DNA from: a virus
DNA: 49,051 bases
IMG/VR virus record: IMGVR_UViG_3300037502_002472
Location: 1 to 49,051 of that record
Strand: one strand, 5' to 3'
Below the pieces are notes generated by a model. It was given only the letters and a program-made list of their open reading frames with translations. It ran no database searches and was not told the DNA's origin. Position 1 is the first letter of the stretch; the number at the start of each line of letters is the position of its first letter. Both the position numbers and the translations under genes were made by a program. Shown here piece by piece: positions 1-49,051 of this stretch.

Positions 1-31
1 TGACGGACAGGTCGGTTCCCAAGTCGCGAGG

Positions 32-388
32 TTACCGCAAATCCTCCACCCCCCACCCGTCACCCTCAGAGGGTTGGCCCTCTTGCTGAACCCGAGGCGA
101 CGGTTGCCCGCCGTCCACCGGCCACCCGTCCAGGCCGATCGCTGGTCGCACCTTGACACCGAGGTCTGTGCGCGTCTTGACCTGATGGCACGCGACGCAC
201 AGACTCTGCAGGTTGTCGTCCGTGTCCGGCCCACCGTTCACGAGCGCCACGACGTGGTCCACCTCTTCAGCAGCCTTGACCACACCGCGACGCAGGCAAT
301 GCACGCACAGCGGGTGTCGCATCAACTGCCGCTCACGTCGGCGCTCCCACCGACGTCCGCGCAGTCTCTTCACGAGTGCCTTACCCAT
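32..388 (-). CDS. HNH endonuclease next to terminase
   Basis: A 118-residue HNH nuclease. The zinc cysteine pair CVHC, then VDHVVAL (the DH), DDNLQSL (the N) and CVACHQVKT (second cysteine pair and final H) form the complete beta-beta-alpha-metal fold. HNH proteins encoded beside terminases assist DNA cleavage during packaging in many cos-type phages, and joining the window ends puts this gene directly upstream of the small terminase on the same strand. The start at MGKALVKR (388) is preferred because a promoter-like TTGACA lies only just upstream. A longer in-frame start at 439 exists but would overlap that promoter. The last 40 residues are Pro/Gly/Gln-rich and look unstructured. No clear ribosome site precedes 388, so a nearly leaderless transcript is possible. 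Confidence 0.85.
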   Translation of the reverse strand: MGKALVKRLRGRRWERRRERQLMRHPLCVHCLRRGVVKAAEEVDHVVALVNGGPDTDDNLQSLCVACHQVKTRTDLGVKVRPAIGLDGWPVDGGQPSPRVQQEGQPSEGDGWGVEDLR

Positions 389-396
389 GGCCGCGA

Positions 397-424
397 TGTG
401 TACCACACCGTGGGTTGTTGTCAA
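397..424 (-). promoter_or_regulatory. Promoter-like element before HNH/late operon
   Basis: On the minus strand TTGACA (424-419) is followed after 16 bases by TACACA (402-397), a consensus -35 and a fair -10. Transcription would begin around 390, almost at the HNH start at 388. The position fits a promoter for the packaging and structural genes. Inferred from sequence only. Confidence 0.4.
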
Positions 425-439
425 CGAGTGAGCGTACAA

Positions 440-592
440 CCGTGTGGTTTTTTTGTTCCATGTACCATGTCACTATTTTAGTCGTTTTACGGCAAATGTT
501 TGTTAATGTGTACGTGTAAGGTTAATTCCCGCAAAACGGGGGTTAAAAGTGACATGCGACATGGTAACCGGACCCCGGTGTTTACCAAATGA
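440..592. promoter_or_regulatory. AT-rich gap with inverted operator-like pair
   Basis: This gap between the SF3 helicase and the HNH gene is clearly richer in A/T than the rest of the window. It carries two inverted copies of a motif reading TGACATG-NN-ACATGG-(T)AAC, at 550-568 on plus and 472-455 on minus; both are preceded by G to give GTGACATG. Each copy contains an internal ACATG direct repeat. Between them lie a TAAAAT (minus, 480-475) and a small hairpin around 528-540. It could be a control region for the late genes or a replication origin; nothing here decides between them. Confidence 0.45.
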
Positions 593-2353
593 TCAAAAAT
601 CACGGTCCTCCGGCCCCGATTGGCTATCCACTTTCCGCGAATGGGTTTGCTCGGCGTGCGAGCTGATCTGTGCCCCATAGCTGCTCCATTGGAACCACCT
701 GTAACGTACACCACGGTTCGTGCGCGCTGCCTCAAGCGGTTTCATCAGTACCTCACCGGTGCCGTCACCCGACCAAAAGCGCTGGGCCGACGTGATCCGA
801 CGCGCGAACATGGTGCTGGACATCACGCCGTGCCCGTTGTCCTGAGCCCAGAAAGCGTATGCCCTCCAAAGCACCATCTTGTCAACCTGTAGCAGTGCGG
901 CATCCGTCCACCGTCCGAGTTCCTTGGCTGGCAACGCCCGTGTCTTGGCCAACATGGCGTCGATGGTGGCCACTGACAGTGGCTCACTGACCTGCTGCAG
1001 GAACTGACCGAGCACGTCCTGCTCCCGGCGGTAGACCTTTGTCTCAGCCGTCACCGTCACCGGTGTGTACCGCCGCAGACCGTGCTCGAGGTACTTGCGC
1101 GCACCGGCCACGATCCACCGCAGCACCTCTTCGCGCCGCTCGCCGCGCTCAAGCTCGGTGCTTAGGGTTACGTCTTTAAGGCGCTGGGCAATACCAGCCG
1201 CGATCTCTTCGGGCTCCCCGAAACGCACGCGAGCCGGGATCATGCGTATCCGCTCCCAAACCCCGTCGTCGGTGCCGGAGATCTCCGGTTTGTGGTTGGT
1301 GCCGATCGTGAACTTGTGCGTGACGGGGAACTCGAAGTAATCCTTATGGGCCATACGGGCGCGCACCACCTTGTCGCCCGTGAGGGACTTGACGACGGCC
1401 TCGCGCAGCTTGCCACGCTCACCGGTCTCGCTGACGTAGGCGAACCGCCGGCCGTGTAGCTGGGCCATCATGTACAGGACGTTGTTACCGTTCTCGACCC
1501 GGTCCTGGGTCTCCAGAAACGATCCGGCGAGCGTGATGGCGTATCCACCGAGGGCACCGGCCACTGCGTCCATCAGGATGTTCTTGCCGTTGCGTCCCAG
1601 ACCGTAGAGGACGGCCATGCAATGCTCGCGCGTGTATGCCGTGGCGCAGTACCCGAACCACACCTGCAGGAAGTCCGCCATGTCCTGGCTGTCGGCGATC
1701 TCCAGCACCTTTTGCGCCCACCACTCGTAACCCTCACCGGTCACGTAGTCGCTCCCGGTGTTCAGGGTTAGACGATCCTCCAGACGGGGCCAATGCAGCT
1801 CCCCGGTCCGCAGATCAACGACCCCGTTGCGACAGGCCAGCATGGCCGCGTCGGGGTTCATGGTCACGGGGTTCTTGAGCAGCAGTGCTTGCGCCTTCTT
1901 TAGGACCAGCCGTGCCACGGTGCCGATCGTCTTGCCCGCCTCGCAGTACCGGATGAGCTTGTCGAGGTGGTCACGCCGCCGGGCCAATGCATCGGCCTCG
2001 GCCAACCCTTCGCGGACTGCCCGCTCCAGATCGGTCAACACGCGCAATCGCTCACGGTGGTAGTCATGGCTCATGTGCATCACCAGGGCATACACGTAAT
2101 CCTCAGCACCGTCGGCAACCCAGCGTCCAACGTGGTCCATGTAGACGTGCAGACGACCGTCTCCCATACAGAACAGATGCATGTACTTGGTGACAAATGC
2201 GTCCGCCAACCGTTTGTCGGTCTCGGCCCCTGTGCCCTCGAAGATGTCCTCAATGTTGGGCGTGTCGACCCGGGGCTTCTCGCCGTCCGGCTGGCGCGTC
2301 ATCTCGCGCAGTTGCTGCGCCCTTCGCCGGGCAAATTCTTCTTCAACGGTCAT
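593..2353 (-). CDS. SF3 replicative helicase (D5/P4-like)
   Basis: A 586-residue superfamily 3 helicase of the phage/plasmid primase-helicase group. The Walker A loop GLGRNGKN sits near the middle, followed by the expected B-type strands and the segment FTIGTNHKPEI, typical of the D5/P4 helicase core (sensor-type Asn). The N-terminal third has the D5_N-like region before the ATPase. It is inferred to unwind the phage DNA at replication forks as a ring. Its ATG overlaps the stop of the upstream primase gene (ATGA at 2350-2353), so the two are translationally coupled and probably act together as a split primase-helicase. The C-terminal 120 residues, after the winged-helix-like part, are not assignable. 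Confidence 0.88.
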   Translation of the reverse strand: MTVEEEFARRRAQQLREMTRQPDGEKPRVDTPNIEDIFEGTGAETDKRLADAFVTKYMHLFCMGDGRLHVYMDHVGRWVADGAEDYVYALVMHMSHDYHRERLRVLTDLERAVREGLAEADALARRRDHLDKLIRYCEAGKTIGTVARLVLKKAQALLLKNPVTMNPDAAMLACRNGVVDLRTGELHWPRLEDRLTLNTGSDYVTGEGYEWWAQKVLEIADSQDMADFLQVWFGYCATAYTREHCMAVLYGLGRNGKNILMDAVAGALGGYAITLAGSFLETQDRVENGNNVLYMMAQLHGRRFAYVSETGERGKLREAVVKSLTGDKVVRARMAHKDYFEFPVTHKFTIGTNHKPEISGTDDGVWERIRMIPARVRFGEPEEIAAGIAQRLKDVTLSTELERGERREEVLRWIVAGARKYLEHGLRRYTPVTVTAETKVYRREQDVLGQFLQQVSEPLSVATIDAMLAKTRALPAKELGRWTDAALLQVDKMVLWRAYAFWAQDNGHGVMSSTMFARRITSAQRFWSGDGTGEVLMKPLEAARTNRGVRYRWFQWSSYGAQISSHAEQTHSRKVDSQSGPEDRDF

Positions 2354-3300
2354 GGGTGTGTTCCTCGAAATGGCTGCCGTGTGGCGTTGCCGTGCTTGAC
2401 CACTTGTTCAAAGACCCAGTTCTCGAGATCGGCCCAGTTGCGGGAGTCGCAGTGCCCGTGATGGCACCGGTAACCACCGACCCACCCGTTCGACTTGTCG
2501 GGGTAGGCCACGGCTGAACCGGACGTCGCCCTGTCGGTGTGTTCGTCGACCCATGGGCACGTGACGTTGACCCAACCACGGCCACGACCCGTGACACGGC
2601 CGAGGCGCTTGAGACCCTCCAGGACCAGTTCAAAGTTGCGCTTACGTTCAGCAGACACCGCTGTGTCTGGCTCGGCGTAGCTGCGTACACTGATCACCGC
2701 CCGCACCGCGCGGGCGAGCTCTGTAGCATCAACTGACGCATCAGGGAACCATCCGGCAAGCCGGCACTGGAAGGGTTGCCCGTCACGCGTGTACTTGAGT
2801 TTGCCGTTGATGCCCTGGGGCAGACGAAACACCCGTGTGACTCCCAGCATGCCCGGGTCGGGTCCGCCGCCTGTGATGGTCTGCGTCAGTCCACGTATAA
2901 GTGCGTCGGCCAACAGGAAGTCGCGTATCGGTTCTCGCAGCCTGAACACCGCTTGATAGTTCCCTGGGCTCGTCTCAAGCACCATGGTTGGCACTACGGA
3001 TGGCGGTACGCGGGACATGTCGACCTTCGTCCCGATGTCGTCGATCATCAGGGTGTACAGCCCGGCGAACTGGTCTTTCCGCCGTCTGTACCGCCCCTTC
3101 TCGTCAGCCGTAAACCCGGCCACCGCGCAATAGTTGTTGGCCTGTGGGGACAAGGGGCACGGTCCACCGTTCCAGGGCACACCGGGCCAACGTTCGGCGG
3201 CGTTGGGATCCCCGCACACAGTACACAACACGGCGCGCTCGTCTGGTGGCATCAGGGCAAAAAGGGTACGGAGAACCTCAGCGTTGCTCGGCTCTGTCAT
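2350..3300 (-). CDS. Phage DNA primase (RepB/AEP-like, zinc site)
   Basis: A 316-residue protein resembling the primase half of phage primase-helicases. The segment LMIDDIGTKV and the following VLETSPGNYQAVFRL match the archaeo-eukaryotic/RepB-type primase core seen in phage replication proteins. A C-terminal cluster (CPWVDEHTD, then CHHGHC) resembles a zinc or nucleic-acid binding finger. Start 3300 is chosen because AGAAAGGAC lies just upstream; an in-frame extension back to 3492 would run through the divergent promoter region and has no ribosome site. It is the first gene of the minus arm and ends overlapping the helicase start. Synthesis of RNA primers for the phage polymerase is inferred from family and context. 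Confidence 0.72.
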   Translation of the reverse strand: MTEPSNAEVLRTLFALMPPDERAVLCTVCGDPNAAERWPGVPWNGGPCPLSPQANNYCAVAGFTADEKGRYRRRKDQFAGLYTLMIDDIGTKVDMSRVPPSVVPTMVLETSPGNYQAVFRLREPIRDFLLADALIRGLTQTITGGGPDPGMLGVTRVFRLPQGINGKLKYTRDGQPFQCRLAGWFPDASVDATELARAVRAVISVRSYAEPDTAVSAERKRNFELVLEGLKRLGRVTGRGRGWVNVTCPWVDEHTDRATSGSAVAYPDKSNGWVGGYRCHHGHCDSRNWADLENWVFEQVVKHGNATRQPFRGTHP

Positions 3301-3402
3301 CTGCTGCTGTCCTTTCTGGGGTGGGCCGTAAGGGTACACCAACAGCCCTGACCTTTGGTACAGTCCCACAGCCTCAAGACCCGGCGTTACACAGGACACA
3401 AC
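3301..3402. promoter_or_regulatory. Divergent intergenic region between both arms
   Basis: The two operon arms start back-to-back here (primase at 3300 minus, SNF2 helicase at 3403 plus). On plus a -10-like TACAGT (3359-3364) preceded by TGG is visible, with only a weak -35. On minus no convincing hexamer pair is seen. Both genes have AAAGGAC- or AGGA-type ribosome sites. Divergent promoters are expected from layout, but the boxes are weak. Confidence 0.35.
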
Positions 3403-4977
3403 ATGCAGACACGACTGATAGCCCGTCCGGCTTACACCTATAAGACCGTGCCGCTTGGCAAACAAGTGGACGTGATCGAGAACTCCTGGCATGAGCGGGT
3501 CTGGGCGCTGCTGTGCCGGCCCGGTACGGGCAAGAGCAAGTTGATGATCGACACCGCGGGGTTGTTATATGCAGCCGGGCAGGTCGACACGGTAATCGTG
3601 CTCGCCCCGAACAACGTGGACCTGCAGTGGTGGCACGAGCAGATCCCGGCGCACTTGCCCGACTACATCCCACGCATGGGCGGCGTCTACCGCACCCAAA
3701 TGGGCAAACGGGCGTTCGACAAGTTGGAGCGGGCACTGCGCTCGCCCGACATGGGGCTAAAAATCCTGTGCCTGAGTTACGAGGCGCTGCAGACCAACCG
3801 CGGGCGCGACTTGGCGCGCCGTGTGGCAGCCAGCCGCCCGACCCTGCTCGCCGTTGACGAAAGCCACCGGGCGGGGAACCTCAAGAGCTCGACCTTCAAC
3901 GCGGTGCACGCCCTGGCGCGGTTGGCGAAGTACCGACGCATCAGCACAGGGACCCTTACCTCGCAGAACCCATTCCCGGTGTACGCACAGTTCGAGGTGC
4001 TCGGCCCCGGTCTGTTGGGGTTCTCCTCGCTAGCCGCCTTTAAGTCGATGTATGCCGAGATGCTGCCCGACAACCATGGGCTGGTCAAACGCATAGCGAA
4101 AGACTTTAAGGAGAGGACGGGGCAGACCATCACACCGCAGATCATCGCGCGTGACGCCGAGGGGCGACCGAAGTTCCGCAACCTCGCCCACCTGCGCGCC
4201 AGGCTTGCCCCGTACTCGTCGTTCCTGACTCTACAGGACGTCTCGGGCACCGAGCCCACGGTGCTCGCGTCGACACGGGTGGTTGAGCTCAACGACGAAC
4301 AACGCGCGTTGTACGACGCCCTGGAGGCCGACGGCGTCGCGTTCCATGGCGACGGTGAGATGCTCAGCGTGGACCAGGGGCTGGCCCTGTGTCTGCGGCT
4401 GCAGCAGATCTGCGGCGGCTTTGCGCCCTCGGACGACGATCCACAGGCCAAGCCGCTCGGCGAGGTAAACCCGAAGCTGGAGGAGCTGTGCGTCGTACTC
4501 GAGGAGCTCGCCACCGAGAAGGTCGTGATCTGGTGTCGTTTTAAGGCCGAGCTGCGAGCCGTCACCAAGCGCCTGCGGGCGGATTACGGGGACGACACCG
4601 TTGTGGAATACCACGGGGACATCGACAACAAAGGGCGCCAGGATGCCAAGCACCGCTTTAAAACCGACTCGCGGTGCAGGTTCTTCGTTGCCCAGGTTCG
4701 CGCCGGTGGCACCGGGCTGGACGGGCTGCAGGCGGCGGCGAACTACATGGTCTTCTACTCCAACGAGTACGCCTATTATTTGCGTGACCAGGCTGTTGGG
4801 CGGCTGGCACGCACCGGCGGGCACATGGCCGTGAACGTCATCGACTTGGTGGCACGGGGTACGGCTGACGCCGACGTTGCGCGGTGCATGCGTGTCGGGG
4901 AGGATGTGCACGCCGCAGTGGTCTACAAGGGCATGTTGGCGCGCAGGACACCGGACATCGACACGGTCGGTGTATAG
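3403..4977 (+). CDS. SNF2-family DNA helicase/ATPase
   Basis: A 524-residue superfamily 2 translocase of the SNF2 type found in many phage replication modules. Visible motifs: Walker A in CRPGTGKSKLM (about residues 38-48), motif II LLAVDESHR, motif III STGTLTSQNP, and C-terminal motifs V/VI in AGGTGLDGLQ and DQAVGRLARTG. The order and length are complete. Such phage proteins act on DNA during replication, repair or recombination; the exact task is unknown. Start 3403 follows ACAGGACACAAC; an upstream in-frame ATG at 3355 would lie within promoter-like sequence. It opens the plus arm and is followed by small replication-associated genes. A TATAGT at 4973-4978, at its very end, may serve as -10 for the next gene. 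Confidence 0.85.
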   Translation: MQTRLIARPAYTYKTVPLGKQVDVIENSWHERVWALLCRPGTGKSKLMIDTAGLLYAAGQVDTVIVLAPNNVDLQWWHEQIPAHLPDYIPRMGGVYRTQMGKRAFDKLERALRSPDMGLKILCLSYEALQTNRGRDLARRVAASRPTLLAVDESHRAGNLKSSTFNAVHALARLAKYRRISTGTLTSQNPFPVYAQFEVLGPGLLGFSSLAAFKSMYAEMLPDNHGLVKRIAKDFKERTGQTITPQIIARDAEGRPKFRNLAHLRARLAPYSSFLTLQDVSGTEPTVLASTRVVELNDEQRALYDALEADGVAFHGDGEMLSVDQGLALCLRLQQICGGFAPSDDDPQAKPLGEVNPKLEELCVVLEELATEKVVIWCRFKAELRAVTKRLRADYGDDTVVEYHGDIDNKGRQDAKHRFKTDSRCRFFVAQVRAGGTGLDGLQAAANYMVFYSNEYAYYLRDQAVGRLARTGGHMAVNVIDLVARGTADADVARCMRVGEDVHAAVVYKGMLARRTPDIDTVGV

Positions 4978-5005
4978 TGGCTGGACCAACAGAAAGGACC
5001 CACGA

Positions 5006-5359
5006 ATGACTGTGTACGTGACCCAGCACGTCCGGCGCAAGCGGGACGGTGTGTGGGAGCATGTGGACATCAGTGCGGCGCAGCAGTATGGGGACATCTC
5101 CATCCTGTTGCCCACAGGGCCGATGATCCTCATGCCGACGCCCGCAGTGGTGACACTGCGGCATAAGCTCTCGGGCTTCAACGATGACGATTACCTGCTT
5201 TTTATGGGTGACCCCACGGTGATCGCGCTTGCCGCTGTGATGGCCGCGCGCGCCAACGGTGGCCGGTACAAGGCACTGGTGTGGGACAACCTGCAAAGGC
5301 GGTACGAGGGTGTCGCAGTCGACACGAACGCAACCATGAGGATCAATGGCGATGATTGA
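5006..5359 (+). CDS. Hypothetical protein
   Basis: A 117-residue protein that I do not recognise. The start follows a strong AGAAAGGA at suitable spacing. It has an N-terminal beta-rich part (TVYVTQHVRRKRDGVWEHV), then a proline- and hydrophobic-rich middle (ILLPTGPMILMPTPAVV) and an aspartate pair before a helix. There are no cysteines and no clear membrane segment. It overlaps the following gene by 14 bases, so the two are probably co-translated. Its position between a SNF2 helicase and a putative DNA-interacting protein suggests a small replication or transcription accessory role, but this is only context. Confidence 0.65.
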   Translation: MTVYVTQHVRRKRDGVWEHVDISAAQQYGDISILLPTGPMILMPTPAVVTLRHKLSGFNDDDYLLFMGDPTVIALAAVMAARANGGRYKALVWDNLQRRYEGVAVDTNATMRINGDD

Positions 5360-5900
5360 CCCGGACTTTTCCAACGTCAGCACAGCACCGGAGAGGTCCG
5401 TGCTGGACAACGTGACGGCACTGGTGGCGCGGCTGCGTCTACTGGAGGCTGAGGTGGCCGCCCGCCAAGCGGACCTCGACAGTGTCACGTCCCGCTACAA
5501 TGATCTGGTCCTGCGCCAGATCCCCGAGGCCATGGACGCGGCGCAACTGACTGAGCTGAAGCTGCAGGACGGTGCACGGCTGGTTGTCAAAGACGACCTC
5601 AACGTTACCGTCACCAAGGAGAACCAAGCGGCAGCCTACGCCTGGCTACGGGCCAACGGACACGGTGAGGTCGTGCGCGAGACGCTCGCCGTCGATCTGC
5701 GGGGTGTCGACGCCCAACAGATCGACGAGCTGTGGAAGGCCCTCGAGAAAGACGGGCTGGAGTACACCACCGCCCAGACTGTTCACGCGGCGACGCTGAA
5801 GTCGCTTGTTAAAGGTTTGCTCACGTCGGGGGTCCAGCCGCCGCCCTCGATCGGTGTTTACGAGTTCAAAAAGGCGAGCATTAAGGAGCCACGTAAATGA
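5346..5900 (+). CDS. Coiled-coil conserved phage early protein
   Basis: A 184-residue protein with an N-terminal coiled coil (about residues 18-50, RLRLLEAEVAARQADLDSV) followed by a compact domain ending in VYEFKKASIK. This overall design, coiled coil, QIPE-type turn and a C-terminal basic VYxFKKAxIK, resembles phage proteins often labelled T7 Gp5.5-like/H-NS-antagonist. I recall that resemblance from the family pattern and cannot test it here. It sits between a SNF2 helicase and an SSB-like protein. The start overlaps the previous gene; a second ATG two codons later (5352) is an alternative. GAGG lies just upstream. The function should be treated as unproven. Confidence 0.6.
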   Translation: MAMIDPDFSNVSTAPERSVLDNVTALVARLRLLEAEVAARQADLDSVTSRYNDLVLRQIPEAMDAAQLTELKLQDGARLVVKDDLNVTVTKENQAAAYAWLRANGHGEVVRETLAVDLRGVDAQQIDELWKALEKDGLEYTTAQTVHAATLKSLVKGLLTSGVQPPPSIGVYEFKKASIKEPRK

Positions 5901-6730
5901 GTACCAACCAGAAGCAGCGCAGCCTCGCCACGCAGCAAGGCGGCCCGGTGTCCACCCAGGTCGAGGATTTCAGCGCCGACGCCGGAAGCGGGTTCGAGGG
6001 GGCGGGCGCCCAGGACTTCGCGATCCCGTTCCTGCAGATCCTGCAGGGTCTGTCGCCCCAGGTCAAGCGGTCCGACGGCGCGTACATCAAGGATGCGCAG
6101 GAGGGCATGATCCTGAACACGGTGACGAACACCGTGGTCGATCCCGCGGTCAGCCCGTTGATCGTCATCCCGGTGCTGTACCGGCACACCTGGGTCGAAT
6201 GGCGGCTGCGCGAGAAGGGCGGCGGCTTCGTCGGCGAGCACACGCAGCCGCCCGGTGAGACGACGCGCGACGATCGCGGCCGTGACATCCTGGCCAACGG
6301 CAACCAACTCAACGACACCCGCACGTTCTACGTCATGGTGGTGGACGGTATGGGGGCCTGTACGCCCGCCGTGGTGTCAATGACCAGCACGCAGATCCGC
6401 AAGGCCAAACAGTGGTACATGCAAATGAACCTGCTGAAGCTCAAGGGGCCGAACGGGCCGTACACACCGCCGATCTTCGCGAGCAAGTGGACGGTGACCA
6501 CAGTGCCCGAGGCCAACGAGAAGGGGTCATGGTTCGGCTGGAAGTTCGAGCACGCGGGATACCTCGCTGGCCCCACCGATCCCCTGTTCGTCGAGGCGAA
6601 GGCGTTCCGCGAAAGCGTCGTCAGCGGAGCCGTCAAGGTCGACCACGCACGGGCCGAGGACGCTGCCGCGGGCAAGACCGCCGCGCGCGACCCGGACACG
6701 GGTGAGTTCGAAGGCGAAATCCCGTTCTGA
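5897..6730 (+). CDS. Single-stranded DNA-binding-like protein
   Basis: A 277-residue protein with an OB-like beta-rich core (FAIPFLQILQGLSPQ early on, then LIVIPVLYRHTWVEW) and a disordered acidic C-terminus, DPDTGEFEGEIPF, ending in phenylalanine. An acidic tail with a terminal aromatic residue is the hallmark of phage SSBs such as T7 gp2.5 and of bacterial SSB, where it recruits replication partners. It is inferred to coat single-stranded phage DNA and interact with the polymerase and helicases encoded nearby. Its ATG overlaps the stop of the previous gene. A hairpin follows the gene at 6756-6776. An alternative is a general recombination annealing protein. Confidence 0.62.
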   Translation: MSTNQKQRSLATQQGGPVSTQVEDFSADAGSGFEGAGAQDFAIPFLQILQGLSPQVKRSDGAYIKDAQEGMILNTVTNTVVDPAVSPLIVIPVLYRHTWVEWRLREKGGGFVGEHTQPPGETTRDDRGRDILANGNQLNDTRTFYVMVVDGMGACTPAVVSMTSTQIRKAKQWYMQMNLLKLKGPNGPYTPPIFASKWTVTTVPEANEKGSWFGWKFEHAGYLAGPTDPLFVEAKAFRESVVSGAVKVDHARAEDAAAGKTAARDPDTGEFEGEIPF

Positions 6731-6737
6731 GGTCAAC

Positions 6738-7007
6738 ATGCCACGCAAGAGAAACCCCGGCGTGGTCTACGCCGGGCTTGTAGGAGCCAAAATGAAACCT
6801 GTCTCCCATCGCACCCCGCGCACCCCCGTGCGTCACGTCTCGTTGAGGGCACTCGACGGACCGTTTGCCGGGCAAATCCTGTCGCTGGACAGCAGCGGAG
6901 ATCTCGCAACGCTCCCGTTCTCGGTGGGCGGGTCGCCGATCGGTCGATACGTCCGCAGTCGGGCCGGATCGACCCAGATGCTACGCTGGCAACCTGTGGC
7001 CGGTTAA
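6738..7007 (+). CDS. Small hypothetical protein
   Basis: Start 6738 (89 residues) has GAGG upstream and lies seven bases after the SSB-like gene. An alternative start at 6792 (71 residues, MKPVSHRTPRTP) has an equally good TAGGAG site and would leave the perfect 8-bp hairpin at 6756-6776 outside the gene as a terminator or attenuator. The shorter form is attractive for that reason. The protein has a basic N-terminus followed by a small beta domain (VSLRALDGPFAGQILSL). I do not recognise it. Confidence 0.55.
   Translation: MPRKRNPGVVYAGLVGAKMKPVSHRTPRTPVRHVSLRALDGPFAGQILSLDSSGDLATLPFSVGGSPIGRYVRSRAGSTQMLRWQPVAG
6756..6776 (+). terminator. Hairpin after the SSB-like gene
   Basis: CCCGGCGT (6756-6763) pairs perfectly with ACGCCGGG (6769-6776) around a five-base loop. 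No T-run follows. It may be a terminator or attenuator, or coding sequence if the downstream gene starts at 6738. Confidence 0.4.
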
Positions 7008-7037
7008 GGGGCCCCCTAGCCGTAGGGTATTACCCGA

Positions 7038-7091
7038 GGGTTTCCCCTCGAACACAACGGTATGCGCCGGGGTAGAGTCCAGACATCGACA
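7038..7091 (+). promoter_or_regulatory. Repeated phage promoter element, copy 1
   Basis: GGGTTTCCCCTCGAACAC (7038-7055), exactly 17 bases, TAGAGT (7073-7078), five bases, then ACATCGACA (7083-7091). The same modules at the same spacing recur at 7322 and 8694. TAGAGT fits a -10 and GAACAC sits where a -35 should. The upstream part also overlaps a CGAGGG/CCCTCG hairpin. It precedes the 63-residue gene at 7113. Confidence 0.6.
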
Positions 7092-7112
7092 GACACAACC
7101 CGGAGAAACGAA

Positions 7113-7304
7113 ATGACCCTGAACCGCAACCAACTGAACGTGATCATCGCAGCCCTGAACGACCGCGAGGGTGTGCTGGCCGCCGACTACGAGCGGGCCT
7201 TCAACGCCAAGTCCTGGGCGCTGGTCAACCAGATCCGTGAGGACCTGAAGGAACTGCGCCAAGTCGCCGAGTCTGTCGAACACGAGCTCCGCTGCGCGTC
7301 CTGA
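7113..7304 (+). CDS. Small helical hypothetical protein
   Basis: A 63-residue, almost entirely helical protein with no recognised family. Charged helices (LKELRQVAESVEHEL) suggest a coiled coil or a small DNA- or protein-binding helix bundle. The start follows CGGAGAAACGAA and lies 35 bases after the -10 of the first copy of the repeated promoter element, so it is probably a separately transcribed early gene. It contains a single cysteine near its C-terminus. It is followed by a 10-bp perfect hairpin that overlaps the next promoter copy. Confidence 0.6.
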   Translation: MTLNRNQLNVIIAALNDREGVLAADYERAFNAKSWALVNQIREDLKELRQVAESVEHELRCAS

Positions 7305-7311
7305 TCACTGG

Positions 7312-7343
7312 CGCCGTGTGCGGGTTTCTCCTAGCACACGGCG
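7312..7343 (+). terminator. Hairpin overlapping promoter copy 2
   Basis: CGCCGTGTGC (7312-7321) pairs perfectly with GCACACGGCG (7334-7343). The 12-base loop is the conserved GGGTTTCTCCTA module of the next promoter, and the 3' arm contains its -35 region. It could end the upstream transcript or control the next one; there is no T-run. Confidence 0.4.
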
Positions 7344-7375
7344 TCGTCCACTAAGCTAGAGTCAAAACATCGACA
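7322..7375 (+). promoter_or_regulatory. Repeated phage promoter element, copy 2
   Basis: GGGTTTCTCCTAGCACAC (7322-7339), 17 bases, TAGAGT (7357-7362), five bases, ACATCGACA (7367-7375). It precedes the gene at 7403, which has an AGAAAGGAAG ribosome site. Spacing is identical to the copies at 7038 and 8694. Confidence 0.62.
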
Positions 7376-7402
7376 GACCCACCCACCCAGAAAGGAAGCA
7401 AC

Positions 7403-7999
7403 ATGTACTTCGTCACCACCAAGACCACCGCGGGCTACATGGTCCGCGTTCTTGCCACCACCGAGAAGCGCGACACCGCGCGTGCCGACGCCAAGCGGCT
7501 GGACGGTACCGTGCGCACCCAGCAAGATATTGACGGCCTGATCGCCGTCGAGCGGCTTGACAAGACGACCCTGCCCGGCTACGTCGCCCCCGAGGTCGCC
7601 CCCGCCCCCGCTCCGGTTGCCCCCGTTCCGGTCACCCCCGCCGAACAGCCGACCAAGCCCACGGGTCGGTGGAGCGAGACGGCCAAGAACGTCGCCGAGA
7701 CCGTGCGTAAGCGGACCACCCTGGGCAAGACGGTCAAAGTCCTGAAGCGCCCGCCCACGGACGACGCGGTGCTGTCCCAGGCGATCGCGTATGTGGCCAC
7801 GCTGGTTGACTGCAGCAAAGTCGACATTGTGCGCAAGCTCGCCGCCTGGGAGAGCAGCACCGGTGCCGTGCTGCAGCGACGCGATGCGCTGCTGGTCCTG
7901 GGCGAGCGCTGCCCGATCGGCGGCCTGACCATCGCCCCGGCCACGGTCAGCACGCAGTGGCAACTGGTGCGGTCGGGAAAGTTCCAGGCCGCGCAGTGA
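7403..7999 (+). CDS. Two-domain hypothetical protein with Pro/Ala linker
   Basis: A 198-residue protein, not recognised. The first 55 residues form a small alpha/beta unit (MYFVTTKTTAGYMVRVLATT). Residues about 60-80 are a Pro/Ala/Val-rich flexible linker. The C-terminal half is basic and helical (ETVRKRTTLGKTVKVLKR) and then resembles a helix-turn-helix-like bundle (VDCSKVDIVRKLAAWES). A DNA-binding role is possible from charge and helix pattern but not shown. It is expressed from promoter copy 2 with a strong ribosome site and followed by two terminator-like hairpins (8006-8024 and 8045-8060). A long antisense open frame over it is a GC-bias shadow. Confidence 0.6.
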   Translation: MYFVTTKTTAGYMVRVLATTEKRDTARADAKRLDGTVRTQQDIDGLIAVERLDKTTLPGYVAPEVAPAPAPVAPVPVTPAEQPTKPTGRWSETAKNVAETVRKRTTLGKTVKVLKRPPTDDAVLSQAIAYVATLVDCSKVDIVRKLAAWESSTGAVLQRRDALLVLGERCPIGGLTIAPATVSTQWQLVRSGKFQAAQ

Positions 8000-8005
8000 C
8001 GGCGT

Positions 8006-8024
8006 CGGGGGTGCAAGACCCCCG
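8006..8024 (+). terminator. Hairpin downstream of the 7403 gene
   Basis: CGGGGGT and ACCCCCG form a perfect 7-bp stem with loop GCAAG, starting seven bases after the stop codon. No T-run follows it directly; it is backed up by the stronger terminator at 8045. Confidence 0.5.
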
Positions 8025-8044
8025 CACCAAGCCACCAGAATCGG

Positions 8045-8060
8045 CCCCTACGGGGTTTTT
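8045..8060 (+). terminator. Intrinsic terminator
   Basis: CCCC-TAC-GGGG is followed immediately by five T residues, the classic intrinsic terminator layout, though the stem is short. It ends the transcript of the 7403 gene. Confidence 0.55.
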
Positions 8061-8079
8061 GCCCCCGAACTGGCCCTTT

Positions 8080-8116
8080 CCTACGTGGCTGGGTGTTTCA
8101 CTGCCTTGTAGCCCCT
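8080..8116 (+). repeat. 37-base intergenic element, copy A
   Basis: CCTACGTGGCTGGGT, a variable spacer, then GCCTTGTAGCCCCT. The outer blocks recur upstream of queD (11450-11485) with CCTACATGCCCGGGT and an identical 14-base GCCTTGTAGCCCCT. Both copies lie after a hairpin and before a gene. Possibly a second promoter class or a leader RNA element. Confidence 0.5.
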
Positions 8117-8177
8117 CCACGGCCGCCACACGGGCTGCCGCACAAGCAGCCGCGGACCGCGCACGGGAGGACACGGC

Positions 8178-8693
8178 ATGGATGACCAAAGAAGCCCGGT
8201 GGTGAACTACGTCAGGTGCAACGGTTGCGCGCAGCCGGTTAACTGCGACAGCATTAGGCAGTGCCAGACCACCGCACATTGGCTGGATCACTACCGGTAC
8301 TGCCAACTCGCACCCACCGTGGCCCGTGCAGCCCCCACCACGGTCCCCACACCACCTCCCACGAACGAGGGGTTGAACAAAATTCAGCAAAAACCGAGCA
8401 TCCGTACATCAAGAACGGACGCCGACATGAACACCACCACCCAACAACAGATCGCCGCCGACGTGGCGTTCGCCAAGGAAAACAGCGACGAGATCCGCGG
8501 GATCGCCGCGACCATCCGCTACGTGGCGGCGCTGCACCCCGAAGTGACCAAAGCAGCGTTCGTGGCCGCGATGGTCGACCTGGGGTACAACCGCAGCACG
8601 GTTGGGATCCAGTTCGCCGAGTCGCGCCGCGTGTCCCTGGAATGCGGCGACGTCGAGCTGCTGGTCGACGGTCGGCTCGTGGACAAGGCCTGA
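8178..8693 (+). CDS. Composite small protein: Cys-rich N-part, helical C-part
   Basis: A 171-residue open frame starting after GGAGG at good spacing. The N-terminal 42 residues carry a cysteine/histidine pattern (CNGCAQPVNC, then CQTTAHW and HYRYC) that could bind zinc. A Pro/Thr-rich linker follows. From MNTTTQQQ (ATG at 8427, in frame) a helical domain begins, whose segment AAMVDLGYNRSTVGIQF resembles the C-terminal part of the 9905 gene product. The C-part may also be made alone from 8427, but no strong ribosome site is present there. Family not recognised; a small DNA-binding role is possible. Confidence 0.55.
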   Translation: MDDQRSPVVNYVRCNGCAQPVNCDSIRQCQTTAHWLDHYRYCQLAPTVARAAPTTVPTPPPTNEGLNKIQQKPSIRTSRTDADMNTTTQQQIAADVAFAKENSDEIRGIAATIRYVAALHPEVTKAAFVAAMVDLGYNRSTVGIQFAESRRVSLECGDVELLVDGRLVDKA

Positions 8694-8747
8694 GGGTTTG
8701 TCCTAGCACACATTGGCCTTCGCCGGCGTAGAGTCCAGACATCGACA
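8694..8747 (+). promoter_or_regulatory. Repeated phage promoter element, copy 3
   Basis: GGGTTTGTCCTAGCACAC (8694-8711), 17 bases, TAGAGT (8729-8734), five bases, ACATCGACA (8739-8747). It starts directly after the stop codon of the 8178 gene and precedes the 66-residue gene at 8766. Confidence 0.62.
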
Positions 8748-8765
8748 ACACAACCGGAGCTCGAG

Positions 8766-8966
8766 ATGAACGAGAAAGAGTTTGCCAACCTCCACCGCGA
8801 AATGGACGAGGTCATCGCAGGCCGCCGCGGCTGGGTCTCCCTGACGAAGAGCCGCGCCAAGCTGATCGGCATCGACCACTTGGTCCTGGTTGAGACCGCG
8901 CGGACGCGCGGTCTCAAGGTGGCCCAGAACGGTCGGCACGGGTGGACCGGAAGCCGCCAACCCTGA
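8766..8966 (+). CDS. Small basic hypothetical protein
   Basis: A 66-residue basic protein (many Arg/Lys, pattern GRRGWVSLTKSRAKLIG), not recognised. The start follows CCGGAGCTCGAG and sits 31 bases after the -10 of promoter copy 3. Its coding sequence contains a perfect 12-bp inverted repeat with a four-base loop (8890-8917), which is unexpected inside a gene. Either the transcript is regulated within the gene or the repeat is a DNA or protein binding site. The base composition matches its neighbours. Confidence 0.55.
   Translation: MNEKEFANLHREMDEVIAGRRGWVSLTKSRAKLIGIDHLVLVETARTRGLKVAQNGRHGWTGSRQP
8890..8917 (+). repeat. Perfect 12-bp inverted repeat inside a small gene
   Basis: TTGAGACCGCGC (8890-8901), loop GGAC, GCGCGGTCTCAA (8906-8917): all 12 pairs match. 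It lies in the coding frame of the 66-residue gene. It could fold as a very stable RNA hairpin or be a dyad operator on DNA. Confidence 0.6.
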
Positions 8967-8987
8967 CCACCGCCACGGCGCCAGCGT

Positions 8988-9004
8988 CCTGCCCCCGCGG
9001 CAGG
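8988..9004 (+). terminator. Short hairpin between genes
   Basis: CCTGCC and GGCAGG form a 6-bp stem with a five-base loop, in the gap between the 8766 gene and the DUF932 gene. No T-run, so termination is uncertain. Confidence 0.3.
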
Positions 9005-9049
9005 CCAGTGTCGCCCCACTACCCCACTTGTCAACCACAGGAGAGCACC

Positions 9050-9853
9050 ATGCGTCCCATCTCTACCACCGACCTGTACAAGATCGCCCCCTCGGCCTTC
9101 GCCTCGCACGCAAGCCCGGACACCACGGAGCGCTATCACTACGCGTCCACCTCCCAGATCATCGAGCACCTGCGGTCGAACGGGTACGTGCCGGTCCAGG
9201 CCGGCCAGGGCCTCAGCCGCCGCCCGGACGGCTCGCCCTACGCCCGCCACGTCATCCGCATGTGCCACGAGCGCTACATCACGGACAGCCGCACCCGTCA
9301 GGTGGGCGACGTGATCCCCGAGGCGGTCATCACCAACAGCCACGACAAGTCCTCGGCGCTGTCGATCGATGCCGGGCTGCGCCGTCTGATCTGCTCCAAC
9401 GGTCTGGCGGTGGACGCGGGCACCTTCGCATCGGTGCGTATCCTGCACAGTAACCCGCGCATCAACGAGCTGGTACTCGAGGGGCTGACCGCCGTCGAGA
9501 AGGCCACTGAGGCGGTCGTGGTGCCGCAGATCGAGCGGATGTTGGCCCTGGAGATGACCCGGGGACAGGAACGGGACTTCGCGGTGGCCGCCACCGTGCT
9601 GCGTTTCGGCAAGGAGCGACCGGACGAGGCGGAACGGCTACTGCAACTGCGCCGCGAGGCCGACGCCGGGCGCAACATGTGGGCGGTGTTGAACCGCATC
9701 CAGGAGAACGCGGTCCGCGGTGGCTACCCCACGGTCGACGCCGGTGGTCGTCGCCGGATGGCCGGCGCCATCACGAGCCCCGTCCGTGACTTGGACTTCA
9801 ACATGCAACTGTGGAGACTGGGCGCCCTGGTCACGGAGGAACTCACCGCCTAA
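9050..9853 (+). CDS. DUF932 family protein
   Basis: A 267-residue protein with the DUF932 pattern common in phages and plasmids of proteobacteria: an N-terminal beta-rich portion (YASTSQIIEHLRSNGYVPV, RHVIRMCHERY), then the conserved LRRLICSNGLAV stretch and a long helical C-terminal half. The biochemical function of DUF932 is not established. Phage members usually lie in early regions near replication and DNA modification genes, as here. Start 9050 follows CAGGAGAGCACC; an extension to 8942 is possible but overlaps the previous gene and lacks a ribosome site. A 9-bp hairpin follows the stop codon at 9864-9885. Confidence 0.8.
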   Translation: MRPISTTDLYKIAPSAFASHASPDTTERYHYASTSQIIEHLRSNGYVPVQAGQGLSRRPDGSPYARHVIRMCHERYITDSRTRQVGDVIPEAVITNSHDKSSALSIDAGLRRLICSNGLAVDAGTFASVRILHSNPRINELVLEGLTAVEKATEAVVVPQIERMLALEMTRGQERDFAVAATVLRFGKERPDEAERLLQLRREADAGRNMWAVLNRIQENAVRGGYPTVDAGGRRRMAGAITSPVRDLDFNMQLWRLGALVTEELTA

Positions 9854-9863
9854 GATAGACCCG

Positions 9864-9885
9864 GGGCGGGCCGACAGGTCCGCCC
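9864..9885 (+). terminator. Strong hairpin after DUF932 gene
   Basis: GGGCGGGCC (9864-9872) pairs with GGTCCGCCC (9877-9885), nine pairs with one G-U, around the tetraloop GACA. It starts 11 bases after the stop. No T-run follows; it could be a terminator or the leader hairpin of the next gene, whose start is at 9905. Confidence 0.45.
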
Positions 9886-9904
9886 AGAACCGAAAGGGTA
9901 CACA

Positions 9905-10546
9905 GTGCAGACACCAAGCCAGCTTTGGCGCACGACGCCACCCGACGCCCACGCCATCGACACACCGTACATCGCGCGCAACGCACAGCGGTCGATCGTA
10001 CTGGTGTACAGCGTCGGGCGCGTGCTGACCCACTACCTGGGGCTGAACGGCTGCGCGCTGACCCCACATCGCGTGCGCACGGACGAGTTCCGCGACGCCT
10101 TCGAGGTGTGGTCCGGCACCACACCGGAGCACTTCGCCCGTAACTACAGCGGGCTGACCGGAAGCCGGTGTATGGTTGCCGTTCACCCGGTTGCGGTTAA
10201 AGTTCTCGCGGCTATACTGGCCGCTCAGGTCACGGACCTGGAAACGCAACTTTCTGAACTGGAGCAAAACATGAGCAGCGAAAAAGCACCGCGCAGCCCG
10301 AACGGGCCGGTGTCCCAGATCCACGCCTTCCTCGACAAGCGCATGGACATCATCAAGGCGCAGCAGGTCAGCCGCAAGGAACTGATCGCCCAGCTCGAGG
10401 CGAAGGGGTTCAACACGAGCACCATCGTCACCCAGTGCGGCGTCTGGGCGCGCACCAACAGCGTCAACTTCCCGCGTCCGACGCAGGCCGCCGCGGCCAA
10501 GAAGGAAGCCGCGGCCTCGCGTCGCGCGGCCAAGAAGCCGTCCTGA
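9905..10546 (+). CDS. Two-part hypothetical protein, possible internal start
   Basis: A 213-residue open frame beginning with GTG after GAAAGGGTACACA. The first 90 residues are a compact domain I do not recognise. Residues 97-122 form a helix/coiled coil. Residue 123 is a Met (ATG 10271) beginning MSSEKAPRSPNG, preceded by GGAGC and by a promoter-like TTGCGG-16-TATACT (10191-10218), so the C-terminal 91 residues may also be made alone. This part has a helix-turn-helix-like segment (LIAQLEAKGFNTSTIVTQC) resembling the C-part of the 8178 product, and ends in a lysine/alanine tail typical of DNA-binding proteins. In-frame fusion of two genes is one explanation. Confidence 0.55.
   Translation: MQTPSQLWRTTPPDAHAIDTPYIARNAQRSIVLVYSVGRVLTHYLGLNGCALTPHRVRTDEFRDAFEVWSGTTPEHFARNYSGLTGSRCMVAVHPVAVKVLAAILAAQVTDLETQLSELEQNMSSEKAPRSPNGPVSQIHAFLDKRMDIIKAQQVSRKELIAQLEAKGFNTSTIVTQCGVWARTNSVNFPRPTQAAAAKKEAAASRRAAKKPS
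10191..10218 (+). promoter_or_regulatory. Promoter-like element within a gene
   Basis: TTGCGG (10191-10196), 16 bases, TATACT (10213-10218). It lies inside the frame of the 9905 gene and 52 bases before an internal in-frame ATG with GGAGC. It may drive the C-terminal part or the queC region. Confidence 0.4.
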
Positions 10547-10558
10547 TCGGGGGGAAGT

Positions 10559-10582
10559 GGCAACGGGCGCGGCAACGGGCGC
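10559..10582 (+). repeat. Tandem 12-base duplication upstream of queC
   Basis: GGCAACGGGCGC occurs twice head to tail, followed immediately by CTATGGTA, which could act as a -10. The short duplication lies in the 112-base gap before queC. Confidence 0.4.
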
Positions 10583-10594
10583 CTATGGTAAGAA

Positions 10595-10624
10595 GCCGAC
10601 AGCTCCCCTCTCCTGGCTGTCGGC
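10595..10624 (+). promoter_or_regulatory. Leader hairpin of queC
   Basis: GCCGACAGC (10595-10603) pairs perfectly with GCTGTCGGC (10616-10624), loop of 12 pyrimidine-rich bases. It lies 34 bases before the queC ATG. It may be the terminator of the 9905 gene or a leader structure controlling queC; no T-run follows. Confidence 0.4.
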
Positions 10625-10658
10625 ACCGAAGACAACCCACACAGAAAGGCATCACACC

Positions 10659-11387
10659 ATGTACCCGCTAGGCGATTCCGTCCTCGTTGTCTTGTCCGGT
10701 GGTCAGGACAGCACCACGTGCGCACTCGAGGCCAGGAACAAGTACAAGACCGTGCACGCGATCAGCTTCGACTATGGTCAGCGCCACAGCATCGAGCTGG
10801 AGCAGGCCCGCAAGATCGGACAACTCCTCGGCGTCGAGACGCACCGGGCCGTCAACGTCCAGGGCCTGCTGCGCGGGCGCAGCCCGCTCGTCAGCGACGA
10901 ACCGCTGGAGACCTACACCGACTACCAGTCGATGGACAAGACCATCGGCAACCGTGTCGAGCTCACGTTTGTGCCGCTGCGCAACCCGCTGTTCCTGCTG
11001 GTGGCCGCCAACTACGCCCTTAGCCTGGATTGCTACACCATCATGACCGGTGTTTGCCAGATGGACAACGCCAATTACCCGGACTGCACGGAACGCTTCA
11101 TCGTGACTGCGCAGACGATGATGCGCGAGGCCCTGGGCATGCTGCGCCCGGACTACACCGGTCGTCAGCTCACGATCGAGGCGCCGCTGCTGTATCTGGA
11201 CAAGGCTGCGACGGTGCGTCGTGCCCTGGCTCACGGCGACATCGGGCGACAGGCCCTGGCCCTGAGCCACACCTGCTACGCGGGACAACGCCCGCCGTGC
11301 GGCGAGTGCCATGCCTGCGTGCTCCGGGCCGAAGGGTTCCGCCAAGCGGGGGTGCCCGATCCGCTGGTCGCGCAGTTCGGCGGCTAG
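10659..11387 (+). CDS. queC: 7-cyano-7-deazaguanine (preQ0) synthase QueC
   Basis: A 242-residue QueC of normal length. QueC uses ATP and ammonia to turn 7-carboxy-7-deazaguanine into preQ0. The N-terminal PP-loop SGGQDSTTC (residues 13-21) binds ATP, and the C-terminal zinc site has cysteines at 206, 214, 217 and 220 (C-x7-C-x2-C-x2-C, including CGECHAC). The region ISFDYGQRHSIELEQA is also characteristic. The start at MYPLGDS follows AGAAAGGC; an in-frame extension to 10557 would run through a hairpin. There is no fused amidotransferase or amidinotransferase domain, so this gene alone predicts preQ0 rather than a later derivative. It is separated from queD by 121 bases with another hairpin, so it may be transcribed separately. 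Confidence 0.96.
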   Translation: MYPLGDSVLVVLSGGQDSTTCALEARNKYKTVHAISFDYGQRHSIELEQARKIGQLLGVETHRAVNVQGLLRGRSPLVSDEPLETYTDYQSMDKTIGNRVELTFVPLRNPLFLLVAANYALSLDCYTIMTGVCQMDNANYPDCTERFIVTAQTMMREALGMLRPDYTGRQLTIEAPLLYLDKAATVRRALAHGDIGRQALALSHTCYAGQRPPCGECHACVLRAEGFRQAGVPDPLVAQFGG

Positions 11388-11402
11388 AGTACCGCAGCAA
11401 CC

Positions 11403-11434
11403 GGGGTAAACGACGCTGTGGGCTTGTTTACCCC
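11403..11434 (+). terminator. Hairpin between queC and queD
   Basis: GGGGTAAAC (11403-11411) pairs perfectly with GTTTACCCC (11426-11434), loop of 14. It starts 15 bases after the queC stop. It may end the queC transcript or be a control element for the queD operon. I do not see a preQ1 riboswitch fold. Confidence 0.45.
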
Positions 11435-11449
11435 AGCGGGGGTCACAAC

Positions 11450-11485
11450 CCTACATGCCCGGGTCCGCATCGCCTTGTAGCCCCT
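11450..11485 (+). repeat. 37-base intergenic element, copy B, before queD
   Basis: CCTACATGCCCGGGT, spacer, then GCCTTGTAGCCCCT, matching copy A at 8080-8116. It lies 23 bases before the queD start and could be the promoter or operator of the queD-to-polymerase operon. Confidence 0.5.
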
Positions 11486-11508
11486 GAAATCTGAAAGTAC
11501 GCCCTAAC

Positions 11509-11973
11509 ATGTACACCAGCACCAAGACACTCACCAACTACCCATGCGCCCACCGCCAGCACCGGCACGACGGCGACTGCGCCCTCGTGCACGGCTACAG
11601 CCGGTCATTCGTGTTCGTCTTCGGCAGCGAGACGCTCGACAAGTGCGGGTTCTGCGTTGACTTCGGGGACCTCGATTGGGTCAAGGCCTATCTCACGTAC
11701 ATGTTCGACCACACGCTGCTGCTGATGCCCGACGATCCGCTGCTGGGCAAGTTCACAGAGATCGCCGAGGCGGGTGGGGCAAGCATCCGGCTCATGCCCT
11801 ACGGGGTCGGCATGGAGGGCACAGCGCAGTACATTTGCGAGTACGTCGACGACACGCTCCGTCAGCGCACAAAGGGGCGGGCGTGGGTGATCTCGGTGGA
11901 GGCGCGCGAAAACGACAAGAACTCAGCCATTTACACCAATCCGCAAGCCGGTTTTAAGGGGTGGCTGTCGTGA
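11509..11973 (+). CDS. queD: 6-carboxy-tetrahydropterin synthase-like QueD
   Basis: A 154-residue member of the PTPS/QueD family, which converts dihydroneopterin triphosphate into 6-carboxy-tetrahydropterin in preQ0 synthesis. Visible: His15 in CAHR, the catalytic Cys24 four residues before HGY (CALVHGYSR), DFGDL at 51-55, FDHTLLL near 66-72 and the catalytic-end Glu in SVEARE (131-134). An oddity is HGY at 28-30 where most members have HGH, so one expected zinc histidine is replaced by tyrosine; other histidines nearby (18, 20) might substitute. The gene ends overlapping queE. The start lies 23 bases after a repeated 37-base intergenic element. It could have altered activity but clearly belongs with its neighbours. 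Confidence 0.88.
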   Translation: MYTSTKTLTNYPCAHRQHRHDGDCALVHGYSRSFVFVFGSETLDKCGFCVDFGDLDWVKAYLTYMFDHTLLLMPDDPLLGKFTEIAEAGGASIRLMPYGVGMEGTAQYICEYVDDTLRQRTKGRAWVISVEARENDKNSAIYTNPQAGFKGWLS

Positions 11974-12758
11974 TCACCATCAACGTCGACCGCAACGCAT
12001 CGGTCAAGGATTACCAGCACCTGCCCGAGCGCGCGGTACTGCTCACCAGCCATTTCCACACGATCCAGGGCGAGGGGCCGATGACCGGTCGCCCCGCGCT
12101 GTTCATCCGCACGGCCGGCTGCAATATCGGGCTGAAAGAAGACTGCCCGTGGTGTGACACCCAGTTCGCACTCGACAAGGGCGTCGTGACCCCGTTCGAT
12201 GCACTGCACGACGAGCTCAAGAAGGTGGCGAAGTGGGGCACGTTTCTCGCCGTGATCACAGGTGGCGAGCCGTTGCTTCAGCGCGAACGTCTTCTGCACT
12301 TCATCGACGAACACCATCAGCGACACAATGACGAGGTCGATTTTCAGTTCGAGACGAACGGCCACCGGCTACGTGGGCTGCGCAACAGGCCGCGTGTCCA
12401 TTACGTCATCAGCCCGAAGATCCCCCACGGTCACGCGACATACCTGCCGCTTCGGCAGGAGTGGCTGGCCGAAGACACCAGCCTGAAGTACGTCGTCACC
12501 GCGGACAAGACCTCCCCCTACCACGAGCTGCCCCACAACGACATCGAAACCGCTGTCAACACCGGTGTTGAGGTCTACGTCTCGGGCATGACTGTGTACC
12601 GGCGTGCTGTGCAGCCGGGCGAGGTCGCCAATGTCTGGGACAGGTCGCTCGTCGACCAAGAAGCCACAGCAGCCAACTACCACCGCGCCGCCACCCTGTG
12701 CCGTATGTATGGCTACAGGCTGAGCCTTCAAACACATCTCTTCGGAGCAGTCGAATGA
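11961..12758 (+). CDS. queE: 7-carboxy-7-deazaguanine synthase QueE (radical SAM)
   Basis: A radical SAM enzyme that rearranges 6-carboxy-tetrahydropterin to 7-carboxy-7-deazaguanine. HTIQGEGP (about 33-40) is the QueE N-terminal signature. The iron-sulfur cysteines are 54, 62 and 65 in CNIGLKEDCPWCDT, spaced C-x7-C-x2-C instead of the standard C-x3-C-x2-C; variable first spacing is known in QueE. TGGEPLL (about 100-106) is the SAM-binding GGE motif. The GTG at 11961 gives 265 residues; GTG at 11970 (GTGA overlapping the queD stop, after AAGGGG) is an equally or more likely start, giving 262. It overlaps folE by ATGA, so queD, queE and folE are coupled. Confidence 0.94.
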   Translation: MAVVITINVDRNASVKDYQHLPERAVLLTSHFHTIQGEGPMTGRPALFIRTAGCNIGLKEDCPWCDTQFALDKGVVTPFDALHDELKKVAKWGTFLAVITGGEPLLQRERLLHFIDEHHQRHNDEVDFQFETNGHRLRGLRNRPRVHYVISPKIPHGHATYLPLRQEWLAEDTSLKYVVTADKTSPYHELPHNDIETAVNTGVEVYVSGMTVYRRAVQPGEVANVWDRSLVDQEATAANYHRAATLCRMYGYRLSLQTHLFGAVE

Positions 12759-13483
12759 CCAACAGCAAGACAACCGAGGCGCACGTCCTTGACGCCTTCA
12801 ACGCGTTTTACAGCTATCATTTCAACGCGCTGCGGCACAAGGGTGTGCGTATGCGCGCCAACGACAACATTGTCGCCGGCTTCGACGAAGAGCTGCGGGC
12901 CTATTCGCTGGAGCTCCAGGAGCAGGAGGTTGCGGTGGCCGTGGCGCATCTCATGAAAGCGCTGTTGATCGATGTGCCCAACGACCACAACACCGCGGGC
13001 ACCCCCGCACGGGTGGCCAAGATGTTCGTGCGCGAGGTGATGCGGGGCCGCTACCAGCCGGAACCGGACATCACAGCGTTTCCCAACGATCTGCGGCTGG
13101 ACGAGCTGTACGTCACCGGTCCGATTACCGTGCGCAGCATGTGCTCTCACCACCTCGTGCCCATCGTGGGCCGCGCCTGGATCGGCGTCATCCCTGGCGA
13201 GGACAGTGTGATCGGGTTGTCGAAATTCAACCGGCTCGTCGACTGGGTGTTTGCCAGACCGCAGATTCAGGAAGAGGCGACGATCCAACTTGCCGACATC
13301 ATCGAGTCCAAGGCCAAGCCGAAAGGGCTCGCCGTGCTGGTCAAGGCGACGCACATGTGCATGACGTGGCGCGGCGTGCGGGAGTCGATGGATGCCACGA
13401 TGACTACGTCGGTGCTGCGCGGCGCGCTGCGCGACAAGCCGGAGGCGCGTGCCGAGTTCATGTCCCTGGTGAACCACAAGTGA
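12755..13483 (+). CDS. folE: GTP cyclohydrolase I FolE
   Basis: A 242-residue GTP cyclohydrolase I, the first step toward preQ0: GTP to dihydroneopterin triphosphate. Zinc ligands Cys130 and His133 (CSHHLVP) and Cys202 (HMCM) correspond to the family's ligands, and IGLSKFNRLVDWVFARPQ is the substrate-site signature. Helical NTAGTPARVAKMF at 79-91 is also diagnostic. The N-terminal 60 residues are a family-variable extension. ATG 12755 overlaps the queE stop by four bases and follows CGGAG. It lets the phage raise precursor flux instead of relying on the host folate enzyme. A 6-bp hairpin (13483-13505) follows the stop. Confidence 0.96.
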   Translation: MTNSKTTEAHVLDAFNAFYSYHFNALRHKGVRMRANDNIVAGFDEELRAYSLELQEQEVAVAVAHLMKALLIDVPNDHNTAGTPARVAKMFVREVMRGRYQPEPDITAFPNDLRLDELYVTGPITVRSMCSHHLVPIVGRAWIGVIPGEDSVIGLSKFNRLVDWVFARPQIQEEATIQLADIIESKAKPKGLAVLVKATHMCMTWRGVRESMDATMTTSVLRGALRDKPEARAEFMSLVNHK

Positions 13484-13505
13484 CGCGCGATCCATACTGG
13501 CGCGT
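13483..13505 (+). terminator. Weak hairpin between folE and dpdA
   Basis: ACGCGC and GCGCGT form a 6-bp stem with an 11-base loop, overlapping the folE stop codon. A TAATAC (13527-13532) further on might be a -10 for dpdA. Confidence 0.3.
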
Positions 13506-13550
13506 TCTACTTGGCTGTTGGTCGGTAATACTTCTAACGCTGGTGTTGAT

Positions 13551-14471
13551 ATGACAGAAGACACCGTGAAAATCTACCTCGCCGCCAGGTACAACGGCGG
13601 CCGCGCTGACCCACGGTCCAACAACCCACACCAGCAGGCTGCGGCATCCGAACCGTACCCACATCACCTCGAGTCCTATCACTACGTCGGTCGCGGTCAA
13701 GTGGCGGACGCCGTACGCCACAACAAGCACCAACTGTTCATGGACTCCGGGGCCTTCTCCATGTTCACGCTCGGTATCGGGGTTGACCTGGACGCATACG
13801 GGCGGTACTTGCGCGACGCCTCGGACTACATCGAGGTCGCGTCGAACGTGGACGCCATTGGTGCCGGCAAGGAGCGCATCAGCTATGAGAACCAGAAGTA
13901 CCTCGAGAGCTTGCATTTACCCGTGCCCGTGTGCCCAGTACACCACGCGCGCGATGACGACGCCTGGCTCGTAAGATACATCGACGAGGGCTACCCGTAC
14001 ATCTTCCTCGGCGGCATGGTACCGGAGTCGACCCCATACCTGATCGAGTGGCTAGACAGGATCTGGGACAAGTACCTTGCCCTTCCGGACGGTAGCGCAC
14101 GGGTCAAGGTCCACGGCTTTGGCCTCACAACGTTCGAGCTGATGGAACGCTATCCGTGGTTCTCGGTGGACTCGACATCGTGGGTACAGATCGCGATGTT
14201 CGGCAGCATCATATACCCAGTGAATGGCAAGCCTCGAACGCTCACGTTCTCCTCCAGCAGCCCCGCTGCTAAGGTTGTGGACAAGAGTTACTGGACGTTA
14301 GACGCCCTCACACGCGCAGAGATCGACAAGGTATTGACGGCTGAGGGCTTCGACCCGCAAGACCTGGCTTCGAGCTACGGCTGGCGCGACAAGTGGAACA
14401 TCCGCTTTTATCGGCGCTACATGGAGACGCTGCGCCCGGTGTTCAAGCGCAAACAAGTCACGTTCTTCTGA
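13551..14471 (+). CDS. dpdA: DpdA-like DNA-guanine transglycosylase
   Basis: A 306-residue protein of the TGT/DpdA superfamily, which exchanges guanine in nucleic acid for a 7-deazaguanine base. FMDSGAFS (Asp65) matches the DSGGF-type active-site strand of tRNA-guanine transglycosylase, FLGGM (152-156) resembles the substrate loop, VHGFG (187-191) follows, and FSVDSTSW (Asp207) provides the likely nucleophile. The short form without a tRNA-specific C-terminal zinc domain fits phage DpdA. With queC, queD, queE and folE next to it, the target is inferred to be phage DNA and the donor preQ0. ATG 13551 is preferred over an in-frame TTG at 13518. The ribosome site is weak; a TAATAC 19 bases upstream could give a short leader. 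Confidence 0.88.
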   Translation: MTEDTVKIYLAARYNGGRADPRSNNPHQQAAASEPYPHHLESYHYVGRGQVADAVRHNKHQLFMDSGAFSMFTLGIGVDLDAYGRYLRDASDYIEVASNVDAIGAGKERISYENQKYLESLHLPVPVCPVHHARDDDAWLVRYIDEGYPYIFLGGMVPESTPYLIEWLDRIWDKYLALPDGSARVKVHGFGLTTFELMERYPWFSVDSTSWVQIAMFGSIIYPVNGKPRTLTFSSSSPAAKVVDKSYWTLDALTRAEIDKVLTAEGFDPQDLASSYGWRDKWNIRFYRRYMETLRPVFKRKQVTFF

Positions 14472-14472
14472 C

Positions 14473-15429
14473 ATGCTTGACACTCTCAAGCCCCTCACCA
14501 AGCACACCGGGAGTAGGTTTAACCCGATCCTCGGGTGTGTGCACATCTACACCACCGGCCACGGATCACGGGCACAGGTCGGCAACGGCCGGTACACCGT
14601 CGATGTACCCTGCGAGCTGCCGTCAATGACGGTGGATCTGGATCGCCTCGTGGCCGCCGTCAACGCGTGTCCGGGCACCCCTACCCTGCACGTCGACGGC
14701 GACCGTGTAGCGGTCAAGGCCGGTCGGGTGCGGGCTCGACTGCAGCTCTCCACGACACCGTACCCGGTGGCTACACCAGACCCGACGACGGACCACCCGC
14801 TCGCCGACATCGGCCCGTTGCTGACAACGCTTTACCCGTTCGCGGCCACCGACGCCAGCCGTCCGTGGTCGACGGCGATCTGTCTATCTGGGGATTACGC
14901 CTACGCGACGAACAATGTCTGCGTTGCCCGTGCGCCACTACCCGTCCCCGTGGGGTCACCCGTCAACATTCCGTCGACCGTCGTCGAGGCTGTCACCGAG
15001 CGAGGGCTGATCACCAGTGTCGGCTACACCGACGGTGCTGTGACGTTCTACTACGGAGATGGGTCGTGGGTGCGGACGTTGTTGATCGCGGGCGAATGGC
15101 CCACGCAGGTGATCGACGAGATGCTGGCCGCGGTACCTGACGCCTGGGACACGGCCAACGCAGACCTAGGGCCGTTGATGGTGACGGCGGTAAAGTTGTC
15201 CGATGAGCGGCTACCGTGCGTGGAGTTCGGGGCCGCTACGATGCAGCTTGTCGACGGGTCATTTGTCGTCGATGACCTGACCGGGGTGCCCGACAGCGGC
15301 CGCATCGCGGCGCGCATCGGGGCGCTGGTCTTCGGGATCGCTACACACGTTCAATGGCACACACCGGGGCAGGACCGGCACGCGTTCCGGGCGGGCGACC
15401 TTGTCGGTGTTTTCGGGGGTACCAAATGA
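14473..15429 (+). CDS. Sliding clamp-like protein (DNA polymerase III beta type)
   Basis: A 318-residue protein resembling phage beta-clamp homologues. Matches to the clamp design: MTVDLDRLVAAV near 50-60, DGDRVAVKAGRVRARL (about 76-90) like the clamp's first-domain strand, FAATDASRPW, then the second-domain IPSTVVEAV and the GEWPTQVIDEMLA segment. A clamp would tether the phage polymerase encoded two genes downstream. It starts two bases after the dpdA stop and ends by ATGA overlap with the next gene. The call rests on a remembered family pattern, so it is moderate; no clamp loader is visible in the window, and host loader use is assumed. Confidence 0.6.
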   Translation: MLDTLKPLTKHTGSRFNPILGCVHIYTTGHGSRAQVGNGRYTVDVPCELPSMTVDLDRLVAAVNACPGTPTLHVDGDRVAVKAGRVRARLQLSTTPYPVATPDPTTDHPLADIGPLLTTLYPFAATDASRPWSTAICLSGDYAYATNNVCVARAPLPVPVGSPVNIPSTVVEAVTERGLITSVGYTDGAVTFYYGDGSWVRTLLIAGEWPTQVIDEMLAAVPDAWDTANADLGPLMVTAVKLSDERLPCVEFGAATMQLVDGSFVVDDLTGVPDSGRIAARIGALVFGIATHVQWHTPGQDRHAFRAGDLVGVFGGTK

Positions 15430-15863
15430 AGGGCAAAACGGTCTATCTGTGCGGTCCGATCCACGGCCGCACCGACGCAGAGTGCATCACATGGCGGCAA
15501 ACCTTTCGTGCGATCTGGGACGGCGAGGTGCTGGACCCGATCCGCCGTGACTACCGGGGCCGGGAGTACGAGGACCCGCACGGATTGGTGCACAGCGACC
15601 TCGCCGATGTCCGTGCGGCTGACGCGCTGATCGTGTACTACGATAAGCCGTCAGTGGGCACCTCGATGGAGGTGTTCTACGCCAGCCACATCCTCGGCAA
15701 GCCGGTCGTGCTTGTGAACCGCAGTTACGACATCATTCCGGTCTGGATGCTGTACCACGCGGACCAGATCGTCGGCAGCCTTACGCACGCCAGGGCGGCG
15801 CTCGACGAGTGTCTGTCGGCGGGGTGGAGGCCAACCCTACGTCGAACGTCTGCCGATGCGTGA
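15426..15863 (+). CDS. Nucleoside 2-deoxyribosyltransferase-like protein
   Basis: A 145-residue Rossmann-like protein of the nucleoside 2-deoxyribosyltransferase superfamily. GPIHGR (10-15) is the nucleotide loop, aspartates at 58, 61 and 66 (DLADVRAADALIVYY) line the site, and GTSMEVFYA (78-86) carries the catalytic glutamate (Glu82) in the family motif GT-x2-E. Such enzymes cleave or swap bases on deoxyribonucleosides or their monophosphates. The place between the clamp and polymerase genes, in the same operon as preQ0 synthesis, suggests a role in nucleotide salvage or base exchange. Overlaps by ATGA on the left and by eight bases on the right show tight coupling. Confidence 0.78.
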   Translation: MKGKTVYLCGPIHGRTDAECITWRQTFRAIWDGEVLDPIRRDYRGREYEDPHGLVHSDLADVRAADALIVYYDKPSVGTSMEVFYASHILGKPVVLVNRSYDIIPVWMLYHADQIVGSLTHARAALDECLSAGWRPTLRRTSADA

Positions 15864-17838
15864 TGACTCGGTCGGGTTCTTCTGGGCTGATCTGCATACC
15901 GGGCGGGAGCGGGGCACCTACGCCCGGACCATCCCACCGATACCCGACACCGGGTGGAAACCGCCCGAGACGTTTCCGCGGCTGGCGGACTGCCCCATCC
16001 TCGGGCTGGACGTCGAGACGCGCGACACGGCGCTGACAACGAAAGGTCCAGGGTTCCGCCGCGAGGGCGACGAGCACGCGCACATCGTGGGCATCTCGGT
16101 CGCCACCGTGGACGGGCACTCGTGGTACTTCCCGATGCGCCATGAGATGGCGCCCGAGCAGAACCTGCCCGTGGGCACTGTGCTACGGTGGGCGCGCGAC
16201 AACTTGTGCACCGAGGGACAGGTCAAGGTCGGCGCGAACCTCGCTTACGACGTCGACGCCCTGTGGAGCGACGGGGTGCCCGTCACCGGTCCGTTTGTCG
16301 ACATCCAGTGGGCGGAGGCGTTGCTCGACGAGTACCGCCGCACGTACAACCTCGAGTCGCTGGCGCAGTCGTACCTCGGACAGTCGAAAGTCAAGGACGA
16401 GCTGCAGGACTGGGCTGTGAGGGCCTACGGCGACGAGAACTACCGCCAGAACATCTACCGGTGTCCGCCGTGCCTCGTTGGCCCTTACGCTGAGGCGGAT
16501 GCGCACCTACCGCTGCGGATCTTCGAGCTCCAGCGCGAGCTGCTACGCGCCCAGGAGTTGCTGCCGCTGTTTGAGAAAGTGGAGATGCCACTGCTGCCCC
16601 AGCTTGTGCGTATGCGTCACCGTGGGGTGCGTGTGGACATCGACCACGCCAAGAGGCTCGACGATCGGCTTAGCCAGGAGATCGAGCGCCTCGACCGTGA
16701 ACTGGAGAGCCTGGCTGGGCATCGTGTTGACGTCAACGTCAAGACCGACCTGCAACGAATTTTTGATAGGGCCGGCATCGAGTACCCACGTACCGCCACC
16801 GGACAGCCGTCGTTCGCGAAAGACTTTCTGGACTTCTGCGACCACCCGGTCGCCGCGCTGGTCGTCGACCGCCGCAAGATGGCCAAGTACCGGGACACGT
16901 TCGTGCGTGGGTACGTGCTAGACCTTCACGTCAACGGGCGACTGCACGCACTCTTTCACGCGCTGCGTGGGGACGAGAACGGGACGGTCAGCGGGCGCTT
17001 CTCGTCGTCACTGCCGAACCTGCAGAACATCCCCGCACGTGATCCGTTGTGGGGTCCCCTGCTGCGGGCGCTGTTCGTGGCCGAGTATGGCGAGCTGTGG
17101 TTGCGTCACGACTGGTCGCAGATCGAGTATCGATTCCTCGCCCATTACGCCCGTGGACCCAGCGGTGACACGGTGCGCCGGATGTACCGCGACGACCCGT
17201 CGACGGACTTTCACACGATGACGCAGTCGCTGATCCGGGACGTTGCCGGCGTGACCCTGGACCGTAAGCCCGTGAAGAACATCAACTTCGGGTTGTGCTA
17301 CGGCATGGGCAAGGCCAAGCTCTCCCACGACCTGGGGTTGGATCTGGCGGCTGGCGAAGAGCTGTTTGCGGCCTACCACACCGGGGTGCCGTTCGTGGCG
17401 GCCACCTACGAGGCGGCGCAGCAAAAGGCGGCTGCCCGCGGGTACATCGTCACGACGTGTGGCCGCCGCGCACGGTTCCCACTGTTCGAGCCAGCGTTCG
17501 GTGAGCAAAGGCCGGCGCTGTCGGAAGCAGAGGCGCGCGATAAGTACGGGCGTGTGCGACGGGCGCTCACGCACAAGGCGCTCAACAGGCTACTACAAGG
17601 GTCGGCTGCGGACTTGATGAAGGTGGCGATGGTGACAATGGACGAGGCCGGGGTCGAGCGATTACTGGGTCCTATGCTACTGACGTGCCACGATGAGACC
17701 GGGCATAGTATGCCGGACACCCCCGAAGGTCGTGAAGGGGCCGCCGAAGTCAAGAGGTGCATGGAAACGTGTATGACCTTGCGGGTCCCCGTGATCGCCG
17801 AGCAGTCGATCGGTCGCAATTGGGGCGAGTGCAAATGA
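15856..17838 (+). CDS. Family A DNA polymerase with 3'-5' exonuclease
   Basis: A 660-residue phage replicative polymerase. Exonuclease motifs: LDVETRD (Asp52, Glu54), then GANLAYDVD and YNLESLAQSYL. Polymerase motifs: SGRFSSSLPNLQNIP, motif A DWSQIEYR (about 418-425), motif B RKPVKNINFGLCYGMG (about 470-485) and motif C CHDE (about 612-615). The motif B aromatic residue is Phe (NFG), as in Escherichia coli Pol I rather than the Tyr of T7. The length and absence of a 5' nuclease fit phage Pol A. It is coupled by overlaps to the genes on both sides. It would copy, and must read through, 7-deazaguanine-bearing template if the modification predicted here is made. Confidence 0.96.
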   Translation: MRDDSVGFFWADLHTGRERGTYARTIPPIPDTGWKPPETFPRLADCPILGLDVETRDTALTTKGPGFRREGDEHAHIVGISVATVDGHSWYFPMRHEMAPEQNLPVGTVLRWARDNLCTEGQVKVGANLAYDVDALWSDGVPVTGPFVDIQWAEALLDEYRRTYNLESLAQSYLGQSKVKDELQDWAVRAYGDENYRQNIYRCPPCLVGPYAEADAHLPLRIFELQRELLRAQELLPLFEKVEMPLLPQLVRMRHRGVRVDIDHAKRLDDRLSQEIERLDRELESLAGHRVDVNVKTDLQRIFDRAGIEYPRTATGQPSFAKDFLDFCDHPVAALVVDRRKMAKYRDTFVRGYVLDLHVNGRLHALFHALRGDENGTVSGRFSSSLPNLQNIPARDPLWGPLLRALFVAEYGELWLRHDWSQIEYRFLAHYARGPSGDTVRRMYRDDPSTDFHTMTQSLIRDVAGVTLDRKPVKNINFGLCYGMGKAKLSHDLGLDLAAGEELFAAYHTGVPFVAATYEAAQQKAAARGYIVTTCGRRARFPLFEPAFGEQRPALSEAEARDKYGRVRRALTHKALNRLLQGSAADLMKVAMVTMDEAGVERLLGPMLLTCHDETGHSMPDTPEGREGAAEVKRCMETCMTLRVPVIAEQSIGRNWGECK

Positions 17839-18281
17839 ACGAGGCTGCGTACTGGACAAGGGTTCTCCGACCACGGCTCGTGCGCGAATGTCGGGCCGCT
17901 GGTCTGCGTGGTCACTTTGAGCGGGTCGAGAACACGGTCGCCAGTGGCACCCCCGACGTCGACTACTGCATCAGCGGGCGGGCCGGTAAGGTGGAGCTGA
18001 AGTACGCTCCACGGCTGCCCGTGCGCTCGACCACCCCCGTTCTCGGCCGTGGCAAAGGGCTACGCAAGACGCAGGTGCGGTGGATAGCAAAGCGCAACAT
18101 CGCGGGTGGCTCGGTGTTCGTCACCATCGGGTGTCCGCGTCGTACCTGGGTGCTTAATGTCGCGGGCTGGACGGTGGCACAGTTGCAGCGGATCGAACGG
18201 ATGACGGCAGCGGATCTTGACGACGCGTGCGCGTGGTCCGACACACGCGGTCACACATTGGTGAGTGTACTGGTCACTTGA
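17835..18281 (+). CDS. PD-(D/E)XK nuclease-like protein
   Basis: A 148-residue small nuclease. The catalytic pattern is GTPDVDY followed by GKVELKYA, that is PD-x(n)-E-x-K, on adjacent strands, and GLRKTQVRWIAKRNIAG resembles the helix of VRR-NUC/Holliday-resolvase-like phage nucleases. It begins at ATG 17835 overlapping the polymerase stop. Likely work: resolving branched DNA or processing replication intermediates. A methylation or modification-sensitive role is not excluded. It is the last gene of the coupled queD-to-polymerase block; a fair promoter follows at 18285. Confidence 0.75.
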   Translation: MNEAAYWTRVLRPRLVRECRAAGLRGHFERVENTVASGTPDVDYCISGRAGKVELKYAPRLPVRSTTPVLGRGKGLRKTQVRWIAKRNIAGGSVFVTIGCPRRTWVLNVAGWTVAQLQRIERMTAADLDDACAWSDTRGHTLVSVLVT

Positions 18282-18284
18282 GGG

Positions 18285-18314
18285 GTGACATGCTCTACAC
18301 GTTCGCCCTACAGT
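18285..18314 (+). promoter_or_regulatory. Sigma70-type promoter
   Basis: GTGACA (18285-18290), 18 bases, TACAGT (18309-18314), immediately after the nuclease gene and 35 bases before the next start with a strong GAGAAAGGACACC ribosome site. The -35 lies in GTGACATG, the same octamer found in the inverted pair at 455-473 and 549-568. Confidence 0.5.
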
Positions 18315-18348
18315 ACGCACACCACAACCCGTATTGAGAAAGGACACC

Positions 18349-18603
18349 ATGAACACCAGCAACCAAAAATCCGACGCCGTGAACCCGCTCGACGTCCGCG
18401 AGTCACGAGCCGCGGACGCGATCATCGGCCTCGCCGTCGTTCCGTTCGCCTGCAATCCCGTCCGTCCAACCGGTGGCCAGCAGGCGAACCAGTCGTTGCC
18501 CGCCGGTTGGGTACTCCCCGGCGGCGAGCGCACGACCAACCAGACCCGCGTCCTGCTGGTGGCCCGTCGGATGGACGAGCTGCTGCGCGGTCCCCGCCCG
18601 TGA
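18349..18603 (+). CDS. Hypothetical protein
   Basis: An 84-residue protein, not recognised. It starts after one of the best ribosome sites in the window (GAGAAAGGACACC) behind the 18285 promoter, so it is probably well expressed and opens a new unit of host-takeover or envelope genes. The middle (IIGLAVVPFACNPVRPTGG) is moderately hydrophobic but too short for a secure membrane span. It ends with a charged helix. There is no overlap with the following gene (47 bases gap). Confidence 0.55.
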   Translation: MNTSNQKSDAVNPLDVRESRAADAIIGLAVVPFACNPVRPTGGQQANQSLPAGWVLPGGERTTNQTRVLLVARRMDELLRGPRP

Positions 18604-18650
18604 ACTGTGCTTCGACATTTTTCAACGTCTGCCTTTACCTGGAGCCACGA

Positions 18651-18887
18651 ATGAGCGTGCACAAATTTCCGCCACCCCAACCACGTGCCGATACCGCGCC
18701 GCCGGCCGTCGCACCGAAGCGAGACACGCCGCGCCCTACGTTCCTCGGTGGGTCGCGTACCCGTTACCGTCACCACTATGCCCACGACAATTCCGACTGG
18801 GGCGGAGTGGTGATCGCGGCCGTCGTTGTCGGCGCGTTTGTCGCGCTGCTGGTGATCGGGCTGCACATGACGGGTGCGGCGCCGTGA
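18651..18887 (+). CDS. Small single-span membrane protein
   Basis: A 78-residue protein whose last 28 residues form one transmembrane helix (WGGVVIAAVVVGAFVALLVIG). The first 50 residues are Pro/Arg/His-rich and probably cytoplasmic. It follows CTGGAGCCACGA. Its stop overlaps the start of another small membrane protein by GTGA, and further membrane or envelope-directed products follow, suggesting a superinfection-exclusion or envelope-modifying set. No family is recognised. Confidence 0.6.
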   Translation: MSVHKFPPPQPRADTAPPAVAPKRDTPRPTFLGGSRTRYRHHYAHDNSDWGGVVIAAVVVGAFVALLVIGLHMTGAAP

Positions 18888-19024
18888 AGCGCCGACCACG
18901 GCGCGTGCCAGACTCGGGTTGGGTGCACGCCGCGCTGCGCCTTGCGGTGGCGCTGGCGGCGCTGTTGGGCGTGATGTGGTTTGTCGGACCGGAGGCGCTG
19001 CCTCCGGATTGGGGATGGAGATGA
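18884..19024 (+). CDS. Tiny membrane protein
   Basis: A 46-residue protein starting with GTG (GTGA overlap with the previous stop) and ending in an ATGA overlap with the next gene, so it is framed on both sides as a coupled gene despite its size. A basic N-terminus (KRRPRRVPDSGW) precedes a membrane helix (LRLAVALAALLGVMWFVG). Not recognised. It is too short for ordinary gene-calling thresholds. Confidence 0.5.
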   Translation: MKRRPRRVPDSGWVHAALRLAVALAALLGVMWFVGPEALPPDWGWR

Positions 19025-19689
19025 TTGCCATCGCACTGGCCGCCAGCGTCGCGGCCTGTTCCTGGGACCGCCCAGGCGCGAACCCGTTCACCGGCGACGT
19101 GGTCGCGGCCGTCGACCGCTACCAGGACATCCCCGTCGCCGTGCGCGAGGCGCTGAAGGCCCGCATGGCAGCGCGCCGGTACGACGAGATGGCCACGATC
19201 ACGCGCGACGAGATCCGGGGTGAACACCGGTACGAGGGGCTGCGCGACATGCACTTCGGTGGCGGCACTGTCTGCCGCACCGTCACCCGCGATCGGTGGC
19301 CGTCCGCCGCCATCGAGCGCGGGCTCGTGTACTGCGAGCAAGGGCACTGCCTGATCGTGCCCACGGTGTGCCGCAACGTCTCCCGCGTGACGCGCGTGCC
19401 ACCGGCTCCGCCGCCCGATGTGCCGGTGGGCCGGGTCATCGAGATTCCCGGTGGGACGGGTGGCATAAGCTGGGCGCAAACACTCGACCTCGACGATCCG
19501 ACGCGCGACCCGGTCGGACGCTTGACGTACCCGCCGAGTATAGACTGGACCCCGGATCCGCTGCCGGCTGAACCGACACAGCTCGCGCGAGCCGTCGAGC
19601 CGATCCCGGAGCCCAGCACCTGGGCAATGATGGTGCTCGGTGTTTTGTTGGTGGCGGTCGCCGCCAGGAGAAGGTGGAGCAAAGCATGA
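19021..19689 (+). CDS. Lipoprotein-like protein with PEP-CTERM sorting tail
   Basis: A 222-residue protein with two export signals. The N-terminus IAIALAASVAAC is a short signal with a lipobox-like SVAAC, though it lacks the usual positive n-region. The C-terminus is a textbook PEP-CTERM tail: PEPSTWAMM (196-204), a hydrophobic span (VLGVLLVAVAA) and a basic end (RRRWSKA). In bacteria this tail is processed by exosortase in Gram-negative, biofilm-forming species. The body has several cysteines (GTVCRTV, VYCEQGHC, TVCRNV) and a Pro-rich linker. A phage gene using the host exosortase is unusual; a surface role such as blocking superinfection is inferred. Neighbours are small membrane proteins in one coupled operon. 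Confidence 0.75.
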   Translation: MIAIALAASVAACSWDRPGANPFTGDVVAAVDRYQDIPVAVREALKARMAARRYDEMATITRDEIRGEHRYEGLRDMHFGGGTVCRTVTRDRWPSAAIERGLVYCEQGHCLIVPTVCRNVSRVTRVPPAPPPDVPVGRVIEIPGGTGGISWAQTLDLDDPTRDPVGRLTYPPSIDWTPDPLPAEPTQLARAVEPIPEPSTWAMMVLGVLLVAVAARRRWSKA

Positions 19690-20069
19690 CCCGAGACGAA
19701 CTCGTGCGCCTCGCGCGGGAGGCCGGTTTCGGAGCCGGCGCTGGACAGGTCTGGACCGAGCACAGAGAGGGCATCTGCACGGAAGAACTTGAACGCTTCG
19801 CCGCCCTTGTCGCCGCAGCCGAGCGCAACCGCATGATCGCTGACGGCTGGCGTCAGTGCGCCCAGGGCCAGCGGACCTCGCAGTTCTGCGGCATGGTGGG
19901 GCAGGCTCGGTTGGAGCAGCCCGAACCCCGGCCCGAGCCGATCTCCGACGCGAAGATCCGCGCGGAATTCCGCGACATCGACCGTCACTGCCTGCCCGGG
20001 GAGATGACCTGCGAGGATTGGTTCACCGAAGGCGTGCGCTACGCGGAGAAGTACCATGCGCAACGATAG
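19686..20069 (+). CDS. Conserved phage protein of proteobacterial type
   Basis: A 127-residue soluble protein. The opening TRDELVRLAREAGF and the middle EELERFAALVAAAERNRM match a small protein recurring in phages and prophages of Betaproteobacteria, whose function is unknown. The C-terminal part (ISDAKIRAEFRDIDRH) also has that character. It overlaps the PEP-CTERM gene by ATGA and the next gene by 14 bases. It is included here as evidence of host group more than function. Confidence 0.6.
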   Translation: MTRDELVRLAREAGFGAGAGQVWTEHREGICTEELERFAALVAAAERNRMIADGWRQCAQGQRTSQFCGMVGQARLEQPEPRPEPISDAKIRAEFRDIDRHCLPGEMTCEDWFTEGVRYAEKYHAQR

Positions 20070-20319
20070 AGTTTCCTGGGCGACGACGTGGCCGATGGAA
20101 AGCCGATGGCTTCCGACCGTGGCCATGGTCGACGCACATTCGGAGGCGGTGCGCCGCGAGATGCGACGGCACACACCGTCGACCCTCAATCGTCGTACAG
20201 CCCCGGCGCGGATCGCGGACCGACAGCGGGCCGCCCGCGCATGGGTGTGGGCGATGGCGGCTGGGTTCGTGGTCGGCGCCGGGAGCGCGGCGGTTCTTGC
20301 CGGGCTGTTGTCGCCGTGA
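20056..20319 (+). CDS. Small membrane protein
   Basis: An 87-residue protein with one C-terminal membrane helix (VWAMAAGFVVGAGSAAVLAGLL) behind a strongly basic, Arg-rich region (RREMRRHTPSTLNRR). It overlaps both neighbours (14 bases upstream, GTGA downstream), so it is coupled with them. No family is recognised. Together with the three other envelope-directed products from 18651 on, it forms a group of proteins aimed at the host membrane. Confidence 0.58.
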   Translation: MRNDRVSWATTWPMESRWLPTVAMVDAHSEAVRREMRRHTPSTLNRRTAPARIADRQRAARAWVWAMAAGFVVGAGSAAVLAGLLSP

Positions 20320-20660
20320 AGTGCCCGCGCTGCGGCTTGTCCGCCGCGTTCAAAGTCATCGAGTCACGCCGCAACGAGGAGGGCTTCTGGCGCATTCGCA
20401 CGTGCGGCGCCTGTTTCAAGCCCTTCACCACGCTGGAAACATCCCCGCCCGAGCTGCGCATGCCGTGGGCGGAGATCATGCGCTCCCGTCGCGCGCTCAA
20501 ACCGCAAAAGCGCCAACAGCCCGCCCGCGCGCCGCGCGGCACCGCGGCACACCTCCAGGCGCTTCTGTCGCGTGAGGCGTCAGGTCAGCCCCGTCCCGCT
20601 GATGATCCACTCGGTGGAGGTGATCTTCCGGGCGATGGCGGTGCCGTTGGCGGCGAGTGA
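20316..20660 (+). CDS. NrdR-like zinc-ribbon protein
   Basis: A 114-residue protein whose first 45 residues closely follow the N-terminal zinc ribbon of NrdR: KCPRCG at 2-7, VIESRRNEEGFWRIR, then CGACFKPFTTLE. NrdR represses ribonucleotide reductase genes and needs an ATP-cone for sensing, which is missing here, so this is a stand-alone DNA-binding ribbon. It may be a phage transcription factor or may interfere with host nucleotide control. GTG start overlaps the previous stop. The final 27 codons overlap the fibre gene on the other strand (20580-20660), and the Gly/Asp-rich tail there looks like unselected sequence. Confidence 0.7.
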   Translation: MKCPRCGLSAAFKVIESRRNEEGFWRIRTCGACFKPFTTLETSPPELRMPWAEIMRSRRALKPQKRQQPARAPRGTAAHLQALLSREASGQPRPADDPLGGGDLPGDGGAVGGE

Positions 20661-21281
20661 TCGATTGCCCGTGGTGCCGGCGCCCGCGAGGCGCATGGTG
20701 TCGGTGGTGATCGCGATGGTGATCACCCCGGCCCCGTTCTGGTTTACGAAGTGCAACTCCGTCCCAGGTCGGAACGCCACGGTGCCATTCGCCGGGATCG
20801 TCCACGTGCGGGCCGTTGTGTCGGCACTCGGGTGGAGGATGACGGTGGCGGCGTCCGACGCCGCGATCGTGTAGGCGGCGCTGCGGCTGTTGACTGCGCG
20901 GATCGGCGGCCACTTGCCGTGCACGCCGAAGTCGCCCGCGCGGTGGTCCTGCACGGCCGTGACCGCACTGCCCGAGGTGGCCACTTGGTACACGCGGGCG
21001 TACAGCGACACATTGTCCCAGTTGGTACTCGTGCTGCTGACGGTGATGGCGCCCGTCTCGCGGCTCACCACGATGTAATTCGTCGCACTCCCTGCCAGGG
21101 TTAGTGTGCCGTCCGCGATGTTGATCCCCGCCCACCGACCACCGTAGTACGCCCAGGTCAGGCCGGTCGAGGCCGGCTGGCGCTTGCCATAGATCGCCTC
21201 GTGCTCCAGCGTCTCGAAGTTCTCGTTGATCGGCACCTCGGGTGAGGTCTGGGCGGCGGACAGTTGTTGCATGCGGGACAT
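20580..21281 (-). CDS. Tail fibre/tail tip-associated protein
   Basis: A 233-residue beta-rich protein at the end of the tail module. The N-terminal MSRMQQLSAAQTSPEVPINEN resembles the attachment region of small phage tail fibres (NENFETLEHEAIYG), and the rest is a repeated-strand, Thr/Ser/Gly-rich body ending in STEWIISGTG, like C-terminal parts of receptor-recognition proteins. The start follows CGAGGA. As the last gene of the long minus-strand operon, next to the tail tip protein, it is a likely receptor-binding candidate. Its end overlaps the NrdR-like gene on the opposite strand by 81 bases. Confidence 0.65.
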   Translation of the reverse strand: MSRMQQLSAAQTSPEVPINENFETLEHEAIYGKRQPASTGLTWAYYGGRWAGINIADGTLTLAGSATNYIVVSRETGAITVSSTSTNWDNVSLYARVYQVATSGSAVTAVQDHRAGDFGVHGKWPPIRAVNSRSAAYTIAASDAATVILHPSADTTARTWTIPANGTVAFRPGTELHFVNQNGAGVITIAITTDTMRLAGAGTTGNRSLAANGTAIARKITSTEWIISGTGLT

Positions 21282-21300
21282 GGTGTGAATCCTCGGTTGA

Positions 21301-24300
21301 TCAAAGCGCAGGGATCACCGCCTCAAGCGGCAGCCCCCGGCCATAGGTCTGGGACATCTGGTAGATGCGCACGACGCCGCCGGCCGGGTCGACCGAATTG
21401 CCGTACTCGACGCTGGCCGGCAACCCAACGGCATGAGCGATCACGGTGCCGGTCGAGGGGTCGGCGCTCGCGATGTAATGCGTCAACGGCACCACGAATT
21501 GCGACACCAGCGAGCCGTCCAGCGCCGAACGGATCTCGGCGACATTGTCGTCGGCCACGCTCTGCAGCACGGCGAACGTCGTGGTGGAGAACGCGATGCC
21601 GAACAGCCCGATCTGACCGCCGGACTGATTCAGAACGACGGCCCCGGAGCCCGCGTCGACGATCAAGAAGCCGCCACCCATACCCAGCACGTAGTGCGTG
21701 GCGGCCGGGCTGCCGACCACGAACGTCGCGCCCCGGCCCACGGGGCTGAACGACTGGGTGAACGTGGTGCGCCACGCCTCGGTCGGGGAGCCTGCGGGCG
21801 AGATGCGGACGACTTGCCGGGTGAAGCTGGCCCCGCCCATCATCGTCACCAGTAGATCGCCGCCGGGCCCTCCCGTGATGTCCTGCCCGTAGAAAGCGCC
21901 CGACCCGGTGGGCGGGGTGATGGTGATCGTTTGCAGCACCGCCAGCGTGGTGGCGTCGTGCTTGCGCAGCTTGTTGTCCCGGTAGCCCAGCGACCAGACG
22001 TTCGTCCCGTCCCACCACAGATACTGAAAGTCGCCACTCCCGATCGCCAGCTCGTAGGTCGCGGTGGGCGCCGTCAGGTTGCTCGCGGAGAAGCGGTACA
22101 GCTTGCTCTTGATGATGCTGCCGAAGGCATCGGTCTCGAACGCCTGGGCATAGAGCACGTCGCTGGTGGTGTCCAGTTGCACATCCCACACCGACGACCC
22201 GAGGACCGGGGACGTCTCCACCGTGGCGCCCGTGGCGTCGTACCGGATCAGGTTCCATGCGGTGTTGAGCGACGACTCATACGCGCCGACCAGCGTGCCG
22301 TCGCTGCGGCGCTTGGCGAAGCGGAGTTGTTGGGCGAACTGGGTCTGGGCGACCGCCGTGGACAGCGCCGCTTGCGGCGAGGTGGTGGCTACCGTGGCGA
22401 CAACGGCCAGCGGCGACCCGGTCAGGATGTCCACCTCGTAGGCCTCGGTCGCCTCGCCTAGCGGTACCGATGACCCACCCGTGCCAGTGAACCGGGTCTG
22501 CAGCCGCGTCCGCCGTTTCCATGCGACAGTCGGCGTGCCGTTGACCCTGGAGAATCGGGCGTCGACCGGTGCGAACGGGCGCAGCCCGATCGACGTGTTC
22601 GCGAACGAGGCCGGCACGATGCCGCTGGCGTCGCTGTTGGTGGTCACAGCCTTGAAGTCCAGCGGCGCACCGATCTTGAGCGTGGGCGTTTGCACACGAC
22701 GCAGCCCGGCCGGCTGCAACAACACCGCGCGCTCCCCGGCCGTGTGCGTGCTCATGGCCCACTCGGTCCCGCGCTGACCGCGGAGCAGCCCGCTCAACGT
22801 GTAGGCGCCCGGGGCCGTCAGCGTGGCGACGCGGTAGAAAACCACCTCGTCGCCTAACAACATCGGGCGCGCGGCGCCTTCGAGGATGTCGTCGCGGGTC
22901 CAGTTCTCCAGCGTGCCGAAGCCCGTCACAGACACTGTGCGCACTTCGTCGAACACACCGGCGCCGCCCAGCGGAGCACCCAGCGCCCCGACCGTCGTCC
23001 CGACATATGTGCGATCGTTGTACGTGGCGACTGACTCGTAGTTGGCGTCGTTCTCCCCGCGCAACAGCGTGGCCCCAGGCCACGACCCCGTATTCGAGGC
23101 TTTGGCGACCGCGGCGTAATGCCCCGTGTCGTTGTCGGCGTCGCGCAGGATCGGGATGTCCAACAGCGCGAGGCTCGTGTCCGACCGCACCAGCACGTCG
23201 GTGCTCTCGGTGTAGTTGTTGTCCGTGACCGCCGAAGAACTGATGGCCGACACGTCGTCGAGCGCGGCCTCGATCTGGCGCACGACACCGGTGTCGCGCA
23301 ACCGCAAGATGCGCATGCGGTAAGTTGTCCCATCTTCGTCCACGACCGTCACCGCGTCGCACGGCTCCAGCCGCGCATACCGCATGTCGACCGCGAGCGC
23401 TTCGACCCGCATGAAACTGTTGACGATCTCGGCTGCGCGCACGTCCGCGATGCGGCGAGCCTCCTGCGGGGACAGCGCGATCGGCAGATCGATCGTCTCG
23501 ACCGACGTGGCCAGCGTCGACACCATGCGGTCCGAGGACTCCGCGCCGTCCCGGTAATCGTCGGTGTGGTTTGCGTAGCGGACGACCACCTGCGCCGGTA
23601 GCTCCAGATCGTTTGCCCGCACCAGCGGCAACGGCTCGACCCGGCCGCCGGCCGACGCGCCCAAGTCGACGTATGGGACGGTCGCCACCGATGCCAACCC
23701 GCGTGGCGTGAACTTCAGCTTGCCGCCGCTTTCGTACCCGTCAAAGTGGAACGCCGACCCGAGCGCCTCCAGCGTCGCCCGCGGCGTGACGAGCTGCGTC
23801 ACCGCGAAGCCGAACACGGTGCCCGTGAGGGCTGACGTGTCGTAATCGGCCGGCTGCAGCCCGGCGCGCTCGCATTGGCGTGCCACCACGTCCGCGAGGT
23901 CGGGGTCGACCACGGTGGCGAGCAGCTTCGAGTACCGCACGCGGTAAACGCGCGGCGTGTTGAAGATGACGTTGGTGCCGATTAACACCGAGCCCGCCAC
24001 CACCAGCGAGGGGCTGTTGAACTGCCCGATACCGAACGACGCGTCGCCGTTGCCGATCTGAACCCACACACCGGCACGCAGTGCATAGACCGGGTACGTG
24101 TTCCCGGGGAAGCTGGCGCTTGTGAAAAGGCATGGCTCGCCGTCTAAGGCGACGAGACGAGGGATGCTATCGTTGTACGCCGTCCCGAAAAACGGGGTGT
24201 TGATCGTCTGCTGCAGCGTCAACGTCGCCAAGTCCAACTCGTAGACCGTCTCTCCATTGTAGGACGTGGCGTACACCTTATCGCCCACGATGCAGAGGGC

Positions 24301-25413
24301 GGCTGGGTTCAGCGTCAGCACTGCGCTCGTCGCCAGAGCCGCGCCGCCAGACGCGGCATGCCGGTAGAGGCGCTTGGTCCCACCGCCGCGGGCGCCGAAA
24401 ACAATGTCGTTACCGGCGCGCGCGAAGATCCTTTCGAAAGAGGCGGTGTCGCCGTTGGTGTAGGTTGTCTGAGCTCCGGTCGTTCCAGAGAACCCGTAGA
24501 TCGTCCCGCCGGAGTACTGAACCAGGAACGGCACGTCGCTGCTGCCGTCCGAGTACATGTTATGGAACTGGTTGACGACTTGGTATGCCCCGACCTCTGT
24601 GTTGGTTTGATTCAGGACGTCGATGTCGTACACCTTTACGTCTTTGTTGGCGTAACTGGACGTCCACTGTATGAGCGCCACGCGCATGACGCCCACATCG
24701 ACGAAGGCAGCAGTGCCGGCCGAGCCGCCGGGGAACGTCTGATCGACGTTGACCGTTTCCAGCGCGCCCATTGACCGCACCTGCCCAACGTAGACCTCGA
24801 ACGTCAGCGCCGGGATCTGTCCACTGCCGCCCAGGTTCAGCCCCTCAATGAACGCGTAAGCCCGGCCGCGGTAGGCGGGTGCGTTGCCGACGCCGACCGC
24901 TGCCTCATAGATGGTGTCGGGCATCTGTGTCGACGACCCGGTGTAGATGCGGATCGCGGACCAGTATTCGGACGCGTCTGAGGCGAGCAGGGTCTCCAGC
25001 GATGCGGTGGATGCCGACGACCAGATGAGTTTGCCGTTCGCCCAGATGCGGCGCACGCCGGCAATCTCGTTCTCGGACAACAGCACCAGCGCGTCCATCT
25101 CGTACGTGTACGACGTCGATTCGACCGTCGGCCCGCCCTTGCCGCCGGTGCTGGTGGTGTTGGCAATCTCGCGCTTGGCACTCGCCCACGCGAACACGCC
25201 GGGCACACGGATCGAGCCCTCGATGTAAGGGATCACCGAGCCATAGGCTGCGGCCGGTGCTCGTAGGTCGGACAGCCGCGGGCCGTATTGCTTCTGCGTC
25301 TGGAGCGATGCGCCAGCCGCCGAACCGAGCGTGAAACCAATCTGCGCGCCCAGCGGCCCGCCGAGCGCGCTGCCAATCACCCCGCCAACCGTGCCGAGCA
25401 CTAGCTGTGCCAT
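21301..25413 (-). CDS. Tail tip/central fibre protein (J-like)
   Basis: A 1370-residue protein, the largest here. The glycine-rich hydrophobic N-terminus (LVLGTVGGVIGSALGGPLG) and the segments GPRLSDLRAP, YGSVIPYIEGSIRVPG and YRGRAYAFIEGLNLGG are characteristic of the phage/GTA tail-tip hub protein (gp J/ORFg15-like). A beta-propeller-like middle and a C-terminal repeated-strand half follow, which probably contact the host. Central regions (YVDLGASAGGRVEPLPLV) belong to the phage-tail_3 hub. It follows the NlpC/P60 gene as in lambda-like and GTA tails and overlaps it by 13 bases. The C-terminal half is the most variable part in relatives. Confidence 0.85.
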   Translation of the reverse strand: MAQLVLGTVGGVIGSALGGPLGAQIGFTLGSAAGASLQTQKQYGPRLSDLRAPAAAYGSVIPYIEGSIRVPGVFAWASAKREIANTTSTGGKGGPTVESTSYTYEMDALVLLSENEIAGVRRIWANGKLIWSSASTASLETLLASDASEYWSAIRIYTGSSTQMPDTIYEAAVGVGNAPAYRGRAYAFIEGLNLGGSGQIPALTFEVYVGQVRSMGALETVNVDQTFPGGSAGTAAFVDVGVMRVALIQWTSSYANKDVKVYDIDVLNQTNTEVGAYQVVNQFHNMYSDGSSDVPFLVQYSGGTIYGFSGTTGAQTTYTNGDTASFERIFARAGNDIVFGARGGGTKRLYRHAASGGAALATSAVLTLNPAALCIVGDKVYATSYNGETVYELDLATLTLQQTINTPFFGTAYNDSIPRLVALDGEPCLFTSASFPGNTYPVYALRAGVWVQIGNGDASFGIGQFNSPSLVVAGSVLIGTNVIFNTPRVYRVRYSKLLATVVDPDLADVVARQCERAGLQPADYDTSALTGTVFGFAVTQLVTPRATLEALGSAFHFDGYESGGKLKFTPRGLASVATVPYVDLGASAGGRVEPLPLVRANDLELPAQVVVRYANHTDDYRDGAESSDRMVSTLATSVETIDLPIALSPQEARRIADVRAAEIVNSFMRVEALAVDMRYARLEPCDAVTVVDEDGTTYRMRILRLRDTGVVRQIEAALDDVSAISSSAVTDNNYTESTDVLVRSDTSLALLDIPILRDADNDTGHYAAVAKASNTGSWPGATLLRGENDANYESVATYNDRTYVGTTVGALGAPLGGAGVFDEVRTVSVTGFGTLENWTRDDILEGAARPMLLGDEVVFYRVATLTAPGAYTLSGLLRGQRGTEWAMSTHTAGERAVLLQPAGLRRVQTPTLKIGAPLDFKAVTTNSDASGIVPASFANTSIGLRPFAPVDARFSRVNGTPTVAWKRRTRLQTRFTGTGGSSVPLGEATEAYEVDILTGSPLAVVATVATTSPQAALSTAVAQTQFAQQLRFAKRRSDGTLVGAYESSLNTAWNLIRYDATGATVETSPVLGSSVWDVQLDTTSDVLYAQAFETDAFGSIIKSKLYRFSASNLTAPTATYELAIGSGDFQYLWWDGTNVWSLGYRDNKLRKHDATTLAVLQTITITPPTGSGAFYGQDITGGPGGDLLVTMMGGASFTRQVVRISPAGSPTEAWRTTFTQSFSPVGRGATFVVGSPAATHYVLGMGGGFLIVDAGSGAVVLNQSGGQIGLFGIAFSTTTFAVLQSVADDNVAEIRSALDGSLVSQFVVPLTHYIASADPSTGTVIAHAVGLPASVEYGNSVDPAGGVVRIYQMSQTYGRGLPLEAVIPAL

Positions 25414-25829
25414 GCCGTCTCCCGATACCTGTACAGTTGCACGATGCGGCTACGCCACAGCGAGTTCAACCGATGCTGCACGACCCGCCCCGACCGTTCC
25501 AGCGCGTGCACCAGCGACCAGCCGTCCGGCGGTCGCGGCACGACGACAGCGAGGTGCTGCGGCTCGATCGCGAACCTGATCAGTGCGAGGTGCGCCGCCG
25601 CGAGCGATTCCGTTGGGTCGAGCCGGGCGTCGCAATGGGCGCGCATCGTCCCGTCCGGCATGCGCCGGTACCCCGTCACGTCCCAGTCAGGTTCGACCAA
25701 CCCGAGATCCCGCGCCACGCAGATCGCCAGCCCCGCACAGTCGACCCCGTGCTCGCGGCTGCGACCCTGGTGACGGAACGGCACCCCGAGCCAACTCAGC
25801 GCGACGGCGCGCACCTGCGCGTCGATCAC
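25401..25829 (-). CDS. NlpC/P60 tail assembly peptidase
   Basis: A 142-residue cell-wall peptidase domain of the phage tail type (lambda K/GTA NlpC-like). The catalytic Cys lies in HGVDCAGLAI (about residue 31) and the catalytic His in SLVHALERS, with a second His in VVQHRL. It cleaves peptidoglycan peptides, helping the tail enter or remodel the wall. The GTG start overlaps the DUF2163 gene stop by GTGA. Order DUF2460, DUF2163, NlpC, tip protein is the canonical GTA-like tail order. Confidence 0.85.
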   Translation of the reverse strand: MIDAQVRAVALSWLGVPFRHQGRSREHGVDCAGLAICVARDLGLVEPDWDVTGYRRMPDGTMRAHCDARLDPTESLAAAHLALIRFAIEPQHLAVVVPRPPDGWSLVHALERSGRVVQHRLNSLWRSRIVQLYRYRETAWHS

Positions 25830-26695
25830 GACGCCCCCACGTCCGGAACGGCGGTCAGTGCGTCGACACCGGGTAGGTGCGGCTCACCGCCGAAGTTGAG
25901 GACGTTGGCGAACTTGTCGCGGCAATCTTCAAGCCGCTTGCCGCAGCCGGCCACGATTTCGAACGCGTCGCCGTTGACGACCACGAACGGGAACGGCGCG
26001 AGGCACTCGATCTGTCCGCCCGCGGTGTAGGCCTTGACCTTGCGCGACAGCCCAACGTTGAGCCCTGTGCTGAAGGTGATCACGCCCTCGGCGAACCATC
26101 CCACGCCGAACGTCGGCGAGCCGGCTGCCAGCCCCGACGACGTGAAGACGCGCGGCGACGTGACAGAGGACACCGTGCCCGTCCGGGTGTATGGTGCAAG
26201 GTTGACGCCGCAAGCCGCGTCCCCCAACCGGTAGCGGCAGGTCTTCTGCGTCACGACGCCCCGGGTGCGCTGAAGCGCTTGCTTGAGCCCGCGCAGCTCC
26301 AGCGTGAACGCCTCGTCGCGGGTAACGCGAACCTCACCAGTGGTGCCGGTCAGGATCTCATTCGTGCCGGCCGCGGTGTCCTCGTAGTTGACCGCGAACA
26401 GGCGGAACGTGGCGCCATCCCACCTCCCCGCGAGCAGGTCGGCGCGGGTGATCGCGTCGTCGGCGTACAGAATGCGCAGCTCCAGATTGTCCGGCGCCAG
26501 CCCCGCCGTCAGGACCAGATCGCTCACCTCCAGCCCCGGGCCGGCCCGGTAGACCGCGCCGCTGACGATCAGGTCAGCGTCGTGCGACGTGAAGCGGAAC
26601 GTCTGCCCGTCCGCGCGCGTGAACGCCAGGCAATATGCAACGGTGGTCGAGCCGGTGGCGTAGTGCGCGGCCAGCCCCGCGGCCAGCGTCTTCAC
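25826..26695 (-). CDS. DUF2163/BR0599 tail baseplate hub protein
   Basis: A 289-residue protein with the DUF2163 N-terminal domain (VAYCLAFTRADGQTFRFTSHD) and the C-terminal BR0599-type domain (CRYRLGDAACGVN and CGKRLEDCRDKFANV). Cysteines in those two segments suggest a metal site. In GTA and related tails it is one of the hub components between distal tail protein and tip. The GTG start at 26695 overlaps the DUF2460 stop and follows GAGGAG. A longer in-frame start at 26728 is less likely. Confidence 0.88.
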   Translation of the reverse strand: MKTLAAGLAAHYATGSTTVAYCLAFTRADGQTFRFTSHDADLIVSGAVYRAGPGLEVSDLVLTAGLAPDNLELRILYADDAITRADLLAGRWDGATFRLFAVNYEDTAAGTNEILTGTTGEVRVTRDEAFTLELRGLKQALQRTRGVVTQKTCRYRLGDAACGVNLAPYTRTGTVSSVTSPRVFTSSGLAAGSPTFGVGWFAEGVITFSTGLNVGLSRKVKAYTAGGQIECLAPFPFVVVNGDAFEIVAGCGKRLEDCRDKFANVLNFGGEPHLPGVDALTAVPDVGAS

Positions 26696-27324
26696 AACCG
26701 GATCTCCTCGACCACGATCTGCGGCCACCGCACGAGGTACTCGCCGGGGCCGGAGTCGACGATCTCCGCCTCCATCTCGTCGGACTGGAACGCGACCGGC
26801 ACATCGAACTCACCCACCCACGCGTAGGTATCGCCGGCCTGATGACCCGTGATGCCGACACGTCCGTTCGTGGTGTCGAGCGGGAACGGCGAACCGGCGA
26901 GCGTCACCGTCGACCAAGACCCGCTGCGCAACCGCCACACCACCGGCGTCGGTAACGCGCACGGTTTCTGGATGTCACGCAGGTAGGTACGCGACCCGAC
27001 GGTGTACTTGCGCTGCAGCTGCCAAGTTGTTCCCGAAACGAACTCCAACGCCGAGTTGTCGCGTGTGGCTTCGTAGTCGGACCAGTCGCGGAACCGGAAG
27101 CCGTCATAAGCTCCACTCACCACGTAGAAGAACGCGCGGACCAACTCAAAGTCTGCGTTGGTCTTGACCGCGTGCGACACGTTGTAGCGGTGCAACGGGG
27201 CGCTCCAGTTGCGGTTCACTGACCGGCGACCACTGGATGACCGGGCCACCGACGTCGACCACACCGGGCCGCCTCGGGCGCCGTAGCTGAGTCGAGTGTC
27301 GAACTGTTGCTCGAAGAACGCCAT
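26692..27324 (-). CDS. DUF2460 distal tail protein
   Basis: A 210-residue protein of the DUF2460 family. The ARGGPVWST start region, HAVKTNADFELVRAFFYVVSG and YDGFRFRDWSDYEATRDN are its hallmark stretches. It is the distal tail (Dit-like) component in GTA-type siphophage tails, joining the tail tube to the hub. It starts immediately after the tape measure gene (four bases gap) and is coupled by overlap to the DUF2163 gene. Confidence 0.9.
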   Translation of the reverse strand: MAFFEQQFDTRLSYGARGGPVWSTSVARSSSGRRSVNRNWSAPLHRYNVSHAVKTNADFELVRAFFYVVSGAYDGFRFRDWSDYEATRDNSALEFVSGTTWQLQRKYTVGSRTYLRDIQKPCALPTPVVWRLRSGSWSTVTLAGSPFPLDTTNGRVGITGHQAGDTYAWVGEFDVPVAFQSDEMEAEIVDSGPGEYLVRWPQIVVEEIRL

Positions 27325-27328
27325 GCTT

Positions 27329-29389
27329 TCACCCGTTGCGCGTCAATGCGCGTTGGACACCTTCGCCGATCATCTGCCCCTGTTGCAGCGCGGTCTGGCG
27401 CGTCATGCCTGGGACCGCCTGGACATTGACCACGATGGATTGCGGCGGCCCGGCAAGTTGTCGCTCGGGGATGATCGAGCCGGCGACCGCGGGCATGAAC
27501 ACCTCGGGGCCGTGCTCGCCGACGCGAACCGCCCGCCCGGCCGACACCGGGCCGCCGTAAGCCTTGCCGCCGAAAAGGAACGATCCGATGCTCGACAGGA
27601 CGTTGCCGAAGATCCCGCCGCCGCCCGTGCCGCCGGGCTTGGCGGCACCGAACAGCGCTTCGGTCAGCTTGGCCGCGAGAGCTTCGGCCACCATGCGCTG
27701 CAACATCTTGACAAACGCGTCACCGATGTTCTTGAAATTGCCCTGCATGATCGAAACGAAAGCGTCGCCGAGAGAGTCCTGAATGTTCTGTCGGGCGCGT
27801 TCGACGAAGGCAGTGACGGCGTCGGTCGTCTGCTCTGCGCCTGCGATCGCTTGGTCATACGAGTCCTGCGCCGCGAACACTGCGCGACTGTACGTGTCCC
27901 AACTGATCGCACCGGCCGCGAGCAGGTCGTTGAGCCGACTCGTTTCGTTGGCCAGCTTTTCGGCCGGCGTGCGGGTGGCGTCATAGACGCTGATCCCTTC
28001 GTTGACCATTTGCATGCGATCGCGCTCAGCCTTTGCAGCGGAGTCGAGGCTTGCCTTGTACGCTTCAATCTGTCGCGACAGCTTCAGGTACTCCTCGATC
28101 TGCGCCCCGGTCACGCCGGGTGTCCGCATCAGCTCGATCAGCCCGCGCAGTCGTTCCGAGGTGCCCTGGGTATCGACCTCAAGCCGCATCGAGGCCAGCT
28201 TGCGCTCCACGTCACTGACGGATTCTTTGATCTTGCTGGTGGCGGCTGTTGCGGTGTTGGCCGCCGCGACTAAGGGCGCCGAGATCCTCTCGCCCAGCCG
28301 CTGATAGTTGCGCCCCTCGTTGCTGTAAGAGGCCTGCGGCGCCGTCACGGCTTGGCTGAGTTTCTTTGACCAGTTGAGGATGTCGGAGGACAACTTGTCG
28401 ATTTCGCGGCGTGCGGCGTTGGCGTCCTCTTTCATCATGTCGCCGATGGCGCGGAACCCCTTGAAATCTAGCCGCGCGAGCGCCGCTAGCTGCGCCGCGA
28501 TGCCTCCGATTTCGTTCCCGGCTTGCTTGAAAACGTAGGCGACATTGACAGCAAGCACTGCGACAGCTTCGAGCGGAACCAAGAGTTTCGACAGAAACTG
28601 GACCAGTGTGGAGGCCGCGTCCTTGAACCCGTTCGTCCGCAAAGCCGCGTTGTTCAGGACGACGGAAAGCACCTCCAGTGCAGGCAAGACCGCCTGCGTA
28701 AGATTGTTGATGAAGCCTGTTTGAACCTTGGCCAGCCGCGTCAGGCTGTCATTGAACGCTTCCGCCGAGACTGCGGCTTTGGTGTCGAGCGTCAATCCCA
28801 AGGCGTCGGCTTCTTTCGCCAGCGCGTTTAGGCCGTCGCGCCCGCTGTTGAGGAACGGAATCAACTTGGCGCCGGACCGACCAAACAACTCTTGCGCGAG
28901 CGCGGTTTTGGCTGCGCTGTTTTCGTAGGCGGCGAATCTTTCTGCGACATCCCCGAGAAGGTCGGTGGTGCTGCGCAGATTGCCGTTGCCATCCGTGATA
29001 GAGATGCCCATCGCTTCATAAACGGCCGCGGCGCTTTTGCCGCCGGACGCGGCTTCCGAAGCGTGGCGCGCGAGCTTCGCGAGGCTGGCTCCGAGTTCTT
29101 CTTGGGATACGCCCGACAGGTCGGCCGCATAGGTCAGACGCGACAGATCCTCGGTGGTGACACCGATGGATTGCGCGAGTTTTGACGACGCATCCGCGGC
29201 ATCGATCGCCGACTTCACCATCACGCCAAGCGCAGCGGCGCCCGCGGAAATGCTTGCGCCGAGTGCCACGCCAATTTTCGTGGCCTCTTTGGTCAAGCGG
29301 TCCATTTGTTGAGCGGCTTTGCCGACATCGGACGTGAACCGCGCGGTGTCCATCGCCAGCGACACGACCAGGGAGCCTAGGCTGCTCAT
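27329..29389 (-). CDS. Tail length tape measure protein
   Basis: A 686-residue tape measure protein. It starts SSLGSLVVSLAMDTARF, a common opening of phage tape measures, then an Ala/Gly-rich hydrophobic section (VALGASISAGAAALGVMV), a long helical coiled-coil region and a C-terminal domain with glycine stretches (GTGGGGIFGNVLSSIGSFLFGG and a GEHGPEVFMPA motif). At roughly 0.15 nm per residue, the tail would be about 100 nm long; that ratio is a rule of thumb. The ATG overlaps the stop of the frameshifted chaperone frame by ATGA. Confidence 0.92.
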   Translation of the reverse strand: MSSLGSLVVSLAMDTARFTSDVGKAAQQMDRLTKEATKIGVALGASISAGAAALGVMVKSAIDAADASSKLAQSIGVTTEDLSRLTYAADLSGVSQEELGASLAKLARHASEAASGGKSAAAVYEAMGISITDGNGNLRSTTDLLGDVAERFAAYENSAAKTALAQELFGRSGAKLIPFLNSGRDGLNALAKEADALGLTLDTKAAVSAEAFNDSLTRLAKVQTGFINNLTQAVLPALEVLSVVLNNAALRTNGFKDAASTLVQFLSKLLVPLEAVAVLAVNVAYVFKQAGNEIGGIAAQLAALARLDFKGFRAIGDMMKEDANAARREIDKLSSDILNWSKKLSQAVTAPQASYSNEGRNYQRLGERISAPLVAAANTATAATSKIKESVSDVERKLASMRLEVDTQGTSERLRGLIELMRTPGVTGAQIEEYLKLSRQIEAYKASLDSAAKAERDRMQMVNEGISVYDATRTPAEKLANETSRLNDLLAAGAISWDTYSRAVFAAQDSYDQAIAGAEQTTDAVTAFVERARQNIQDSLGDAFVSIMQGNFKNIGDAFVKMLQRMVAEALAAKLTEALFGAAKPGGTGGGGIFGNVLSSIGSFLFGGKAYGGPVSAGRAVRVGEHGPEVFMPAVAGSIIPERQLAGPPQSIVVNVQAVPGMTRQTALQQGQMIGEGVQRALTRNG

Positions 29390-29978
29390 CTCGATTTCCT
29401 TCGCGTGAACGAACCAGCCGCGCCGCGCGACACCATGCCGTCAAGCACCGCGCGCATCTGCTGCGGCGACTGCTTTTCAGGCGGCGGGTTGGCGCGCAGG
29501 TCGTAGAACGCCATCCATTCCGTCAGTTCGGCCGACGTCATGCGCCGCAACATCTCCCCGACCGGCATACCCAGCCGCTCCGCCAGCTCGAAACAGAACC
29601 GGCGGGTCGGCCGGGCGATCAGTTTCCCTTTGCGGCCTCCACGTCTTCCGCCGCGAGACCGTTCAGCCGCTGCGCCACCTTCGCCACGCGGTCCAACGCC
29701 ATGCCCGACATCTCGCCCAGCGCGACCGCATCGGCGTCGTTGAACATGCGCTTGCCGTTCTCGTCGACGACGCACGCGGCCACGAGTCGGGCGCGGATGT
29801 TGGCGATGTTGGCCGAGCCGTTGCGCGTGGTCGGGACAAGGGACTGCTCCCAGGCGTCCCGAGCCGCGCCCGTCATCTCGGCCACCCTCACCGTGCCGCC
29901 CCACTCCGGGACCTCGACATCCTCGGTGCGCAGCGACGTGGCGCCGAGGATGGCGTCGCGATTCAGGAAGCCGCTCAT
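29386..29978 (-). CDS. Tail assembly chaperone, -1 frameshift form (G-T type)
   Basis: The short chaperone (29978-29619) ends GCA AAG GGA AAC TGA. GGGAAAC (29628-29622) is a perfect X-XXY-YYZ slippery heptamer in the right frame, directly before the stop codon. A -1 shift continues LIARPTRRFCFELAERLG and then the domain SAELTEWMAFYDL, to stop at 29386, giving about 197 residues in total. This is the classic gpG/gpGT arrangement of tail chaperones that load the tape measure, encoded immediately downstream. The downstream frame has an ATG of its own (MPVGEMLRRM), but translation through frameshifting is the standard route. Confidence 0.78.
29619..29978 (-). CDS. Tail assembly chaperone, short form (G-type)
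   Basis: A 119-residue protein between the tail tube and tape measure genes, the position of lambda gpG. It has an N-terminal beta part (SLRTEDVEVPEWGGTVRVAEM) and a helical body (ARDAWEQSLVPTTRNGSANI), as in other G-type chaperones. Most translation ends here; a minority shifts at GGGAAAC. The start overlaps the tail tube stop by ATGA. Confidence 0.8.
   Translation of the reverse strand: MSGFLNRDAILGATSLRTEDVEVPEWGGTVRVAEMTGAARDAWEQSLVPTTRNGSANIANIRARLVAACVVDENGKRMFNDADAVALGEMSGMALDRVAKVAQRLNGLAAEDVEAAKGN
29622..29628 (-). other. Programmed -1 frameshift slippery site
   Basis: GGGAAAC on the minus strand, in the frame aaG-GGA-AAC-TGA. It is followed immediately by the zero-frame stop, and the -1 frame stays open to 29386. 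Confidence 0.78.
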
Positions 29979-30397
29979 ACCGTCACCGGCCCGGTGATTT
30001 CGATCGTCACCGACGACTCGATGACGGCGTCGACGTTGGCGGCCAGCGGCACCGACAGCACGAATCCCGTGAAGTAATACGTGGTCGGGTTGGGGCCGTC
30101 GGTCAGGACCAACTTGAAGTCGCGCGACTGCCGGTCAGCCTTCGCCTCGACCAACTCGGCGTGCGCCGTGTTCTTCGGGCGGAACATCAAGGTGAACGTG
30201 CACTGGCCCTCGTCGGCCAGCCCCATGCGCTTTTCCTTCGCGGAAGAGCTCAGGTCGGTCACGTCGATGACGGCGGCCGAACCGGTCCGGAAGTTGATGT
30301 CTCGCGCGTCGGGAATCTGCGTCCACGAGGTCGGCGACACCGTGCCGAGGTCGATGTAAAGGGCGATGCCCTGGGCTTCCAATGCGTTGCTGCTCAT
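29975..30397 (-). CDS. Major tail tube protein
   Basis: A 140-residue tail tube protein. Pattern: ALYIDLGTVSPTSWTQIPD, then INFRTGSAAVIDVTDL, a charged middle and the closing ESSVTIEITGPVTV, all typical of the GTA/siphophage tube family. Position fits: after the tail terminator and before the chaperones. AGGAG lies upstream of the start. It should be among the most abundant virion proteins. Confidence 0.85.
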   Translation of the reverse strand: MSSNALEAQGIALYIDLGTVSPTSWTQIPDARDINFRTGSAAVIDVTDLSSSAKEKRMGLADEGQCTFTLMFRPKNTAHAELVEAKADRQSRDFKLVLTDGPNPTTYYFTGFVLSVPLAANVDAVIESSVTIEITGPVTV

Positions 30398-30437
30398 TGC
30401 AAACTCCTATTTCGCGGTTGATGCCCGTACACCTGGG

Positions 30438-31556
30438 CTAGAAAGATTTGTCCCAGCAAGCAAACTCTAGCGTCCGCCTGTACAGCCTGGTCTCTGTTTC
30501 GAAAGTGTCGTATTCAGCCTGAAGTATTGGCTTGAAGACCAAGTTGCCCGGCAAAGCTGCGCGCGCTTCTCGACCCAGCTCCAACGACTTTGCGCGCGTT
30601 CGCTCCCAACAATCAATCTGAACGACGACGCGGTCTATCTTGGCGTGGCCATCGAACGAGTTCTGTGGAGTGGTCGAGATGCGCGTGTACGTTATCCGAG
30701 GAACTGCGGCGCCTTCGGGAGCCACTTCGGGATAAACGCGAGTGCCGGCGCGAGTCGGGTGGTTGACGAGAAAAGTGTAAATGTACTTCTCGATGTACTC
30801 AAACTCGGTGACCGCGAGGGAGGCTGGCAGGCCAGACGCCGTTCCAACACCAAATCCACCCGAGACGAAAACGCCTTCGATAACGCCCACTGCAGCCGCT
30901 AGGCCGCTCGCCGTCGCCGCACCGATGCCAGCTGAGACGCTGGTCTGAATGACGATCTGCGCGCCGAGCCCGGACGCAGTCGCCGCGCCGACGCCAGCCG
31001 CGATGATCGTGGCAGTGATGACACCAGATTGGAGGCCCGATGCCGTGCCCGTGCCGATTTCGCCCGCGACGGTGACGCCGGTGCCCAGCGTGACGACGGC
31101 GGCCAGGCCGCTGGCGGTGGCCGATGCGACGCCGCCGGCGACGGTCGTCGCCGTGACGATGCCGGCCTGCAGGCCAGAGCCGGCCGCCGAGCCGACGGCG
31201 GCGGCGACGGTGGTCGCCGTGGGCACGTTGGCGGCCAGGCCGGTGGCTGCTGCAGAGCCGACGCCGGCCGCGACGTTGGTCGTCAGCCCGATGCTGGCGG
31301 CCAGGCCGGTGGCTGCTGCAGAGCCGACGCCGGCCGCGATGGTCGTGGTGATCGAGATGCCGGCCTGCAGGCCCGAGGCGGTTGCGCTGCCGACGCCCGC
31401 GGAGATCAGCTCTGCCGTGGAGACGGCGGCCAGCAGGCCCGAGGCGTCGGCCTGGGCGATGCCGGCAGAGACAGTGACGCCGGCTGCGGCGGCCTCCGGC
31501 GACCCTCCAACGGCGACGACGCCGATGCCATTCGCGCCAATCGCCGCGCTGGTCAT
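30438..31556 (-). CDS. Tail terminator (DUF3168-like) fused to 10-copy repeat domain
   Basis: A 372-residue protein. The C-terminal part (251-372; EFEYIEKYIYTFLVNHPTRA to TLEFACWDKSF) has the length and pattern of DUF3168 tail terminator proteins, which cap the tail tube and join it to the head. The N-terminal 245 residues are unlike that: ten near-repeats of about 22 residues centred on ASGL (positions 39, 61, 83, 105, 127, 149, 173, 195, 217, 241), consensus roughly AAGVGSATASGLxAxI. No start codon separates the parts in a convincing position. The repeat domain resembles Gly/Ala-rich fibre repeats and may have been captured from the adjacent fibre-gene block. It might form a solenoid exposed at the neck. 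Confidence 0.7.
   Translation of the reverse strand: MTSAAIGANGIGVVAVGGSPEAAAAGVTVSAGIAQADASGLLAAVSTAELISAGVGSATASGLQAGISITTTIAAGVGSAAATGLAASIGLTTNVAAGVGSAAATGLAANVPTATTVAAAVGSAAGSGLQAGIVTATTVAGGVASATASGLAAVVTLGTGVTVAGEIGTGTASGLQSGVITATIIAAGVGAATASGLGAQIVIQTSVSAGIGAATASGLAAAVGVIEGVFVSGGFGVGTASGLPASLAVTEFEYIEKYIYTFLVNHPTRAGTRVYPEVAPEGAAVPRITYTRISTTPQNSFDGHAKIDRVVVQIDCWERTRAKSLELGREARAALPGNLVFKPILQAEYDTFETETRLYRRTLEFACWDKSF
30822..31490 (-). repeat. Tandem 66-bp coding repeats
   Basis: Ten diverged repeats, mainly 66 bp, encode the 22-residue units of the terminator fusion. The youngest pair is nearly intact: 31231-31273 and 31297-31339 are identical over 43 bases and exactly 66 apart, suggesting recent duplication or gene conversion. 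Confidence 0.75.
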
Positions 31557-31557
31557 G

Positions 31558-31785
31558 TCACAGTGCGCGGATCAGCGCATGGACGATGCGCGCAACGTCG
31601 GACACGGCCTCGCGGACCTGGGCGGGGGTCATGCGGCCGCGGTCGGTGTCGATGATGTCAAGGCGGGCCATCCGGCCTTGCAGGAGTTCGCGGCGCGCGG
31701 CCTTGCGCTGCTCGACGGCCTCGTCGGTCTGGGCTCGGATGGCTGCGGAGCGGCGCGCGGCGCCGGGGGCGCGAAGGGTACTCAT
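31558..31785 (-). CDS. Small charged hypothetical protein
   Basis: A 75-residue, Arg/Ala-rich helical protein, not recognised. It overlaps the previous gene's stop by ATGA and stops one base before the terminator-fusion start. It belongs to the block of fibre-associated genes inserted between the gp10-like and terminator genes. The pattern EAVEQRKAARRELLQGRMARL predicts a long amphipathic helix or coiled coil, as in small chaperone-like proteins. Confidence 0.5.
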   Translation of the reverse strand: MSTLRAPGAARRSAAIRAQTDEAVEQRKAARRELLQGRMARLDIIDTDRGRMTPAQVREAVSDVARIVHALIRAL

Positions 31786-32207
31786 GCGGGTAGCTCCGGC
31801 CAGGAGGCGGTGACAGCCTCGGCGGCTGCGATGGTCGTGGCGCGTAGGACTCTGTCGCTGGCGTCGTTGCTGGCGTCGATCATGGCCGCGATACCCTGGG
31901 CGAGAGCGTCGCGCTCTGCGGATCCGTACACGCCGAGGCTGCGGGAGACTTGCTCCTCGGGCTGGCCGAAGCGAGCGAAGATGCGCTGACGGCACTCGGC
32001 GTTGATACGCGCGATGCACTGCGCCTGGATCTGGTCGAGGGGTGGCATGACCCACTGCGCGCCGTCGTACCGGGCTCGGGGGTCCGCAGGCGGTGGAATG
32101 AGTTTCCAGTAGGCGGCCTTCGGGTTGCCGGCAGCGGCCCAGCGGGCGTAGACCTCGTCGTCTAGCTCGCGGATTTCCTGCGTGGAGGGTGCGTAGTAGA
32201 GGGACAT
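31782..32207 (-). CDS. Tail fibre assembly-like protein
   Basis: A 141-residue protein. SLYYAPSTQEIRELDDEVY at the start, the middle PPADPRARYDGAQWVMP (a hydrophilic WxPP-like section) and the helical C-terminus (QIQAQCIARINAECRQRIFA) resemble tail fibre assembly proteins of the DUF4376 type, though the match is not strong. It stands directly downstream of a jelly-roll fibre gene, as such chaperones do. A role in folding or attaching the fibre is inferred from position. Confidence 0.45.
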   Translation of the reverse strand: MSLYYAPSTQEIRELDDEVYARWAAAGNPKAAYWKLIPPPADPRARYDGAQWVMPPLDQIQAQCIARINAECRQRIFARFGQPEEQVSRSLGVYGSAERDALAQGIAAMIDASNDASDRVLRATTIAAAEAVTASWPELPA

Positions 32208-32208
32208 A

Positions 32209-32886
32209 TCAGTAAACCCTCGGATGGTCGGCGACGGCGGTTCCAGTGGTTGTGCCGCTTGTCGCGTTGCGAATTTCTTGATTCGTGCGAACGAGCGGAA
32301 TGCAAAACACTAGCGACTGCGGGCGGATGCGGTGCGGGCGAAATCCTTTTGCCAAGCTGGCTATTTCATCAGCAGTAAGGGCAACGTTCCACACAGCCAA
32401 TTCCGCCAGTCGCCCATCAAGGCCGCGGTCAAATGTTCCGCTTGAGCGATTGCCGACTGCAAAATCTCCTGCTGCGTCGCTGGTAATGGACCCACTACCC
32501 GCCGCATTTAGGACATATGTAGATTCCACTGTTCCGTTCCGGTACAACAATGATCCCGCAGTCGTTAGTGTTCCGTTCCATGTAACAGCAAGATGAACCC
32601 ACGTTGTTGACGCAATTGGCACACTATTTGCAGGTGCTAGTTTGTCGTGATTTGTTGTACTTGCGGCAATTACGAAGTCGTAAGATGCTGGCGCATTTGG
32701 GTTAGTGGAATCGAACAGCAAAAAGAACTTCTTTTCGTCTTTGCTAATAATTCTTGGAAAACCTCCGCCAGCAGATACTGAATCTCTTTGCAACCATACC
32801 GCGTAAGTTAGAGGCCCCATATCGTCCAGATATGAAGGGCTACCGTAGTTGATTCTGTCAGTGCCTGACGCAAAATCAAACGCCAT
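32209..32886 (-). CDS. LamG/concanavalin-like structural protein
   Basis: A 225-residue protein with a LamG-like jelly-roll: YAVWLQRDSVSAG near the start, the strand WVHLAVTWNG, then RNGTVESTYV and the characteristic closing DGRLAELAVWNVALTADEIA. Such domains bind glycans and occur in tail fibres and capsid decorations. The gene is visibly poorer in G/C than neighbours (long runs such as the stretch at 32600-32760), which suggests recent acquisition. It begins two bases before the next gene's stop. Confidence 0.8.
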   Translation of the reverse strand: MAFDFASGTDRINYGSPSYLDDMGPLTYAVWLQRDSVSAGGGFPRIISKDEKKFFLLFDSTNPNAPASYDFVIAASTTNHDKLAPANSVPIASTTWVHLAVTWNGTLTTAGSLLYRNGTVESTYVLNAAGSGSITSDAAGDFAVGNRSSGTFDRGLDGRLAELAVWNVALTADEIASLAKGFRPHRIRPQSLVFCIPLVRTNQEIRNATSGTTTGTAVADHPRVY

Positions 32887-32887
32887 A

Positions 32888-33679
32888 TCACGCCACCTGC
32901 TGCAGCTCGACGGCGACGAGTTCAGCGTCGCCGGTCATGGTGTCGCCTGCGGCGTCGGCGTCGCGTCGGATCTTGACCCGGAAGCAGTCGCCCGCCGCCA
33001 GAGAGTCGATGGTCGTGCAGGTTATCGTCGTGGTGTTCACGACACCGCTGGTGCCGCTGGTCGTCGTCGTGGCCGTCGTGGCGGTGTCAAACGAGTCGCT
33101 GTCGATGTCCTGGCCGGTGGTCTTCTCAAACTCCGCGGCCCAGATGCAAGCGCCCGACGTTGCAGTGCTGGCTGCCCACGAGATGACGACCTTGATCCCG
33201 GCCGAGAGATCAGCGCCCTGCGGGATGTCGCCGACAAACACCGCCGACTCGTCCGTGCCGGCGTCAAAGTCCAGCACAGCCACCGAGTTCCGCGTATCCA
33301 GCGTGGCGAAGTTCGTGGCCGGCGGCTGGTTGTCCAGCGGCGTGAAGACCGCCAGCGTCCGCTGCGATGTCCACGTATTCGCCGCACCAGCCTCGATGAT
33401 GACCGTCGCCGTAGCCGCCGAGGTCAGACTCAGGGCGCTGCCTGACGATGACCCCACCCTCGTTCCGCGCGTCAGCGTGGTGCCAGAGTGCGTGTACGTG
33501 CAGCCGGTGCCGATCTCCCAGGCGTTGCTGGTGTCTTCCCAGAGGATCGAGAACGTCTTGGCGTTGTCGCCAGAAGCGAACGCGACGTAGCCCGTGCTGG
33601 CGGCGTTGAGCGTGGCGGTGCCCGTGCCGGGAGCCCCGGTCACGGTCATCTTGACGCGGTTCAGATAAATGTCGGCCAT
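32888..33679 (-). CDS. Virion structural protein, fibre-like
   Basis: A 263-residue beta-rich, Thr/Ser/Ala-rich protein. ADIYLNRVKMTVTGAPGTG and FSILWEDTSNAWEIGTG at the N-terminus, and the C-terminal part (DCFRVKIRRDADAAGD) are like small structural/fibre proteins of siphophages of proteobacteria. It contains few charged residues in its middle and two cysteines. Its position in the accessory fibre block suggests a surface role. No precise family is assigned. Confidence 0.55.
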   Translation of the reverse strand: MADIYLNRVKMTVTGAPGTGTATLNAASTGYVAFASGDNAKTFSILWEDTSNAWEIGTGCTYTHSGTTLTRGTRVGSSSGSALSLTSAATATVIIEAGAANTWTSQRTLAVFTPLDNQPPATNFATLDTRNSVAVLDFDAGTDESAVFVGDIPQGADLSAGIKVVISWAASTATSGACIWAAEFEKTTGQDIDSDSFDTATTATTTTSGTSGVVNTTTITCTTIDSLAAGDCFRVKIRRDADAAGDTMTGDAELVAVELQQVA

Positions 33680-33708
33680 GGCCCGTGCCTTTCAGGCTCA
33701 GCCGCGCA

Positions 33709-34173
33709 TCACGACTGCGCCAGGCGCAGCACGTCGTTGTTGGCCCCGTTCCACTCGATCGTCACCGGGCCCGCGGTGTTGCCGATCGGGCCGCCGAGAT
33801 CGACGTAGGCCACGGCGCGCTTGCTCGCGTCCGTGTTGTTGTAGATGATGCCCCAGGCGGCATTCGAGAATCCACCGCCCGCGTCCTGGTTGATGGTGAC
33901 GTCAGTCAGACGCCAGTCTGCGCCTGAGGCGGTCAGCGTCCACGAGTTGACCGTGAGCGTGATCGGGCCCGTGTAGGCCGTGCCGGTGGCGACCTGGTTG
34001 GTCGAGAAATTCGTCGTGCCCGTGCCGCCCCAGTGCGGGGCGGTGGTATTCACGCCGGGCGTCGTCGTGCTGGTGACGATACCCAGGCGCCAGGCGTCCG
34101 AATCCATGTCGTGAATCTTGTTGCCCAGGTCGTGCAGGCCCTGTGCAAACCACTTAATGTCGCCTCGTGCCAT
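33709..34173 (-). CDS. Conserved virion-associated protein
   Basis: A 154-residue beta-rich protein. The opening ARGDIKWFAQGLHDLGNKI and the pattern HWGGTGTTNFSTNQV, GTAYTGPITLTV recur in small structural proteins of many siphophages, often encoded near tail fibre genes; the function is unknown. It has no cysteines. The start follows CAGGAGTATCTGAAA. It is the first gene of the fibre-like block and probably a decoration or fibre base. Confidence 0.55.
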   Translation of the reverse strand: MARGDIKWFAQGLHDLGNKIHDMDSDAWRLGIVTSTTTPGVNTTAPHWGGTGTTNFSTNQVATGTAYTGPITLTVNSWTLTASGADWRLTDVTINQDAGGGFSNAAWGIIYNNTDASKRAVAYVDLGGPIGNTAGPVTIEWNGANNDVLRLAQS

Positions 34174-34197
34174 TTTCAGATACTCCTGTCAGTAGAG

Positions 34198-34806
34198 CTA
34201 TGCGGCGTTCGCCGCGGCTTTGGTTTTCTTCTCGATGTCGGCCGCAAGCCTCGAAATGCTGGCGGCCATCCTCTTGCGAAGCTGCGCGAGTTGTTCGTTG
34301 CGGGTGGAGTTGAAGGCGGGGCGCAAGAACGGGCGCGCCGCCATTTTGCTCGTGCCGAACTCCAGCCACCACCAGTAGAAAGGATCGTCCGGGTTGTCTC
34401 GGCCTGCGTGTCCCGTCTGAGCTTTGAACTTGCGACGTTGCGCCGACTTGAGAGGCTTTACGCGGACAATGACCTCGTAAAGCCCATTCTGGCCTTTGTT
34501 GATCCTGCTGCGGCTTGCGCGGATGGCGCGTTTCACGGTGCCTGGCTTGCGGCGTCCGGCGGCGACCATCGGGTCCCCCGCGTCAAGTTGTGGCGCAAGC
34601 TCGATCGCCCTATTGCGCACGACGCGAGCCGCGCCGCCGAGTGCGGCAAATATGGCCTTCTTGCCGAGTTCTTGCGGCATTGCCTGAAGGCCGGCTAACA
34701 ACTCTTTCAGGCCCGCGATGCGCGTTTCGACATCTGTGGCAGAAGACCTCCCGGCAACCCGCGCCATAAGCGCGTTATTTGCGAACTGGTAGATCTTCGC
34801 GGTCAT
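34198..34806 (-). CDS. HK97 gp10-like neck/tail completion protein
   Basis: A 202-residue protein with the HK97-gp10 pattern: helical start (DVETRIAGLKELLAGLQAM), GGAARVVRNRAIELAPQ and DPFYWWWLEFGTSKMAARPF, the last with the strongly conserved family motif E-x-GTS-x-MxARPF. It helps complete the head-tail interface. The ATG overlaps the upstream gene stop. Its length is greater than the usual about 150 residues because of an N-terminal extension. Confidence 0.85.
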   Translation of the reverse strand: MTAKIYQFANNALMARVAGRSSATDVETRIAGLKELLAGLQAMPQELGKKAIFAALGGAARVVRNRAIELAPQLDAGDPMVAAGRRKPGTVKRAIRASRSRINKGQNGLYEVIVRVKPLKSAQRRKFKAQTGHAGRDNPDDPFYWWWLEFGTSKMAARPFLRPAFNSTRNEQLAQLRKRMAASISRLAADIEKKTKAAANAA

Positions 34807-35144
34807 GTTGCGTCGGCTCCTGGGCGTTTAGCGATGATGCGCAGTCCGCGGTTTCGCCCAATCTCCAACACCGCGGTAATGTCGTAGATTTCCTGTTTCC
34901 AAACGACGCGGTCCGTCGGTTCAATGTCTGTGCGATATCTGACCCTGAACTCGTAGGCTTCGCCGACTTGGAACTGCTGAGCCAGGAAAGGTTCGCGACC
35001 AGACACAGGTCGAACATCGGCGTACAACTCTGTGCGTGGAGAATAAGAAATGTCTTCGCCGCCGATTTCGTCGCGGGTGGCGACCTTCCTTTCGATGCGC
35101 ACGCGGCGACGAAAAGATTGTGCGCGCAAAGAATCCGCGCTCAT
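34803..35144 (-). CDS. Head-tail joining (stopper) protein
   Basis: A 113-residue phage head-tail joining protein. RVRIERKVATRDEIGGED, LYADVRPVSGRE and FRVRYRTDIEPTDRVVW, then YDITAVLEIGRNRGLRIIA match the SPP1 gp16-type/H_T_join family. It closes the head after packaging and forms the interface for the tail. ATGA overlaps on both sides. Confidence 0.88.
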   Translation of the reverse strand: MSADSLRAQSFRRRVRIERKVATRDEIGGEDISYSPRTELYADVRPVSGREPFLAQQFQVGEAYEFRVRYRTDIEPTDRVVWKQEIYDITAVLEIGRNRGLRIIAKRPGADAT

Positions 35145-35800
35145 GCGAGTTGAATCCGGTACGGCTGAACTAAAGACTCGACCGCACGTTGCACCCGGTC
35201 ATAGTCCGCCGGTGCAAGGTCGTCGTACAACGCCTGCGTCTGCAGGATGATCGCCCGCTTGAGCGGCGCGGGGACGTTGGCCGCGTACTGCGCCTGCGTC
35301 GTCGGGTTGTTGGTCGACGGGTGGTAGCCTGCGAAATACGTGATCTGGACTGCGTCCGGCCGGTCGTACAGCGTTGGCGGGATGAACGTCGACTTGAAAA
35401 CGATCTGCGGCAACTGCTGATCGGGCAGGATGTAGTCCGACGCGGGTATCGTCTGCAGCACATTGTCCGCGTCGTAATACCGCACGGCGAACACCGACAG
35501 GATCGGTGGGTAGTGCAGCGCCAGCGCCGGCACCGCGCGGAACCGCTGGGTTGGTGTGTACACCGCGTAATCCGTCGGCCGTGGCGGGAGCTGAGGATAG
35601 CTCACACGCAGCTCGCGACGGATCAGCGAGAACCGGCCCATGTGCTCGACGTGCTTGGTCGCGGCGGTGATAAGTGACAGCAGCAGAGCGTCGTCCGGGT
35701 GTGTCGCTGGCGACCCCTCGGTGTCCAGTCGCAGCGACGAGTACACCTCGGGCAACGTGACCGGATCGAACGGCGCGGCGACAACGGTTGTGACGTTCAC
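35141..35800 (-). CDS. Head-tail connector adaptor (gp6-like)
   Basis: A 219-residue head-tail connector of the phage gp6/adaptor family: helical start (PVTLPEVYSSLRLDTE, DDALLLSLITAATKHVEHM) and the conserved beta-rich body, ending LYDDLAPADYDRVQRAVESL. The GTG start at 35800 overlaps the stop of the glycosyltransferase gene by GTGA, so structural and sugar-modifying genes are directly coupled. A TTG two codons earlier is an unlikely alternative. Confidence 0.82.
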   Translation of the reverse strand: MNVTTVVAAPFDPVTLPEVYSSLRLDTEGSPATHPDDALLLSLITAATKHVEHMGRFSLIRRELRVSYPQLPPRPTDYAVYTPTQRFRAVPALALHYPPILSVFAVRYYDADNVLQTIPASDYILPDQQLPQIVFKSTFIPPTLYDRPDAVQITYFAGYHPSTNNPTTQAQYAANVPAPLKRAIILQTQALYDDLAPADYDRVQRAVESLVQPYRIQLA

Positions 35801-36462
35801 GCACAACCCCTTTCGACCAACTCATTGCGCTCCGCATGCCAAAACGCCGCCCCGGGCGCGTCCGCATACGCCGGGAAGGCCGGAATGCCCGCGGTCCAGT
35901 GCAGCAGCTTCGCGCCGGAGACGCGCTGGCCTTCATCGACCAGCCGGTTCCACTCGCTGGGCAGTGCGCCGATGTCCTCCTCGTCCAGCCATTCGAACTG
36001 TAGCAGCCGCCCCATTGAGGCCTCGCGCACCGCGCCATACGTCGCCCACGCCCACGCCGGGTGTGCGCAGTTGATCAGCATCACGCTTGCCCAGTTCTTG
36101 CGCGGGTAATCGCGGTTCGGCGCCTCCATCGAAGTGCCCAGGTACTTGCGCGGGTGGCGCGTGGTGTACGCGTGCTGCACGACTTGGACCGCGAACCGGT
36201 CGTCGTGCATCTTGGCCAGCTCGGCGACGTCCCCGCGCATCAGCATGTCGGCCCCGTCGACGAACATTGCGCGGCCTGAAAACCCCATGAGGTACGGGAT
36301 CAGGAACCGCGAGGCGGTAAATGCGTTTGTGCCCTCCGCAAGACCGGTGGACGACAAGGGGGCCACCGCCACAGGAACGGACGCGTGACGAAACAGGCTG
36401 CGCAGGAACACATGCAAGCCGATTTCTTCACGAGGATCGTTGCCGCAGAAAAGCGTGATCAT
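35797..36462 (-). CDS. Glycosyltransferase-like protein
   Basis: A 221-residue protein with a GT-A-like pattern: the N-terminal MITLFCGNDPREE, NAFTASRFLIPYLMGF and the DxD-type FVDGADMLMRGD (donor/metal site), then SVMLINC and the acceptor-side LLHWTAGIPAF. Similar small sugar transferases occur in phages. A perfect TATAAT (36473-36468) lies six bases before the ATG, so a leaderless transcript is possible. It is the last gene of a seven-gene sugar-modifying set and overlaps the connector gene. Its sugar and acceptor are unknown. Confidence 0.75.
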   Translation of the reverse strand: MITLFCGNDPREEIGLHVFLRSLFRHASVPVAVAPLSSTGLAEGTNAFTASRFLIPYLMGFSGRAMFVDGADMLMRGDVAELAKMHDDRFAVQVVQHAYTTRHPRKYLGTSMEAPNRDYPRKNWASVMLINCAHPAWAWATYGAVREASMGRLLQFEWLDEEDIGALPSEWNRLVDEGQRVSGAKLLHWTAGIPAFPAYADAPGAAFWHAERNELVERGCA

Positions 36463-36467
36463 ACCCA

Positions 36468-36473
36468 ATTATA
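36468..36473 (-). promoter_or_regulatory. Perfect -10 box before the glycosyltransferase
   Basis: TATAAT on minus, with a weak -35 region. Initiation would fall at or next to the start codon at 36462, implying a leaderless mRNA. It may be chance, but such a box is rare in a GC-rich window. Confidence 0.35.
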
Positions 36474-36497
36474 CCTCGGAAACATGTGTGTGGCTCA

Positions 36498-36998
36498 TCA
36501 GCCTTTGACCGCCTCAAGGCGAAAATCCCGCACGCGCCGGCCCGCCGGATGAAAGACTGTGTCGCACTCGACAACGTCGCTGAAGCCGGCCGCTTGGACC
36601 AGCGGGCGCAGTCGCGCGAACCACCATCCCGACCGATGCATCATCAACGGGTCCCGCAGCGTGTCGTCGCCGTAAAGCGCCCACATGTGCGCTTGATCCG
36701 GGTGCTTGCCGATGCGCACATCATCCGCGAGGTTCCGCGCGGCCTTGAGCACGTCGGGCATCTCCAGAATCAGCGCGCCGCCCGGTCGCAGCACTCGCGC
36801 CCACTCCGAAAGTAGCCGCGGCACCTCCCAGGCGTAGACGTGTTCGACCAGATGAACCGCCAGCACCTCGCGGGCCGACCCGTCCGGGAACGGCAGCCGG
36901 TCTGCCTGGCACACATGCTCGACCCCTGGGCGCGCGACCGCGTCCACGTTGATGTAACCGTCGAGGATGCGCTTGCCGCACCCGACATTGATTCTCAT
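36498..36998 (-). CDS. SAM-dependent methyltransferase
   Basis: A 166-residue class I methyltransferase: motif I INVGCGKRILDGYINVD, the acidic DRLPFPDGS, motif IV-like VHLVEHVYAWEVP and LRPGGALILEMPD complete the Rossmann core. The WWFARLRPLVQAAGF ending is typical of sugar O-methyltransferases encoded in polysaccharide loci. ATGA overlap with the upstream gene (start at 36998). It belongs to the glycan cassette and most plausibly methylates the sugar; methylation of DNA or protein is not excluded. Confidence 0.82.
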   Translation of the reverse strand: MRINVGCGKRILDGYINVDAVARPGVEHVCQADRLPFPDGSAREVLAVHLVEHVYAWEVPRLLSEWARVLRPGGALILEMPDVLKAARNLADDVRIGKHPDQAHMWALYGDDTLRDPLMMHRSGWWFARLRPLVQAAGFSDVVECDTVFHPAGRRVRDFRLEAVKG

Positions 36999-37783
36999 GG
37001 TCGACTCTCCAGCAGGTAGTGCATCCAAGACCACGCTTGCGGGGCGTCCTGTTTGTGCCATTCGAACCACGACAATTTGCGCAGGAAGTCAGCGCGTTGA
37101 GCGCGCGTCGGCTCTGGGTTGCGGTCGTACAACACAGCTGCCGCGCCGCCGTCGCACCACACCGGTACCCCCGCGGCGCAGGCGTCGACTGCGACATTGC
37201 TGTGGCGACAGACCAGCGCCCGCGCCCCGATTAACGCTTGCTCGATCGAGGTGCCCGACAGCATCGGTAGCCCGTCCAGCGGCACCGGCGTGCCCTTCGG
37301 CCGCCACACGATGCGTGCCCCGGGCCATCGTTCGCGCGCGAGCTGTAGTGCCGTCCGTTCCCACTGCAGTGGTTGCAGGCCGAGCGCTTCGACGGATTTG
37401 CGACCCAGCCCGGCGAGCAGCACGTGACCTGCCGGTTGCGCGTCTTCGCGGAGCACGAACTTGCGTCGTGCGGGCGCGTCGCCGACGAGCGCCAGATGCA
37501 CGGCCGTCGGATGCGGCTCATCCACCGACATGCGCAGCGAGTCGACCCGATCCCAATACGCAAGGTCCCAATAGACGACGCGGCCGCCGGCCGCGCGATG
37601 CTGCGCGACGTATCCGGCTCGCGCCGGGTTGCCGGCGCCGTAAACCGCGATTACCTCGCGCCGCCCGGTGTAGACCGCCGACGCTCGGACCCAGTTGGGC
37701 GCGGTGTTGCGCAGGGCGGTAAAGAAGCGCTTGCCTCGGGCGCTCGCCGGGCCATCGCAGATCAACTCGACACCCGGGATCAC
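36995..37783 (-). CDS. Glycosyltransferase-like protein (GT-B type)
   Basis: A 262-residue protein with the design of KpsC/GT-B-like sugar transferases seen in capsule loci: N-terminal half GVELICDGPASARGKRFF and YWDLAYWDRVD, then RKSVEALGLQPLQW, WRPKGTPVPLD and the closing acceptor region LVCRHSNVAVDACAAGVPVW. Weak similarity to the 39157 product is visible in the same segment (RHSNVAVDACAAGVPVW versus TWASSAALRALALGVPVW), so the two probably share a fold. The GTG start overlaps the previous stop by GTGA. Sugar substrate unknown. Confidence 0.62.
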   Translation of the reverse strand: MIPGVELICDGPASARGKRFFTALRNTAPNWVRASAVYTGRREVIAVYGAGNPARAGYVAQHRAAGGRVVYWDLAYWDRVDSLRMSVDEPHPTAVHLALVGDAPARRKFVLREDAQPAGHVLLAGLGRKSVEALGLQPLQWERTALQLARERWPGARIVWRPKGTPVPLDGLPMLSGTSIEQALIGARALVCRHSNVAVDACAAGVPVWCDGGAAAVLYDRNPEPTRAQRADFLRKLSWFEWHKQDAPQAWSWMHYLLESRP

Positions 37784-38643
37784 GCGCGCGCCTCCCGCGC
37801 CAGGATCTCGTGCATCTTGGCGGCAACCGCACGCAGGGACACAACCGGCGCAACCGTCGTCATCCACTGTGCCACGCGTCGCCGCTCGGCCAGCGGGGTA
37901 AGCGCGTCCAACGCATACTTCAGCTCCGTAGGTGTCTCGACAAAGCGCTCCGCGCCCGGTACCCGTAGGTCGAGGTAACCTTGTTCCGGAGAGCCGACGA
38001 ACGGGATGCCGGCGGCCTGCGCGTTGGCGAGCTTAACGCCGCTCTTCCAGTGTCGCGGGGCATAACCTTCATCCTCGCGCAGCCCCAGCGCGATGTCGAA
38101 CTCCGCGTACATTTCGGGTGTCGCGTGCCCGAGGACTGCCACCCACCCACGACGCTTGCATTCGGCCTCGACGACGTCGGCCCAATGACCGAGCTGCACC
38201 AGCGAGCCGTCGTACCCGACCGTGTGCACGCTCTCGCGAATGTTGTATGCCCCGACAGGCTCGCGAGCATGGTGCGGGATGCACGCAGCCCGGAAACCTT
38301 CGCGCTCGATGTCTTGCACCATTTTGCGGGTGCTGGCGACGACCAGTCGTGGAGACACCCGCGTGAGCTCTGCGCGCAACCACGCGCGGGCTTCTTTCTC
38401 GGTCCACGCGTTGCCGACGGGCTGCGGCCACGCGTCGACTATGTCCCACACCAACGGCACCCCGGCAGCACGGCACGCGGCGGCGAGCGACGGGTTGTGG
38501 CGCTTGACAGCCACGACGACGTCATAACCCGCGACGTCGAGCGTGCGAGGCCGCAGCTCCGCCCCGAGAGCCGCGCCAAGTTGCTCGGCCCGGATTTTCC
38601 AGCTGCCCGCAGTGGGGCGGTCGCCCGTGAACAGGATTTTCAT
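37780..38643 (-). CDS. Glycosyltransferase (GT1/GT4-like)
   Basis: A 287-residue glycosyltransferase of GT-B type. KILFTGDRPTAGSWKIRAEQ at the start, PLVWDIVDAWPQPVGNAW in the middle, HTVGYDGSLVQLGHW and the C-terminal donor site KSGVKLANAQAAGIPFV (K-x-G-x-K-x-N-AQA-x-G) are characteristic of GT4-like enzymes in surface sugar clusters. ATGA overlap upstream and GTGA overlap downstream bind it into the same operon. Donor and acceptor cannot be named. Confidence 0.78.
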   Translation of the reverse strand: MKILFTGDRPTAGSWKIRAEQLGAALGAELRPRTLDVAGYDVVVAVKRHNPSLAAACRAAGVPLVWDIVDAWPQPVGNAWTEKEARAWLRAELTRVSPRLVVASTRKMVQDIEREGFRAACIPHHAREPVGAYNIRESVHTVGYDGSLVQLGHWADVVEAECKRRGWVAVLGHATPEMYAEFDIALGLREDEGYAPRHWKSGVKLANAQAAGIPFVGSPEQGYLDLRVPGAERFVETPTELKYALDALTPLAERRRVAQWMTTVAPVVSLRAVAAKMHEILAREARA

Positions 38644-39191
38644 GGCCGGCGCGTCCCGAACGCCACCACCTCGCACCGGGGCAGGTGCGGGTAATCGTTC
38701 TCGCCAGACAGTCCGCGTAGGAACGCATCCTGCCGCAGCCCGTTGGATGCATACGCGATTTTGGCCCAGCGGATCTCGGGGGCGAAGATTTCCTGTACCG
38801 CCTCGGCGGTGAATCGCCAATAGTCGTGCGGGTAGCCATGGTGACGCCAGACGAACGGCACCGACAGGTGCAGCGTGGCCCCGATGCGCATCAGTCGTAC
38901 CAGATTCTGCGCCACGAGCCACGGCCGGCGCGAATGCTCCAGCACCGACAGGCACTCGACGTGATCAAACTTGCCCAGCGCGCGAACGTCACCTTCAAGG
39001 TCCAGCACCACATCGACGCCGTCGCCCGGGATCGCGTCCACCCCGACGACGTTGGTGTAGCGCTTGCGTCGGTCGGTCTTGCCCGGGTAGACGCGCGACC
39101 CGGCGACAAGCACGCGCGCGTTTTCCGGCACGCGCACATACCGGCGCTCGAAATCTTCACCAGCGGCAAAGTCTGCGAATGGCTTCGCCAC
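38640..39191 (-). CDS. SAM-dependent methyltransferase-like protein
   Basis: A 183-residue class I methyltransferase. VLVAGSRVYPGKT (motif I-like), VVGVDAIPGDGVDVV, FDHVECLSVLEHSRRPW and the typical LRIGATLHLSVPFVWRHHGYP stretch with HDYWRF (a pattern common in sugar-locus methyltransferases). Start is GTG 39191 after GGAGGAGGT, one of the clearest ribosome sites in this operon; it overlaps the upstream gene by 35 bases. It is the second methyltransferase of the cassette. Confidence 0.8.
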   Translation of the reverse strand: MAKPFADFAAGEDFERRYVRVPENARVLVAGSRVYPGKTDRRKRYTNVVGVDAIPGDGVDVVLDLEGDVRALGKFDHVECLSVLEHSRRPWLVAQNLVRLMRIGATLHLSVPFVWRHHGYPHDYWRFTAEAVQEIFAPEIRWAKIAYASNGLRQDAFLRGLSGENDYPHLPRCEVVAFGTRRP

Positions 39192-39912
39192 TACGCACCT
39201 CCTCCATCTCCCACATCGCCCACGCCAGTCGCCGGAACATGGCGAGCCTCGCCGCGTCGTCCCGGACTGTCGACTCGCCGATCCGAGCGCACGCTTGTGC
39301 GCCGACGAACGCGGGGTGCTCGTACCACACAGGCACCCCAAGCGCCAGTGCACGCAAGGCCGCGGAGCTTGCCCAGGTCAGCACGCCCCGGGCCTTCGCA
39401 AGATCGTCCTCCAGTGGCACGGCAGACGTGTCGGTGCCCGGATGCGGCCGAACACGCGCGCCGTGGTGACGCGCGGCCCTCTCCGCCCACTGTGACGGGC
39501 TGGCAATGCCTTCGTGGCCGATCGAGCGCTGGCCCAGCGCGATCAGCTCTCCGTCGTCGCCGCACCATCCGGCAAGCACCTGTCCCCAGCCGTCCCACCG
39601 TTCGGGTCCGTCGTCTTCGAAGTTGCCGCCGACCGTCGCGGGATTGTCGCGAGCCAGGCTGCACCACGCACCGGGCCGCCACGAGTTGTCCAGCGGGCAG
39701 TTCTCGGCGACCAGCACCGTGGCGCCAACTGCGTCGAAAAGCCGCGCCATCGCGTCTCCGCTCCCGTACCGATTCCAGATGAGCAGGAGGTCGTCGGGGC
39801 GCGGGTCGGACAGGCTGGTGACGACGCTGAACCCAGCCGCCTGCAACCCCTGTGTGAAGGAGTCGCGCCGGTAATGCAGCGCGGGCCGCAGCAGGTTTAG
39901 AGCGCGGCGCAC
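39157..39912 (-). CDS. GT-B-like sugar transferase or related protein
   Basis: A 251-residue protein. ALHYRRDSFTQGLQAAGF at the N-terminus, DDLLLIWNRYGSGDAMA, then VRPHPGTDTSAVPLEDDLAKA and the C-terminal site LTWASSAALRALALGVPVW are similar to capsule-type (KpsC-like) or TDP-sugar-dependent transferases in phages. The RPHPG motif in a GT-B fold is often at the nucleotide-binding loop. GTG start at 39912 overlaps the DUF115-like gene by 16 bases. Its distant similarity to the 36995 product suggests paired transferases. Confidence 0.55.
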   Translation of the reverse strand: MRRALNLLRPALHYRRDSFTQGLQAAGFSVVTSLSDPRPDDLLLIWNRYGSGDAMARLFDAVGATVLVAENCPLDNSWRPGAWCSLARDNPATVGGNFEDDGPERWDGWGQVLAGWCGDDGELIALGQRSIGHEGIASPSQWAERAARHHGARVRPHPGTDTSAVPLEDDLAKARGVLTWASSAALRALALGVPVWYEHPAFVGAQACARIGESTVRDDAARLAMFRRLAWAMWEMEEVRSGEAIRRLCRW

Positions 39913-40520
39913 GCCTGGACCTCCGCGGCGAGGGTCGAGAAGCGGAACGCCTGCAATGCGGATCCGGGCGTGCAGTTCACGATGTCACACCCCATGCGCT
40001 CCGCGGCAGGCCGGATCGAGGCGAAGCGCCGAATGAACAGCGCGAAGTGCTCCGGCGGCGTGTTGCGCAGCCCCGCGGGGTGCTTGCCGTGCCAGTGGTC
40101 GCCGTGCATGTCCACGCCGAGCAGCAGCACCCGCGTGGCGCCCGCGTGCATCGCGATGTGCAGCGCCTGATACGTGCTGTTCGAGCCGGTGCGCACGGCG
40201 CCCGGGTCCGGGTCGAATCCCTCGGCCCCCGTGTTGCGCAGTCGCAGGACGCCCGGGGCGCCGGTCCCCGCCGTGACGCGCAGCCCGGCGAAGCGCCGGG
40301 CGTCCGCGTTGTCGGCGTGCGCCCACCACTCGGCGTCCGCCGCGTACAGCATGTCAGCCCACGGGGCGAGTCGATGCGTGGTGTTGATGGCGATGGCGGG
40401 CAAGCCGGCTTGCCGAACCTCGTCTGCGGTCGCTTGAGACATGGACGGCCCGCTGGCGAGGATGGCGACCGTTGCGCCGGGCCACATCCGCGGCACGGCC
40501 CACCATGTCGACTCGCTCAC
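39897..40520 (-). CDS. DUF115/MptE-like protein
   Basis: A 207-residue protein of the DUF115 type, found in surface glycan clusters and in the 6-hydroxymethylpterin pyrophosphokinase family. Signature: ATVAILASGPSMSQA (ASGPS nucleotide loop), AIAINTTHRLAPWADMLYAAD and LLLGVDMHGDHWHG. Given its neighbours, a sugar-related role is more likely than pterin chemistry, but the pterin link is noted because folE/queD act on pterins here. GTG start overlaps the collagen-like gene stop. It is the first gene of the seven-gene cassette. Confidence 0.65.
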   Translation of the reverse strand: MSESTWWAVPRMWPGATVAILASGPSMSQATADEVRQAGLPAIAINTTHRLAPWADMLYAADAEWWAHADNADARRFAGLRVTAGTGAPGVLRLRNTGAEGFDPDPGAVRTGSNSTYQALHIAMHAGATRVLLLGVDMHGDHWHGKHPAGLRNTPPEHFALFIRRFASIRPAAERMGCDIVNCTPGSALQAFRFSTLAAEVQACAAL

Positions 40521-41491
40521 CACTTGCTCCCGTCCGAGCCCATCTGCGTCAGGTCGCGCCCCGCTCGGCCCTCGGCCCCACGGTCGCCCTTCTCGCCGCG
40601 CATCCCGTTGCGCCCGTCGCGTCCGCGCTTGGCTGCGAGCTGCCACAGGGTGTCGGTGCCGGGCTTGCTCTGGCCGTCGCCCGCGCGGCGGACCCACAAC
40701 GAGCCGTCCCACGTGACCGTGTCGCCCTGGGCGTACTGCTGATCGACCCAGACGCCCCGATACTGCATCGTGGGCACGGAGACGGATTTCTCTATGATCT
40801 TGCCGCCGGTCAGCGACAGCCGCACGACGACCCCGCGGCCGTCGTCGGCAAGCGCCATGTCCGCGGAGCAGATCCCGCGCATCACCACCGACCAGCCGGC
40901 CCGCTCATAGTCGCCGCTGGCCGCAACGGGGTCGGTGGCGCGGTACGCCCGCAGAAGACCACCATCGTGCGCGATGTAGGTGCCCCGCGGATAGCTGCGC
41001 GCCGTGTCCAGGCCGTCCAGCACCTCGATCTGCGCGGCGTCCTTGCCGTCGTCGCCGCGCTCGCCCTTGTCGCCTTTCTCGCCGCGTTCCCCGGTTGGGC
41101 CGGCATCGCCCTTCTCGCCACGATCTCCGGCGTCGCCTGCGGGGCCGGCTGGCCCGGGGTCGCCCTTGTCGCCTTTCTGGCCGCGTTCCCCGGCCGGGCC
41201 GGTGTCGCCCTTGTCGCCGCGATCGCCCGCGGGGCCGGCGTCGCCCTTTTCGCCACGGTCGCCAGCGGGGCCGCGCTCACCCTGGGGGCCAGCAGAACCG
41301 ACGACACCGATGTCGCCGCGCTCACCCTTCTCGCCGCGCTCGCCGGCCGGACCCTGGTCGCCCTTCTCGCCGCGGGCGCCTTTCTCGGGCTGGCGGGATT
41401 CGAGCGCCTGGACGCGCTCCAACAGTGGGGCCAGCGACTTGGCGATGTGCCCGGTGATGGCCTGGAACAGTTTCTCGACGTTGTCTGCCAT
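40517..41491 (-). CDS. Collagen-like fibre with carbohydrate-binding module
   Basis: A 324-residue structural protein. Residues 1-35 form a coiled coil (VEKLFQAITGHIAKSLAPLL), followed by 38 uninterrupted Gly-X-Y triplets (38-151), rich in GEKGDK and GPAGDR. After a beta-rich domain, the segment VWVDQQYAQGDTVTWDGSLW (about 243-262) is like a CBM5/12 chitin-binding module. A short second GXY run is near the C-terminus. Collagen-like repeats trimerise and rigidify phage fibres. Position directly before seven sugar-modifying genes suggests that it is a possible glycosylation target, but this is inference. It follows the spanin genes. Confidence 0.82.
   Translation of the reverse strand: MADNVEKLFQAITGHIAKSLAPLLERVQALESRQPEKGARGEKGDQGPAGERGEKGERGDIGVVGSAGPQGERGPAGDRGEKGDAGPAGDRGDKGDTGPAGERGQKGDKGDPGPAGPAGDAGDRGEKGDAGPTGERGEKGDKGERGDDGKDAAQIEVLDGLDTARSYPRGTYIAHDGGLLRAYRATDPVAASGDYERAGWSVVMRGICSADMALADDGRGVVVRLSLTGGKIIEKSVSVPTMQYRGVWVDQQYAQGDTVTWDGSLWVRRAGDGQSKPGTDTLWQLAAKRGRDGRNGMRGEKGDRGAEGRAGRDLTQMGSDGSKW
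41039..41380 (-). repeat. Collagen-like Gly-X-Y coding repeats
   Basis: 38 consecutive glycine triplet repeats (residues 38-151 of the fibre) encoded by GC-rich low-complexity DNA. The opposite strand shows a long hydrophobic open frame over it, which is an artefact of the composition. Confidence 0.8.
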
Positions 41492-41503
41492 GACGCTGGC
41501 CTT

Positions 41504-41731
41504 TCAGTCTGTGTGATTGTGCGCGGCGCGGCACTCTCGATAGATCGACGCCACCTCGATCAGTTTGCGCGTCGTCTCACCGAACGTGTCACCGTCCAAC
41601 GGCGTCAGCGGCGGGCATGCGGCGATCTGCAGCGGGGTCGGGCCGACGACCGGTGAGGGCCTCGTTGACAACGTCTCGCACCCCTGGAGCATGAACGCAA
41701 TCGCGATACTCGACACGAGTTTGTATTTCAC
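41504..41731 (-). CDS. Outer membrane spanin subunit Rz1-like lipoprotein
   Basis: A 75-residue lipoprotein: signal YKLVSSIAIAFMLQGC with the lipobox LQGC (Cys about residue 18), then a Pro-rich stretch. The gene starts inside the Rz-like gene in another frame (143-base overlap), the standard Rz/Rz1 layout, which disrupts the outer membrane at the final lysis step. The GTG start gives the lysine-rich n-region. Overlap and the lipobox make the call strong despite low sequence similarity. Confidence 0.82.
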   Translation of the reverse strand: MKYKLVSSIAIAFMLQGCETLSTRPSPVVGPTPLQIAACPPLTPLDGDTFGETTRKLIEVASIYRECRAAHNHTD

Positions 41732-41948
41732 GCTCGAACCTCTGCTGTACTGTTCGATTTTCGACCTTGATGCGGCTGATGGCGTGTGCTGCAGCCGAGG
41801 CGGCGGACTCGGCGGCCTTTGCGCTGATCTGCTCGTCGCGGAGGCACCTGGCGGACTGCAGCTCTTGTCCGTCGGCCCGCCCCTTCAGGTACGCCACCCC
41901 CGCCAACACCGTGGCAGCGGCCAGAAAGTACGGCGCGGCAGCGATCAT
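41589..41948 (-). CDS. Inner membrane spanin subunit Rz-like
   Basis: A 119-residue inner-membrane spanin: N-terminal membrane anchor (APYFLAAATVLAGVAYLKGR), then a helical coiled-coil ectodomain (AESAASAAAHAISRIKVEN, VQQRFEREIQTRVEYRD). It pairs with the Rz1-like lipoprotein whose gene is nested in its 3' part. ATGA overlap with the endolysin stop ties it to the lysis cassette. A Gram-negative host is the clear implication. Confidence 0.82.
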   Translation of the reverse strand: MIAAAPYFLAAATVLAGVAYLKGRADGQELQSARCLRDEQISAKAAESAASAAAHAISRIKVENRTVQQRFEREIQTRVEYRDCVHAPGVRDVVNEALTGRRPDPAADRRMPAADAVGR

Positions 41949-42628
41949 CGGTGGCCCGCCCGATAGTCGCGCCAGCGGCGCCACAGCGCGTAAGCGGCGC
42001 CGGCCAGCACGACGGCCAGAAGGACCCACCGGATCGGATCGGTCGGTGGCGTCTCAGCGGCCTGCGTGACTGCGGTGCGCGTCTCGGTCAGGATCGGCAA
42101 GACCTCGACGACGGCGAGGCCGGTAGCGGCCACGGTGGCCGACCCGGCGCCGGCCGCGGTGCCGGTGGCGACGAACGGGCGCTCGGGCGGCTTGTGCGCG
42201 AGCCAGCGAGCGACGTTGAAGCCGGGGCACGCCTTGTTCGCGTATTCGTTGTGACCGCTCACGCGTTTGATCGAGGGATACTTCGCGCGCAGCTCGGCGA
42301 TCAGTTGCCGCAGCGCCACGTCCTGCTCGCTGGTGTAGTGATCTTCGAAAGCGTCGTTGGTCGAGGCGCCGTGCCCTCCGATCAGACAGATGCCGGCGGC
42401 GCGCTCGTTGACCTCGCGGTTGACCAGGGCGCCGCTACGCTCGATCGGGCGGCCGGTGTAAACCTGTCCGTCTTGATCAATGACGTAGTGATATCCGATG
42501 TCGGACCACCCTCGCTCGACCATGTGCCAGCGGCGCATCTCGGCGACTTTCTCGGTGCCGGGTCTGCCCGCCATCCAGCTAGGCCGGCTGGCCGCGCAGT
42601 GGACGCTGATCTCGGTGATCGTCCTCAC
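41945..42628 (-). CDS. N-acetylmuramoyl-L-alanine amidase endolysin with C-terminal membrane helix
   Basis: A 227-residue Amidase_2 (T7 lysozyme-like) endolysin. Zinc ligands: His10 in SVHCAAS, a second His in SGHNEYANKACPG with the Cys of that segment, and GYHYVIDQDGQVY and NERAAGICLIGGHG as the usual core. The amidase cleaves the link between MurNAc and L-alanine. Unusually, a Pro/Ala/Thr-rich linker is followed by a C-terminal membrane helix (WVLLAVVLAGAAYALW) and a basic end. A C-terminal tail-anchored lysin, or a SAR-like release, is possible. GTG start overlaps the holin-like gene stop. Confidence 0.88.
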   Translation of the reverse strand: MRTITEISVHCAASRPSWMAGRPGTEKVAEMRRWHMVERGWSDIGYHYVIDQDGQVYTGRPIERSGALVNREVNERAAGICLIGGHGASTNDAFEDHYTSEQDVALRQLIAELRAKYPSIKRVSGHNEYANKACPGFNVARWLAHKPPERPFVATGTAAGAGSATVAATGLAVVEVLPILTETRTAVTQAAETPPTDPIRWVLLAVVLAGAAYALWRRWRDYRAGHR

Positions 42629-42879
42629 GACGGATCCTTCGGCGGGGTCAGGGCGACGGCGCGACCCTGCGACAGCAGCCGCCCGACGATGGTCGACAAG
42701 GCCAGCACGCCGACGAGATTGTCCGGCGTCCAGCCGATTAGGCCCAGAATCGCGGCTTGCTTTTCCTCGCTGAGTTGCGACCAGATCAGGATCGCGGTGG
42801 CAATCTGGACCGACAACCAGCGGTGGGCCCGCGTCCAGTCTTCGACCAGCCAGCGATCGAGATGTTGCTTGAGCGTCAT
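42625..42879 (-). CDS. Holin-like membrane protein
   Basis: An 84-residue protein with two hydrophobic segments (LSVQIATAILIWSQL and GWTPDNLVGVLALSTIVGRLL) and charged ends, the size and topology of small phage holins. The pattern RAHRWLSVQIATAI-x-WSQ is seen in holin-like DUF7940 proteins. It lies directly upstream of the endolysin and overlaps its neighbours at both ends. It probably makes the lesion or triggers lysis; no biochemical proof here. Confidence 0.7.
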   Translation of the reverse strand: MTLKQHLDRWLVEDWTRAHRWLSVQIATAILIWSQLSEEKQAAILGLIGWTPDNLVGVLALSTIVGRLLSQGRAVALTPPKDPS

Positions 42880-43193
42880 GGTGTGTTGCTCCGAATGCTG
42901 TTGCGGATGGCTTCCCAAAGAGCGAAGGCCAGAAATCCGGCAGCGGCCCACAGGCCGGCCGTCAGGACTTTGCTCATCACGTCGGACTTCAGCCGGTCCC
43001 AGCCGGTGGCGGCGCGGATGGCTTTCTCGTGCGCGAGGCGGTGGCCGTGTGGGTCGCCGCCGGGGAAGGCTGAGGCGAAGGTCTGGCTCAGCCGGTCGAA
43101 GCCGGAGTCGAGGTGATCCATCACCCGTTTCTCGTGGCGCTCCAGCGCTTCGCTGATCAACACCTTAACCCGGTCTTCTGTCAGATCACTCAC
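42876..43193 (-). CDS. Small membrane protein of the lysis region
   Basis: A 105-residue protein with a charged, helical N-terminal half (VKVLISEALERHEKRVMDHL) and one C-terminal membrane helix (LTAGLWAAAGFLAFALWEAI). The position before the holin and the ATGA overlap suggest a lysis accessory, possible antiholin or second holin. No family is recognised. The gene is separated from the portal gene by 61 bases. Confidence 0.55.
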   Translation of the reverse strand: MSDLTEDRVKVLISEALERHEKRVMDHLDSGFDRLSQTFASAFPGGDPHGHRLAHEKAIRAATGWDRLKSDVMSKVLTAGLWAAAGFLAFALWEAIRNSIRSNTP

Positions 43194-43254
43194 GTTGCGA
43201 CCTTCAAACGGACGTGCCGGCGCTTAAGTTCCGACGGGTTGGTGGAACGACGCG

Positions 43255-44640
43255 TCAGGCATGGGCGAACTTCTCCAATAGCTTTTCGACGAGCACTGCG
43301 GCCGCCCTTTCCTCTTCGTCCTGCTCGTCGTCAGGTTGCGGCGCGGACGGGGACGCGGGCGCCGGTGAGGGTGCCGGGGCCGTGCCGAACGGGTCGGCCT
43401 GCGCGTCGCGGCGGGCCAGCGCGGCCAGCGAGTAATTCTGTTGCTGCAAATACACCGCGTCGCCGCCCTCGACGGGCGGGAGGTTCATCTTCGCCCGCGC
43501 CTCGTCCGGTTTCATCAAGGCGCCGCCCACAGCCTTGCCCAGCGCGTCGATCCGCGCGGCGGAGTCCATGCGCAGCAACCCGTCAAGGTCCAGCTCGATC
43601 TCGTAGCCCTCGGACCCCGCGAGCGCGTCGGTCAGCAACCGCTCGACCGACTCAATGTACCACTGCAGGCACCCGGAGTAATACTGCGTCTCCAGCGCCT
43701 CGACGTTGCCCGCCGTGGGCATGGGGCCGGCCGCGATCTTGTAGAGCGGCACCGAGAAACACCGCCCCACGTCCTCAACGGTCCACGACAGTTGCTGCAT
43801 GAGCTGTGCGTCCTGCGCCGGGATCGTCATCGGCTCGTACTTGAGCCCGTCGCCCAGGACGGCCAGCCGACCGATGTTGAGCCCCGCAAAGTTGCGCTCG
43901 AACTCCGTCTTGAGCCGCACCGCAGTTTCCGTCGGGATTGTGCCCGGGCCGGTCAGCATACCCGACGGGCGCGACATGTTCTCGAAGAACTTGGCCGAGT
44001 TCTGCTGGATCCTCGTGCCCTGGGTGACGCTGGCGGCGCACGCGCTGATCGGGGACACGCCGACGAGCGGGTGCCACAGCGTGACGTGCCGATCATGGAT
44101 CACCTCGGAGGCCGGGACCGTCATGCCGGACTCGGCCTGTGCAAACGGGTCGCCGCCCAGCGCGTAGTACACATCGCCGTCCGGCGTCACCATGGGCATC
44201 ACGGTGCGCGGATCCAGCACCAGCAGCTCCACCGGGCGACCACGCAGGGTGGCCCGACGGATCAGAACATACGTGTTGCCGAAAAACAGCTTGCTCGTCA
44301 TCCAGTACGTGACGAATTGCAGCCAGTTTTGCGAGCGGTTCGGCCGGCGTAGCAGCCCGGCGATTTCGTCCGGCCCCCGCGTGGGCATCATCACGCCACG
44401 CGACTCCTCGATGAACCGCGGCCGCAGCTTCGCCACGTCGGTGGCGATGCGCGAGACGCAGGCGTACACCGCCCCGAACGTGGCCATGTCGCCCAGCCCG
44501 ACCAGCCGGGGCGTGACACCCTCCTGCCAGCCGCCGGGATACGTCTCTCGGATCCAGCCGCTCAGGTACGACGACGGGAGCCGCGTGACAGCGGCGGCAG
44601 CTTTCGTGATCCGTGCGACGGTGTCGCGCAGGACTCCCAT
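43255..44640 (-). CDS. Portal protein (HK97 type)
   Basis: A 461-residue portal protein: PPGGW-like start, ATFGAVYACVSRIATDVA, LLRRPNRSQNWLQFVTYW, VIHDRHVTLWHPLVGVSPI and the family's most conserved TVEDVGRCFSVPLYKI, all in order. The C-terminal 40 residues are acidic and Pro/Ala-rich. It forms the ring at the capsid vertex through which DNA is packaged. Oddly it lies downstream of the capsid gene; the usual order puts the portal between terminase and protease/capsid. Confidence 0.95.
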   Translation of the reverse strand: MGVLRDTVARITKAAAAVTRLPSSYLSGWIRETYPGGWQEGVTPRLVGLGDMATFGAVYACVSRIATDVAKLRPRFIEESRGVMMPTRGPDEIAGLLRRPNRSQNWLQFVTYWMTSKLFFGNTYVLIRRATLRGRPVELLVLDPRTVMPMVTPDGDVYYALGGDPFAQAESGMTVPASEVIHDRHVTLWHPLVGVSPISACAASVTQGTRIQQNSAKFFENMSRPSGMLTGPGTIPTETAVRLKTEFERNFAGLNIGRLAVLGDGLKYEPMTIPAQDAQLMQQLSWTVEDVGRCFSVPLYKIAAGPMPTAGNVEALETQYYSGCLQWYIESVERLLTDALAGSEGYEIELDLDGLLRMDSAARIDALGKAVGGALMKPDEARAKMNLPPVEGGDAVYLQQQNYSLAALARRDAQADPFGTAPAPSPAPASPSAPQPDDEQDEEERAAAVLVEKLLEKFAHA

Positions 44641-44645
44641 GCGCG

Positions 44646-44888
44646 TCAGTCCGCGCTCAGTGACGTGGTGGGCGCGCGGCGGGGTCGACCGCGCGGACGC
44701 GGCCGGACGGCAGCCACGTCGGGCACGTCGGGCACGTCGTCGTGTTCTTCGGCGACGTAGGGGTCCGCTCGACCGGTGCGCATGAGATAGCTCGCGTCGA
44801 CCACCGTTGCGGTGAAGCGCTGTCCCGCGACGAGGTCGCGCCGCTCGTAGCGCATCGGTTGCCGCGCAACCAGCTCTTTCGTGTCCAT
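44646..44888 (-). CDS. Small hypothetical protein between capsid and portal
   Basis: An 80-residue protein. First 45 residues form a small compact part (DLVAGQRFTATVVDASYLM, RTGRADPYVAEEHDDV); the rest is Arg/Pro-rich and disordered. Not recognised. Position before the portal gene with a terminator upstream suggests a capsid accessory or head-completion role. In HK97-type phages, similarly small proteins next to the capsid gene are head decoration or connector proteins. Confidence 0.5.
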   Translation of the reverse strand: MDTKELVARQPMRYERRDLVAGQRFTATVVDASYLMRTGRADPYVAEEHDDVPDVPDVAAVRPRPRGRPRRAPTTSLSAD

Positions 44889-44907
44889 GGCGGCCGGATC
44901 CTTCGTG

Positions 44908-44924
44908 AAAAGGGGCCGGCCCCT
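44908..44924 (-). terminator. Terminator downstream of the capsid gene
   Basis: On minus: AGGGG, CCGG loop, CCCCT followed by TTT. The 12-base core GGGGCCGGCCCC is a perfect palindrome and ends in a T-run in the minus direction. Partial termination after the capsid gene is a common way of raising capsid dose. Confidence 0.55.
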
Positions 44925-44992
44925 CGTCTTACGACGGGAGACCGACCCAAAGTGGCGCTCGCGCGCCAGGAGGAGACACCTTCACCACCCGA

Positions 44993-47005
44993 TCACGAAC
45001 CGTAGCGCTGCGCGCCGTCGATGTACTGGACGGCGCCCGAGCGACGCTTGGTCCAGTAGATCCAGCGGTCGACCTTGACGCCGACGAGGCCGTTCTGCCA
45101 CAGGCTGACGAGCGACTGCGCACCGGTGCTCGGGGCGTCGTTCATCTGCAGGCTGGCCTCCATCGACGCGTCGATCATCATCTGGCCGTCGTCGGCGAGC
45201 AGCACTTCGGCCTGATTCACCAGGATCAGGTGCTGATCGCCAGGCGAGCCGCTCGGGGCGACGGCGTTGCTGGTGATCGCGGGCAGACCATAGAACGTCC
45301 CGCCGGCCATGCCCATCCCTGGGAACGCCGGGGTGTCTTGGTTGGTCCGCAGCAGCGACAGCGTGATCGCCAAGGACGGCGACATGACCCACACACCGGT
45401 GGCCAGCGACTGGTTCGTGGAGGCGTAAGCCTGCATGATCGCGCCCACGTCGTCGTCGATCGCCGCGAGCGTGGCCCCCGAGGCAGCGCGCGGCGTGACG
45501 CCGTTCGTCAGCGACGGCGGCGAGACGTTGGCCACGCCCGCGAACGCCGGGTCGATCAGGCGCTTGTCCAGGAACTCGGCGATGCCGTCGATCAGGTCCT
45601 GACGGACCAGCGCCTCGGCCGAGGGGTTCGACAGCCGCGCCAGCTCGGCGGTGATGACGACGATCGCCGACGCCTTGCTCCACGGGAGCAGAATGTTGTC
45701 GAACGCCACCTCGCGCACCGGGACCGGGGCGCCCTCGCCGACGAACGATCCGGTGGCGCCGTTCGTCTTGCGGGGGATGCGGACGTTGAAGGGGACGCGG
45801 CGCACGGAGCCCATGCGGCCCAGGATCGTCGCGTTGCGGAGCAGGTCGACGAACTCGCTGACGAGGTCTTGGTACTGCACCAGCGGGCCGGCCCACGTCG
45901 TGTCGCTGGTCGTGCCGGCGTCGACGGCGGCCCTCAACACGATGTTGACCTCGGGGGTGTCTTTCCACACCTGCGACAGGCGCTCGGCCTGCATCAGGTT
46001 GCCCTTCGCGACGGCGAGCGCCATGGCGTACCGGGTGAACGCCGTGCCTTGCGGCAGGTTGCGCCGCACGCTGATCGGGCCACGGCCGATGTCGACGCTG
46101 GATCCGGCGGTGTCCGGACGACCGGCGCCGGCCGTGACGGGCACCGCGCGGGCGACCATGGTGGACTCGTGGGCCTTCAGGCGCTCGACGTGCGCGTCGA
46201 TCGACTTCAGGTCCGCGGCCAGCCCGTCGTACTCCTCGGTCTCGGACTCGTCGAGGGTGCGGCCCTCTTGACCGGCGAGCGACATCAGCTCGTCCATTCG
46301 CTCGGTGGCGCTCTTGCGCCGCGTGTCGAACGCGGCCAGTTGTTCGGAGATCTTCATTGCTTGCCCTTTCGCGGCGGAATTGTGGGTTGCGGAACGAGAA
46401 CCCGAGTCGCCGGGCTTGGAGGCAGCGGACACGGACACCGATGCGCGCTTCTTGGTCGTCCCTGACGCGGGACTGCGCGTGGCTGTGTCGGCCGCCTTGC
46501 GGACGGCCGTGTCGGCTGCCTTGATGCCGGTGATGCTCGCATCACCATTCATGGGGATGGTCACGGCGGAAAGTTCCAGCCAGGACCATTTGATGTATCG
46601 GCGGGCGTAGCTGCCCTCGATTCGGGCGCTTTCCAGGCTCTGGAAGCCGATCGAGAGGCCGCGGACAAGGCCGGCCTTCATCATGGCCCATGCCTCCTCC
46701 AACCGGCTCTTCAGCGCGGGCGGCTCGTCGACCGAGGCGACCTCGCCCTCGATAGTGATGCCCTTCGCGGTGACCTTCGCGCTGGTGATCCAGCCGACCG
46801 GGTCCGCGCTGTTGTGTTGCCACAGGAACGGGATCGGAAGCGCGAACTCGGCGCCTTCGGGCTCGACGATGTCCCCTGCGCGGTCGACGCTGGGGGTGGT
46901 GGCGATGCCGGAGAACCGGCGCGGGCGCTTGTCACCCTTGTCGTCGTCGTACTCGTCGAGTGCTTTCAGCTCGAAGGTCGACCATGCGCGGATCGTCGTT
47001 GTCAT
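44993..47005 (-). CDS. Prohead protease fused to major capsid protein
   Basis: A 670-residue fusion. Residues 1-190 are a HK97-type (S78) prohead protease: IPFLWQHNSADPVGW (catalytic His) and LVRGLSIGFQSLESARI (catalytic Ser). A Ser/Ala/Lys-rich linker (about 175-215) leads to the major capsid part, which begins MKISEQLAAFDTRRKSATER (residue 217), has a delta-like coiled scaffold, then the HK97 capsid core (LVQYQDLVSEFVDLLRN, VNIVLRAAVDAG, DGIAEFLDKRLIDPAFAG). An in-frame ATG at 46357 with GAAAGGGCAAGC upstream may allow capsid to be made alone. The fused protease would cut itself off during maturation. Start 47005 follows GAGGTG. Confidence 0.92.
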   Translation of the reverse strand: MTTTIRAWSTFELKALDEYDDDKGDKRPRRFSGIATTPSVDRAGDIVEPEGAEFALPIPFLWQHNSADPVGWITSAKVTAKGITIEGEVASVDEPPALKSRLEEAWAMMKAGLVRGLSIGFQSLESARIEGSYARRYIKWSWLELSAVTIPMNGDASITGIKAADTAVRKAADTATRSPASGTTKKRASVSVSAASKPGDSGSRSATHNSAAKGQAMKISEQLAAFDTRRKSATERMDELMSLAGQEGRTLDESETEEYDGLAADLKSIDAHVERLKAHESTMVARAVPVTAGAGRPDTAGSSVDIGRGPISVRRNLPQGTAFTRYAMALAVAKGNLMQAERLSQVWKDTPEVNIVLRAAVDAGTTSDTTWAGPLVQYQDLVSEFVDLLRNATILGRMGSVRRVPFNVRIPRKTNGATGSFVGEGAPVPVREVAFDNILLPWSKASAIVVITAELARLSNPSAEALVRQDLIDGIAEFLDKRLIDPAFAGVANVSPPSLTNGVTPRAASGATLAAIDDDVGAIMQAYASTNQSLATGVWVMSPSLAITLSLLRTNQDTPAFPGMGMAGGTFYGLPAITSNAVAPSGSPGDQHLILVNQAEVLLADDGQMMIDASMEASLQMNDAPSTGAQSLVSLWQNGLVGVKVDRWIYWTKRRSGAVQYIDGAQRYGS

Positions 47006-47012
47006 TGGCACC

Positions 47013-48539
47013 TCACAGGAAAAGCATCTGGTACTCAGGCGCGGTGTCCGCCGGTTTGTTGGGCATGACACCTACCGCCATCGTCAGAGCCACCAGTCCA
47101 TCAATACGCCCTGTGGACTTGTTCTTGGCGAGTTTGCGGTTTCCAGCTTCGTCAGTCACAACAACCGCATTCGCCGCGCACATTGTCAGCACGGGGTGAT
47201 TCCCGTGGCGGAGTTTACCACACAGCAGTTTTTCCTCGACAGCCCGCAACGCCGGGGACATGGACGCATACCCTTGCCCAAAATCGACGAACTTCTTATC
47301 GATGACGGCTTCGGTAAAACCCTCTTCGATTAGCCACGGGCGTAAGAACCGCATGTTGTACCGGTCGAAGGCCAAGAAGGCGACGTTATGGCGCTGGAAC
47401 ATCTCAAACAGGTGCTTGGCGATGAACCGATATTCGATCGCACGTCCGGGCGTGGTCCGCAACAGGCCCTCACGCCGCCAGACGTCATAAGGCACCCGGT
47501 CTGACTTGGCCTTTTCTTCAAGACCATCTTCCGGCAACCAGAACGTACTGTGCACCCCGCCGGTATCGTCAACGAGCACCAGGGCAGCCAAGTCGCTCAC
47601 GGACGCCAAGTCCAGCCCGCCGTACAAGGTCCGGCCGTCCATTTCACCCGGTGCGTCGCCATTGGTGCGCCACACGTCGCGGGAGATGAACGGGCTGCGG
47701 GCCTCGATGCGCTGGTTCAGGACGAGGTTGCGATACCGGGCTTCGGCCGTCGGCATGCGCTTGGCCTTGTGCGCCTGCCTGAGCACCTCATCCTTGTTCA
47801 TGAAAACGTCGTAGTGCGGATTCGCCCTGCGGATGGCGTCCTCACTGAACGGATCCATGTCCACGGGCGCCGCATACAACACCACCTTGACCATGGGGTC
47901 CGCCCCGGTCAGTGCGTCGTCGATCAGTACGGACAGCAGGTCCGCATCAGTCGGGGCTTGTGTGCTGATGACGATAGAGAGCGGGGTATCCTGCGCCGCG
48001 CTACCGGTCTCAATTGCGTCGTACAGCTCGGACCGTGGACCCCGGACCTGCCCCAGCTCGTCGTGAACGGTAAACACCGGGCTGAAACCGTAGGACGTGC
48101 TGGCCTCGGCGCTGAGCGCCCGGTAAACGGTGCCCAGTTCAGGACAGAGCAGTTGTTTCGCCGTGTCCCGGATCTGCACGACATTCAACAGGTCCGGGGA
48201 CATCCGGACCACCTTGGCCGCCAGCTCGAACAGGATTGCGGCCTGCTCGCGCGATTGGGCCGTGCTGAACATCTGCGAATTCGGTCGATGTTCCGGTCCG
48301 CACAGGTGAAGCAGCAACAAAAACGCAGAAAACGCTGTCTTGGCGTTCTTGCGGCCCATCGACAGGATGAACGTGCGGGTCGGCGAATCGTAGATGTCGG
48401 AGAGCCACTTTCGCTGCTCGGGCGTCAGCCGCAGCGCCTGCCCGACATACTTGCCCTCCGGGATGCGGCAGTAACGCTCAATCCACTCGGCGTTATAAGT
48501 GGACCGCAAGCCGTGGCGTTTAGCCCCACGGTTTGCCAC
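47013..48539 (-). CDS. Terminase large subunit
   Basis: A 508-residue large terminase. The ATPase has Walker A-type SMGRKNAKTAF, the adenine-type segment before it, Walker B FTVHDELGQ with the catalytic Glu, and coupling motif STQAPTD. The C-terminal nuclease starts with YGGLDLASVSDLAA, and continues to a last acidic FLAFDRYNM. GTG 48539 is chosen (20-base overlap with the small subunit gene, GGGAGACGGGACC upstream); an ATG-type start at 48581 would extend the overlap to 62 bases. It pumps DNA into the prohead and cuts it. Confidence 0.95.
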   Translation of the reverse strand: MANRGAKRHGLRSTYNAEWIERYCRIPEGKYVGQALRLTPEQRKWLSDIYDSPTRTFILSMGRKNAKTAFSAFLLLLHLCGPEHRPNSQMFSTAQSREQAAILFELAAKVVRMSPDLLNVVQIRDTAKQLLCPELGTVYRALSAEASTSYGFSPVFTVHDELGQVRGPRSELYDAIETGSAAQDTPLSIVISTQAPTDADLLSVLIDDALTGADPMVKVVLYAAPVDMDPFSEDAIRRANPHYDVFMNKDEVLRQAHKAKRMPTAEARYRNLVLNQRIEARSPFISRDVWRTNGDAPGEMDGRTLYGGLDLASVSDLAALVLVDDTGGVHSTFWLPEDGLEEKAKSDRVPYDVWRREGLLRTTPGRAIEYRFIAKHLFEMFQRHNVAFLAFDRYNMRFLRPWLIEEGFTEAVIDKKFVDFGQGYASMSPALRAVEEKLLCGKLRHGNHPVLTMCAANAVVVTDEAGNRKLAKNKSTGRIDGLVALTMAVGVMPNKPADTAPEYQMLFL

Positions 48540-48987
48540 TGGTCCCGTCTCCCGCTGGCTGCGCACCGCCGACCACACCACGTTTCCACTTGGTGTTCGC
48601 CTTTTGCTCGTCCCACTTGGCCGACTGGCTCAGTCGCATCTTGACGGCCAGCGAGGCGATCTGCCGGGCCAGCATGTCCTGCACACGGAACACCGGGTTG
48701 GCGACCTCGGCGCCGGTCGGATTGATGATTGTCGGTTCGGCGTCACGCGTTAGCCGCGTTACCCGTTCGTGCTTGGCCACAGCCACGACGTAGGCATACA
48801 GCAGCGGGAGGTCCGGGGCGCTGAACCAATCGACCGGGAGCGGGTTCACAACCGAGGTCCAGATCTCGCGCTCCCGCTTGTTCAGGTCGGACGGCGGTTC
48901 CGGTCGCGTTCGTAGGCTGGTGACCACGCTGAGCGCATGGCTCGCGTCACCTACGGAGGTCGCTGACTTGCGGCCGTTTTGTTGCAT
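48520..48987 (-). CDS. Terminase small subunit (P27-like)
   Basis: A 155-residue small terminase of the P27/Terminase_4 family: SDLNKREREIWTSVVNPLPV, then WFSAPDLPLLYAYVVAVAKHERVTRL in pieces of the expected helix pattern, NPTGAEVANPVF and the closing LGLS-type region LAVKMRLSQSAKW. It recognises the phage DNA start and hands it to the large subunit. TTTAGGAG lies upstream. If the window closes, the HNH gene is about 95 bases upstream of it. Confidence 0.9.
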   Translation of the reverse strand: MQQNGRKSATSVGDASHALSVVTSLRTRPEPPSDLNKREREIWTSVVNPLPVDWFSAPDLPLLYAYVVAVAKHERVTRLTRDAEPTIINPTGAEVANPVFRVQDMLARQIASLAVKMRLSQSAKWDEQKANTKWKRGVVGGAQPAGDGTSGKPWG

Positions 48988-49051
48988 GGCGTCTGGTACT
49001 CCTAAATGCCCTGGGCTTAGCCAAGTCCGGTTTCACGGTCGGTCGATGTGG

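Follow-up and report, generated by a model that had tools for sequence, protein, structure and literature searches.

The closest described relatives of the locus reported here are the group-2 phages CAjan and Rosebush, which encode FolE, QueD, QueE, QueC and DpdA without an amidotransferase or QueF (PMC6884629). Measurements in these phages placed dPreQ0 at ~32% of G in CAjan and ~28% in Rosebush, and deletion of dpdA in CAjan abolishes dPreQ0 (PMC6884629). Enterobacteria phage 9g, which carries que genes, folE, dpdA, clamp and pol genes in a single run, has a Gat-QueC and makes dG+. In phages that use 2-aminoadenine (Z), such as Gordonia phage Ghobes and Arthrobacter phage Wayne, the enzyme DmtZ serves the modified base by acting from dAMP to Z (PMC12884076).

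The window analyzed in this study is a stretch of 49,051 nt that constitutes the entire IMG/VR record IMGVR_UViG_3300037502_002472; terminal repeats are absent, and the record may therefore be incomplete. The queC, queD, queE, folE and dpdA genes lie together on the + strand at 10659-14471, and a clamp gene, a small PF05014 gene and the PolA gene continue directly 3' of dpdA without a break:

10659..11387, + strand, queC, 7-cyano-7-deazaguanine synthase without Gat fusion (PF06508, 4.3e-56; TIGR00364 above cut-off)
11509..11973, + strand, queD-like 6-carboxytetrahydropterin synthase (PF01242, 1.2e-18; PHROG 2389, 8e-33; alignment)
11970..12758, + strand, queE (PF04055, 3e-8; PHROG 2076, 7e-38; TIGR03963, 60 bits, below cut-off)
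12755..13483, + strand, folE, GTP cyclohydrolase I (PF01227, 2.6e-45; PHROG 2197)
13551..14471, + strand, dpdA, DNA-guanine transglycosylase (PHROG 887, 9e-53; D65, D101, H188 and D207 conserved; AF2 model to TGT 1q65)
14473..15429, + strand, DNA polymerase processivity factor, the clamp (PHROG 947, 6.5e-35)
15426..15863, + strand, NDT/DNPH1-like PF05014 enzyme, proposed DpdA accessory (PF05014, 1.4e-7; conserved residues; AF2/Foldseek; recurrence beside DpdA)
15856..17838, + strand, family A DNA polymerase with 3'-5' exonuclease domain, PolA (PF00476, 1.1e-64; PF01612)

The sequence-only reading had proposed a complete preQ0 pathway together with DpdA, and all five genes are found in this interval with matching families and motifs. 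QueC scores 174.6 bits against TIGR00364 (cut-off, 150.3) and contains the SGGQDS motif and four C-terminal cysteines. QueE matches the radical SAM profile (3e-8) and has the CxxxxxxxCxxC motif, and the zinc ligands of FolE are present in MCSHH and MCMTW. QueD belongs to PF01242 and PHROG 2389 and keeps C24, H15 and H28; Y30 (HGY) replaces the third zinc histidine of HGH, leaving the three-histidine set incomplete, and the score against the equivalog TIGR03367 is 33.4 bits, below the 89-bit cut-off. FolE, QueD, QueE and QueC are encoded together with DpdA, the combination that defines group 2. Following the pathway known from the literature, and judged here from homology and gene order, the four enzymes would convert GTP to preQ0, and DpdA would swap guanine in phage DNA for preQ0, yielding dPreQ0 at part of the guanines. 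Such partial substitution would confer resistance to many restriction enzymes. We consider the locus very probably a phage operon for 7-deazaguanine modification of DNA, of the type seen in CAjan and Rosebush. The novelty attributed to it earlier was overstated: it is the known group-2 gene set, and with this core another uncultivated phage joins a group that is already well described.

DpdA contains the motifs DSGAFS and SVDSTSW, and D65 and D207, the catalytic aspartates of the tRNA-guanine transglycosylase (TGT) family, are invariant in 60 homologues. Its AF2 model (pLDDT 94) has TGT 1q65 as the best PDB match, and its sequence profile ranks 7ui4, a DNA-guanine transglycosylase, first in the PDB, with a borderline E of 0.1. 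This kinship with TGT, and preQ0 genes that are common to queuosine synthesis, would also suit a role in making queuosine for host tRNA instead of modifying phage DNA. We regard that role as very improbable, because the protein falls in phage PHROG 887, shares 36% identity with 9g DpdA and retains its His196, and because the gene order matches that of phages with proven modified DNA. In the alignment, His196 of 9g (the histidine of HGFG) corresponds to H188, and since this 9g-type residue is kept, the window protein is DpdA and not DpdA2. The bacterial DpdA equivalog NF041059 scores 21.5 bits against a curated cut-off of 200; by its sequence, the protein is of the phage type and not the bacterial type. 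The earlier identification of a genuine phage DpdA is borne out by these features.

By gene content, the locus belongs with CAjan and Rosebush in the "dPreQ0" group. The absence of QueF and amidotransferase had been noted before, and our profile search agrees, with no match to QueF, ArcS (DUF5591), GATase_6 or YhhQ on the contig, which may be incomplete. Consequently, the phage DNA is best predicted to carry dPreQ0 in place of some of its guanines, as the sequence-only reading had suggested, and the levels measured in CAjan and Rosebush agree with such a partial substitution. The DNA product could instead be dADG, dPreQ1 or dG+, made with the help of a host enzyme or of a phage gene that escaped recognition: dADG can be present in phages that have dpdA alone, and a number of genes in the window fall in no known family. 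This outcome appears improbable given the profile search, the QueC without Gat fusion and the dPreQ0 measured in phages with the same gene set. A search for QueF in relatives, which the sequence-only reading had suggested, returned PF14489 matches in 47 of 50; they are short and mostly below the cut-off, appear to be FolE genes (a tunnelling-fold cross-match) and were not accepted as QueF.

A gap of 121 bp separates queC from queD, and queE (GTG at 11970) and folE (ATG at 12755) each overlap the preceding gene by 4 bp. For dpdA, the ATG at 13551 is the more likely start, giving 306 aa. The PF05014 gene overlaps the clamp gene by 4 bp and the polymerase gene by 8 bp, and the operon continues through PolA into a gene matching PHROG 2165. 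Scans for promoters and terminators gave no signal above chance. The overlaps would tie the modification operon to the clamp and PolA, placing modification with replication. Nearly all of 80 DpdA loci from IMG/VR (among the matches listed) share this gene order, which also occurs in the isolates 9g, BcepGomr, Me-ZS1 and Erebus, and que genes, dpdA, clamp and pol are linked in almost all relatives. Co-expression of modification with the polymerase, as claimed earlier, is consistent with the overlaps and this conserved linkage, an order already known from 9g and others. The best NCBIfam match of the polymerase is the DpoZ model NF038380 (DpoZ_1, 332.7 bits), which might point to a 2-aminoadenine phage. 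The Z-genome reading was rejected and has almost no probability: the score lies below the 500-bit cut-off, neither PurZ nor PF00709 is found on the contig, and the closest polymerases occur in other preQ0/DpdA phages, e.g., Me-ZS1.

The five genes are confirmed, and the earlier interpretation holds in part; what had been overlooked is an NDT-like gene that follows the clamp gene, precedes the polymerase gene and recurs beside DpdA. Its product scores 32.1 bits against PF05014, over the gathering score of 28.8, which places it in the superfamily. The family alignment shows invariant residues that include the catalytic Y7, D58 and E82, and W107 is also conserved. The AF2 model (pLDDT 92) matches NDT 6evs, DNPH1 and MilB in Foldseek. 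The protein resembles DNPH1/Rcl, MilB, BlsM and nucleoside 2-deoxyribosyltransferases in fold (Foldseek probability 1.0), profile similarity and the PSxGTxxE motif, but it is ~20% identical to them. We infer a hydrolase or transferase of nucleoside-5'-monophosphate bases around DpdA.

We give about an even chance to the proposal that this protein, at 15426-15863, is an accessory linked to DpdA. Its predicted substrates are nucleoside 5'-monophosphates, which it would hydrolyse or use as donors of deoxyribose-5-phosphate. It could return guanine ejected by DpdA to the dGMP pool, or it could clear 7-deazaguanine nucleotides released from turned-over DNA. The fold family, the conserved catalytic residues and the recurrent genetic linkage to DpdA are observed here; substrate and direction are inferred.

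Among the matches listed, the NDT-like gene is found in 10 of 81 DpdA loci, always within the operon; most DpdA phages are without it. Its relatives occupy five different positions within preQ0-dpdA operons. Aminobacter phage Erebus, Edwardsiella phage ZHS and Rhizobium phage RHph_X3_2 have the same gene within the que/dpdA/clamp/pol run, though elsewhere than in the window (queD-folE, dpdA-clamp, queE-queC), and Erebus-type sequences form a separate clade. In a reverse search, viral loci were fetched with NDT-like family profiles, whose seeds came from DpdA loci; among the matches listed, a DpdA-family gene was present at 56 of 80 viral loci and at 40 of 65 in a replicate (together 96/145), on the same strand as the NDT-like gene at 96/96. 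No que gene was seen at 64 of these 96 loci, again among the matches listed. PHROG 887 accounted for 21 of 26 tested neighbours of NDT-like genes. No DpdA was in reach at 49 of the 145 listed viral loci (one third), and a search of the entire record for 24 DpdA-less loci gave no PHROG 887 match. The cellular control had DpdA at 1 of 80 loci and is essentially one clade, so no p-value was drawn from it; after dereplication at 60% identity, the viral set gave 27/46, with no significant contrast to the cellular control (Fisher p 0.57). A generic phage NDT control query (Acutalibacter phage Fontainebleau) returned just 6 loci, 0 with DpdA, too few to weigh. Our literature search found no paper linking an NDT-like gene and DpdA.

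The gene might instead be ordinary phage nucleotide metabolism, a pool-salvage function in the replication module unrelated to DpdA. Its position between clamp and polymerase in the window fits this, as do other PF05014 genes in phages without DpdA and the PolA-anchored set, where NDT was not enriched with DpdA (3/48 with DpdA vs 1/11 without); the single DpdA-negative case in that set (L394) carries a more divergent NDT-type protein without the PSxGTxME motif. On the other hand, 69 of the 145 viral members among the matches listed have a DpdA-family gene no more than 300 bp away, in most cases at loci that show neither que genes nor a clamp or pol gene, and the NDT-like gene sits inside the preQ0 run in Erebus, RHph_X3_2, L098, L436 and others. 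Pool salvage is possible but the less likely explanation.

Compared with CAjan and Rosebush, the window phage is uncultivated, its DpdA, of the 9g type, is <50% identical to those of isolates, and its operon includes an NDT-like gene. It shares with 9g the single run of genes and the conserved DpdA histidine, but its QueC is stand-alone and queE follows queD. The nearest precedent for the NDT-like accessory is DmtZ of the 2-aminoadenine phages (PMC12884076), likewise a small member of the NDT superfamily, encoded by phages that modify their DNA. Tyr6, Glu103 and Trp124 of DmtZ, the Tyr/Glu catalytic pair and the closing Trp, align with Y7, E82 and W107, whereas sequence similarity is marginal (fold level only, 11 bits), the window has no PurZ and Pro57 is not clearly matched. 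An equation of Pro38 with Pro57 was dropped after alignment. The window enzyme could work as a forward DmtZ, transferring deoxyribose-5-phosphate from a dNMP to preQ0 and giving dPreQ0-MP for incorporation by the polymerase, in parallel to DpdA. DmtZ does so for the Z base, and the overlap with the polymerase gene and the aligned residues are in keeping with it; the fold-level likeness and the nearby DpdA, which in most cases would make such a route redundant, leave it improbable. We see the chances as evenly balanced that phage DNA-guanine transglycosylases have, in this so far unremarked NDT/DNPH1-like enzyme, a functional partner of wide distribution. Operons for preQ0 and DpdA would have acquired it on more than one occasion, and it would handle the bases or nucleotides exchanged by DpdA, whether by guanine recycling, 7-deazaguanine clean-up or base supply where DpdA lacks preQ0 genes. 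Such a partner would bear on how phages with DpdA but without preQ0 genes obtain or handle the base, a question made testable by the loci that have both genes and no que gene. The enzyme would stand to 7-deazaguanine as DmtZ does to the Z base in Z-phages, and nucleotide-pool accessories of the DmtZ type would then be a shared theme of DNA hypermodification rather than a peculiarity of 2-aminoadenine phages.

The queC, queD, queE, folE and dpdA genes that the sequence-only reading had proposed at 10659-14471 are present there, all on the + strand, and Pfam, NCBIfam and PHROGs are concordant on the families. QueC and FolE match strongly; PHROG recognises QueE and QueD clearly, yet both fall under the NCBIfam equivalog cut-offs, as expected of divergent phage forms. 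The window (65% GC) spans the whole 49,051-bp IMG/VR record, which lacks terminal repeats. Downstream of dpdA the same run continues with a clamp gene, a PF05014 gene that the sequence-only reading had overlooked, and PolA. The PF05014 gene shares 4 bp with the clamp gene before it and 8 bp with pol after it.

11970, +, probable GTG start of queE
12755, +, probable ATG start of folE
13551, +, probable ATG start of dpdA
15426-15863, +, NDT-like gene (Pfam PF05014), 145 aa

The DpdA claim holds, and the protein is of the phage type. It matches the phage DpdA family PHROG 887 at 9e-53, with no match in a Pfam search and a weak one (21.5 bits) to the bacterial DpdA model. Residues D65, D207, D101 and H188 are kept in an alignment of 60 homologues, D65 and D207 being assigned by motif to the TGT general base and nucleophile positions. 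His196 of phage 9g, which distinguishes DpdA from DpdA2 (PMC6884629), is the histidine of HGFG and is present here. The AlphaFold2 model (mean pLDDT 94) has tRNA-guanine transglycosylase as its best match (1q65, 4fr1), with other TIM barrels ranking lower, and in a PDB sequence search the top hit, a marginal one (E 0.1), is DNA-guanine transglycosylase 7ui4. Together, these residues, the 9g-type histidine, the TGT-like model and the 7ui4 match support a real, phage-type DpdA.

The profile of the NDT-like protein matches structures of BlsM, MilB, Rcl/DNPH1 and NDT, and its AF2 model (pLDDT 92) matches NDT 6evs, DNPH1 and MilB; Y7, D58, G78, T79, E82 and W107 are invariant among 74 relatives. 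The gene occurs in 10/81 DpdA loci (window plus IMG/VR), always within the operon, between queC and queD, queD and folE, dpdA and clamp, or clamp and pol. Among 50,697 phage records it was found in Aminobacter phage Erebus, Edwardsiella phage ZHS, Rhizobium phage RHph_X3_2 and Moorella phage MTATph1, with two weaker matches; in the first three it lies within the que/dpdA/clamp/pol run, in RHph_X3_2 at a further position, queE-queC. Since Erebus-type genes form their own group, separate from the window and ZHS groups, in a tree of few columns, the gene was likely recruited into preQ0 operons more than once.

Loci were also fetched by the NDT-like family itself, with a profile seeded from DpdA loci. 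A DpdA-family gene was in reach in 56/80 viral loci (within 300 bp in 44) and, in a replicate with the Erebus-type clade, in 40/65; pooled, 96/145 viral loci carried one, 69 within 300 bp, and the two genes were co-oriented in 96/96. No que gene was in reach in 64 of these 96, where neighbours were short proteins bearing DNGAF, PDV, HxLR and SxDSTN; PHROG 887 was matched by 21 of 26 neighbours from que-less loci. A whole-record search, in which all five positive controls matched, found no PHROG 887 in 24 viral loci that had no DpdA gene nearby, in MTATph1 or in five lower-scoring NDT-like contigs. Chromosomal relatives in PVC-group bacteria, nearly one clade, had DpdA in 1/80, with SHMT, RpiB and RhaA genes among their neighbours. 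After dereplication at 60% identity the viral figure was 27/46 and the viral versus chromosomal contrast was not significant; loci anchored on PolA showed no NDT enrichment alongside DpdA (3/48 vs. 1/11). Gene neighbourhood in viruses supports a link to DpdA for the NDT-like protein, a predicted recurrent accessory. The sole chromosomal relative with an adjacent DpdA-like gene (L268, Cesiribacteraceae) has a DNA methylase gene close by and is possibly a prophage.

Because DpdA is the only feature shared by que-bearing and que-less NDT-like loci, a role around the DpdA base exchange is favoured. The enzyme would recycle guanine ejected by DpdA or, alternatively, clear 7-deazaguanine nucleotides; base supply in que-less phages is also possible. 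The nearest precedent is DmtZ of Z-phages, a dAMP hydrolase that also transfers deoxyribose-5-phosphate to the Z base (PMC12884076). In an alignment, Y7, E82 and W107 of the NDT-like protein fall opposite Tyr6, Glu103 and Trp124 of DmtZ, whose Pro57 has no aligned counterpart. A partial literature search found no paper tying the family to DpdA.

QueD of the window (11509-11973) and of loci L014, L015, L017, L018 and L179 has HGY in place of the HGH of 9g and Bhz54, so one canonical zinc histidine is missing; some also lack the first histidine. On contigs L441, L445, L451, L460 and L176, QueE, in most cases with QueD, stands alongside a divergent DpdA and the NDT-like gene; as neither QueC nor FolE was seen on them, the inserted base could be 7-carboxy-7-deazaguanine. 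A further phage group (L013, which is ZHS, with L130, L136 and L137) has QueC, FolE, DpdA and the NDT-like gene, with no QueD or QueE detected within the locus. Elsewhere in the window, the top-scoring model for PolA (15856-17838) is the Z-polymerase DpoZ_1 (332.7 bits, under the cut-off of 500); other phages commonly carry polymerases related to it. A PEP-CTERM protein at 18874-19689 (+), which scores 242 bits (cut-off 100) with the NCBIfam MHFG-family model NF038119 and has EPSTWAMMVLGVLLVAVAARRR in its C-terminal part, hints at an exosortase-bearing Gram-negative host.

The core locus is real, ordinary and of a known kind. In nearly all of 80 IMG/VR loci fetched with a DpdA alignment, que genes, dpdA, clamp and pol lie together, most commonly as queE, queC, queD, folE, dpdA, clamp, pol, and the set also occurs together in isolates BcepGomr, Bhz54, ART, Me-ZS1, Erebus and 9g. 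As the sequence-only reading had noted for QueF and an amidotransferase, no QueF, ArcS, GATase_6 or YhhQ was matched on the contig, which may be incomplete, and QueC has no Gat domain. Mycobacterium phage Rosebush and Escherichia phage CAjan share this gene set, likewise without an amidotransferase (PMC6884629); dPreQ0 was measured there at ~28-32% of G and was lost upon dpdA deletion in CAjan (Hutinet et al. 2019, PMC6884629). With the same genes and none of those matched, dPreQ0 replacing part of the guanines is the best prediction for this possibly incomplete contig. The predicted NDT-like accessory makes the locus a variant of this known system.
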